Shown: piece by piece, positions 1-45,840 of the stretch | Layout: the number at the start of each line of letters is the position of its first letter | How positions within the stretch are numbered: the first letter of the stretch is position 1 | Assembly: GCA_902596915.1 (NCBI GenBank) | Contig: CACJVQ010000008.1 | Location: 1 to 45,840 of the forward strand | Source of the DNA: an uncultured Pelagibacteraceae bacterium | Lineage (GTDB): Bacteria; Pseudomonadota; Alphaproteobacteria; Pelagibacterales; Pelagibacteraceae | Reading direction: 5' to 3' | Length of the DNA stretch: 45,840 nucleotides | Notes under the pieces: model-generated | What the model was told of the DNA's origin: nothing | The model's database searches: none | The model's input: the letters and a program-made list of their open reading frames with translations, nothing else | Translations under genes and position numbers: made by a program

Positions 1-1
1 A

Positions 2-1222
2 AAAGGAAGAGAGTGGATAATCAACGAAGTTAAATCCTCTGAACTTAGAGGACGTGGTGGAGCTGGTTTCCCAACTGGTCTAAAATGGTCGTTTGCACCT
101 AAAGAGGTGGGGTCTAGACCACATTATTTAGTTATCAATGCTGATGAGTCCGAACCGGGAACATGCAAAGATAGAGATATATTAAGATTTGAACCTCACA
201 AATTAATAGAAGGATGTTTAATTGCTTCTTACGCAGTTAATGCCCATAAATGTTATATTTATATAAGAGGTGAATATTTTAACGAAGGGCAAAAACTTCA
301 AACTGCAATCGATGAGGCTTATAAAAATAATTTAATTGGTAAAAATGCCTTAAATTCAGGATGGGATTTAGATATTTATATTCATTATGGTGCAGGTGCT
401 TATATTTGTGGTGAAGAAACTGCACTACTTGAGAGTTTGGAAGGAAAAAAAGGTCAACCAAGATTAAAGCCACCATTTCCTGCATTAATTGGATTATATG
501 GATGTCCTACTATAATTAATAATGTTGAAACTGTTGCAGCTGTTCCTACAATTCTAAGACGAGGTGCAAAATGGTTTAGTTCACTTGGAAGGCCTAAAAA
601 TACTGGAACAAAAATTTATTGTATTTCTGGAAATGTAAATAACCCATGTAACGTAGAGGAAGAAATGGGAATTCCACTTAAAGAATTAATTGAAACTCAT
701 GCTGGTGGTGTAGTTGGTGGATGGGACAATCTTAAAGCTGTGATACCTGGTGGATCCTCTATGCCAATGTTGCCTAAAGAAATTTGCGAAAATATGAAAA
801 TGGATTTTGATGCATGTGTAGAAAATAAAACAGGACTAGGAACAGCTGGTATTGTTGTGATCAATAATGACCAAGATATTATTAAGTGCATGGCAAGAAT
901 AGCTAGATTTTATAAACATGAGAGTTGTGGTCAGTGCACACCATGTAGGGAAGGCTCTGGATGGATGTGGAGAATGTTGGAAAGAATGGCAGCAGGTGAG
1001 GCAACTCCAGATGAAGTGGATATGCTTTTTGATGTAACCAAACAAATAGAAGGTCATACAATTTGTGCATTTGGTGAAGGTTCCTCTTGGCCAGTTCAAG
1101 GATTAATCAGACATTTTAAAGATGAAATATTAGAGAGAAATAAATTTGATCCAGTCGTTAAAAAACAAAAAAATATTCCATATCTGGTTGATCAACATTT
1201 ATTAGAAAAGGAAAATGCCTAA
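2..1222 (+). CDS. nuoF: NADH-quinone oxidoreductase subunit F (5' partial)
   Basis: This is the FMN- and NADH-binding subunit of the peripheral arm of respiratory complex I, which takes electrons from NADH. The gene is cut by the left window edge: the frame is open from base 2, so about 20-25 N-terminal residues are missing compared with the usual 425-445. Visible signatures are the glycine-rich [10 protein letters not shown] loop (codons 17-26 of the fragment), [33 protein letters not shown], and the N3 [4Fe-4S] ligands in [10 protein letters not shown] with a later TICAFGEG cysteine. An in-frame GTG at 107 is internal, not a start, because conserved NuoF sequence precedes it. The 3' end overlaps nuoG by 8 bases, so the two are probably translationally coupled; nuoA-E presumably lie upstream. 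Confidence 0.97.
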
Positions 1223-3242
1223 ACTAAAAGTAAACGATATCGATATTGAAGTTGAAGATGGTCTAACGGTACTCCAAGCATGTGAACAGGCTGGTGCTGA
1301 AATACCAAGATTTTGTTATCATGAAAAACTTTCCATAGCTGGAAATTGTCGTATGTGTTTGGTTGAAATGGAAAAGTCACCAAAACCAATAGCCTCATGT
1401 GCAATGCCTGCAACTGAAGGAATGGTTATTAAAACAAATACAGAAAAAGTTGAAAAAGCAAGAAAAGGTGTGATGGAGTTTTTACTTGCTAACCATCCCT
1501 TAGATTGTCCTGTTTGTGATCAAGGTGGTGAATGTGATTTACAGGATCAATCAATGTTTTATGGAATCGATAAATCAAGATTTAAAGAGAATAAAAGACA
1601 TGTACCTGAAAAGTACATGGGTCCGTTAATAAAAACACAAATGACTAGATGTATTCATTGTACTAGATGTATTAGATTTGCTACTGAAGTAGCGGGAGTG
1701 CCAGAATTAGGAGCGATAGGACGTGGAGAAAATATGGAAATTACTACATATTTAGAGAAATCTATGGAGTCTGAAATGTCTGCAAATGTAATAGATTTAT
1801 GTCCAGTTGGTGCATTAACTTCTAAACCTTATGTTTTTGAAGCTAGACCATGGGAGCTTAAAAAGACTGAAACAATTGATGTTATGGATGCTGTTGGGTC
1901 AAACATTAGAGTGGATACTTACGATTGGGAAGTAAAAAGGGTTTTACCAAGAATTAATGAGGAAATTAATGAGGAGTGGATTTCTGACAAAACAAGATAT
2001 GCATGTGATGGATTAAAAAATCAACGATTAGACATCCCATATATTAAAAATAATGGAAATTTTGAAGAAATAAGTTGGCATGATGCATACAAAAAAATCA
2101 AAGAAAAAATTTTAAAAACATCACCAGACAAAATAGTTGGTTTAACTGGTGATATGACAAACATGGAAACAATGTTTAGTGTTAAAAACTTATTTCAAAA
2201 AACTTTAAATTCTAGTTATTTAGACTCTAGAGCTAACCATACTTACATAAATTTTGAAAAAAGAAGTAACTACCTATTTAACTCTAGCATAGAAGGGATT
2301 GAAGAAAGCGATCTTATATTATTAATAGGCACAAACCCCAGATTTGAAGCAACTATATTAAACTCAAGAATAAGAAAAACTTATTTAAAAAATAAAACTA
2401 AAATATTTTCTTTAGAGGATATGGGTGATTTAACTTATCCTTATAAAGTTTTAGAAAATAATCCAAAAGTAATAAATGAAATAATTAAAAATGAACACGA
2501 TCTTTCAAATAAAATTGTTAGTGCAGAAAAACCTATAATTATCTTAGGCCAATCAATTTTAAACAGTAACAATAGTGCATATATTTTTGAGGAGTTAAAA
2601 AAGTATTTAACTAGTATTAATAAAATTAATGATAATTGGAATTCACTAAATATTTTGTCAAAAGATGCATCAGCTGTTGGTTCTTATGATTTAGGCATTT
2701 TTTCTTCAAACGATGGAAGCAATAAAACTCTTAAAAAAATTGAAGATAATGAAGCAGAGATTGTTTTTTTATTTGGTCAAGATAATCTTAAAATTAAAAA
2801 AAATAATGAGTTTTTAATTTATATTGGAAGTCATGGTGATGTAGGTGCAGGTATGGCAGACCTTATTTTGCCTGGTGCTGCATACACTGAACAAGATGGC
2901 TATTTCACTAACTTAGAAGGAAAGCTCCAAAAAGCTTATAAAGCATCATATCCACCAGGAGAAGCCAAAGAAGATTGGCAAATAATTAATGAGTTATCAT
3001 CTGTAATCAGTGGAAAGGCTTTATTTGATAATAAAACGGTACTAATTAAATCCATGCATGACTATCTAAATAATGAAAATATTAAAAAATTTGAAGTACC
3101 TTCGTATAACTTAAGTGATGAAAAAATATTAGTTGAGGATATTGATTATTATTATTCTAATACAATTGCTCGCGCATCCAAAACAATGTCCGAATGTAGA
3201 TACGCAAGAACTAATTTGAAAAAAACTGGAACCGAGGGTTAA
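1215..3242 (+). CDS. nuoG: NADH-quinone oxidoreductase subunit G
   Basis: This is the largest peripheral-arm subunit of complex I and carries several iron-sulfur clusters between NuoF and the membrane arm. Residues 1-80 form a [2Fe-2S] ferredoxin domain with Cys34, Cys45, Cys48 and Cys62. It is followed by the [12 protein letters not shown] motif of the His/Cys-ligated cluster, then CIHCTRC with a distal cysteine in [10 protein letters not shown]. The remaining 400 or so residues are the degenerate molybdopterin-oxidoreductase-like domain, which is lysine/asparagine-rich and much less conserved. At 675 aa it is within the usual alphaproteobacterial range. The ATG lies inside the end of nuoF, and the TAA shares one base with the nuoH ATG. 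Confidence 0.97.
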
Positions 3243-4243
3243 TGGACTCTTATTTTTCAATATTATTTACTGAAGTTTATAAAATTTTATTTTTATTAAT
3301 ACCTGTTTTAGTTTCTGTAGCAATGATAGTTTGGCTTGATAGAAGAGTTTGGGCCTTTGTACAAAAAAGGAGAGGACCTAATGTTGTTGGCCCATTTGGT
3401 TTATTTCAATCATTAGCTGATGCATTAAAATATATCTTTAAAGAAATAATAATACCTGCAAGCTCAAATAAGATTGTATTTGTATTAGCTCCAGTCGTGA
3501 CTATGACATTAGCATTAATATCATGGGCTGTAATACCATTTGGTGAAGATTTTGTTCTAGCTGACATCAATGTTGGTATTTTATATCTTTTCGCAGTTTC
3601 ATCATTAGGTGTATATGGAATAATTATGGGAGGATGGGCCTCCAATTCTAAATACCCTTTTTTAGGTGCAATCAGATCTGCTGCACAAATGGTATCATAT
3701 GAAGTTTCAATAGGAGTCATAATAATCAATGTTCTATTATGTGTTGGATCTTTAAACTTAAGTGACATCGTTATGGCACAACAAAATTTATGGTTTGTGA
3801 TTCCTTTGTTTCCTATGTTTGTAATTTTTTTTATTTCTGCACTAGCAGAAACAAATCGCCCTCCATTTGATTTACCAGAAGCAGAAGCAGAATTAGTTGC
3901 AGGATATCAAACTGAATATTCAGGAATGATGTATGCTATGTTTTGGTTAGGAGAGTATGCAAATATTTTGTTAATGTGTGCAATGGGATCAGTTTTATTT
4001 TTGGGTGGTTGGTTATCTCCAATAGATATCTTCCCATTTAATGCTATTCCAGGTCCTTTTTGGTTAATCTTTAAAATATTATTTTTATTTATTTTATTTG
4101 CGTTAGTTAAAGCAACTGTTCCAAGGTACAGATATGACCAATTAATGAAGCTTGGTTGGAAAATATTTCTCCCATTTTCACTGTTTTATGTTGTTTTAAC
4201 TTCAAGTTTTTTACTATATTTTGATTTGCTACCAGGAAAATAA
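3242..4243 (+). CDS. nuoH: NADH-quinone oxidoreductase subunit H
   Basis: This membrane subunit of complex I joins the peripheral and membrane arms and forms much of the quinone chamber. The 333-residue protein has about eight hydrophobic spans. Family signatures are visible: [19 protein letters not shown] near residue 40 and the acidic loop [20 protein letters not shown] near residue 205, whose glutamates are linked to quinone and proton coupling in characterised complex I. The start overlaps the nuoG stop by one base (TAATG), with a G-rich purine stretch (cgaggg) just upstream that can serve as ribosome binding site. It is followed without a gap by nuoI. Confidence 0.97.
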
Positions 4244-4729
4244 ATGAAAATTTCAAGATTGTTAAAAACTATACTCATGATTGATTTTGTGACTGGTTTA
4301 TTAATTGCAATAAAAGAGACTTTTAAAGCAAAAAAAACAATTAATTATCCTTTTGAAAAAGGATCCTTAGGAACAAGATCTAGAGGTGAGCATGCTCTTA
4401 GAAGATATCCTAACGGAGAAGAGAGATGCATAGCTTGTAAGCTCTGTGAAGCCGTATGTCCAGCCCAGGCTATTACAATTGAATCAAAGGAAAGAGATGA
4501 TGGAAGTAGAAAAACCATAAGATACGATATTGATATGCTTAAGTGTATATACTGCGGTCTTTGTGAAGAATCTTGTCCTGTGGATGCAATTGTTCAAGGT
4601 CCGAATTTTGAATTTGCAACGGAGTCTAGAGAAGAGCTTTATTATACAAAAGAAAAACTTTTGGAAAATGGAGACAGGTGGGAAAACATTTTAGCTGCTA
4701 ATATTAAGGCTGATAGTTCTCACAGATAA
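4244..4729 (+). CDS. nuoI: NADH-quinone oxidoreductase subunit I
   Basis: This 161-residue ferredoxin-like subunit carries the N6a and N6b [4Fe-4S] clusters that pass electrons to N2 near the quinone site. Two CxxCxxCxxxCP motifs are visible, [12 protein letters not shown] and [12 protein letters not shown], separated by about 35 residues, which is diagnostic. An amphipathic N-terminal stretch ([21 protein letters not shown]) is expected to anchor it at the membrane. The start codon follows the nuoH stop directly, and four bases separate it from nuoJ. Length matches the family. Confidence 0.97.
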
Positions 4730-4733
4730 CCTT

Positions 4734-5369
4734 ATGATTGCACATTCAGTTTTCTTCTACATTTTCTCCTTAATAGCTATTGTTTCTGCAGTCATGGTAA
4801 CAGTTTCAAAAAATACGGTTCACTCAGTATTTTTTTTAATACTAGATTTCATAAGCATATCCTGTTTGTTTATTATGATAGGAGCAGAATTTTTAGGTAT
4901 GATTATGCTAATAGTTTACGTGGGAGCTGTTGCAGTTTTATTTTTATTTGTTGTGATGATGTTAAACGTAGCTGAACAAAAAGGTCAGTGGTTTAGCTCA
5001 AGGTGGGATGGTGGAACTCATATACCAGTTGGCTTATTAGTTAGCTTAATTATTTTTTTTGAACTTATAATTGTAATTGGAGGATGGAAGTATAAACCTG
5101 ATTTATTAAATAGCCTTTCTATAAATATATCTACTGAAGTCACTAATACTAGATCTATTGGAAATGTCTTATATACGGATTATATACTTCTATTTCAAAT
5201 TTCAGGAATGATTTTGTTAGTTGCTATGATAGGAGCAATTGTTTTAACGTATAGAGAAAGAGCCGGTGTTAAAAGACAAAGTTATGTTAAGCAAATTTCT
5301 AGAGAAAGAGATGAAGGTGTTGATTTAGTTGAGGCTGAGAGAAATAAAGGAGTTAAAATAGATGCTTAG
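4734..5369 (+). CDS. nuoJ: NADH-quinone oxidoreductase subunit J
   Basis: This is a hydrophobic 211-residue subunit of the complex I membrane arm with about five transmembrane spans. It belongs to the NuoJ/ND6 family, recognised by its position between nuoI and nuoK and by conserved helix-3 residues ([20 protein letters not shown]), including the glycine/tyrosine region that forms the pi-bulge linked to coupling. The C-terminal tail after residue 175 is charged and probably cytoplasmic. It ends in TAG, one of the few TAG stops in the window, 8 bases inside nuoK, which suggests coupled translation. Confidence 0.95.
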
Positions 5370-5673
5370 CATAGGTTTAGGACATTATTTAACATTAGCT
5401 GCAATTATATTTACTATTGGTGTTGTAGGAATTTTCCTTAATAGAAAAAATGTAATAGTTATTTTAATGAGTATTGAATTAATTTTACTTGCAGTAAACA
5501 TAAACCTTGTTGCCTTTTCAATATTTATCAATGATTTAAGTGGGCAAATATTTACACTATTTATTTTAACTGTTGCTGCTGCTGAGGCTGCTATCGGATT
5601 AGCCATAATTGTAGTTTATTTTAGAAATTCAGACACAATAAGAGTTGAAGAGATTAAAAATTTAAAAGGATAA
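5362..5673 (+). CDS. nuoK: NADH-quinone oxidoreductase subunit K
   Basis: This 103-residue, three-span membrane subunit of complex I (MrpC/ND4L family) helps form a proton path. Visible family features are the start [10 protein letters not shown], the glutamate-containing helix [17 protein letters not shown], and [18 protein letters not shown] with its second conserved acidic residue. A good ribosome binding site (aaaggag) lies about ten bases before the ATG, inside the end of nuoJ, with which it overlaps by 8 bases. A single base separates its stop from nuoL. Confidence 0.96.
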
Positions 5674-5674
5674 A

Positions 5675-7588
5675 ATGGAATACCTAATTTTATTTCTACC
5701 TCTAATAGGAGCTCTAATTAGTGGTTTTTTTGGAAAGAAAATAGGAGATAGAAATTCTCAAATTTTAACAAGTTCGTTTGTGAGTATTTCAGCAATACTC
5801 TCTTTATCTGTTTTATATAAAGTTATTAGTTCAGATTATTCAAACAATCTTGTTATAGCTACTTGGATCAATTCTGGAACATTAAATGTGAACTGGTCAA
5901 TAAAAATTGATGCCTTATCAGCAGTTATGTTTGTTGTAGTAAATTTTGTTTCAGCTTTAGTTCATATTTATTCAATTGGATACATGTCACATGATCCTCA
6001 CAAAACAAGATTTATGGCATATTTGTCCTTATTCACTTTTGCAATGTTAACATTAGTAAGTTCAGATAATTTTATTCAATTATTTTTTGGCTGGGAAGGT
6101 GTAGGTCTATGCTCATATTTTTTAATTGGATTTTGGTTTAAAAAAGAAAGCGCAAATAAGGCAGCGATAAAAGCATTTGTTGTTAATAGAGTTGGCGACT
6201 TTGGTTTAGCACTTGGAATTTTTCTGATTTTTTATATTTTTGGTACAGTCAATTATGATGAGGTTTTTGAACAAATCCCAAACGTATTAGATAAAAAAAT
6301 AAATTTTATTGGTATTAATATAGAAATTATTGATTTGATTTGTTTGCTTTTATTAATTGGAGCAATGGGTAAATCAGCTCAATTTTTATTACATACCTGG
6401 TTGCCTGATGCTATGGAGGGCCCAACACCAGTATCCGCATTAATTCATGCAGCAACAATGGTAACAGCAGGGGTGTTTCTGATTGTTAGATGCTCACCTA
6501 TATATGAATACTCTCCATTAGCTCTCACAGTTATAACCATAATTGGAATGACTACTGCTTTCTTTGCAGCAACAGTTGCACTTGTTCAAAATGATATAAA
6601 AAAAATTATTGCTTATTCTACTTGTAGTCAATTGGGCTATATGTTTTTTGCTGCTGGAGTAGGTGCTTACAACGTTGCGATGTTTCATCTATTTACACAT
6701 GCCTTTTTTAAAGCTTTGCTATTTTTAGGAGCTGGTGCTGTAATTCATTCATTTCATGAAGAACAAGATATAAATAAAATGGGTGGAGTTATAAAGAAAC
6801 TCCCATACACATATGTATTAATGCTCATAGGAACTCTTGCTTTAACAGGTTTTCCTTTTTTATCAGGTTTCTATTCTAAAGATGCAATAATAGAATTTGC
6901 GTACCTAAGAGGAAATGGAGTTGGAATACTTGCGGCTTATGTGGGTATTGTCACAGCTTTATTAACATCAATTTACTCTTGGAGACTTATTTTTAAAACA
7001 TTCCATGGTAATTTTAATAATAAAGAACTTAGTGTTGATAAAATACACGAGTCTCCTTTGATTATGATTGCCCCGTTAGTAATCTTGGCAGTAGGAGCTA
7101 TTTTTGCAGGTATGGCGTTTAAAGGTTTATTTATAGGGCATGAAATAGCATATGAATTTTGGGGTAAATCTATAAAATTTTTAGAACCACTTAGCACAGA
7201 TCATCCTCCAACATGGTTTTTATTTTTAACACCTATACTTGTTACCGCTGCAATTCCATTTTCTTATTATTTATATCTAAAAAATAAAAATATAGTTATA
7301 GGATTGAAAGAAATGAATGATCCAATTTATCAATTTTTAGTTAAAAAATGGTACTTTGATGAAATATACGATTACTTATTTGTTAATCCTTCAAAAAGAA
7401 TTGGAAAGTATTTATGGAAAAAAGTTGATGGATCAATAATAGATAAATTTGGTCCTGATGGGATTTCAAGTGTAATTAAAAATTTATCAATTAAAGCAGT
7501 CAAATTTCAATCTGGATTTATTTATCAATATGCATTTGTTATGTTGATTGGATTTTCAGTTTTACTAACAATACTTATATTAAACTGA
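5675..7588 (+). CDS. nuoL: NADH-quinone oxidoreductase subunit L
   Basis: This 637-residue antiporter-like subunit sits at the far end of the complex I membrane arm and is one of three related proton-translocating modules. It has roughly 14-16 hydrophobic spans. Conserved stretches include GWEGVGLCSYFLIGFW with the key glutamate, and the lysine/histidine helices in GAMGKSAQFLLHTWLPDAMEG and PVSALIHAATMVTAG. The C-terminal portion contains the long amphipathic lateral helix region and a final membrane anchor typical of NuoL and absent from NuoM and NuoN. An aaaagga ribosome binding site precedes the ATG. The stop overlaps nuoM by one base (TGATG). Confidence 0.97.
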   Translation: MEYLILFLPLIGALISGFFGKKIGDRNSQILTSSFVSISAILSLSVLYKVISSDYSNNLVIATWINSGTLNVNWSIKIDALSAVMFVVVNFVSALVHIYSIGYMSHDPHKTRFMAYLSLFTFAMLTLVSSDNFIQLFFGWEGVGLCSYFLIGFWFKKESANKAAIKAFVVNRVGDFGLALGIFLIFYIFGTVNYDEVFEQIPNVLDKKINFIGINIEIIDLICLLLLIGAMGKSAQFLLHTWLPDAMEGPTPVSALIHAATMVTAGVFLIVRCSPIYEYSPLALTVITIIGMTTAFFAATVALVQNDIKKIIAYSTCSQLGYMFFAAGVGAYNVAMFHLFTHAFFKALLFLGAGAVIHSFHEEQDINKMGGVIKKLPYTYVLMLIGTLALTGFPFLSGFYSKDAIIEFAYLRGNGVGILAAYVGIVTALLTSIYSWRLIFKTFHGNFNNKELSVDKIHESPLIMIAPLVILAVGAIFAGMAFKGLFIGHEIAYEFWGKSIKFLEPLSTDHPPTWFLFLTPILVTAAIPFSYYLYLKNKNIVIGLKEMNDPIYQFLVKKWYFDEIYDYLFVNPSKRIGKYLWKKVDGSIIDKFGPDGISSVIKNLSIKAVKFQSGFIYQYAFVMLIGFSVLLTILILN

Positions 7589-9084
7589 TGAACTTTCCAA
7601 TTTTATCGTCCTTAATTTTGTTACCTACAATAGGTGCTTTATTTATATTATTCACAAAATCATCAAGTGAAAAATATCAAAGTTCCAAATATGTAGCTTT
7701 GTTTATTTCTTTAGCAAATTTTTTATTATCTTTATATCTTTGGTATGTTTTTGATAAAAATACAGTAGACTTTCAGTTTGTAGAAAATAGAGTATGGTTA
7801 TCAGGATTTATAAATTATAAAGTTGGAATAGATGGTATTTCAATTTTATTTGTAATATTAACAACTTTCATAACTCCAATTTGCATTATTTCAGTTAATG
7901 CCACAATTACAAATAGACTTAAGGATTTCTTAATTGCCATATTAATAATGGAAACATTTATGATTGGTGTTTTCTGTTCACTTGATCTAGTAGTATTTTA
8001 TTTATTTTTTGAGGCAGGCCTTATACCAATGTTTTTAATAATTGGTATTTGGGGTGGAGAAAGAAGAGTCTACTCGGCTTTTAAATTTTTTCTGTATACT
8101 TTATTAGGATCAGTTCTAATGTTGGTTGCTATTATTTCAATTTATTGGATAACAGGAACCACTGATGTTGAAAAACTTTATGAACTTGGCATAAAGGCTG
8201 AATATCAAAATTTATTATGGTTAGCATTTTTCAGTTCTTTTGCAGTTAAAACTCCTATGTGGCCAGTACATACGTGGCTCCCAGATGCTCATGTAGAAGC
8301 TCCAACTGTTGGATCTGTATTGCTAGCAGCAATATTGCTTAAAATGGCTGGATATGGATTTATTAGATTTTCACTGGGATTATTCCCTTTAGCTTCTGAA
8401 AATTTCACAATGTTAGTCTATATCTTGAGTTTAATTGCAATTATTTACACATCACTTGTTGCTTTGATGCAAGAAGATATGAAAAAACTCATAGCATACT
8501 CATCAGTCGCTCATATGGGTTTTGTAACATTAGGAATCTTTACAATGACCCAACAAGGTATTGAAGGAAGTATTTTCCAAATGATTAGTCATGGACTCGT
8601 ATCTGCTGCACTTTTCTTAAGTGTTGGAGTTGTTTATGAAAGGCATCATACAAGACTAATAAATAAATATGGTGGTTTAGTTTCCATAATGCCGAGATAT
8701 GCAATAGTTTTTATGGTATTTACACTAGGGGCCTTAGGACTACCTGGAACATCAGGTTTTATTGGAGAATTTTTAATTCTAATGGGTGCATTCGAGAAAA
8801 ATATATTAGTAGCGATGATTGCAAGTTTAGGAGTAATTTTAGGGGCAGCATATATGCTGTGGTTATTCAAAAGGGTTGTTTTTGGAGAAATAGCTAATCA
8901 AGAGTTAAAAAGCATGAAAGATTTAAAAACTTTTGAAATTATAACTTTAACAGCTCTAGTAGTACCAATTCTATTTTTTGGTTTTTATCCAGAGCCTTTA
9001 ATGAATTCAATCGAAGCATCAGTCGAGAATACTTTAAACATGTACAACTTTGACTTAATTAACAACCTTGCATCAAAAGACTAA
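7588..9084 (+). CDS. nuoM: NADH-quinone oxidoreductase subunit M
   Basis: This is the second antiporter-like proton-pumping subunit of complex I, 498 residues with about 14 transmembrane spans. Diagnostic segments are FFEAGLIPMFLIIGIWGG (conserved glutamate), TPMWPVHTWLPDAHVEAPT and SVLLAAILLKMAGYG (conserved lysine). It lacks the C-terminal lateral helix of NuoL, which separates it from its paralogue. The gene overlaps nuoL and nuoN by one base at each end, so the three antiporter subunits form one tightly coupled translational block. Confidence 0.97.
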   Translation: MNFPILSSLILLPTIGALFILFTKSSSEKYQSSKYVALFISLANFLLSLYLWYVFDKNTVDFQFVENRVWLSGFINYKVGIDGISILFVILTTFITPICIISVNATITNRLKDFLIAILIMETFMIGVFCSLDLVVFYLFFEAGLIPMFLIIGIWGGERRVYSAFKFFLYTLLGSVLMLVAIISIYWITGTTDVEKLYELGIKAEYQNLLWLAFFSSFAVKTPMWPVHTWLPDAHVEAPTVGSVLLAAILLKMAGYGFIRFSLGLFPLASENFTMLVYILSLIAIIYTSLVALMQEDMKKLIAYSSVAHMGFVTLGIFTMTQQGIEGSIFQMISHGLVSAALFLSVGVVYERHHTRLINKYGGLVSIMPRYAIVFMVFTLGALGLPGTSGFIGEFLILMGAFEKNILVAMIASLGVILGAAYMLWLFKRVVFGEIANQELKSMKDLKTFEIITLTALVVPILFFGFYPEPLMNSIEASVENTLNMYNFDLINNLASKD

Positions 9085-10499
9085 TGGAAAATTTACAATA
9101 TATATTACCTGAAATCTTCATATCGGCATCTATAATGCTATTTTTACTATTTGGAGTTTTCAAAAAAAATAGTGCAAATTTAATTTATAATTTAGCTACT
9201 ATATCTTTAGTTATTTTATTGGCATTAATTATAAATCTCAGCTCATTCAATAAAATTTATTTATTCAATAGTTCGTATTTAATAGATAACTTATCAAATT
9301 ACATGAAGATAATACTCGTAGGTTCTGGAATTTTTGTAATGTTAACTGGATCAAGATATATCCAAGTGATTAATTTAAATAAAATTGAATATCCCATTCT
9401 TATTTTGAGTAGTATTTTGGGAATGATGATAATGATAAGTTCAAATGATTTAATTGTTTTTTACATGGGCCTTGAACTTCAATCATTAGCCCTATATGTT
9501 CTTGCATCGTTCAATAGAGACAACTTGCTCTCCACAGAGTCCGGACTTAAATATTTTGTTCTTAGCGCATTATCATCAGGTTTGCTATTATATGGATGTT
9601 CATTAATTTATGGATTTTCTGAAAGTACGAATTTTGATCAAATACTAATCAATTCTACCGAATTCAATTATGGTACCACGTTTGGGATAGTCTTTATTTT
9701 AGTCGGTCTTGCTTTTAAAATATCAGCTGTACCATTCCATATGTGGGCACCAGATGTTTATCAGGGCTCCCCAACATCTGTAACTCTATTCTTTGCTATA
9801 CTTCCTAAAATAGCAGCACTCTCCGTATTCATTAAATTTTTGTATACACCTTTTGCTAACATGAACGATCAGTGGCAAACTATTATCGTATTTATATCAA
9901 TAGCTTCAATGATATTTGGAGCAGTAGCAGCCATAGGTCAAAAAAATTTAAAAAGGTTAATTGCCTATAGTTCAATTAGTCATATGGGTTATGCTTTAGC
10001 TGGATTGGCAACAGTTAGCAATCAAGGAATACAAAGCTCAATTACTTATATATCAATTTATTTAGTCATGAATTTAGCCTTTTTTAGCTGCTTATTTATG
10101 CTTAAAAGAAATGATAAATATTATGAAAATATAGAGGACCTATCAGGACTTTCTAAAAAACATCCAATTTTGTCTTTCTCGTTGTTAATAGTTTTATTTT
10201 CTTTGGCAGGAATACCCCCGCTTGCAGGTTTTTTTGCGAAATTTTATGTCTTCTTAGCTGTCATAGAACAGTCCATGTATTTTTTAGCAATTGTTGGATT
10301 ACTAGCAACCGTCGTCGCAGCCTTTTATTATCTAAGAATTATAAAAATTATATATTTTGATCCAGAAAAAGAAGAATTCGAAACATCTCATAATCTAGGA
10401 TTAAAAATTACCCTGGCTATTTCAACAATATTTATTTTAGCATACTTTATATACCCGCGCAGCATAACAGAAATAGTATCTAAAATTACTATGATCTAA
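9084..10499 (+). CDS. nuoN: NADH-quinone oxidoreductase subunit N
   Basis: This is the third antiporter-like membrane subunit of complex I, 471 residues, next to NuoK in the assembled complex. Signatures are YMGLELQSLALYVLASFN, FKISAVPFHMWAPDVYQG and SPTSVTLFFAILPKIAAL, which carry the conserved glutamate, lysine and histidine pattern of the family. It is the last nuo gene; its stop shares one base with the birA start (TAATG), so the complex I operon continues without interruption into cofactor genes. Confidence 0.97.
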   Translation: MENLQYILPEIFISASIMLFLLFGVFKKNSANLIYNLATISLVILLALIINLSSFNKIYLFNSSYLIDNLSNYMKIILVGSGIFVMLTGSRYIQVINLNKIEYPILILSSILGMMIMISSNDLIVFYMGLELQSLALYVLASFNRDNLLSTESGLKYFVLSALSSGLLLYGCSLIYGFSESTNFDQILINSTEFNYGTTFGIVFILVGLAFKISAVPFHMWAPDVYQGSPTSVTLFFAILPKIAALSVFIKFLYTPFANMNDQWQTIIVFISIASMIFGAVAAIGQKNLKRLIAYSSISHMGYALAGLATVSNQGIQSSITYISIYLVMNLAFFSCLFMLKRNDKYYENIEDLSGLSKKHPILSFSLLIVLFSLAGIPPLAGFFAKFYVFLAVIEQSMYFLAIVGLLATVVAAFYYLRIIKIIYFDPEKEEFETSHNLGLKITLAISTIFILAYFIYPRSITEIVSKITMI

Positions 10500-11023
10500 T
10501 GAAATTAAAAAAATATTTATACAAAAAAGTTGAAAGCACTAACAACGTAGCACTAAGATTAATTAAGCAAGGCAATCAAAGAGGAATAATTTTAACAGAT
10601 CAACAAACAAAAGGTAAAGGACAAAGAAGAAATAATTGGATATCTATAAAAGGTAATTTATTTTTATCAATCTTCTTTGAAATTAGTAAAAAAATATCCT
10701 TATCAAAGATAACAAATTTTAATTTAAAAATAATTAAAAAAATAATCTATAAAAAAATAAACACTTTAATTCTAATAAAAAAACCCAACGATATATTAAT
10801 AAATAAAAAAAAAGTCTGTGGAATTTTACAAGAAACAATTTTTAAGCAGAATAGAAAATACTTAATTGTAGGAATTGGAATTAATGTATCTAGTAGTCCA
10901 AAAATTAATAATTATCCAACTACATTTTTAAATAATTATACAAATAAAAAATTAAATAGACTTGAATTATTTAAAGAAATTAAATTGATGTATGAAAAAA
11001 ACTTACACTCACTTGGAGTTTAA
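10499..11023 (+). CDS. birA: Biotin--[acetyl-CoA-carboxylase] ligase, catalytic domain only
   Basis: This enzyme attaches biotin to the biotin carboxyl carrier protein of acetyl-CoA carboxylase through a biotinyl-AMP intermediate. The BPL/LplA/LipB catalytic fold is recognisable: ESTN near residue 13, TDQQTKGKGQRRNNW near residue 35 in place of the usual GRGRxGRxW loop, KKPNDILINKKKVCGILQE near residue 93 (family KWPNDI...K..GIL.E), and IVGIGINV near residue 122. At 174 aa it is short: there is no N-terminal DNA-binding helix-turn-helix and no room for the usual C-terminal SH3-like domain, so it should be a ligase without repressor function. It is coupled to nuoN by a one-base overlap and is three bases from coaX. 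A stand-alone biotin ligase at this position after nuoN is common in alphaproteobacteria. Confidence 0.88.
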   Translation: MKLKKYLYKKVESTNNVALRLIKQGNQRGIILTDQQTKGKGQRRNNWISIKGNLFLSIFFEISKKISLSKITNFNLKIIKKIIYKKINTLILIKKPNDILINKKKVCGILQETIFKQNRKYLIVGIGINVSSSPKINNYPTTFLNNYTNKKLNRLELFKEIKLMYEKNLHSLGV

Positions 11024-11026
11024 TAT

Positions 11027-11776
11027 ATGTATTTAATTGGAGATATTGGAAATACTGCAATAAAAATTTGCTTATTTAATAACAACTTAAAATTGGTTAA
11101 AAATATTAAAATTCATAAGAAAAATCTAAACAAAAATTTTATCAACAAAAAACTATTATTTTTAAGAAAATATAATTCTAAACTTAGAAAAGTACTCTTT
11201 AGCTCGGTCGTCCCTAACTCTTATAAAATTATAAAAAAAACCATTAAAGAAATTACTAAATTGGACTGTGTTGAGTTAAAAACATGTAATTTAAAAAAAT
11301 TTATAAATATAAAAGTCAATAGAAAACAAATTGGTTCTGATCGTTTAGCTAATGCGATTGCAGTTATTGATAGTAGGTTTAATTATATTATAGTTGATTT
11401 TGGAACGGCTACAAATTTTGATATAGTTATAAAAAAAGACTATATAGGGGGTGTATTAGCACCTGGAGTAGAACTTTCTTTGAAAAATTTAATAGATAAA
11501 GCCTCTTTAATACCTAAAATTAAGCTAGAAAAGACAGCAAATGTCATTGGCAAAAACACTAAAAGTGCTGTAAGAGCTGGTTTTTATCATGGTTATACTG
11601 GTTTAATTGAAAATATAATTAAACTTATTTTAAAACAAACTAGAAAGAAGTTTAAAATTATACTTACAGGTGGATTTGCACACTTATTTAAATCATCAAT
11701 TAAAGGTATTAAAACAGTTGATAAGGATTTAACAATAAAAGGCATACTAAAAGTAGCTATTAATAAAAAAATATGA
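11027..11776 (+). CDS. coaX: Type III pantothenate kinase
   Basis: This enzyme catalyses the first step of coenzyme A synthesis, phosphorylation of pantothenate, using the ASKHA-fold type III kinase rather than CoaA. Visible motifs are DIGNT at residues 6-10 (phosphate binding), GSDR at 103-106 with the catalytic aspartate, DFGTATNFD at 124-132, and GGVLAPGVEL at 141-150. The 249-residue length is normal. It sits between birA and the RNase J gene, the usual alphaproteobacterial order, and its stop overlaps the next start by four bases (ATGA). Confidence 0.93.
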   Translation: MYLIGDIGNTAIKICLFNNNLKLVKNIKIHKKNLNKNFINKKLLFLRKYNSKLRKVLFSSVVPNSYKIIKKTIKEITKLDCVELKTCNLKKFINIKVNRKQIGSDRLANAIAVIDSRFNYIIVDFGTATNFDIVIKKDYIGGVLAPGVELSLKNLIDKASLIPKIKLEKTANVIGKNTKSAVRAGFYHGYTGLIENIIKLILKQTRKKFKIILTGGFAHLFKSSIKGIKTVDKDLTIKGILKVAINKKI

Positions 11777-13431
11777 AAGATGAATTATTATTTTGTCCTT
11801 TAGGTGGATCTGGTGAAATAGGGATGAATATGAACCTATTTGCATATGGTAAGCCAGACAATCAAAAATGGATTATAGTTGATGTTGGTGTAACATTTGC
11901 AGATGATACAGTTCCTGGTGTTGATATCATATATCCAGATCCAGGATTTATAATTGATAAAAAAGACGACCTGCTTGGCATAGTCCTTACACATGCGCAT
12001 GAGGATCATATTGGAGCTATTGCTCATGTTTGGCCAAAATTAAAATGCAAGATTTATGCAACACCTTTTACTTCAGTTTTAATTACAGAAAAATTTAAAG
12101 AAAAAAAAATCGATATAACTAGCTATTTAAATATCGTAGAACTTAATAGTACAATAAATTTAGAACCTTTCAAAATAGAGTTTGTTACACTTACTCATTC
12201 AATATTAGAACCTAATGGTCTTAGAATACAAACACCAGCAGGCAATATACTGCATACAGGAGATTGGAAATGTGATCCAGATCCTTTAATTGGTGGAAAC
12301 ATAAACTCTGAAAGATTAAAAGAGATAGGTAACGAAGGTGTATTAGCTATGATATGCGATTCTACAAATGTATTTAGCGCTGGTAGAGCAGGATCAGAGC
12401 TAGATGTTCGTAAAAATTTACTTAAAGTTTTTCAAAGATTAAAAAAAAGAATAATTGTTACTTCATTTGCATCTAACGTAGCAAGAATGGAAACAGTTTT
12501 TTATTGTGCAGAGCAAACCGGAAGACATATTTCTCTAGTTGGAAGATCAATGCATAGAATATTTAAAGCAGCAAGACAATGTGGTTATCTTAAAAATGTT
12601 ATTGATCCTGTAGATCCAAGAGATGCAAAAAATATATCTAGAGAAAAAATTGTTTATTTATGTACTGGCAGCCAAGGTGAACCAATGGGTGCTATGAATA
12701 GAATAGTTAAATATACACACCCAGATGTTTTTATTGAGAGAAATGATACTGTTATTTTTTCATCAAAAATTATACCTGGAAATGAAAAGAAGTTATACAA
12801 ACTTCACAATAATTTGGTTAAAGAAGGTATTGAAGTTATATCTGAAGATAATGAGTATATTCATGTTTCTGGTCATCCTAACCGCGAAGACTTAAGAGAT
12901 ATGTATAACTGGATTAAACCAAAAGCTGTTATTCCTGTTCATGGTGAACACAGACATATGATGGAGCACATAGAATTTGCTAAAGAAATGCAAGTTAAAT
13001 ATCCAGTTCATGTTGAGAATGGAGATATTGTTAAGTTATATCCTGGAGAAAAGCCAGAAGTATATGATAAAGCACCAAGTGGAAGAATTTATTTAGATGG
13101 AAATGTTCCAGTAGAAGAGGATTCTAGATCAATAAAAGAAAGAAGAAATATTTCATCAAATGGTTTTTTAGAGGCTACAATAATGATTACACCAAAAGGC
13201 AACATACACAACAAACCTTTGGTAACTTTTAGAGGTCTACCAGTATATGAAAATGACGATTTTATTTATGGATTAGAGGAAGAAATAGAAAAAACTGTTA
13301 AAACATTTTCATTAAATAACACAAAACAAAAAGACAATCTTATAGATGCTCTTAAAATTACTTGTCGCAAATTTTCAAAAGAAAAAACTGGGAAAAAACC
13401 ACTAACAAATATAAACTTGGTAAGAATTTAA
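11773..13431 (+). CDS. rnj: Ribonuclease J (metallo-beta-lactamase / beta-CASP family)
   Basis: This is probably a 5'-to-3' exo- and endoribonuclease involved in mRNA turnover and rRNA maturation. The metallo-beta-lactamase zinc motif HAHEDH is at residues 74-79, after GGSGEIGMNMN at the N terminus. HTGDWKCDPDP and ICDSTNVFSAGRAGSE follow as the later metal and beta-CASP motifs, and the C-terminal part has VSGHPNREDLRDM and PVHGEHRHM. Length (552 aa) matches RNase J. The start overlaps coaX by four bases. Eight bases with no clear ribosome binding site separate it from proS. RNase J beside coaX is a common alphaproteobacterial arrangement; activity is inferred from the family. Confidence 0.92.
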   Translation: MKDELLFCPLGGSGEIGMNMNLFAYGKPDNQKWIIVDVGVTFADDTVPGVDIIYPDPGFIIDKKDDLLGIVLTHAHEDHIGAIAHVWPKLKCKIYATPFTSVLITEKFKEKKIDITSYLNIVELNSTINLEPFKIEFVTLTHSILEPNGLRIQTPAGNILHTGDWKCDPDPLIGGNINSERLKEIGNEGVLAMICDSTNVFSAGRAGSELDVRKNLLKVFQRLKKRIIVTSFASNVARMETVFYCAEQTGRHISLVGRSMHRIFKAARQCGYLKNVIDPVDPRDAKNISREKIVYLCTGSQGEPMGAMNRIVKYTHPDVFIERNDTVIFSSKIIPGNEKKLYKLHNNLVKEGIEVISEDNEYIHVSGHPNREDLRDMYNWIKPKAVIPVHGEHRHMMEHIEFAKEMQVKYPVHVENGDIVKLYPGEKPEVYDKAPSGRIYLDGNVPVEEDSRSIKERRNISSNGFLEATIMITPKGNIHNKPLVTFRGLPVYENDDFIYGLEEEIEKTVKTFSLNNTKQKDNLIDALKITCRKFSKEKTGKKPLTNINLVRI

Positions 13432-13439
13432 ATAATAAA

Positions 13440-14768
13440 ATGTATTTTTCAAAATCATTTGTACCAATTCTTAAAAATAATCCCACAGAAGCTAAAATTA
13501 AATCTCATCAACTTATGTTAAGAGTTGGAATGATTAAGCAATCATCAGCTGGAATCTATTCCTGGTTACCTCTTGGTTTTAAAGTCATGAAAAAAATAGA
13601 GCAAATTGTTCGAGAGGAACAGGATAGAATTGGGGTTCAAGAAATTTTAATGCCTACAATTCAATCATCAGAAATTTGGAAAGAAAGTGGAAGATATGAT
13701 GATTATGGAGAAGAAATGTTACGTATTAAAGATCGTCAAAATAGAGAAATGCTGTATGGACCTACGAATGAAGAACTTGTAACAGAAATTTTTAGATCAA
13801 GTATTAAATCTTATAAATCTCTACCACAGCTATTATATCATATTCAATGGAAATTTAGAGATGAGTTAAGGCCAAGGTTTGGAATTATGAGATGTAGAGA
13901 ATTTTATATGAAAGATGCTTACTCTTTCGATATAAATGATGATGAAGCTTTTTTTTCATACAATAAATTTTTTCTTTCATATCTAAGAACTTTTAAAAGA
14001 TTAAATTTATCAGCAATACCCATGGCAGCAGATACCGGACCTATAGGTGGAAATCTTTCACATGAATTTATAATTCTTGCTGATACTGGGGAAAGTAAAA
14101 TTTACACAGACAAAAGAATATTTGATGTGAATAGCTCATCAACTTTACTAGAAAAAAATTCGCTTACTGATTTACGAAAGCAATATGAAAAATTTTATTC
14201 TGTTACAGATGAGAAGTTTGATCAGAAAGAATTTGAAAAATTAGTTCCAGAAGAATTCAGAGTAAATACAAAAGGAATTGAGGTTGGTCATATATTTTAT
14301 TTTGGAGATAAATATTCAAAACCAATGAATGCTGCGGTAGATTTTAATGGCAAAAAAGAATTTGTTAAAATGGGATCCTATGGAATAGGCGTATCAAGAT
14401 TGGTAGGTGCCATAATTGAGGCTAAATACAACGATAAAGATGAAATAATGAAATGGCCAATATCAGTTGCTCCTTATCATTGCGCAATAATTCCAATGAT
14501 TAAAAAAAATGACACAACTAATCTAGAAAAATCGAATAAAATATTTGAATATTTAAAGTCTAAAAATATAGATGCCATCATAGATGATACTGAAGAAAAT
14601 ATTTCAGCAAAAATTAGAAAATTTAATTTAATTGGTATCCCATATCAGTTGATTTTAGGAAATAAAACTGAGGGAGACTTATTTGAGTTTAAAGAAATTA
14701 ATGGAGAAACTCAAAAATTAAGTATCGAAGAAGTTGCATCACAAATTTTAAAAGCTAAATCAAATTGA
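13440..14768 (+). CDS. proS: Prolyl-tRNA synthetase (short type, no editing insertion)
   Basis: This class II aminoacyl-tRNA synthetase charges tRNA-Pro. Motif 1 lies around AGIYSWLPLGFKVMKKIEQIVREEQDRIG, motif 2 around FRDELRPRFGIMRCREFYMKDAYSF, and motif 3 at GSYGIGVSRLVGAI. The C-terminal anticodon-binding domain covers about the last 95 residues. The 442-residue product lacks the roughly 180-residue editing insertion between motifs 2 and 3 found in the E. coli enzyme, as is known for alphaproteobacterial ProRS. I chose the ATG at 13440 because the frame's earlier ATG at 13362 lies inside the RNase J gene and adds 26 lysine/asparagine-rich residues unlike the family N terminus (MYFSKSFVPIL). 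Confidence 0.95.
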   Translation: MYFSKSFVPILKNNPTEAKIKSHQLMLRVGMIKQSSAGIYSWLPLGFKVMKKIEQIVREEQDRIGVQEILMPTIQSSEIWKESGRYDDYGEEMLRIKDRQNREMLYGPTNEELVTEIFRSSIKSYKSLPQLLYHIQWKFRDELRPRFGIMRCREFYMKDAYSFDINDDEAFFSYNKFFLSYLRTFKRLNLSAIPMAADTGPIGGNLSHEFIILADTGESKIYTDKRIFDVNSSSTLLEKNSLTDLRKQYEKFYSVTDEKFDQKEFEKLVPEEFRVNTKGIEVGHIFYFGDKYSKPMNAAVDFNGKKEFVKMGSYGIGVSRLVGAIIEAKYNDKDEIMKWPISVAPYHCAIIPMIKKNDTTNLEKSNKIFEYLKSKNIDAIIDDTEENISAKIRKFNLIGIPYQLILGNKTEGDLFEFKEINGETQKLSIEEVASQILKAKSN

Positions 14769-15976
14769 TCTCACAGTTAGAAAGAGAAGTTACATTCAGA
14801 TTTTTAAAGACCAGAAAAAATGATGGTTTTTTAAATATCATTTCAATCTTTTCTTTTATTGGAATTTCATTAGGAGTTGCAGTTCTAATCATTGTTATGT
14901 CAGTAATGAATGGTTTTAGAACTGAATTAATATCTAAAATTGTAGGTTTTAATGCTCATGCAGTAGTTCAACCAGGAAATAAATCACTGAAATATATTCA
15001 AGATTTTGATTTGGTAAAAAATATAGTTTCAAATGATGGTGAAGCAGTTATATTGAATAAAGATGTTACGAAGGGAGTATTCTTAAAAGGATATTTAGAA
15101 ACTGATTTCAGAAACCTTCAAATCGTAAAAAATGAGGAATATTTAGGATCAAAAAAATTAAATAATAATGCTATTTCAATTGGTAAAGAATTAAGAATTA
15201 ATTTAAATGTTGATATTGGTGATACGATTACAGTTATGTCACCTGCAGGAATTCAAACTTTAGTAGGAACACTCCCTAAACAAGAAAACTTTAAGATAGT
15301 TTCAATTTTTGATAGTGGCTTGTCTAACTTTAATGAAAATATTGCGTATATAAATTTAGAAACGCTTGAAAGTTTTTTTAATAGGAATAAAGAAGATAGG
15401 TTCATAGAATTTTATTTTAAAGATCCAAAAAATATAGAAATTCATAAACAAAATTTAACAATCATGTTTCCAGATGCGCTAGTCTATACCTGGTCAGATA
15501 TGAATAAATCATTATTTTCAGCCTTGAAAGTAGAAAGAAATGTAATGTTTATAATTCTTTCTTTGATAATTATTGTTGCAGCATTTAATATAATATCTGG
15601 ACTTACAATTTTAGTTAAAAATAAAACAAGAGATATAGGTATCCTAAAATCAATTGGGGTCTCTAACAAATCGATAAAAAAAATCTTCTTTTTAGTGGGT
15701 TTTTCTATAGGAACATCTGCAACATTATTTGGTGTAGTTGTTGGAACCCTTTTTTCTATTTATGTTGAGAATATAAGACAATTTATCTCAAATATATTTG
15801 GCATTTCTCTTTTCCCAGAAGATATTTATATTTTGAATTCTATGCCATCTGAAATAAATATAAATTCAATAATAATAATCTCTCTTTGTTCAATAATTGC
15901 AACAATTTTAGTATCGATATATCCCGCTTCGAAGGCATCTTCTTTAGATGCAGTTAAAACTCTTAAATATGAATAA
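14765..15976 (+). CDS. lolC: Lipoprotein-releasing ABC permease LolC/LolE family
   Basis: This inner-membrane permease of the Lol system extracts outer-membrane lipoproteins and hands them to LolA. It has an N-terminal span (about residues 20-45, after the typical FRFLKTRKNDGFLNIIS), a large periplasmic domain, and a C-terminal FtsX domain with three spans containing KNKTRDIGILKSIGVS and YPASKASSLDAVKTLKYE. The 403-residue length is normal. Translation must start at TTG 14765, which overlaps the proS stop (TTGA); no downstream ATG preserves the conserved N terminus. Only one permease gene precedes lolD, so it probably works as a homodimer (LolF-like) rather than a LolC-LolE pair. Confidence 0.92.
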   Translation: MISQLEREVTFRFLKTRKNDGFLNIISIFSFIGISLGVAVLIIVMSVMNGFRTELISKIVGFNAHAVVQPGNKSLKYIQDFDLVKNIVSNDGEAVILNKDVTKGVFLKGYLETDFRNLQIVKNEEYLGSKKLNNNAISIGKELRINLNVDIGDTITVMSPAGIQTLVGTLPKQENFKIVSIFDSGLSNFNENIAYINLETLESFFNRNKEDRFIEFYFKDPKNIEIHKQNLTIMFPDALVYTWSDMNKSLFSALKVERNVMFIILSLIIIVAAFNIISGLTILVKNKTRDIGILKSIGVSNKSIKKIFFLVGFSIGTSATLFGVVVGTLFSIYVENIRQFISNIFGISLFPEDIYILNSMPSEININSIIIISLCSIIATILVSIYPASKASSLDAVKTLKYE

Positions 15977-16652
15977 TTATATTAAAATTAAAAATCTAAC
16001 AAAAAAATATGAGAAAAATAAATCTATAAAAGTTTTAAATGATATTTCATTTAATTTTGAACCTGGAAAAACTTATTCTATTATGGGTCCTTCCGGATCA
16101 GGAAAGTCAACATTACTCAATTTATTATCATTGATCGATAACCCTACAGCGGGCTCAATCGAAATAAGCAATAATAAAATAAAGTCAAATAATAAGGTTA
16201 AAAATGATTTAATTAGAGCAAAGAAAATAGGAATTATTTATCAAGATAAAAACTTATTGTCGGATTTTACAGCTTTAGAAAATGTTTATTTGCCTAACTT
16301 ATTAGTTTCAAAAGAAAAACAAAAATCTATAGAACTTGCAAAAAAATTAATAAAAAATGTAGGTATGTCATCTAGAATAAACCATTTTCCAAATGAATTA
16401 TCCGGTGGTGAAAATCAGCGTATTGCTATAGCCAGGGCGTTAATTAATAATCCTGATATTATATTAGCTGATGAGCCAACTGGTAGTCTAGATTCTGATA
16501 ATGCAAAACTTATCTTTAAGATCCTATTTAATTTAAAAAATAAAAGCAGGATCATAATTTTTGCAACTCACAATAGATATTTTGCAAATATGGCAGATTG
16601 TAAAATCATGATGAATGATGGTAATATACAAATCATCAATGCTACAGCCTAA
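15969..16652 (+). CDS. lolD: Lipoprotein-releasing system ATP-binding protein LolD
   Basis: This ABC ATPase powers lipoprotein release with the permease encoded just upstream. Walker A is GPSGSGKST (about residue 37), the Q-loop lies in IIYQDKNLL, the ABC signature is LSGGENQRIAIARAL and Walker B is IILADEPT, followed by the switch histidine in FATHN. The 227-residue length fits LolD. I prefer ATG 15969 (MNNYIKIKNLTKKYE), which overlaps lolC by 8 bases; an in-frame ATG at 15948 would add seven residues encoded inside lolC that are not typical of the family. Confidence 0.93.
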   Translation: MNNYIKIKNLTKKYEKNKSIKVLNDISFNFEPGKTYSIMGPSGSGKSTLLNLLSLIDNPTAGSIEISNNKIKSNNKVKNDLIRAKKIGIIYQDKNLLSDFTALENVYLPNLLVSKEKQKSIELAKKLIKNVGMSSRINHFPNELSGGENQRIAIARALINNPDIILADEPTGSLDSDNAKLIFKILFNLKNKSRIIIFATHNRYFANMADCKIMMNDGNIQIINATA

Positions 16653-19600
16653 AAACAAATCTTTTAATCAAATTAAAATTCACTCTCAATATTCAATTTG
16701 TGAGGGCGCATTAAAAATTGAAAATCTTAAAGACTTTTGTAAGAAAAACAAGATCCAGTCTGTAGGGTTGAGCGATACTTATAATTTATCAGGAGCATTA
16801 GAATTTTCTGAAAATATTTCATCTGTAGGAACCCAACCAATTATAGGATCACAAATTCAATTTAGATTTAAAAATACTTATGGACTAATTCCGCTTATTG
16901 CTAAAAATTATGTTGGTTACAAAAATATAATTGAACTTTCCTCAAAAGCTTATTTAGAAAATACTGATAATGATCAGCCACATTGTTCTATTGATGACTT
17001 AATAAAATATAGTGAGGGAATAATTGTTCTTTCCGGATCAGTTAATAATTTGATTGGTAGTATTTTTAATAAAGGATTAATTGATGAGTTAGATGAATTA
17101 ATAATACTATTAAACAAAAATTTTAAAGACAATTTTTATTTAGAAATTCAAAGACATGGAGACAAAAATGAAAAAGAATTTGAAATTTTCAGTCTTAATT
17201 TTTCAAAAAAACATGAAATACCAATCATAGCAACTAATGAGGTTTACTATTTGGATAAGGAAATGCATGAAGCGCATGATGCTTTAATGTGCATTGGTCA
17301 CAAAACTTATATTAATGATCAAAAAAGATTGAAACTTACTAATAATCATTACTTTAAATCTTCATTGGAAATGTCTGAGATTTTCAAAGATCTGCCTGAA
17401 GCATTAGAAAATAATTATAATTTACCTTATAGATGTGATTTTAGACCTATTCCTTCCAAACCTATATTACCTAGCATTAGCACAAATATAACAAATATTG
17501 ATGATATGTTAAAAAAAGACTCATTTAATGGCCTGGAGAAAAAATTTAAAACTGATCCAGAGCTATTAAAAAAAATATCAAATAATATTAAAATTAAAGA
17601 AACTTATAAAGATAGATTAAATCATGAAATAAAAATTATAACTGAAATGAATTATTCAGGATATTTCTTAATTGTTTCAGACTATATAAAGTGGGCAAAA
17701 GATAATAATATACCAGTTGGTCCTGGAAGAGGATCTGGAGCAGGTTCGTTAGTCGCATGGTGTTTGTCTATAACAGATGTTGATCCAATAAAATTTAATT
17801 TAATTTTTGAGAGATTTTTAAACCCTGATAGGATTTCTATGCCTGATTTTGATATTGATTTTTGTGAGGAAAAAAGAGACCAAGTGTTTAAATATTTAAC
17901 AACTAAATATAAAGATAGTGTCGCTCACATTATAACATTTGGCAAACTTAAAGCTAGAATGGTAATAAGAGATGTTGGACGTGTGTTAGGATTGCCATAT
18001 GGTTTTATAGATAGCATCTGTAAAATGATACCATTCGATCCATCTAGACCATTAACTTTACAAGAAAGTATAAATGTAGAGCCAAGATTACAAAAATTAA
18101 TTAATGAGGATAAAAGAGTTAATCGTCTAATTGAGTTATCTTTAAAACTTGAAGGGTTAAATAGAAATGTTGCGACTCATGCAGCTGGTGTTGTTATAGC
18201 AGACAAAAAACTAACGGAAACTGTGCCTTTGTACAAAGATTCTTCTGCGGATTTATTACTACCTTCCACTCAATTTGACATGTATTCAGCTGAAAATGCT
18301 GGATTAGTTAAATTTGACTTTTTGGGTTTAAAAACGTTAACAGTAATTAACAATACTCAAAAACTTGTAGAAAAAAAACATCCAAATTTTAAAATTGAAA
18401 CTATAAATTACGAAGATCAAAAAGTATTTGACCTTTTATCAAGTGGTAAAACAGTTGGATTATTTCAATTAGAGAGTTCTGGAATGAAAGATGCTTTAAT
18501 CAATATGAAACCTAATCATTTGGAAGATATTATTGCTTTAGTTGCTTTATATAGACCTGGTCCCATGAACAATATCCCTATTTATAACGATTGCAAACAT
18601 GGAAAGAAAGAACCTGACTATTTACATCCTAAATTAGAGGAGATTTTAAAACCAACTTATGGTGTGATTATTTATCAAGAGCAAGTTATGCAAATTGCTC
18701 AAGTATTATCGGGATTTACAGCAGGTGAGGCAGATATATTAAGAAGAGCCATGGGTAAAAAAAAAAGAGCAGAACTTGAAAAACAAAAAAAAAGATTTGT
18801 TGAGGGAGCTCATAACAATGGAATTAGTAAAGATATTGCAGCTGGAATTTTTTTAAAGATTGAACCATTTGCTGAATATGGATTTAACAAAAGCCATGCA
18901 GCTGCTTATGCAATAATAGCATATCAAACTGCATTTTTAAAAACATACTATCCACACGAGTTTTTTGCAGCCTCTATGTCGATGGAGCTCTCAAACCAAA
19001 AAAAATTAAGTGAATTTTATGAAGAACTGAAAAGATTGGGCATAAATATAATTCGTCCAGATATTAATAAATGCTATGCCGACTTTTCCTCTGATGGTAA
19101 AAATTTCCTTTACGCGCTAGGTGCAATTAAAAGCGTTGGATTTGAAGCAATTTCAAAAATTGTAGAAGAGAGAAATAAAAATGGAGTGTTCAAAGATCTA
19201 ACAGACTTTATAAATCGTGCTAACCCAAAATACATAAATAAATTACAGTTAGAAGGTCTTGTAAAAGCAGGAGCTTTTGACAATTTGTATAAGAATAGAC
19301 AATCTTTATACAATTCAATACCTAATATTATTTTAAAATCAAAAAATATTTTTGAAAATAATTCTGCAAACCAAATTGATTTATTTCAGGAAGATAATGA
19401 TGAAACATATTTAGATATCATTGAAGATTGGAATGTAGATGTTAAATTATCCAAAGAATTTGAAACCTTGGGTTTCTTTATTTCTGACCATCCTCTAAAT
19501 CAGTATAAATCACTTTTTAATCAATATAATATTATTGATTATGAAGAGTTTAATTCAAATGAAAATATTTTAAGTTCAAATATTTCATCCACAATATTAA

Positions 19601-20043
19601 AGGTTCAAGAAAAAAAAACACAAAAAGGAACTTCCTATGCAATAGTTAAATTTTCTGATTTATCTGGTGTTTTTGAATTATTCATATTTTCAGACGTTTT
19701 TGAAAATAATAGAGAAATACTTATTGAAGGTAATTCTGTTATGATAACTTTAGTTAAAAATTATGTGGATGACAGCAAAGTACAAAAGAAAATTAATATA
19801 AGAAAAATTATTGCTATGAAAGAGGTAATTGATAAGCCAATAGATGAAGTAAAAATAGAAATCAAAAATATAGATGATATAACAAAAATTAATAAATTTT
19901 TTTTAGAACCTGGCAAGACCAAAGTGATAATAGATGTTGAAGCTGATAAAAAAAAGATGTCTTTTCAATTGAGTGAAAAAAGAAAAATAGATCATAAAAT
20001 GCTCAATTTAATGAGAAATGAGGAAAATATTGATGTTATTTAA
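16639..20043 (+). CDS. dnaE: DNA polymerase III subunit alpha
   Basis: This is the replicative DNA polymerase subunit of the C family. The N-terminal PHP domain begins at NQIKIHSQYSICEGA; it lacks the full first metal-binding HxH pair, as is common where the domain is not an active nuclease. The palm has GPGRGSGAGSLVAWCL and the catalytic PDFDIDF aspartates. Further on are ATHAAGVVIA, DFLGLKTLTVI, LYRPGPM, FNKSHAAAYA and an OB-fold region near the C terminus. At 1134 aa it is full length. The start is uncertain: ATG 16639 gives MLQPKNKSFNQ and ATGs at 16615 and 16618 would add up to eight residues. All lie inside the end of lolD and none has a clear ribosome binding site. The coding run that begins with nuo ends here. 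Confidence 0.95.
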   Translation: MLQPKNKSFNQIKIHSQYSICEGALKIENLKDFCKKNKIQSVGLSDTYNLSGALEFSENISSVGTQPIIGSQIQFRFKNTYGLIPLIAKNYVGYKNIIELSSKAYLENTDNDQPHCSIDDLIKYSEGIIVLSGSVNNLIGSIFNKGLIDELDELIILLNKNFKDNFYLEIQRHGDKNEKEFEIFSLNFSKKHEIPIIATNEVYYLDKEMHEAHDALMCIGHKTYINDQKRLKLTNNHYFKSSLEMSEIFKDLPEALENNYNLPYRCDFRPIPSKPILPSISTNITNIDDMLKKDSFNGLEKKFKTDPELLKKISNNIKIKETYKDRLNHEIKIITEMNYSGYFLIVSDYIKWAKDNNIPVGPGRGSGAGSLVAWCLSITDVDPIKFNLIFERFLNPDRISMPDFDIDFCEEKRDQVFKYLTTKYKDSVAHIITFGKLKARMVIRDVGRVLGLPYGFIDSICKMIPFDPSRPLTLQESINVEPRLQKLINEDKRVNRLIELSLKLEGLNRNVATHAAGVVIADKKLTETVPLYKDSSADLLLPSTQFDMYSAENAGLVKFDFLGLKTLTVINNTQKLVEKKHPNFKIETINYEDQKVFDLLSSGKTVGLFQLESSGMKDALINMKPNHLEDIIALVALYRPGPMNNIPIYNDCKHGKKEPDYLHPKLEEILKPTYGVIIYQEQVMQIAQVLSGFTAGEADILRRAMGKKKRAELEKQKKRFVEGAHNNGISKDIAAGIFLKIEPFAEYGFNKSHAAAYAIIAYQTAFLKTYYPHEFFAASMSMELSNQKKLSEFYEELKRLGINIIRPDINKCYADFSSDGKNFLYALGAIKSVGFEAISKIVEERNKNGVFKDLTDFINRANPKYINKLQLEGLVKAGAFDNLYKNRQSLYNSIPNIILKSKNIFENNSANQIDLFQEDNDETYLDIIEDWNVDVKLSKEFETLGFFISDHPLNQYKSLFNQYNIIDYEEFNSNENILSSNISSTILKVQEKKTQKGTSYAIVKFSDLSGVFELFIFSDVFENNREILIEGNSVMITLVKNYVDDSKVQKKINIRKIIAMKEVIDKPIDEVKIEIKNIDDITKINKFFLEPGKTKVIIDVEADKKKMSFQLSEKRKIDHKMLNLMRNEENIDVI

Positions 20044-20069
20044 AAAAAACTTGTTTTTTCCTCTTTTTT
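20044..20069 (+). terminator. Possible weak terminator after dnaE
   Basis: Immediately after the dnaE stop an A-rich run is followed by ACTTGT and a T-rich run, which can form an A-U-only hairpin trailed by a further T tract (CTCTTTTTTTT). It sits at the first real break after 20 kb of abutting genes and before the rpsB leader, so a terminator is expected here. The stem has almost no G-C pairs, so it would be weak, and the T-richness may be only compositional. Confidence 0.3.
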
Positions 20070-20078
20070 TTGTAAATA
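20051..20078 (+). promoter_or_regulatory. Candidate promoter for rpsB-tsf operon
   Basis: TTGTTT at 20051-20056 and TAAATA at 20073-20078 are separated by 16 bases and would start transcription near 20085, upstream of all the leader stems described below. A second possible -10 element (TAATAC, 20090-20095) would start transcription inside the first stem and is less attractive. In such AT-rich DNA matches of this quality occur by chance; position is the main support. Confidence 0.3.
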
Positions 20079-20095
20079 GTTTCATAAATTAATAC

Positions 20096-20167
20096 GCACA
20101 CAATTTCTGGTTTTATACCTCCGGTCCTTTTTAGGCAGTAATTGTGGTGGCATAACCGGGAATAAAT
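20096..20167 (+). ncRNA. Structured rpsB mRNA leader (candidate S2 autoregulatory element)
   Basis: The leader folds by eye into a three-way junction. P1 pairs 20099-20109 (CACAATTTCTG) with 20136-20146 (CAGTAATTGTG), ten Watson-Crick pairs and one U-U mismatch. P2 is the hairpin GGU-UUUAU-ACC (20109-20119), which competes with P1 for one G, and P3 is the hairpin CCU-UUUU-AGG (20126-20135). The joining strand CCGGU (20121-20125) is perfectly complementary to ACCGG (20155-20159), giving a pseudoknot that overlaps the Shine-Dalgarno-like GGGA at 20158-20161, six bases before the rpsB ATG. S2 autoregulation of rpsB-tsf through a conserved pseudoknotted leader is known in gammaproteobacteria, and I recall an rpsB leader motif reported from Pelagibacter (not verified here). 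The fold is seen in sequence; ligand and mechanism are inferred. Confidence 0.65.
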
Positions 20168-20956
20168 ATGAAAATACCAAACTTAACAATAGAACAATTA
20201 TTAGAAGCTGGCGTTCATCTAGGCCATAAAACTTTAAGATGGAATCCAAAAATGAAAAAGTTTATTTTTGGAAAAAGAGACTCAATTCACATAATAGATT
20301 TAACACAAACCCTAGAGCTTGCTAAAGTAGCTTTAGAAAAAGTCTATTCAACAATCTCATCAGGTGGGAAAATATTATTTATATCAACAAAAAAACAAGC
20401 ATCGGAGGCAATAGCAGAACTTGCAAATGAAACAGATCAATATTTTGTTAATTATAGATGGCTAGGTGGAATGCTTACAAATTGGGGAACAATTTCTAAC
20501 TCAATAAAAAAACTTGATAAAATAGAGTCTGATTTAAAATCAGAGAATAGAGGCTTTACTAAAAAAGAATTATTAAAAATGAGTGGCCAGAGAGATAAAC
20601 TGCAAAGATCACTTGGTGGAATATCAGCAATGAAAAAGATACCTGATCTTGTATTCATAATTGATACAAATTATGAGTCTTTAGCAATTAAAGAGTCCGT
20701 TAAACTAGGTATACCAATAGTAGCAATTTTAGATACAAATTCAAATCCAGATGGTATTGATTTTCCTATTCCTGGAAACGATGATGCAAGAAGATCTATT
20801 GATTTGTATTGCTCACTTTTAAAAGAAACAATTCTAAATGCTAAAAAAGAAGCACCACAGAATATTGCTAGTGATAAAGATACAGAGGCTTTAAAAGTTG
20901 AAAACTCAAGCCCAGAAAAATCTAAAGAAGTAAAATCAGAAACAAAACTTAATTAA
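20168..20956 (+). CDS. rpsB: 30S ribosomal protein S2
   Basis: This is a small-subunit ribosomal protein needed for S1 docking and translation initiation. It has the typical start [25 protein letters not shown], the central [11 protein letters not shown], and [37 protein letters not shown]. The globular family core ends near residue 225; the last 35 or so residues are a low-complexity tail rich in Glu, Lys and Ser, common in alphaproteobacterial S2. It heads the rpsB-tsf-frr-uppS-cdsA-dxr-bamA series and follows the structured leader, whose pseudoknot could block its ribosome binding site. A 29-base gap with an acagga ribosome binding site separates it from tsf. Confidence 0.97.
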
Positions 20957-20985
20957 AAAAATTAACTTTATTACAGGAAAATGAA

Positions 20986-21837
20986 ATGAGTGATATAGAA
21001 AAAGTAAAACAATTAAGAAAATCAACAGGCGCAGGTTTTAAAGATTGTAATGCTGCGTTAAAGGAGTCTAATGGTGATTTAGATAAAGCTGCTGAAATTT
21101 TGAGAGTAAAAGGTATAGCTAAAGCTTCAAAAAAAATGTCAAGAAGTGCAACAGAGGGAGTTGTAGTTACTTCTGGGGATGAAAAAAAAATGTCTTTGAT
21201 CGAAGTGAATTGCGAAACAGATTTTGTTGCAAAAAACGATGATTTTATTGAATTTGTTAAAGAATTAAGTGAATTAAATAATCATCACTCTTCAAATGTC
21301 GAAGATTTAAAAAAATCGACTATGAAAAATAATAAAACCGTTGATGAAAATTTAGTAGCCTTAATAGCAAAAATTGGAGAAAAAATAACAATTGGGAGAG
21401 TAAAAACTTTAGCTGATGAAAATTCAAGAAATTTTGCTTATCAACATTCAGTAATTAAAGATAATGTTTCAAAATTAATAGTAATAGTATCTTTGAATAC
21501 TAGTGAGAAATCTGATAAAATTGATTTATTTGGAAAGCAATTATCAATGCATATAGCAGCATCAAATCCAATTGCATTAAATGCAGATCTGATTGATCAA
21601 GAAATAATAAATAAAGAGGTCAATTTAATAGAAGAAGAATTGAAAAGTTCAGGCAAACCAGAAGATATAGCAAAGAAAATTAGTATAGGTAAAATTAATA
21701 AATTTAAAGATGAAAATAGTTTAATGTCTCAAGATTGGGTAATAGACCCAAAAATGAAGGTTAAAGATGTATTAAAAAACTTAGATATTTCTAATTTACA
21801 AATTAATAATTTTATTAGGCTAAAAATAGGTGAGTAA
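20986..21837 (+). CDS. tsf: Translation elongation factor Ts
   Basis: This is the guanine-nucleotide exchange factor for EF-Tu. The UBA-like N-terminal domain has [21 protein letters not shown], followed by the core motif [15 protein letters not shown] that contacts EF-Tu. The 283-residue length is usual for the family, with divergent lysine-rich central and C-terminal parts. Its stop shares one base with the frr start (TAATG), with an aggtgag ribosome binding site for frr inside the end of tsf. In many alphaproteobacteria pyrH lies between tsf and frr; here it does not. Confidence 0.96.
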
Positions 21838-22286
21838 TGTTTGAGGAGTCAAAATACAATAATAAAATGTCCAAAACATATGAAGTGTTTCAAAGTGAAC
21901 TGAGCTCATTAAGAACAGGAAGAGCGAATGCAGCTATGTTAGACATTGTAAAAGTTGATGTTTATGGACAAAAAATGCCAATTAATCAATTAGGTAGTAT
22001 TACAACCCCAGAACCTAGAAGCATAAACATACAGGTTTGGGATACAAATAATGTAGCACTTATAGACTCTGCAATTAAAAAATCAGAGTTAGGATTAAAT
22101 CCTCAGATTGATGGACAATTAATTAGATTACCTGTCCCTGATCTTAGTGAAGAAAGAAGATCGGAAATAAAGAAAATAATTAAATCTATGGGTGAAAAAT
22201 GTAAAGTATCTATAAGAAATATAAGAAGAGAAGCAAATGATGAGTTAAAAAAACTTCTAAAAGATAAAGAGATTTCAGAAGATTAA
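21837..22286 (+). CDS. frr: Ribosome recycling factor, cut short by an in-frame TAA
   Basis: Ribosome recycling factor works with EF-G to split post-termination ribosomes and is essential in E. coli. The 149 readable residues match the family: ELSSLRTGRANAAMLD, VDVYG, PINQLGSITTPEPRS, then the second domain with LIRLPVPDLSEERR, and RNIRREANDELKKLLKDKEISED. The frame then meets TAA at 22284-22286, where the family usually continues with E or another residue for about 35 more residues. Those residues are still encoded in the same frame downstream (next entry). As written, the product lacks the last long helix of the three-helix bundle of domain I. A GAA-to-TAA single change would explain it. 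A sequencing or assembly error is possible. Confidence 0.9.
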   Translation: MFEESKYNNKMSKTYEVFQSELSSLRTGRANAAMLDIVKVDVYGQKMPINQLGSITTPEPRSINIQVWDTNNVALIDSAIKKSELGLNPQIDGQLIRLPVPDLSEERRSEIKKIIKSMGEKCKVSIRNIRREANDELKKLLKDKEISED

Positions 22287-22388
22287 GTAAAAAAAAAAGA
22301 AAAAATTATTCAAGATTATACGGACAGCCAAATAAAAGTTATTGATGATAGAGTTGCTGCAAAAGAAAATGAAATAATGACAATATGA
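22287..22388 (+). pseudogene. frr: Separated C-terminal end of frr, same frame, beyond the TAA
   Basis: Read in the frr frame after the stop, these bases encode 33 residues starting VKKKEKIIQDYTD and ending AAKENEIMTI, then TGA. This matches the charged C-terminal helix of ribosome recycling factor (family endings resemble LAAKEKEIMEV). The restored protein would be 183 residues with one residue at the stop position, close to the usual 185. Its natural TGA overlaps the uppS ATG by four bases (ATGA), the junction expected for an intact gene in this operon. The segment has no start of its own and is translated only if the stop is read through or is an error. A run of ten A bases lies at 22289-22298. 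Confidence 0.85.
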
Positions 22389-23065
22389 TTTTGCCCAAAC
22401 ACGTAGCCATAATAATGGATGGCAATGGAAGATGGGGAATTCAAAAAAAAAAATCAAGAAATTACGGACATTCTAAAGGTATAGAGGTTGTAGAAAATAT
22501 CATCGAAGAAGCAGTATCAAAAAAAATAAAATACCTAACGTTATTTACTTTTTCGACTGAAAATTGGAAAAGACCAAAAAGTGAAATTAAGTTTTTAATT
22601 AGTATACTAGAAAAATATATTCAAAAAGAATTAAACAACTTAATTAAAAAAAAAATTAAATTAAAAATAATAGGTAATTTAGATAAGTTTCCTAAATCAC
22701 TTAAATTAAAACTAAGAAATGCTGAAAAGTTAACAAGATTAAACAATAAGATAGAGATCATAATAGCTTTAAATTACGGCTCTAAAGAAGAAATTATAAA
22801 TACTGTAAAAAAATTAAATAATTCATCAATTCGCATTAATGAAAAAAATATATCTGAAAACCTATACACCAAAAATATTCCAGATCCTGAAATTTTAATA
22901 AGAACTGGAAATAGAAATAGACTAAGTAATTTTTTATTATGGCAATTATCTTATACTGAGATTTATTTTGTAAGTAAACTTTGGCCTGACTTTACACGAA
23001 AAGATTTCAGTAAAATTATAAATAATTTTTCAAAAGTTAAAAGAAATTTCGGTGGTATTAAATGA
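22385..23065 (+). CDS. uppS: Undecaprenyl diphosphate synthase (cis-prenyltransferase)
   Basis: This enzyme extends farnesyl diphosphate with isopentenyl units to make the C55 carrier lipid for peptidoglycan and polysaccharides. It has the catalytic HVAIIMDGNGRWG motif at residues 6-18, FSTENWKRP near residue 58, and RTGNRNRLSNFLLWQLSYTEIYF near residue 180. The family usually has RTSGEQRLSNF there, so the RTGNRNR variant is slightly divergent. Length (226 aa) is normal to slightly short. It carries an 11-A run at 22443-22453 and another 10-A run at 22646-22655. The ATG overlaps the natural end of frr and the stop overlaps cdsA by four bases. Confidence 0.95.
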   Translation: MILPKHVAIIMDGNGRWGIQKKKSRNYGHSKGIEVVENIIEEAVSKKIKYLTLFTFSTENWKRPKSEIKFLISILEKYIQKELNNLIKKKIKLKIIGNLDKFPKSLKLKLRNAEKLTRLNNKIEIIIALNYGSKEEIINTVKKLNNSSIRINEKNISENLYTKNIPDPEILIRTGNRNRLSNFLLWQLSYTEIYFVSKLWPDFTRKDFSKIINNFSKVKRNFGGIK

Positions 23066-23715
23066 TTGAGCTACAGAAAAGATTATTAACATCTTTATTA
23101 TTGTTGATGATAATCTTTTTTTCTTTAAAAAATTCTACAGTTTTATTTTTTGTATTTTTAGCAATAAACTACTTTTCATTAATTGAATTTAATAATTTAT
23201 TTAAAAATATTTTTAAAAAAACAAATCAACTATATTTTTTTTCTTTTTTAGCTAGTGTGATTTATATTTCTATATTTTCTTTAATAATATGGAATTTCCT
23301 AATTCCTTTTAACAATAAAGCCACAATAACATTAATTTTCTTAATATTAATATGTATATCTACAGATATCGGTGGCTTTATATTTGGCAAATTAGTTGGT
23401 GGTAAAAAATTAACACAAATCAGTCCTAATAAAACTTATTCAGGTGTCTTTGGATCATTTTTTATTTCAATAACTTTTAGTCATTTCTTTTATATTTTTT
23501 ATAAAACCTATTTGATTTTTGAAGTTAATTATTTGATTTTAATAATAATAATTTCATTGATTTCGCAAATAGGAGATTTAATTATTTCATTTCTTAAAAG
23601 AAAAGCAAAAATAAAAGATACAGGATCAATATTACCTGGACATGGAGGAATTCTAGACAGAATAGACGGTATTTTATTTGCTTTACCTTTTGGAATAATA
23701 TTGATTTCTATATAA
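23062..23715 (+). CDS. cdsA: Phosphatidate cytidylyltransferase (CDP-diglyceride synthase)
   Basis: This integral membrane enzyme makes CDP-diacylglycerol from phosphatidic acid and CTP for phospholipid synthesis. The family signature near the C terminus is clear (KRKAKIKDTGSILPGHGG followed by DRIDG), and DIGGFIFGKLVGGKKL lies in the middle. About six hydrophobic spans are visible. At 217 aa it is shorter than the roughly 285-residue E. coli protein, with fewer N-terminal spans, a compact form common in streamlined genomes. It overlaps uppS by four bases and lies one base before dxr. Confidence 0.94.
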   Translation: MIELQKRLLTSLLLLMIIFFSLKNSTVLFFVFLAINYFSLIEFNNLFKNIFKKTNQLYFFSFLASVIYISIFSLIIWNFLIPFNNKATITLIFLILICISTDIGGFIFGKLVGGKKLTQISPNKTYSGVFGSFFISITFSHFFYIFYKTYLIFEVNYLILIIIISLISQIGDLIISFLKRKAKIKDTGSILPGHGGILDRIDGILFALPFGIILISI

Positions 23716-23716
23716 A

Positions 23717-24889
23717 ATGACAAAAGATATTTTCTTATTAGGTTCCACAGGATCAATTGGAGAGACAACATTAAAAGTAATTAAAAAAGATAAATCAAAC
23801 TTTAATGTAAAGTTATTATCTACGAATAAAAATGCAGAAAAAATTTACAAACAAGCAATACAATTTGGAGTTAAAAAAGTAGTCATTTTTGATAAAAAAA
23901 GCTACCTTAATAATTTTAAAAAATTTAAAGAAAAAAAAATAAAAATTTTTCCAACCATAAAAGAAGCATTAAAAAAAAATAGAAAGAAATCCTTCTTAAC
24001 TGTAAATGGAATTGCTGGAATTGAAGGACTTGAACCCACGTTAGATATAATAAAATATTCAAACAATTTAGCTATGGCTAATAAGGAATCAATAATTTGT
24101 GGGTGGCAATTCATAAGAAAAGAATTACAAAAAAGACATACAAGATTTATACCTCTGGACTCTGAGCATTTTTCAATTTCGTCTCTTATAAAAGATGAAA
24201 GTAAAAAAAATATTAAAAAAATATATTTAACTGCTTCTGGAGGCCCTTTTTTATATAAAAATCTAAAAAATATTAAAAATATAAAACCTAAATTTGCTTT
24301 AAATCACCCAAATTGGAAAATGGGGAAAAAGATATCAATTGATTCAGCCACGTTGATGAATAAAATTTTTGAAATAATTGAAGCAATTAAAATATTTGAT
24401 ATGGAACGAAGTAAATTTGATATATTAATTCATCCAAAATCTTATTTACATGCTATAGTAAATTTTAAGAACGGGCTAACAAAATTAGTAGCACATGAAA
24501 CAACCATGCAAATACCAATCGCAAATGCTCTATATCTTACAAAAAATAATTATATTTATAAAAGCAGTAATTTTAATTATCATAAATTAAATAGTTTAAA
24601 CTTTATAAAGCCAAATATTAAAAATTTTCCTCTTTTAAAAATATTAAATTACAAATTTAAAAATACTTATTTTGAAATAATTCTAGTTTCGATCAATGAT
24701 ATGCTTGTTAAAAACTATCTTTTAAATAAAATTTCTTACATTTCTATTCACAACAAGATGTTAGAATTATTAAAAAAACCGTATTTTATAAAATATTACT
24801 CATCTAAACCTAAGAATATAAATGATATCAAATTTATGGTAGAAATTGTAAATCAGTACATTATTAAAAATTTAAAAGTTAATGATTGA
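23717..24889 (+). CDS. dxr: 1-deoxy-D-xylulose 5-phosphate reductoisomerase
   Basis: This enzyme catalyses the first committed step of the MEP isoprenoid pathway, the NADPH-dependent conversion of DXP to MEP. The nucleotide-binding GSTGSIGETTLKV motif is at residues 8-20. Substrate and metal-site signatures follow: ANKESIICG, DSEHFSI, TASGGPF and HPNWKMGKKISIDSATLMNK. The 390-residue length is typical. Together with uppS it supplies isoprenoid for the carrier lipid. Its 3' end overlaps the bamA frame by 8 bases; the membrane protease gene rseP, often found here in other proteobacteria, is absent. Confidence 0.95.
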   Translation: MTKDIFLLGSTGSIGETTLKVIKKDKSNFNVKLLSTNKNAEKIYKQAIQFGVKKVVIFDKKSYLNNFKKFKEKKIKIFPTIKEALKKNRKKSFLTVNGIAGIEGLEPTLDIIKYSNNLAMANKESIICGWQFIRKELQKRHTRFIPLDSEHFSISSLIKDESKKNIKKIYLTASGGPFLYKNLKNIKNIKPKFALNHPNWKMGKKISIDSATLMNKIFEIIEAIKIFDMERSKFDILIHPKSYLHAIVNFKNGLTKLVAHETTMQIPIANALYLTKNNYIYKSSNFNYHKLNSLNFIKPNIKNFPLLKILNYKFKNTYFEIILVSINDMLVKNYLLNKISYISIHNKMLELLKKPYFIKYYSSKPKNINDIKFMVEIVNQYIIKNLKVND

Positions 24890-27140
24890 AAATCTTAATA
24901 AATTAATGAAGCCAATTATTTTATTTATTGTCACACTATTATTGTCTTTTTCAGTATCCAAAGCAGAAATTTATAAAGAAATTGTAGTTGAGGGCAATGA
25001 AAGACTTTCTGTTGAAACGGTTATAATGTTTTCAGGTTTAAATTTATCTGATGACCTTACAATTAATGATTTAAACTCATCAATAAAAAAACTTTATAAA
25101 ACAAATTATTTTAAAGATATAAAAATTACACAAAAAAATAAGATTTTAAAAATTATAATTATTGAGAATCCTATAATTCAATCAATCAAAATAAATGGAA
25201 TAAAAAATAAAAATACATTAAGCAAATTAGAAGAGTTGACAAAAAAATCTGAAAAATATCCTTTTTTAAAAAATAGAATTCTAAATCAAAATAACCTTCT
25301 TTTAAATATTGTAAGAGGCACCGGATATTACTTTGCAGAGATAAATACAAAGGTAATAGATAATCAAAATAACTCTGTGGATATAATTTATAATTTTAGT
25401 TTAGGTGAAAGAGCTATAATTAAAAAAATAAATTTTCAAGGTAAAAAAGTTTTTTCAGATTCAAAACTAAGAAATATAATCAGATCTGAAGAAGGTAGAT
25501 TTTGGAAGTTTATTACGTCTAATAAGTATTTAGATGAATTAAAAATTAAACAAGATGAGAAAAGATTAAAACAATATTACCAAAAGAAAGGTTATTACAA
25601 TGTTAATGTAAAATCTTCTTATGCAAAAAATATTAATAATAAATTTTTTGAGCTAAATTTTAATATAGACTCTGGTGAAAAGTTTTTTTTTAATGACATA
25701 TCAATTGAAATAAATGATGATTTTAATAAAGAAAATTTTGTAGAAATCCAAAATGATATTAAAAAACTAAAAGGTAAAAAATATTCTTCCAAAATAGTAA
25801 ATAATATTTTAGACGAAATTGACCAAATATTATTATTAAGGGAGTTTTTATTTTTAAATACAAAATATGACTTATCTATTATTGATAAAAATAAAATTAA
25901 CTTAAAATTTAAATTTGAAGACTTAGAAAAATTTTATGTAGAACGAATAAATATATTTGGAAATTTTATTACCGAGGAGAAAGTTGTAAGAAATGCACTT
26001 ATCGTTGATGAGGGTGATGCCTTTAATGAAGTGCTTTTAGATAAATCTATTAATTCAATTAAGTCTAGAGGTATTTTCCAAAAAGTAGAATCAAAAATTA
26101 AAACCTCAAATACAGATAAACAAAAGAAAGTAATTGACATTTTAGTTGAAGAAATGCCTACTGGTGAGATATATGCTGGTGCTGGAACAGGTACTTCTGG
26201 CGCCACAATTACTGCTGGAATTCAAGAAAAAAATTATCTTGGAAAGGGAATTAAATTAGGCACAAATATTTTAATATCAGAGGATGAAATTAAAGGTAAG
26301 TTTTCAGTTACAAATCCTAATTTTAAAAATACAGATCGCTCATTAAAAACAACATTAGAAAGTACTAGTTCAGATTTTTTAAGCACTGGTGGATTTAAAA
26401 CTTCTCGTACTGGATTTAGTCTTGGAACAGGTTTTGAACAATATTCCGATCTATATGTTAATCTTGATATATCTACATATTATGAAAAATTAGAAACAGC
26501 TTCAACAGCTTCCGCTCACAAAAAAAAACAGGAGGGTGATTATCTAGAAAATTTATTTAGGTATAAAGTAATAATGAATAAACTCGATCAAAACTACCAA
26601 CCCACTCAAGGTTATATGTTTAGTTTTGATCAAGAATTGCCCATTTATTCTGATGATTTATCTGTTGGAAATACTCTTAATTTATCAAAATATCACTCAG
26701 TATCAGATAATTTAATTTTATCTGGTAAATTATTTCTTAAGTCAGTCAACTCAATCGATGACGAAGTAAGAGTCTCTAGAAGAATTTATATACCTAGTAA
26801 AAACTTAAGAGGATTCGAACCTGGAAAAATTGGACCAAAAGATGGAGTTGAATATGTTGGTGGTAATTTTGGCTCTGCATTAAATCTAAATTCAACTATA
26901 CCTAATGTTATAAATGGATTTGAGAATATTGATCTTAATCTTTTTTTTGATGCTGCTACATTAAGAGAAGTTGATTACGATAGCTCTTTGGAATCTAGCA
27001 AAATTAGATCATCCACAGGCATAGCAGTTAATTGGTTCACAATAATTGGCCCACTCTCTTTTTCGTATGCTATCCCTTTGTCTAAAGAGACAACTGATCA
27101 AACAGAATCATTTAGATTTCGAATAGGAACGTCATTTTAG
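24882..27140 (+). CDS. bamA: Outer membrane protein assembly factor BamA
   Basis: This Omp85-family protein is the central channel of the BAM complex that folds beta-barrel proteins into the outer membrane. It has an N-terminal signal peptide (hydrophobic core about residues 11-24, cut after SKA), a POTRA-domain region to about residue 420 including EIVVEGNERLS, and a C-terminal beta-barrel with YAGAGTGTSG, the LRGFEPGKIGP motif of the loop 6 region, and a terminal phenylalanine (FRIGTSF) expected of a beta-signal. The 752-residue length is normal. ATG 24882 overlaps dxr by 8 bases; ATG 24906 (MKPIILF) would give a tidier signal peptide and is a real alternative. Confidence 0.95.
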   Translation: MIENLNKLMKPIILFIVTLLLSFSVSKAEIYKEIVVEGNERLSVETVIMFSGLNLSDDLTINDLNSSIKKLYKTNYFKDIKITQKNKILKIIIIENPIIQSIKINGIKNKNTLSKLEELTKKSEKYPFLKNRILNQNNLLLNIVRGTGYYFAEINTKVIDNQNNSVDIIYNFSLGERAIIKKINFQGKKVFSDSKLRNIIRSEEGRFWKFITSNKYLDELKIKQDEKRLKQYYQKKGYYNVNVKSSYAKNINNKFFELNFNIDSGEKFFFNDISIEINDDFNKENFVEIQNDIKKLKGKKYSSKIVNNILDEIDQILLLREFLFLNTKYDLSIIDKNKINLKFKFEDLEKFYVERINIFGNFITEEKVVRNALIVDEGDAFNEVLLDKSINSIKSRGIFQKVESKIKTSNTDKQKKVIDILVEEMPTGEIYAGAGTGTSGATITAGIQEKNYLGKGIKLGTNILISEDEIKGKFSVTNPNFKNTDRSLKTTLESTSSDFLSTGGFKTSRTGFSLGTGFEQYSDLYVNLDISTYYEKLETASTASAHKKKQEGDYLENLFRYKVIMNKLDQNYQPTQGYMFSFDQELPIYSDDLSVGNTLNLSKYHSVSDNLILSGKLFLKSVNSIDDEVRVSRRIYIPSKNLRGFEPGKIGPKDGVEYVGGNFGSALNLNSTIPNVINGFENIDLNLFFDAATLREVDYDSSLESSKIRSSTGIAVNWFTIIGPLSFSYAIPLSKETTDQTESFRFRIGTSF

Positions 27141-27142
27141 AA

Positions 27143-27652
27143 ATGAAAAAAATTTTTTTTTATTTTTTAGTATTATCTATTTTTCCTCTAAATACATTTG
27201 CGAAAATTGTATACATTGATTTAAATTTAATTTTAAATAATTCTGATGTTGGAAAGTTTGTTAATTCACATATAGAAAAGATTAAAAAAGAAAATTATTC
27301 AAAATATAAACAACAGGAAAATAAATTAATTGAAAAAGAACAATTATTAATTTCCCAAAAAAATATTCTAAATGAAATTGAGTTTAATAAAAAAATAGTA
27401 GCATTAACTGAAGAGGTTAAAAAATATAGATCGGAAAGAAAGGACTCAGTCGATAGAATAAATGAGATTAAAATAGATTATACAAAAGAAATTTTAAAGT
27501 CATTAAATCCTATTATTGCAAAATATGTCGATTTAAACTCTATTTCAATGGTGATTCCAAAAAAAAACATTATTGTTGGAAGAAAAAATCTAGATATCAC
27601 AGATCAAATAATTAAACTTCTTAATGATAATATTAAAAAAATAAATTTATAA
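27143..27652 (+). CDS. OmpH/Skp-family periplasmic chaperone
   Basis: This is a probable Skp-like chaperone that holds unfolded outer membrane proteins for BamA. It has a signal peptide (MKKIFFYFLVLSIFPLNTFA), the family start KIVYIDLNLILNNSDVGK, then a long charged, helix-forming stretch (about residues 45-115) consistent with the coiled-coil tentacles, and a short C-terminal beta region. The 169-residue length fits. It is two bases after bamA and one base before lpxD, the usual bamA-skp-lpxD order, which strongly supports the assignment despite low sequence conservation. Confidence 0.87.
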   Translation: MKKIFFYFLVLSIFPLNTFAKIVYIDLNLILNNSDVGKFVNSHIEKIKKENYSKYKQQENKLIEKEQLLISQKNILNEIEFNKKIVALTEEVKKYRSERKDSVDRINEIKIDYTKEILKSLNPIIAKYVDLNSISMVIPKKNIIVGRKNLDITDQIIKLLNDNIKKINL

Positions 27653-27653
27653 A

Positions 27654-28634
27654 ATGGATAACCCTTTTTTCAAAAGAAAAACAAATATTAAAATTAATGA
27701 TATTTTATCTTTATTAAATCTTAAAAAACAAAAAGTTAATTATCGAGTTAATGATATTAAAGAATTAGAGACTGCAAAAAAAAATGATATTACATTTTTT
27801 AATTCAATTAAATACTTAGAATTTATAAAAAAAACTAAATCAAGACTAGTCATAACTAATAAAAAATTTTTGAGTGTAATTCCATCACAGATATATACAA
27901 TTGAGGTGCCAAATGTGTTATTAGCTGTATCTTATATAACATCTTTATTTTATCCAAATTCTGTAAATGATAACTTTGATTTTAATGTCAGTAAAATTAA
28001 TAAGAATGATTTTAAAAATTTAAAATTTGGTAATAACGTTTTAATTGGAAAAAATGTTAAAATTGGTAAAAATTGCTCTATTGGTCATAATACTATTATT
28101 GAAAAAAATGTGAGCATTGGTAACAACTGTAACATTGGTAATAACGTTGTTATTAAAAATAGTATTATTAAGAATAATGTAAATATTCTTGATGGTGCAA
28201 TATTGGGTAAAAAAGGTTTTGGTTTTTTTCCTGGAGGAAAATCAAACATTAGATATCCACACATAGGAGCGGTTATAATCGGAAATAATGTTGAAATCGG
28301 ATGCAATAATACTATTGATAGAGGTTCACTTTCTAATACTGTAATTGGAGACGGCACGTTCTTAGATAACCAAGTACATGTAGCTCATAACGTTAAAATA
28401 GGAAATAATTGTATAATTACTGCTCAAGTTGGGTTTGCAGGAAGTGCCTTAATTGGCAATAAAGTAATGATTGGAGGTCAAGCAGGCATCTCCGGTCATT
28501 TAGTTGTAGGTGATAATGTTAAAATTGGTGGAGGTAGTGGAGTAATCAAAAATATTCCTTCAAATACAAAAGTGATGGGATATCCTGCTAGAAATATAAG
28601 AAATTTTTTAAGGGATAATAAAATTAATGACTAG
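27654..28634 (+). CDS. lpxD: UDP-3-O-acylglucosamine N-acyltransferase
   Basis: This enzyme catalyses the third step of lipid A synthesis, adding the N-linked acyl chain. The N-terminal uridine-binding domain (about residues 20-105) is followed by a left-handed beta-helix of many hexapeptide repeats such as IGKNVKIGKNCSIG and IGNNCNIGNNVVI. The catalytic histidine lies in DNQVHVAHNVKIG. IDRGSL before it is also characteristic of LpxD and separates it from LpxA. The 326-residue length is slightly short of the E. coli 341. It overlaps fabZ by 8 bases. Confidence 0.95.
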   Translation: MDNPFFKRKTNIKINDILSLLNLKKQKVNYRVNDIKELETAKKNDITFFNSIKYLEFIKKTKSRLVITNKKFLSVIPSQIYTIEVPNVLLAVSYITSLFYPNSVNDNFDFNVSKINKNDFKNLKFGNNVLIGKNVKIGKNCSIGHNTIIEKNVSIGNNCNIGNNVVIKNSIIKNNVNILDGAILGKKGFGFFPGGKSNIRYPHIGAVIIGNNVEIGCNNTIDRGSLSNTVIGDGTFLDNQVHVAHNVKIGNNCIITAQVGFAGSALIGNKVMIGGQAGISGHLVVGDNVKIGGGSGVIKNIPSNTKVMGYPARNIRNFLRDNKIND

Positions 28635-29073
28635 CTTAAACAAAGATCAAATAAAAGAATTGTTACCTCATAGAGAACCAATGCTTCTTATTGATGAGTT
28701 AAGAAATATAAAAAAGCTTTTTTCAGCTACAGCAATTGTAAATGTTAAAAAAGATAGTTTTTTTGTGAATGGCCATTTTCCTGGAGAACCAGTTATGCCT
28801 GGTGTTTTAATTGTAGAAGCATTTGGACAAGCAGCAGCTGCATTAACTGCAAATGGACTTGATAAAGCAACCTATGATAATAAATTAGTCTTCTTAATGA
28901 CAATTGAAAAAGCTAGATTTAGAAATCCAGTTATTCCTGATTGCACTTTAGAACTTAATATTGAGGCTATCAGATCACATGGAAGAGTATGGAAGTATAA
29001 AGGTACAGCTTTTGTGGGTGATAAAAAAATGGCAGATGCTCAGTGGTCTGCAACGATTGTAGATAGAAAGTAA
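28627..29073 (+). CDS. fabZ: 3-hydroxyacyl-[acyl-carrier-protein] dehydratase FabZ
   Basis: This hot-dog fold enzyme dehydrates 3-hydroxyacyl-ACP in fatty acid elongation. The catalytic His50 and Glu64 lie in NGHFPGEPVMPGVLIVEA, and LLPHREPMLLIDE is typical near the N terminus. The 148-residue length is right. Its place between lpxD and lpxA is the conserved arrangement; FabZ and the Lpx acyltransferases draw on the same 3-hydroxyacyl-ACP pool. A 55-base gap follows, one of the larger gaps in the window, with no clear signal that I can see. Confidence 0.96.
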   Translation: MTSLNKDQIKELLPHREPMLLIDELRNIKKLFSATAIVNVKKDSFFVNGHFPGEPVMPGVLIVEAFGQAAAALTANGLDKATYDNKLVFLMTIEKARFRNPVIPDCTLELNIEAIRSHGRVWKYKGTAFVGDKKMADAQWSATIVDRK

Positions 29074-29128
29074 TAATCAGTAGTAATAGTTGATAAGTAT
29101 TAATTATTAAATTTGTTATTTATTATCC

Positions 29129-29911
29129 GTGATCCACAAAACAGCTATAGTAGATATAAAGGCAAAAATTTCAGATGATGTCGAAATAGGGCCTTATTGT
29201 ATTATAGGTCCAGAGGTTGAAATAGGGTCAAAATCAGTTTTACATTCACATGTAAACATTGTTGGTAATACAAAAATAGGAGAGAATAACCTAATATATC
29301 CTTTCTCATCAATTGGAACTCCTCCTCAAGATTTAAAATATAATGGTGAAAAAAACTCTTTGATTATAGGTAATAACAATAAATTCAGAGAATATATAAA
29401 TATAAATCCTGGTACTGAACAAGGTGGCGGTATAACAAAAATAGGAGATAATAATTTATTTATGGTTTATTGTCATGTAGCACACGATTGTTTGATATCA
29501 AATAATATTGTTTTAGCCAACAATGTTCAAGTCGGTGGTCACGTTACTATTCAAAATAACGCAATAGTTGGTGGAAGTTGCGCGATACATCAATTTTCTA
29601 GAATTGGAGAGTCTGCAATGATAGGAGGGATGACTGGTGTTTTAAGTGATGTTATCCCATTTGGATTGTCAATGGGAAATAGAAATAATCTAATGGGGTT
29701 AAATCTTATTGGATTAAGAAGAGCTAAAGTTTCAAATGAAAATATTAAAAAAATACAATTAGCTTATGAAATAATATTTAAAACTTCAAGTTTTAGAGAA
29801 AATATAGATCAACTTAATGACGATCTTAAAAACGATGAATTTGTAAAAAAAATACTTAATTTTATAAATTCAGACAAAAAAAGACCAATATCACTTCCGC
29901 CCAATTTATAA
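29129..29911 (+). CDS. lpxA: Acyl-ACP--UDP-N-acetylglucosamine O-acyltransferase
   Basis: This enzyme catalyses the first step of lipid A synthesis, 3-O-acylation of UDP-GlcNAc. It has hexapeptide repeats (ISDDVEIGPYCIIGPEVEIG and following), the catalytic His119 in YCHVAHDC, and GTEQGGGITKIGDNN. A helical C-terminal domain starts near residue 195 (LIGLRRAKVSNENIKKI). Length 260 matches the family. Translation begins at GTG 29129, which gives the canonical MIHKTAIV start; the preceding 55 bases are AT-rich with no good Shine-Dalgarno. It overlaps lpxI by one base. Confidence 0.95.
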   Translation: MIHKTAIVDIKAKISDDVEIGPYCIIGPEVEIGSKSVLHSHVNIVGNTKIGENNLIYPFSSIGTPPQDLKYNGEKNSLIIGNNNKFREYININPGTEQGGGITKIGDNNLFMVYCHVAHDCLISNNIVLANNVQVGGHVTIQNNAIVGGSCAIHQFSRIGESAMIGGMTGVLSDVIPFGLSMGNRNNLMGLNLIGLRRAKVSNENIKKIQLAYEIIFKTSSFRENIDQLNDDLKNDEFVKKILNFINSDKKRPISLPPNL

Positions 29912-30702
29912 TGATAGGACTTTTTTTAGGAGAAAAAGATTTACCAATTCAAATACTCAAAAAAATTAAAAAAAAAAAGTTAAATTATTTTATTATTGAT
30001 CTTACAAAAAATAATAAATTTAAAAAAAATAAAAATAGTTTTTTTATTAATATAGGTAAATTTGGTGAGATTTTAAAACTCATTAAATCAAAAAAATGTA
30101 GGAAAGTTATTTTTGCAGGTAACATAATTAAACCAAAGATATCAAGGTTAAAATTGGACTTTAAAGGTTTGTTTTATATACCAAGAATAGTTAAAGCTGC
30201 AAAGCTAGGTGATGCGGCAGTATTAAAAGCTTTAATAAAAATTCTATCAGAGAACAACATTAAAGTTATTAGATTAAACACTTTTAATCCAGAACTAACT
30301 TTAAAAAAAGGAGTTTATACTAGAATAAAACCATCTAAGGAGGAGAAAAAGCAAATACTTAAAGGTATTAAAACTTTAAAAAATACCAACTCCTATAATC
30401 ATACCCAAGCAGTAATTATTAGAGACAATAAGGTAATTTCTTTAGAAACGAGAAATGGTACGAAAGAAATGATAAACCGTACTCCTAAATCTAAAATTAA
30501 AAAAGGTATTTTAATAAAATTACCTAAAGCAAAACAAGATTTAAGGGTAGACTTGCCTACAATAGGAATTGACACTTTCAAAGATTGCAACATCGCAGGC
30601 ATTAAGGGAATTGCAGTTAAATCAAATCAAAATATTATATTAGATAAAGAGATTTCGATTAAATATGCTAATCGCAATAAACTCTTTCTCGTTGCAATAT
30701 GA
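29911..30702 (+). CDS. lpxI: UDP-2,3-diacylglucosamine pyrophosphatase LpxI
   Basis: This enzyme hydrolyses UDP-2,3-diacylglucosamine to lipid X in lipid A synthesis, replacing the unrelated LpxH in alphaproteobacteria. Family features are the N-terminal IGLFLGEKDLPIQI, VIFAGNIIKPKI, AAKLGDAAVLKALI, and the C-terminal domain with KAKQDLRVDLPTIGIDTF and AGIKGIAVKS. The 263-residue length is usual. Its position between lpxA and lpxB is diagnostic. It overlaps lpxA by one base and lpxB by four, and contains an 11-A run at 29968-29978. Confidence 0.92.
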   Translation: MIGLFLGEKDLPIQILKKIKKKKLNYFIIDLTKNNKFKKNKNSFFINIGKFGEILKLIKSKKCRKVIFAGNIIKPKISRLKLDFKGLFYIPRIVKAAKLGDAAVLKALIKILSENNIKVIRLNTFNPELTLKKGVYTRIKPSKEEKKQILKGIKTLKNTNSYNHTQAVIIRDNKVISLETRNGTKEMINRTPKSKIKKGILIKLPKAKQDLRVDLPTIGIDTFKDCNIAGIKGIAVKSNQNIILDKEISIKYANRNKLFLVAI

Positions 30703-31829
30703 AAAAAATTTTTATTCTTACAGGTGAACCATCTGGTGATAAATTGGCTTCTGAAGTTGTCTTAGAAATTACAAAAAAAAGAACTGATTTAGAATTTTTA
30801 AGTGTTGGTGGAACAAACTTAGAGAAATTAGGTGTAAAGACAATCTTTGACCAAAAAGAGATAACTTACATTGCTTTTACTGACATTATTTTAAATTTTT
30901 TTAAAATAAAACGTAAAATAAAAGAAACTGTGAATGAGGTTTTGAAATTTAAACCAGATATTTTATTTAGTGTAGACAGTCCAGATTTCACACTAAGAGT
31001 AGCAAAACTAGTAAAAGAAAAAAATTCGAAAATAAAAACAATTCATTTTATTGCTCCTAAGGTTTGGGCATGGAGAGCGGGTCGAGTTAAGAAAATGAAG
31101 AAATTTTTAGACCATATTTTATTACTTTTTAAGTTTGAAAAAGAGTATTTTGATAAAGAAAATCTCACTAATACCTTTGTGGGCCATCCACTGTTAGATA
31201 AGAATATTAACGAAAAAGTTCAAATAGACCAATTTCTAGATAAAAAAAATATTATTTCCATTTTTCCTGGCAGCAGAGTTTCAGAGATAAAGCATCATAT
31301 ACCAATTCTAATTAATTTTATTAAAAAAATGAATATCAAAGATCCTAATTATAATTTCATATTTCATGCAACTGATAAAAATAAAGAACTTATATCAAGC
31401 TATTTTATTAAAGAACAAATAACAAATCTAGAAATTATTAATGATGATAAAATTAAAACTGCAGTATTAAAGAAATCAATTTTTGCAATAGTAAAATCTG
31501 GAACAGTTTCTTTGGAAGTATGTAAAATGAATGTTCCATCAATAATTATTTATAAGATGAATTTTATTAATTTTTATTTAGCAAAATTTCTACTAAATAT
31601 AAAATTTGCTAATATGATCAATATTATCAATAGTAGAGAAGTTATTCCAGAGTTGATACAATCAGAATGTAATGCTGATGAAATATTTAAAAGTGTTTAC
31701 TATTTTCTAAAAAAACCAAATTTAATAGCTAAACAAAGACAAGAAATAAAAAAAACTCTTGAAACTTTGAGCTCTCCTAGTTCTTCATCTGAAGAAGCAT
31801 CAAACATTATCTTATCCTATATTTTCTAA
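30699..31829 (+). CDS. lpxB: Lipid-A-disaccharide synthase
   Basis: This GT-B glycosyltransferase of family GT19 joins lipid X and UDP-2,3-diacylglucosamine into the lipid A disaccharide. It has the starting ILTGEPSGDKLAS motif, SVDSPDFTLRVAK, IHFIAPKVWAWRAGRVKKM, FVGHPLLD, IFPGSRVSEIKHH and VKSGTVSLEV. The 376-residue length is normal. It is the last gene of the plus-strand lipid A group and its final 18 bases overlap the end of the oppositely oriented gltX, so no intergenic terminator is possible between them. Confidence 0.95.
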   Translation: MKKIFILTGEPSGDKLASEVVLEITKKRTDLEFLSVGGTNLEKLGVKTIFDQKEITYIAFTDIILNFFKIKRKIKETVNEVLKFKPDILFSVDSPDFTLRVAKLVKEKNSKIKTIHFIAPKVWAWRAGRVKKMKKFLDHILLLFKFEKEYFDKENLTNTFVGHPLLDKNINEKVQIDQFLDKKNIISIFPGSRVSEIKHHIPILINFIKKMNIKDPNYNFIFHATDKNKELISSYFIKEQITNLEIINDDKIKTAVLKKSIFAIVKSGTVSLEVCKMNVPSIIIYKMNFINFYLAKFLLNIKFANMINIINSREVIPELIQSECNADEIFKSVYYFLKKPNLIAKQRQEIKKTLETLSSPSSSSEEASNIILSYIF

Positions 31830-33206
31830 TCTTTTTATTACTTCGTTTTTTCCAAGAGACAATATTATATCATATATTCCTGGACCAAATTTAGATCCAG
31901 TTAACATTATTCTTAATGGCTGCCCAACACCCTTGAAATTTGTATTATTTAATTTTATTAATCCATCTACGATTTGTTCTAAATTTTCTCTATCGAAAGC
32001 TTCTAATTCTGAAATTTTCTCTTTAAATAAATGTATTATTTTTTTTGCTTCATCGTTTATAAGTTCTTTGTCATTTTCATTAAAAGCAACTTTATCATTT
32101 AATATATATTTAGAATTGTTAAATATATCCTCTAGTGTTTTTGCCTTATTTTTTAAAAATGTCAAAGAGCTCTTAATTGTATTTTCTTTCTCCTCTTTAA
32201 TTTTATCTTTATAAATTTCACAATATTCTTTTAACTTTTTGTACAAAATCTTTTCTTCACTGTTTTTAATGTAATGCTCATTCATAGAAAGAATTCTACT
32301 CATATCAAGTTTTGAAGGCGATTTACCTATTCCTTCAAGATTAAAAAGTTTTATACTTTCATCTAAGTTAAAAATTTCCTTATCTTTGAAGGACCATCCT
32401 AATCTTAGAAGATAATTTCTAAGTGCTTCAGGCAGAATCCCAATTTTTGAGTAATCTTCTAATGTTGAGGCGTTATCTCTTTTTGATAGTTTCTTACCAT
32501 CTATTGTATGAATAAGAGGTATATGGGCAAATTGTGGAATATCCCATCCTAGTGCTTCATATATCTGTATTTGTTTAAAAGTATTAATTTTATGGTCATC
32601 TCCTCTTATAATATGAGTCATTTCCATATTATGATCATCAACTGACGCAGATAAATTATATGTTGGCGTTTCGTCATTTCTTAGAATAACAAAATCCTCA
32701 ATAGTATTATTCTCAATTTCTATATTTCCTTGAACTAAGTCTTTTAATATTGATTTACCTTCTATTTTACTTTTAAATCTTATAACTGGTTTTGTATTCT
32801 TTGGGGCTTGATCTTCAGCAATATCTCGCCATTTTCGATTATATACATAAGGAATTTTTTTTTGTTTAGCTCTTTTCTTTTGTTCTTCTATTTCCTCTGC
32901 ACTACAATAGCATTTATAGGCATTTCCATTTTCTAGTAATTTTTTTGCAATAGTTACGTGTTCATTAATCATTTTTGATTGAATATACTCTTCACCATCA
33001 TGTTCTATTCCCATCCATTTCAGAGAGTTAATTATTTGAATTTTATGCTCTTCTTTAGATCTTTCTTTATCAGTGTCTTCTATCCTTAAATAAAATTTAC
33101 CTGATTTATTTTTTGAATATAACCAATTAAATAGAGCTGTTCTTACTCCACCAATATGAAGAGGACCGGTAGGAGAAGGAGCAAATCTAGTTGCTACTTT
33201 TTTCAT
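31812..33206 (-). CDS. gltX: Glutamyl-tRNA synthetase
   Basis: This class I aminoacyl-tRNA synthetase charges tRNA-Glu (and possibly tRNA-Gln where an amidotransferase is present). The HIGH motif is HIGG at residues 17-20 and the KMSKS-type motif is KLSKRD around residue 240. EDTDKERSKEE and HIIRGDDHKINTFKQIQIYEALGW are also typical. The 464-residue length is usual for bacterial GluRS. It is the last gene of the minus-strand ppiD-trp-lexA series, 19 bases after lexA, and converges on lpxB with an 18-base overlap. Confidence 0.96.
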   Translation of the reverse strand: MKKVATRFAPSPTGPLHIGGVRTALFNWLYSKNKSGKFYLRIEDTDKERSKEEHKIQIINSLKWMGIEHDGEEYIQSKMINEHVTIAKKLLENGNAYKCYCSAEEIEEQKKRAKQKKIPYVYNRKWRDIAEDQAPKNTKPVIRFKSKIEGKSILKDLVQGNIEIENNTIEDFVILRNDETPTYNLSASVDDHNMEMTHIIRGDDHKINTFKQIQIYEALGWDIPQFAHIPLIHTIDGKKLSKRDNASTLEDYSKIGILPEALRNYLLRLGWSFKDKEIFNLDESIKLFNLEGIGKSPSKLDMSRILSMNEHYIKNSEEKILYKKLKEYCEIYKDKIKEEKENTIKSSLTFLKNKAKTLEDIFNNSKYILNDKVAFNENDKELINDEAKKIIHLFKEKISELEAFDRENLEQIVDGLIKLNNTNFKGVGQPLRIMLTGSKFGPGIYDIILSLGKNEVIKRLENIG

Positions 33207-33225
33207 GGAATTTATTTAGACTATT

Positions 33226-33909
33226 TTACTGAAAGTTTCTATATAAAGATACAAGAATTCCTTGAACTTTCACTCTATCTGGGCCAAATATTTTTGTCTC
33301 GTAATTTCTATTTGCACTTTCTAATGCAACAGTTTTGCCTTTTCTTCTAATTCTTTTCAACATAGCCTCATGATCATCAATTAAAGCTACCACAATTTTT
33401 CCATTATCCGCAGTATCTGCTTTTTTAACAATAACAGTATCACCATCATTAATTCCAGCTTCAATCATAGAATCCCCTTGGACCTTTAAACCAAAAAATT
33501 CTCCATCTTTTTCAATGTTTGCTGGCAGCGGAATTCTTGAAACTTCATTCTGTATAGCTTCAACTGGAGTTCCTGCAGCAATTTTTCCAAGAACAGGGAT
33601 TTCTTTATCGTTAGAATTATTTAAATTTTCCTCATCTAATCCTCCCTTAATAACGCTTGGAGAAAAACTATTATAAATATCGTTTGCAGATGCAGTTTCA
33701 GGCAACTTAATTACTTCTAATGCTCTTGCTTTGTGGGCCAATCTTTTAATGAAACCTCTTTCTTCTAGTGCGCTAATCAGTCTGTGAATACCAGATTTTG
33801 ATTTTAAACTTAATGATTCTTTCATTTCCTCATATGAAGGAGACACACCTGTAGATCTCAACTTTTTGTTGATAAAGAGAAGCAGGTTTTTTTGTTTTTT
33901 AGTTAACAT
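33226..33909 (-). CDS. lexA: LexA repressor (SOS regulator)
   Basis: This repressor of the SOS DNA damage regulon cleaves itself when RecA is activated. The N-terminal winged helix-turn-helix has [16 protein letters not shown] and [23 protein letters not shown], typical of alphaproteobacteria. The Ala112-Gly113 cleavage site is in [11 protein letters not shown], with catalytic Ser147 in [11 protein letters not shown] and Lys185 in [13 protein letters not shown] chose ATG 33909 (MLTKKQ, 227 aa); the frame's upstream ATGs add 19 atypical residues. One of these, at 33966, would also place translation upstream of the LexA box and promoter. The box at 33932-33946, just before the start, points to autoregulation. 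Confidence 0.96.
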
Positions 33910-33931
33910 AGAACAAATTAAGTACATCAAT

Positions 33932-33946
33932 GTTCTATAAAAGTTC
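33932..33946 (-). promoter_or_regulatory. LexA-binding SOS box of lexA
   Basis: The plus strand reads GTTC, seven bases (TATAAAA), GTTC, an exact match to the direct-repeat SOS box GTTC-N7-GTTC known for alphaproteobacteria (GAAC-N7-GAAC when read along lexA). It lies 22 bases upstream of the lexA ATG. Read on the minus strand, a TATAGA -10-like element overlaps the box and a TTGTAT -35-like element lies 15 bases before it, so bound LexA would block its own promoter. Site and position are seen; repression is inferred from the family. Confidence 0.85.
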
Positions 33947-33993
33947 CTCAACTTATACAACAGCAAAAAAGTAAGAAAAATAAAGGAAAATTT

Positions 33994-34785
33994 CTATAAA
34001 AGAGAAAAAATATTATTATTTTCTAAATTTTTTAAAAGTGATTCACCAATTAAAAAACTACTTATTGAGGTCCTGTTTTTTATATCAAGCAATTCATCTT
34101 TTGTTTTTAGACCACTCTCAGAAATTAGAGGAGAAGAGTGATTTGAAACAACATTATATATATCATAAGTTGTATTTATTTCAGTTTTAAGAGTTTTTAG
34201 GTTTCGGTTATTAATACCAATTAAAGCATCAGGATATTTTACTGATTTTTCTGCTTCCTCAATAGTATGAACTTCAACAATTACACTCATATTATGCTTT
34301 AAAGCTTCCTCGTAAATTTCATCAGCAGTTTTTTCAGAAATACCAGCTAATATAATCAGGACTGCATCAGCACCATAACTTTTTGCTAAAGGTACTTGAA
34401 ATTTATCAACAAAAAAATCTTTACAAAGAATGGGTAATTCAATTTTTTTTTTAATTTCAGAAATATGAGATAGATTTCCTAAAAAAAAATCTTCTTCTGT
34501 TAATACAGACAAACAAGTGACGTTCTTAGAATTATATATATTGGCAATTTTAACCGGGTCATAGTCATCAATCAAAATACCCGCAGATGGACTCGCTTTT
34601 TTGATTTCAGCAATTATGGATATTTTATTTTCTGAATTTTTTGATTGTATTTTCTTTTTGAAATCAAAAAAAACATCTTTCTCATTAATTGTATGCAACA
34701 ATCTATTTACATCAATTTCATGTTTTAATTTTTCAATTTTAATTTTCTTTTTATCTATTATTTTCTGAAGAATATTTTCAGACAT
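33994..34785 (-). CDS. trpC: Indole-3-glycerol phosphate synthase
   Basis: This TIM-barrel enzyme closes the indole ring in tryptophan synthesis. Motifs are SIIAEIKKASPSAG near residue 57, CLSVLTEEDFFLG, LPILCKDFFVD, YGADAVLIILAGI, VEVHTIEEAE, IGINNRNLKTLKTE and a phosphate-binding end SESGLKTKDE. I chose ATG 34785 (MSENILQKII, 263 aa), which overlaps the trpD stop by 8 bases; the longer in-frame start at 34869 lies deep inside trpD and adds 28 atypical residues. It has no fused TrpF domain. An 84-base gap with the lexA promoter follows. Confidence 0.95.
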   Translation of the reverse strand: MSENILQKIIDKKKIKIEKLKHEIDVNRLLHTINEKDVFFDFKKKIQSKNSENKISIIAEIKKASPSAGILIDDYDPVKIANIYNSKNVTCLSVLTEEDFFLGNLSHISEIKKKIELPILCKDFFVDKFQVPLAKSYGADAVLIILAGISEKTADEIYEEALKHNMSVIVEVHTIEEAEKSVKYPDALIGINNRNLKTLKTEINTTYDIYNVVSNHSSPLISESGLKTKDELLDIKNRTSISSFLIGESLLKNLENNNIFSLL

Positions 34786-35770
34786 TTTGTATATTTTTAA
34801 TATATTTGAATACTGCTCCAGACAAAATAAAATCTCTGGTATAATTATATGCAATTTTGAAATTGTCATATTTTTCAGATATCATTAATCCTGCTGCAGC
34901 ATTTAAACATACGGCTTTTGAAAAATCATTATCTTCTCCTTGAAAAATTTTTAAAATTTTATCAGAATTATATTTAGCATCATCTCCAACTAAATTTTCA
35001 AATTTATCTGCATTAATATTTAATTCATTCGGATCAATTATAAACTCAGATATTTCATTATTTTTCAATTGTACAACATTAGTTTTAGCGTAAGGCGATA
35101 TTTCATCTAGACCATCCTCACTATTTACAATCCACGCAAATTTTAAACTTAGATTTTTTAAAGCATTGGCAAAAATTTTTAGAAGTTTATTATCAAAAAC
35201 ACCAATTACCTGCCTTTCAACAAGTGCTGGGCTGCTTAATGGACCTATCATATTAAAAATAGTCCTTTTTCCTATTTTTTTTCTTGTTGGACCAACATAT
35301 TTCATTGCTGAATGATAATTTGGAGCGAACATGAAGCCAAAATTGTCATTTTTAATCTGTTCCTCTATTTGATTTGGTTCTAAGTTGATATTTATATTTA
35401 AGGCTTCAAGAACGTCAGCTGACCCACATTTTGATGAAACTGCTTTATTTCCATGCTTTGCTACTTTAACACCCATACTTGCTAACAACAGCGCTGATGC
35501 TGTAGAAATATTTAGAGTATCTTTTCCATCTCCACCAGTACCACAAGTATCAATGCAATCTTCAACTTTTACTCTTTTTGACTTATCTCTTAATATGTAT
35601 ACACCACCAGCTATTTCATCTGAAACCTCACCTTTATCTGATAATAAAGTTAAAAAATCATAAATTTGTTCATCACTAGCTTCACCATTCATTAAAATCT
35701 TAAATGCATTTTTACTCTCATCAAAATCTAAATTTATTTTATTTCTGAGCTTTTCTAAAAATTGATTCAT
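34778..35770 (-). CDS. trpD: Anthranilate phosphoribosyltransferase
   Basis: This enzyme transfers the phosphoribosyl group of PRPP to anthranilate, the second tryptophan-specific step. The PRPP-binding CGTGGDGKDTLNIST motif is near residue 80, followed by KHGNKAVSSKCGSADVLEAL, FMFAPNYHSAMKYVGPTRKKIGKRTIFNMIGPLSSPA and the acidic metal-binding pair in NSEDGLDEIS. The 330-residue length is normal. It is a stand-alone TrpD, two bases after trpG, and overlaps trpC. Confidence 0.96.
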   Translation of the reverse strand: MNQFLEKLRNKINLDFDESKNAFKILMNGEASDEQIYDFLTLLSDKGEVSDEIAGGVYILRDKSKRVKVEDCIDTCGTGGDGKDTLNISTASALLLASMGVKVAKHGNKAVSSKCGSADVLEALNININLEPNQIEEQIKNDNFGFMFAPNYHSAMKYVGPTRKKIGKRTIFNMIGPLSSPALVERQVIGVFDNKLLKIFANALKNLSLKFAWIVNSEDGLDEISPYAKTNVVQLKNNEISEFIIDPNELNINADKFENLVGDDAKYNSDKILKIFQGEDNDFSKAVCLNAAAGLMISEKYDNFKIAYNYTRDFILSGAVFKYIKNIQNV

Positions 35771-35772
35771 TT

Positions 35773-36336
35773 TTACTCTTTTACAAAGTTCTCTAAAATT
35801 TTTAAACCATATTTTGTTTTGATACTTTCAGGATGAAATTGAACCCCATGGATTTTGTATTCCTTATGCATAACACCCATTATTGTCCCATCTGATGTAC
35901 TAGATGTAATTTTTAATTCTTTAGATAAGGATTTTTTATCAATTACTAAACTATGATATCTGGTAGCTGAGAAATTTTTTGGTAAATTTTTTAAAATACC
36001 AATTTTCTTATTTATAATATTGCTTGTTTTTCCATGCACAAGTTCTTTAGCTTGAATTATCTTAGAACCAAATATTTGACCAATGATTTGATGACCTAAG
36101 CAAACACCAAGTATTGGCATTTTTTTATACAAATTCTTTACTATCTTTAAACAATTTCCAGATTGATTAGGATTTCCAGGACCTGGGGATATTACAATTT
36201 TATTATATCCTTTTCTTAAAATGTAATGATGATCTAACTTATCGTTTCTTAAAACATCAACTTTAGCAAAGGATGAAAGATAGTGATATAAATTGAATGT
36301 AAAGCTATCATAATTATCAATTAAAATTATTTTCAT
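35773..36336 (-). CDS. trpG: Anthranilate synthase component II (glutamine amidotransferase)
   Basis: This class I glutamine amidotransferase supplies ammonia to TrpE. The catalytic triad is visible as Cys79 in GVCLGHQ and His168/Glu170 in VQFHPES. DNYDSFTFNL at the N terminus and SPGPGNP are typical. At 187 aa it is a complete, unfused subunit, unlike the TrpE-TrpG fusions of some Rhizobiales. It might also serve as PabA for folate synthesis, as in some bacteria, which I cannot test here. It sits between trpE and trpD with gaps of five and two bases. Confidence 0.95.
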   Translation of the reverse strand: MKIILIDNYDSFTFNLYHYLSSFAKVDVLRNDKLDHHYILRKGYNKIVISPGPGNPNQSGNCLKIVKNLYKKMPILGVCLGHQIIGQIFGSKIIQAKELVHGKTSNIINKKIGILKNLPKNFSATRYHSLVIDKKSLSKELKITSSTSDGTIMGVMHKEYKIHGVQFHPESIKTKYGLKILENFVKE

Positions 36337-36341
36337 ACTAT

Positions 36342-37799
36342 TTACTCTAAAGCCTTAATTAAAGCTTTTGCTTTATTAACTGTTTCATTAAATTCATTAA
36401 TAGGTTTACTATCAGCAACAATTCCTGCGCCTGACTGTACATAAAATTTTTTATTTTTTGAAATTGCTGTTCTAAGCGCAATACAAGTATCAAAATCACC
36501 ATTTGCAGAAAAATAACCAATACCACCAGCATAAACTTTTCTTCTAGTCGTTTCTAATTCATCTATAATCTCCATAGCTCTTATTTTAGGTGCACCCGAT
36601 ACCGTTCCAGCAGGAAAACCAGCTAATAATGTATCAAATTTACCAAACTTTTTATTAAATACACCTTCAACATTTGAGACTATGTGCATTACATGTGAAT
36701 ATCGCTCTATCTTAAAACTTTCGGTTACTTTAACAGAGTTAATTTTAGAAACTTTTCCAGTATCGTTTCTTCCAAGGTCAAGAAGCATTAAGTGTTCAGA
36801 AAGCTCTTTTTTATCTTTTAAAAGATCTTTTTCATAAAATTTATCTTCTTTTTTATTTTTACCTCTAGGTCTTGTGCCAGCAATAGGTCTAATAGTTATT
36901 TTATTATCTCTGAGTCTCACAAGTATCTCAGGACTCGCACCTATAATTTGGAAATCCTCAAAGTTAAAAAAATACATGAAAGGGGAAGGGTTAGTAATTC
37001 TCAATTTTTTATAAATATCTAATGGTTCTTTATTAAGATCAGTTTCGAACCTTTGACTTAGAACAACTTGAAAAATATCTCCTAATTTAATGTAATTTTT
37101 AGCTTTAGAAACATTACTAAGGAATTTCTTTTTTGAAATATTTGATTTAATTTTTATTTTTGAAACCCTAGTTTCTGACTGATTTATCTTGTAACTATAG
37201 TTTGCCAAAAATATCATTTCTTCTATTTCTTTTTGTACTTGGTCATATTTAGCTTGATAATTTTTGATTTTTTCATCAAAAAAACAATTAACTATAAAAA
37301 ATAATTTTTTTTTAACATTATCAAAAACAACTAGATTTTTTGGTCTCAAAATTCTTGCATCAGGAATTTTAAGATCATTTTTTGTCGTATTAGGAATTTT
37401 CTCAATATATCTTATGGTATCATAAGAGAAATATCCTGATATAATTGAGCTAATTGGTGGTAATTCACTTGGTATTTTAAAATTAAAATTTTCGATTATT
37501 TTCTCAATATTATCTTTTGGAGTTCCTCTTAATTTTTTTCTTTTATTTTCATATTTCAGAACACAGTTATTATTATTAAATTCCCAAATTTTATCAGGAT
37601 TTTTACCAAAAATTGTATATCTGCCTTTTATGAAACCTTTTTCAACAGACTCGAATACGAAGCTATTTCTTACATTTAAAAAATTATTAATTAAATTTTC
37701 TATTTCTTTTAGACCATTTGATTTTATCGCATGGTAAAGAACTTGATTTTTATTTTTTTTGTGATTTTTCTTAAATAACTTTAGATCAATATTCAACAT
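36342..37799 (-). CDS. trpE: Anthranilate synthase component I
   Basis: This chorismate-utilising subunit makes anthranilate. The N-terminal regulatory region includes FVFESVEKGFIKGRYTIFG, matching the LLES tryptophan feedback motif with only the hydrophobic positions changed, so feedback inhibition is probably retained. The C-terminal catalytic domain has FQVVLSQRFETD, FNFEDFQIIGASPEI, IRPIAGTRPRGK, HLMLLDLGRNDTGKVS, AGFPAGTVSGAPKIRAMEII and GAGIVADSKP. The 485-residue length is usual. The ATG overlaps the ppiD stop by one base, so there is no leader-peptide attenuator directly before trpE. Confidence 0.96.
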   Translation of the reverse strand: MLNIDLKLFKKNHKKNKNQVLYHAIKSNGLKEIENLINNFLNVRNSFVFESVEKGFIKGRYTIFGKNPDKIWEFNNNNCVLKYENKRKKLRGTPKDNIEKIIENFNFKIPSELPPISSIISGYFSYDTIRYIEKIPNTTKNDLKIPDARILRPKNLVVFDNVKKKLFFIVNCFFDEKIKNYQAKYDQVQKEIEEMIFLANYSYKINQSETRVSKIKIKSNISKKKFLSNVSKAKNYIKLGDIFQVVLSQRFETDLNKEPLDIYKKLRITNPSPFMYFFNFEDFQIIGASPEILVRLRDNKITIRPIAGTRPRGKNKKEDKFYEKDLLKDKKELSEHLMLLDLGRNDTGKVSKINSVKVTESFKIERYSHVMHIVSNVEGVFNKKFGKFDTLLAGFPAGTVSGAPKIRAMEIIDELETTRRKVYAGGIGYFSANGDFDTCIALRTAISKNKKFYVQSGAGIVADSKPINEFNETVNKAKALIKALE

Positions 37800-39220
37800 T
37801 ATCTAAAATAATTTTTAACCCTGTCAATTGTTTGATTGAAAATTTTTACCTTATATTTTGAATTTAAAGATAGATCATAAGATGTATAAACATCATTAAT
37901 AATATCGTTATTTGCTTTAGTAGAATATTCTTCAACATTATCGGTATTTTTTTCCATATCTGAATAATAAATATTGCTGATTTTTGTAAGAAAAACTTTA
38001 TTTGTTTCCCCAGTTACTAATGAGAAACTTTCTTTTGGTAATGTGTATAAAAGTTTTAAAGAATCTGGGTCAAAAACTTCGTAATCATTACTGTTTTTAA
38101 TATTTATAGTCTTAATATTATTTGTATCTTTTGATAATTTCAAAAACTCATCATCATTAAAAATCTTTTTGTCAATTTTTTCAAAAAGACTTTTATTAAA
38201 TTCAAATTTCTTTTTTAAAATTACATTATTTTTAACTTTTTCTAAAAATTTTGGATCTGTTTTGTTTGGAATTTTTTTGTTAATATTTGATATTTCAAAA
38301 ATTAGATAATAATCATTTTTGTCAACTAGTTGTATTTTATCCTGTTTTCTTTTTGAGTAAATTTCTTCAAGTATTTCATCTGAATCATCATTCAAGACAA
38401 AATTATTAATTTGATTTAGTTTGAAATTATAAATTTCATTAATTTCTCTAATATTTGATCCGTTTAAAATGTTATTTTCTATCTCATCAATTTTCTTAAA
38501 AAATTCATCATTAAACTCATCTATTTCTATTAGATTTTTAGGGGTAATTTTTGCATAAGTCACATCAATAAAATCAATTTTCAAAATTTCTTGATTATTT
38601 TTAATGAAATCCTCAACTTCTAATTTAGTTGCAGTTTTATCATGAACCAAGTCTAAATCTAAAAATTCGATCTCAATTTTTTTATTTTCATTGATATATA
38701 TTTTATTTTTTAAAAAATAAGGCGACTTAATTCCCCCACTAATATAATTAAATAAATTTTCTTTAAGCTCTTGTCTCTTTAATGAATTTTCAAATGTCGA
38801 AGCACTTAAGTTGTTTTCTAATAGGAATTTTTCATACTTAACTCTTGAAAACTTCTTATTATCATCAAGCAGTATTGAATTAGATCTTATTTTATTTGCC
38901 AATGCCTCCTCTGACATTGATACATTTAATTCTTTAATTTCCATCTCAATTAATTTTTCAGATACCAATTCTGATAAAATATTTTCAATAATATTTTTAT
39001 CTATGTTTGCTTTTATAATGTCATTTGTGAGTCTTGACTCGTTTATAAAATTTACAAAATCTTTTGATGAGATTGCTTCATTGTTTATCTTAGCAACGTT
39101 GTTTGTATTACCTCCACTAAAAACACTACCCATGCCCCAAAATACAAACGGAATTATAATAATTCCGACAAGTACTCCAGCTAATTTTGAATTTGAGAAA
39201 CCTCTTAATTTACTTATCAT
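37799..39220 (-). CDS. PpiD/SurA-like periplasmic chaperone with degenerate PPIase region
   Basis: This is a probable inner-membrane-anchored folding factor for exported proteins. The N terminus has the PpiD pattern: a short cytoplasmic segment (MISKLRGFSNSKLA), one transmembrane helix (about residues 14-32, VLVGIIIIPFVFWGMGSVF), then a SurA-N-like helical region with INNEAISSKDFVNFI and ILSELVSEKLIEMEIKELNVSMSEEALANKI. At 473 aa it is shorter than the roughly 620-residue E. coli PpiD. I cannot find a convincing parvulin active-site pattern in residues 190-330, so catalysis may be lost. It is the first gene of the minus-strand unit and overlaps trpE by one base; this order before trpE is common in alphaproteobacteria. 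Confidence 0.8.
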   Translation of the reverse strand: MISKLRGFSNSKLAGVLVGIIIIPFVFWGMGSVFSGGNTNNVAKINNEAISSKDFVNFINESRLTNDIIKANIDKNIIENILSELVSEKLIEMEIKELNVSMSEEALANKIRSNSILLDDNKKFSRVKYEKFLLENNLSASTFENSLKRQELKENLFNYISGGIKSPYFLKNKIYINENKKIEIEFLDLDLVHDKTATKLEVEDFIKNNQEILKIDFIDVTYAKITPKNLIEIDEFNDEFFKKIDEIENNILNGSNIREINEIYNFKLNQINNFVLNDDSDEILEEIYSKRKQDKIQLVDKNDYYLIFEISNINKKIPNKTDPKFLEKVKNNVILKKKFEFNKSLFEKIDKKIFNDDEFLKLSKDTNNIKTINIKNSNDYEVFDPDSLKLLYTLPKESFSLVTGETNKVFLTKISNIYYSDMEKNTDNVEEYSTKANNDIINDVYTSYDLSLNSKYKVKIFNQTIDRVKNYFR

Positions 39221-39281
39221 ATTCTATTGTCTTTATTTATTGATCTAAAAAAAAATAAACATATAAATTATATTAATCTTT
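39221..39281. promoter_or_regulatory. Divergent promoter region between ppiD-like gene and tpiA
   Basis: This 61-base, almost pure A/T gap is the only divergent junction in the window, so it should hold promoters for both the minus-strand ppiD-trp unit and the plus-strand tpiA unit. For tpiA, TTGATC (39240-39245) and TATAAA (39262-39267) with a 16-base spacer are plausible, which would start transcription only about 8 bases before the ATG. I see no Shine-Dalgarno before tpiA. No confident promoter could be picked for the other strand. Confidence 0.45.
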
Positions 39282-40028
39282 ATGACAAATAATAAAATGT
39301 ATTTCATTGCCAATTGGAAGATGTTTGGGTCAGTTAAGTCGGTTAATTCATTAAATAAAGTAATAAGTTATTCAAAAACAAAGAAACTTAAAGCCAATAT
39401 TATCTATTGTCCACCTTATACATTGATCAAATCTTTTGTAGATAAAACAAAAAAATCAAATATTAAAATTGGTGCTCAAGATTGTCATACACAAATAAAC
39501 TATGGACCTTTCACTGGAGCTATAAGCTCAAAGATGATTAAAGATTTAGGGGGTGAATTTGTTATAATTGGACATTCAGAAACAAGAGCAGAAAATGATA
39601 ATAAAAAAATTAATTTAAAGATTAAGTCTGCACTTAATGAAAAATTAAATGTCATTTTATGCATAGGTGAAAAATTGATTGATAAAAGAAAAAATAAAAC
39701 AAAATATGTTTTAAAAAAACAATTACTTGAAGGTTTAAAAAATTTAAAGAATTTAAATAAAGTTATAATTGCATATGAACCTGTTTGGTCGATTGGCACA
39801 GGCATTATTCCTAGTGAAAATGATTTAAAAAAAAATATTAGATTTATAAAAAACACCTTAAAGATTTCAAAAAAATTTACAAAATCTAAGATTTTATATG
39901 GAGGCTCTGTAAACCCAAAAAATATAAAAAATTTAATGAGAATTGATAATATTGATGGTTTTTTGGTTGGTGGAGCATCAACTAATGAAAAAATATTTAT
40001 TGATATAATGAAAAAATCAATTAATTAG
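39282..40028 (+). CDS. tpiA: Triose-phosphate isomerase
   Basis: This enzyme interconverts dihydroxyacetone phosphate and glyceraldehyde 3-phosphate in central carbon metabolism. Active-site residues are visible: Lys13 in ANWKMFG, His98 in IIGHSETR and Glu166 in IAYEPVWSIGTG, plus the phosphate-gripping LYGGSVNPKN and FLVGGAST. The 248-residue length is standard. It begins the plus-strand tpiA-secG-pyrG-kdsA-eno group and lies opposite the ppiD-like gene, the common alphaproteobacterial arrangement. Confidence 0.96.
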   Translation: MTNNKMYFIANWKMFGSVKSVNSLNKVISYSKTKKLKANIIYCPPYTLIKSFVDKTKKSNIKIGAQDCHTQINYGPFTGAISSKMIKDLGGEFVIIGHSETRAENDNKKINLKIKSALNEKLNVILCIGEKLIDKRKNKTKYVLKKQLLEGLKNLKNLNKVIIAYEPVWSIGTGIIPSENDLKKNIRFIKNTLKISKKFTKSKILYGGSVNPKNIKNLMRIDNIDGFLVGGASTNEKIFIDIMKKSIN

Positions 40029-40033
40029 GCGTC

Positions 40034-40336
40034 GTGGAAAACATACTATTAATTATAAATATAATATTAGCAGCAATTCTAGTATTGCTGGTTTTGTTTC
40101 AAAAATCTGAAGGTGGAGCCTTGGGTATTGGAGTTTCTCAAGATAACTTTATGTTTTCAAGGTCAGCTGGGAATTTTATGACTAAAGCAACGGCTATTGT
40201 TGCTACATTATTCATAATTTGTAGTCTAGGATTAACTATTATTTCACGAGGAGATCTTCCTTCAAACACTTCTGTAATTGATAAAATAGAAGAAAATGCA
40301 GATGATGCTCCTAAATTACCAGAAAATAATAATTAA
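40034..40336 (+). CDS. secG: Preprotein translocase subunit SecG
   Basis: This small accessory subunit of the SecYEG protein export channel has two transmembrane helices (about residues 3-22 and 52-70). Between them is the conserved loop LFQKSEGGALGIGVSQDNFMFSRSAGNFMTKATA. The C-terminal tail is short and acidic. At 100 aa it is within the family range. Translation starts at GTG 40034, five bases after tpiA, giving VENILLIINIILA, the expected first helix. Confidence 0.92.
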   Translation: MENILLIINIILAAILVLLVLFQKSEGGALGIGVSQDNFMFSRSAGNFMTKATAIVATLFIICSLGLTIISRGDLPSNTSVIDKIEENADDAPKLPENNN

Positions 40337-40376
40337 TACTTTTATTTTTTTAAATCATTGGCTATAACATAATTCC

Positions 40377-41999
40377 ATGGCGCGATATATATTTGTCACT
40401 GGCGGCGTGGTTTCATCACTAGGTAAAGGTTTGTCATCAGCATCGCTTGGATACTTGCTTAGATCACAAGGCTATAAGGTTAGAATAAGAAAAATGGATC
40501 CATATTTAAATGTTGATCCTGGAACAATGAGTCCATTTCAACATGGTGAAGTTTTTGTAACTGATGATGGCGCTGAAACAGATTTAGATTTAGGACATTA
40601 CGAAAGATTTACAAATATTTCAGCCAAACAATCTGACAATATTACTACAGGTAGAATTTATAGTGATATCATAAAAAAAGAGAGAAGAGGAGGTTATCTC
40701 GGAAAAACAGTTCAAGTAATTCCACATGTTACAGATAGAATTAAAGAGTTTATAAAAAAAGATATAACAAATGAAGATTTTGTAATTTGTGAAATTGGAG
40801 GAACGGTTGGTGATATTGAGAGCTTACCATTTTTAGAAGCTATAAGACAGTTTTCAAATGATAATGGCAGATCAAAATCATTATTTATTCATTTAACATT
40901 TGTTCCATTTTTAAAATCTTCAGATGAAATTAAAACAAAGCCAACGCAACATTCTGTTAAAGAATTAAGAAGTATAGGAATTCAACCTGATATAGTGATC
41001 TGTAGATCTCAACAGTCTATTCCTTTAGATCAAAGAAGAAAAATATCCCTATTTTGTAATGTGGACATTGCTAATGTTATAGAAACAGTTGATGTAAAAA
41101 CTATTTATGAAGCCCCAATAAGTTTCTTTAATCAAAAATTAGATAAGCAAGTTTTAAAATTCTTTAAAATAAAATCTAGAAAAAGACCAAACTTGCTACC
41201 TTGGAAAAAAATTACAAATATAGTTTTAAAAACAAAAAGAACAGTAAATATTGCTATCATAGGCAAATATGTAAACTTAAAAGATGCTTATAAATCACTT
41301 GATGAGGCTCTCACGCATGGGGGAATTTCAAATAAAGTTAAAGTTAACTTAGTAAGAATTGAGTCAGATAAACTTAGATCAAAAGAAATTAAATCAAAAT
41401 TAAAGAATGTATCTGGAATATTGATACCAGGAGGGTTTGGCAAAAGAGGAACAGAGGGAAAAATTGAGGCAATTAGATATGCCAGAGAGAGAAAAATACC
41501 TTTTCTAGGTATTTGTTTTGGAATGCAAATGGCCATGATTGAGTTTGCAAGAAATATTCTAAAAATTAAAAAAGCTGGCTCTAGTGAACTAGATAAAAAT
41601 TGTTTTGCCGTAATAGGATTAATTGATGAATGGAACAAAGATGGAAAAATTATAAAAGGAACTGATAAAAATCTGGGAGGAACAATGAGATTAGGTTTAT
41701 ATGAGGCAAAACTAAGAAATAATTCTGCCATAAAAAATATCTATAAATCTAATATCATTAAAGAAAGACACAGACATAGATATGAGGTCAATATAAATTT
41801 AATGCAAAAATTTGAAAAAAAAGGTTTGATATTTTCAGGAATTTCTCCTGATAATAAATTACCTGAAATTATTGAGCTTAAAAATCATCCATGGTTTATT
41901 GGAGTTCAATTTCATCCAGAATTTAAATCTAGACCTTTAAATCCTCATCCTTTATTCTCTTCATTTATTAAAGCTGCAAAATCTTTTAATGGAAAATAA
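40377..41999 (+). CDS. pyrG: CTP synthase
   Basis: This enzyme makes CTP from UTP with glutamine-derived ammonia. The N-terminal synthetase domain begins [24 protein letters not shown] and includes [39 protein letters not shown] and [12 protein letters not shown]. The C-terminal glutamine amidotransferase domain has the nucleophile Cys in FLGICFGMQ and the VQFHPEF His/Glu. The 540-residue length is standard. A 40-base gap precedes it, with TATAAC at 40363-40368 as a weak -10 candidate. It overlaps kdsA by 11 bases. Confidence 0.97.
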
Positions 42000-42813
42000 A
42001 ATAGTTAACTGTAACGGTATAGAAATTTCGAACAAAAATAAAATTTGTTTAATAGCTGGTCCTTGTCAACTTGAAACCGAGCAACATGCTTTGGACATGG
42101 CAGGAAAAATTAAAGAAATTACAAGAAAGTATAATATTGGATTTATTTATAAAACTTCATTTGATAAGGCTAATAGAACAAGCTTAAAAGGCAAAAGAGG
42201 AGCTGGTTTAGAAAACTCCTTGCCTGTATTTGATAAAATAAAAAAAGATATTAACGTACCTGTTCTTACTGATATACATAATGAAGAACAATGTTCCCTA
42301 GTTTCTAATCATGTAGATATACTTCAAATTCCAGCATTTCTTTGTAGACAAACAGATTTATTAATTGCTGCTGCTAAAACCAATAAAATCATTAATGTGA
42401 AAAAGGGTCAATTCCTAGCACCATGGGATATGGTGAATGTAACCAAAAAAATTTCTGATAGTGGTAATAAAAATATTTTAGTGACCGAAAGAGGAGCTAG
42501 CTTTGGTTATAATACATTGGTCTCAGATATGAGATCTATTCCCATCATGGCAAAAAATGGTTATCCAGTAGTATTTGACGGAACTCATTCGGTGCAACAA
42601 CCTGGTGGACTTGGTGAAAAAAGTGGCGGTCAAAGAGAATTTGTTGAGTATTTATCAAGAGCTGCAGTTGCAGTAGGCATTGCAGCAATTTTTTTGGAAA
42701 CGCATCAAGACCCTGATAATGCTCCATCAGATGGTCCAAATATGGTCCCTTTAGACAAATTAGACGAGCTAATTAATCAAATTGTAGAAATTGATAATTT
42801 AGTTAAAAAGTAA
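41989..42813 (+). CDS. kdsA: 3-deoxy-8-phosphooctulonate synthase (KDO-8-P synthase)
   Basis: This enzyme condenses PEP with arabinose 5-phosphate to KDO 8-phosphate, needed for the lipopolysaccharide core, so it complements the lpx genes in this window. Visible signatures are [96 protein letters not shown] and [13 protein letters not shown]. The 274-residue length is normal. Its enzymatic PEP demand fits with its neighbour eno, which makes PEP. Three bases separate it from eno. Confidence 0.96.
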
Positions 42814-42816
42814 TTA

Positions 42817-44076
42817 ATGAGCAAAATCAAAAGAGTTGTAGCCAGACAGGTTTATGATAGCAGGGGAAATCCTACTATTGAAGCAGAAGTATTTGTTAAT
42901 AATTTAAGCGCTTCAGCAATTTGTCCTTCAGGCGCATCAACAGGAACTTTTGAGGCTTATGAAAAAAGAGATAAAAGTAACAAAAAATATTTAGGAAAAA
43001 GTGTTTTAATACCAGTCGCGACCATAAATAAATTAATTTCTAATAAATTAAAAAATCAAAATATCCATGACCAAGAGAGAATAGATAGTATTCTCATAAA
43101 ATTAGATGGCACAAAACAAAAAACAAAATTAGGTGCGAATACAATATTAGCCGTATCCATGGCTTCAAAAAAACTATCAGCAAAAGTTAAAAAAATACCT
43201 TTATATAAAAATTTTATAGTTAAAAAAAATTTTAAACTCCCCTTTCCTTTAATGAATATTATTAATGGGGGCGCACATGCTGATAATGGCCTTAGAATAC
43301 AAGAGTTTATGATTAGACCTGATAAAGCAAAATCATTTAATGATGCTGTCAGAATGTGTTTTTTAGTAATAAACAATTTAAAAGCATTATTAAAAAAAGC
43401 AGGTCACTCTATTAATGTAGGTGATGAAGGTGGTTTTGCGCCAATGATAAGCGATAATGAGAGTGCTTTAAGGCTTATAGTTCAAGCGATCAAAAAATCA
43501 GGTTTTAAAAATGGTAAAGATGTATCTATTTGTTTAGATGTTGCAGCAAACGAACTAATTAAAAAAGGTAAATATTCAATTCATTCTAAAAATTACATAA
43601 GTGTCGATCAATCAATTAAAAAATATTTAGAGCTTATTAAAAAATATCAAATTAAATCAATTGAGGATCCATTTGGTGAGGATGATTGGAAGGCATGGTC
43701 TAAATTTGTTAATATAACAAAAAACAAAACACAAATAATAGGTGATGATCTTTTTGTAACTAATCTTGAAAGATTAAAAATAGGTTTTCTGAATTTATCC
43801 GCTAACAGTATTTTGATAAAATTGAACCAAATTGGAACAGTAACCGAAACGTTAGAAGTAATAAAATTTGCTCAACTTATTGGTTTTAAAACAATCATCT
43901 CTCATAGATCTGGTGATACTGAAGATACATTTATCGCTGATTTAGCAGTGGGCACCAATTCAAATCAAATCAAAACTGGGTCTCTTGCAAGATCAGAGAG
44001 AATAGCAAAATATAACCAACTAATTCGTATTGAAGAAGACCTTGGTAGATCTGCTAAAATGAATAAAATTGATTAA
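42817..44076 (+). CDS. eno: Enolase
   Basis: This enzyme interconverts 2-phosphoglycerate and phosphoenolpyruvate. Motifs include ARQVYDSRGNPTIEAEV, PSGASTGTFEA, NIINGGAHADNGLRIQEFMI, NVGDEGGFAP, the metal ligands in SICLDVAANEL, SIEDPFGEDDW and IGDDLFVTN, and the late LIKLNQIGTVTET and SHRSGDTEDTFIADLAVG. At 419 aa it is a few residues shorter than usual (about 425-430). Its stop overlaps the ftsB start by one base (TAATG). Confidence 0.97.
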   Translation: MSKIKRVVARQVYDSRGNPTIEAEVFVNNLSASAICPSGASTGTFEAYEKRDKSNKKYLGKSVLIPVATINKLISNKLKNQNIHDQERIDSILIKLDGTKQKTKLGANTILAVSMASKKLSAKVKKIPLYKNFIVKKNFKLPFPLMNIINGGAHADNGLRIQEFMIRPDKAKSFNDAVRMCFLVINNLKALLKKAGHSINVGDEGGFAPMISDNESALRLIVQAIKKSGFKNGKDVSICLDVAANELIKKGKYSIHSKNYISVDQSIKKYLELIKKYQIKSIEDPFGEDDWKAWSKFVNITKNKTQIIGDDLFVTNLERLKIGFLNLSANSILIKLNQIGTVTETLEVIKFAQLIGFKTIISHRSGDTEDTFIADLAVGTNSNQIKTGSLARSERIAKYNQLIRIEEDLGRSAKMNKID

Positions 44077-44384
44077 TGTTAGAAAAATTAAAAAAAAACT
44101 ATTTTATTCTTATCATCACATTTCTGTTTATCTATTTTTTCTTTAATTTATTAGATGGTGATAGAGGCCTCATTTCTTACATGGAAAAGAAAGATATATA
44201 TAAGCAACTAAAAAATAATCAAATTACTCTTAACAGTAAAATAGAAGATTTAGAGCACAAAAATTCACTTTTAACAGAAAATATAGATCTAGATTTCATA
44301 GAAATATTAATAAGAGAAAAGTTTTTATTTGGAAAAGAAGGTGAGACTACCTATATAATCAAAGATAATGGAAATCAAAAATAG
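44076..44384 (+). CDS. ftsB: FtsB/DivIC-family septum formation protein
   Basis: This is a probable small bitopic division protein of the FtsQBL complex. It has a short lysine-rich N terminus, one transmembrane helix (about residues 9-26) and a heptad-like coiled coil (about residues 35-70, [21 protein letters not shown] onward), ending in a [15 protein letters not shown] segment typical of the family. The 102-residue length fits. The assignment rests on architecture and on position right after eno, where this gene is found in many proteobacteria. It overlaps lipA by 17 bases. Confidence 0.85.
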
Positions 44385-45300
44385 ACCAAGACACCCTGAA
44401 AAAGTTAATAAACCGATTAATCCTATCAAAAAGAAACCTGAGTGGATTAGATCCAAGCTACTAAATAGTAAAGAATTTTTTTTAACCAAAACAGTTGTTA
44501 ATAAAGATAATCTCGTAACAGTTTGCCAAGAAGCAAACTGTCCTAATATAACTGAATGCTGGAGCAAAAGGCATGCAACACTAATGATAATGGGTGACAC
44601 ATGTACAAGAGCATGTGCGTTTTGTGATGTTAAAACAGGAAAACCAGAAAAATTAGATCAATTTGAGCCAATTAAAATAGCGAATGCAGTTAAAAAATTA
44701 AGTTTAAGACATGTTGTTATTACATCTGTTGATAGAGACGACCTTTCAGATGGCGGATCAAATCATTTTCATGATGTTATTGTTGCAACAAGGAAAAAAA
44801 ATCCAAATACAACAATTGAAGTTTTAACGCCTGATTTTTTAAGAAAAGGAGAAGCTTATAAAAGAGTATTGGAAGCAAGCCCAGATGTTTTTAATCACAA
44901 TATTGAAACTGTTCCAAGTCTTTATGTGAAAGTTAGACCAGGGGCAAGATATTTTGGATCATTAGAACTTTTAAAAAATTCAAAAAAATTCAATAAAAAT
45001 GTTTTTACAAAATCAGGAATTATGGTTGGATTTGGAGAAACAAAAGATGAAATAATTCAAGTTATGGATGATCTAAGATCTGCAGAAGTTGATTTCTTAA
45101 CCATAGGTCAATATCTTCAACCTTCGGCCAAGCACTTTCCATTAAATAGGTATTACCATCCAGATGAATTTAAAGAATTGGGTAAAATAGCAAAATCCAA
45201 AGGATTTTTATTAGTATCCTCATCACCTTTAACAAGATCTTCTTATCATGCTGACGAAGATTTTAATAAACTCAAAAATAATAGAAATAATATTCATTAA
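44368..45300 (+). CDS. lipA: Lipoyl synthase
   Basis: This radical SAM enzyme inserts sulfur into octanoyl groups on lipoyl domains of 2-oxoacid dehydrogenases and the glycine cleavage system. The auxiliary cluster cysteines are Cys53, Cys58 and Cys64 (CX4CX5C), and the radical SAM cysteines are Cys79, Cys83 and Cys86 (CTRACAFC). [28 protein letters not shown] and a C-terminal [11 protein letters not shown] are typical. The 310-residue length is normal. In many alphaproteobacteria the pyruvate dehydrogenase genes lie between ftsB and lipA; here lipA directly overlaps ftsB. Confidence 0.96.
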
Positions 45301-45737
45301 TGCCAAAAGCATCAGTTAAGAGATTAATTGATAACAAGAAAGACAAACTCATAGAGTTCGTTTTAGATATTGAAAAATACCCTGAATTTGTTCCATTCTG
45401 TCAGGGTTCAAAAGTACATGAAAGAAAACAAAAAGGAGATTTAACACTTATTGTTGCCGATCTAACTATCGGAAAAGGACCTTTTGTAGATACCTATAAA
45501 AGCGATGTTAAATTCAATAAAAAAGATGACACAATTTTTGTAACAAATATAGATGGTCCTTTAAATTATTTAGAAAATAATTGGAAATTTGAGAAACAAG
45601 GAGATTTAACAGAGGTGACTTTTGATGTTGATTTTGAAATTAAAAATAAATTTTTGAATATTTTAATGACCAAGTCTTTTCAATTTGGTCTTGAAAAAAT
45701 AGCTGATGCATTCCAGAAAAGGGCAGAAAGTTTATAA
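45300..45737 (+). CDS. Coq10/RatA-type START-like lipid-binding protein
   Basis: This is a small polyketide-cyclase/START-fold protein, probably a ubiquinone-binding factor of the COQ10 family. Family features are KDKLIEFVLDIEKYPEFVPFCQGSKV, LTIGKGPFVDTYKSDVKF, the GPLNYLENNWKFEK segment and a terminal helix (FGLEKIADAFQKRAESL). At 145 aa it has the usual length. The E. coli homologue has also been called RatA, but a toxin role is not supported by this context. Its place after lipA is conserved in alphaproteobacteria. The start shares a base with the lipA stop (TAATG). Confidence 0.88.
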   Translation: MPKASVKRLIDNKKDKLIEFVLDIEKYPEFVPFCQGSKVHERKQKGDLTLIVADLTIGKGPFVDTYKSDVKFNKKDDTIFVTNIDGPLNYLENNWKFEKQGDLTEVTFDVDFEIKNKFLNILMTKSFQFGLEKIADAFQKRAESL

Positions 45738-45840
45738 ATGAAAAGTTTAATTTATTTTTTTATATTTTATTTATTTACATCTTCTTCATTCGCCGAATTT
45801 AATTATTATGGATCTATAGACCCAACAAAACATTATAAAA
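45738..45840 (+). CDS. N-terminal fragment of an exported protein of unknown function
   Basis: An ATG directly after the coq10-like stop opens a frame that runs off the window after 34 codons. The residues begin MKSLIYFFIFYLFTSSSFA, a clear signal peptide with a likely cleavage site after SFA, followed by EFNYYGSIDPTKHYK. This suggests a periplasmic or outer-membrane protein. I do not recognise the family from this fragment. Confidence 0.65.
   Translation, partial: MKSLIYFFIFYLFTSSSFAEFNYYGSIDPTKHYK

Follow-up and report, generated by a model that had tools for sequence, protein, structure and literature searches.

The gene for ribosome recycling factor (RRF), frr, of an uncultured Pelagibacteraceae bacterium is interrupted in its deposited sequence by an in-frame TAA at positions 22284–22286 on the forward strand of the window (here, the whole stretch of 45,840 nucleotides analysed). 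This codon is very probably a single-base error in the assembly and not biology, being present in the deposit and most likely absent from the organism. The stop is private among the genomes surveyed, its flanks are under purifying selection and the number of such stops fits a published rate of assembly errors; the technical nature of the error is what we infer. A T would have replaced the G of a GAA codon, either in the whole-genome amplification of a single cell or later, in sequencing or assembly. In the cell itself, frr was most likely an ordinary gene of 183 codons that overlapped uppS in an ATGA. The first-pass annotation had left four options side by side (error, population polymorphism, readthrough and a working short RRF), of which error is favoured here and the last two rank lower.

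The frr reading frame and its genomic context

The frr frame starts at position 21837 (+) and reads ...KDKEISED up to the TAA, yielding a product of 149 aa (21837–22286). Past the stop, the same frame stays open for 33 codons (22287–22385; VKKKEK...EIMTI) before a TGA at 22386–22388, which the ATG of uppS (22385) overlaps as ATGA. The in-frame stop, the intact downstream frame and the overlap are all found in the sequence as first described. The deposited product matches the Pfam RRF family (PF01765) with 174.4 bits, against a curated cut-off of 29.7, and covers profile positions 1–132 of 164, so that the deposited ORF stops at 132 and leaves out positions 133–164 of the domain. Reading past the TAA extends the match to positions 1–164 of 164 at 204.1 bits, with one TAA reported inside it. 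Since a match to the final 32 profile positions is not to be expected of an open frame unrelated to RRF, the tail (22287–22388, including the TGA) represents the real end of frr, and the earlier assignment of these 33 residues to the C-terminal end of RRF holds.

Solved RRFs end, in alignment, at the same point as the full frr frame. The region corresponding to the tail in the SAR11 orthologue L032 (AG-333-B23) aligns up to residue 183 of E. coli RRF (1ek8_A, 185 residues). Judging from this alignment and from the fold of solved RRFs, in which the part behind the TAA would correspond to the last C-terminal helix, the 149-aa product would lack that helix.

The Pfam scan, which took in 14 window proteins, identified the neighbours of frr on the same strand as rpsB (ribosomal protein S2; 20168–20956; PF00318), tsf (elongation factor Ts, directly upstream of frr; 20986–21837; PF00889), uppS (undecaprenyl diphosphate synthase; 22385–23065; PF01255) and a cdsA-like gene of the cytidylyltransferase family (23062–23715; PF01148). 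The single-copy frr lies between tsf and uppS, as in relatives, and the region is collinear in six of them. Within 20986–22388, the tsf stop and the frr start overlap, and pyrH is absent between the two genes; in E. coli, pyrH presumably sits at that place. The TAA and the uppS ATG lie 98 bases apart, in agreement with the first-pass annotation, while the accompanying concern that translational coupling of frr and uppS would be lost arises only if the TAA exists in the cell; if the TAA is an error, there is nothing unusual about the ATGA overlap.

Of the 50 window ORFs of at least 100 aa, 44 were used, after removal of five that overlap larger ORFs and of a shortened version of the first ORF. 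These 44 end in TAA (30), TGA (8) or TAG (6), and an internal stop occurs in frr only. Elsewhere in the window, on the minus strand at 33994–35770, the ORFs of trpC and trpD share about 90 bases. Given this overlap and an IGPS match that begins at residue 33, translation of trpC probably starts further downstream than its listed ATG.

Codon 150 and frr integrity among relatives

Among 110 aligned frr loci, which include the window's own and of which a few may be one genome fetched twice, TAA occupies codon 150 once, in the window. All 109 other loci carry a sense codon there: GAT in 52, GAA in 43, GAG in 6, GAC in 5, AAT in 2 and ATT in 1. The six syntenic relatives (89–95% DNA identity over 23–46 kb, three of them covering the left half of the window only) uniformly carry GAA, which fits the G-to-T change from GAA suggested at first pass. 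Across the ORFs covered by these relatives (7,653 to 15,186 codons), frr codon 150 is the sole place where the window has a stop and a relative a sense codon; codons were compared column by column, and many of the stops seen in relatives alone, like many gaps not divisible by three, reflect a shifted register close to alignment gaps. Viral contigs searched for either allele gave no match and are hence uninformative on allele frequency. The contig of L189 (G381) ends inside frr before codon 150 and is thus uninformative at that codon; over 102 residues its RRF shares 99% identity with the L032 protein, and the locus DNA is 90% identical to the window over 1.76 kb.

At the level of the genus, an RRF match was recovered in 255 of 399 genomes; this tally leaves out 144 genomes that lack a match, mostly incomplete ones, with seven of these among the 57 genomes at least 90% complete. 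The gene is unbroken to the end of the profile in 243 genomes (150, 9, 80 and 4 from four sets of matches, each reaching position 164 without a stop), and the remainder comprises the window's own gene and 11 weak matches that were inspected. Eight copies are cut by a contig end (G066, G133, G209, G225, G263, G275, G381 and G392), three are frameshifted (G152, G235 and G298) and one, that of the window, carries a stop by substitution, the only such stop in frr among the 255 genomes. By reading frame, the frameshifted copies contain four indels, two in G298 and one each in G152 and G235. A further frameshifted frr was located outside the 399 genomes (L058, 3001–3549; G429, AG-333-N19).

All these frameshifts (L058, L181, L187 and L188, from G429, G235, G298 and G152, respectively) lie in or beside runs of A, and they are likely assembly indels. 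In AT-rich endosymbionts, slippage on poly-A restores the reading frame, and the frameshifted frr copies may be rescued in the same manner.

Observed breaks and the published error rate

The genome comprises 1.01 Mb in 44 contigs and is 77.9% complete. The 80 nearest loci kept belong to Pelagibacteraceae or Pelagibacterales (SAR11) records and comprise 76 with AG- codes, one AH-, one SAG-MED, one GOM and one metagenome bin, some of the AG- records being titled 'MAG'. AG- codes presumably denote single-cell genomes of the GORG-Tropics set; these relatives, together with the size and completeness of the assembly, suggest that the window's assembly is itself a single-cell amplified genome. For the GORG-Tropics single-cell workflow, an excerpt of PMC11247762 gives a benchmark of 5.0 mismatches, 3.0 indels and 1.5 misassemblies per 100 kb, and identical numbers stand in an excerpt of PMC6122165.

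By computation, 5.9% of random substitutions in frr create a stop (5.6% in the window coding sequence). At the benchmark rate, 247 frr genes should accordingly hold 0.40 stops and 4.1 indels, where one stop and four indels (in three genomes) were seen; the chance of at least one stop at this rate is 0.33. One stop against 0.40 expected weakly supports an error, in a gene that was singled out because its stop had been noticed. In 428,404 bases of the genome, the benchmark predicts 1.2 stops before correction for sensitivity, and one was found, that in frr. The frr stop was picked up there by a codon-usage scan whose sensitivity in simulated cases was 68.5% at a lax threshold and 15% at a strict one. 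The scan returned 46 lax and six strict candidates. Apart from frr, visual inspection put these (45 and five, respectively) down to adjacent genes sharing a frame or to antisense frames, leaving the frr stop as the only convincing in-gene stop in the bases scanned. About two errors are expected in the 45.8 kb window at the benchmark rate, too few for a test of G-to-T excess.

Indels were assessed against the nearest genome, G424 (801 kb used), in which 253 of 774 ORFs matched the sampled part of the window's genome at 80% identity or more, amounting to 75,130 residues. No frameshift against G424 was found in these compared residues. Planted deletions were recovered in 143 of 199 cases, and on this basis 4.9 frameshifts would be expected at 3.0 per 100 kb, so that zero has a P of about 0.008. 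The same comparison flagged three stops in the window's genome, namely frr and two antisense ORFs, and gave five flags in G424 (four ORFs). The two antisense cases were discarded, one lying antisense to the window gene at 15948–16652 and the other (L179, 4307–4570) antisense to a minus-strand ORF of 358 codons. The assembly thus seems to contain fewer indels than the benchmark implies, and mismatches, too, may be rarer in it than 5 per 100 kb. According to an excerpt of PMC5519541, such errors were least numerous in the small genome of Prochlorococcus marinus; by analogy, low error for small genomes may hold for SAR11 too.

Taken against the mismatches of GORG-Tropics single-cell assemblies, the window's stop is similar in being an isolated and private substitution within an otherwise intact gene, free of relaxed selection nearby and at a frequency that fits the benchmark; the difference lies in the indel rate of the window's genome, which seems lower than that of the workflow.

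A real nonsense mutation, newly arisen in the sorted cell, about to be lost and with no lineage behind it, is an improbable origin of the TAA, even though such a change would equally be private among the genomes surveyed and would, being very young, leave its flanks as unaltered as an error does. Mutation and error are indistinguishable by sequence alone, and mutation is much the rarer a priori: in living cells, it occurs per base at a rate orders of magnitude below the benchmark rate of 5 mismatches per 100 kb. Selection would, moreover, remove the loss of an essential gene. Heritable loss of frr is unlikely because excerpts of PMC5242463 and PMC7538156 present RRF as indispensable to bacteria.

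Selection on the body and tail of frr

The closest comparison is provided by the L032 orthologue, which resembles the window's frr in neighbourhood, in frame length and in the identity of its protein at the other 182 residues. However, L032 has GAA at codon 150, where the deposited window has TAA. The two genes differ by nine synonymous and no nonsynonymous codons before the stop and by one synonymous and no nonsynonymous codon after it. Because these ten differences around the stop are all synonymous, the last helix is still constrained, and the codons on both sides of the TAA are under normal purifying selection.

Counts against four further relatives, given as synonymous and nonsynonymous codons, were 11 and 1 before the stop and 3 and 0 after it for L034, 11 and 1 before and 5 and 1 after for L033, 20 and 2 before and 4 and 1 after for L035, and 15 and 1 before and 2 and 3 after for L020. 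In distant relatives the tail is more variable than the body, whereas in the closest relatives the tail protein is unchanged. Prolonged disuse would have let the tail diverge.

These counts also bear on the proposal that a shortened RRF of 149 aa functions in the lineage, which we consider highly unlikely. The protein is intact over profile positions 1–132, as that proposal demands, but a dispensable tail would not stay for long with no nonsynonymous changes against both L032 and L034. Solved RRFs, moreover, extend to the same end as the full frame, and in none of the other surveyed genomes is frr stopped by a substitution, a point that is not absolute since three frameshifted genes also lose the tail. 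The pattern is better accounted for by a base error in an frr whose full length is under selection.

Decoding machinery and copy number

In the genome, 21 tRNAs (L125–L145) and the tmRNA were located; none of the tRNAs serves Glu, Lys, Asp or Pro, probably as a consequence of the 78% completeness. An anticodon reading UAA is absent from these 21 tRNAs, an incomplete set given that about 22% of the genome is missing, and no suppressor tRNA was found in the window. Two RF-1 family genes are present in the genome and speak against a missing release factor. Together with the 30 of 44 window ORFs that end in TAA, they lend no support to reassignment of the code, which the original judgement had likewise set aside.

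Readthrough or suppression of the TAA, by which a full-length RRF would be made, is less likely still than a working short protein. The frame behind the TAA is open and conserved, as readthrough would lead one to expect. However, none of the 21 tRNAs in the incomplete set has an anticodon reading UAA, TAA ends most of the window ORFs in a genome with two RF-1 family genes, and the stop is not conserved in relatives, being absent from all 109 other loci, where a conserved readthrough site would have been kept.

The assembly contains one RRF match, and the proposed search of the rest of the genome for a second frr found none in the assembled part (77.9% complete). The least likely reading is that frr is here a pseudogene with an intact second copy in the unassembled part, for which the incomplete assembly leaves room, but against which stand the one match in the assembly and the nature of the double matches, confined among the 255 genomes to G152 and G298, where each pair consists of pieces of one frameshifted gene.

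Implications for reading broken essential genes

A probable error of assembly in an otherwise ordinary SAR11 frr carries a caution of its own. One substitution stop and three frameshifted copies among 255 frr matches come close to what the published error rate predicts, and breaks in essential genes should therefore not be read as gene loss without the reads. It is highly unlikely that a SAR11 lineage instead does without the last helix of RRF, or obtains the full protein only by readthrough of UAA. A real stop would call into question whether RRF needs its C-terminal end, and, in the case of readthrough, the decoding of a stop codon would tune ribosome recycling itself.
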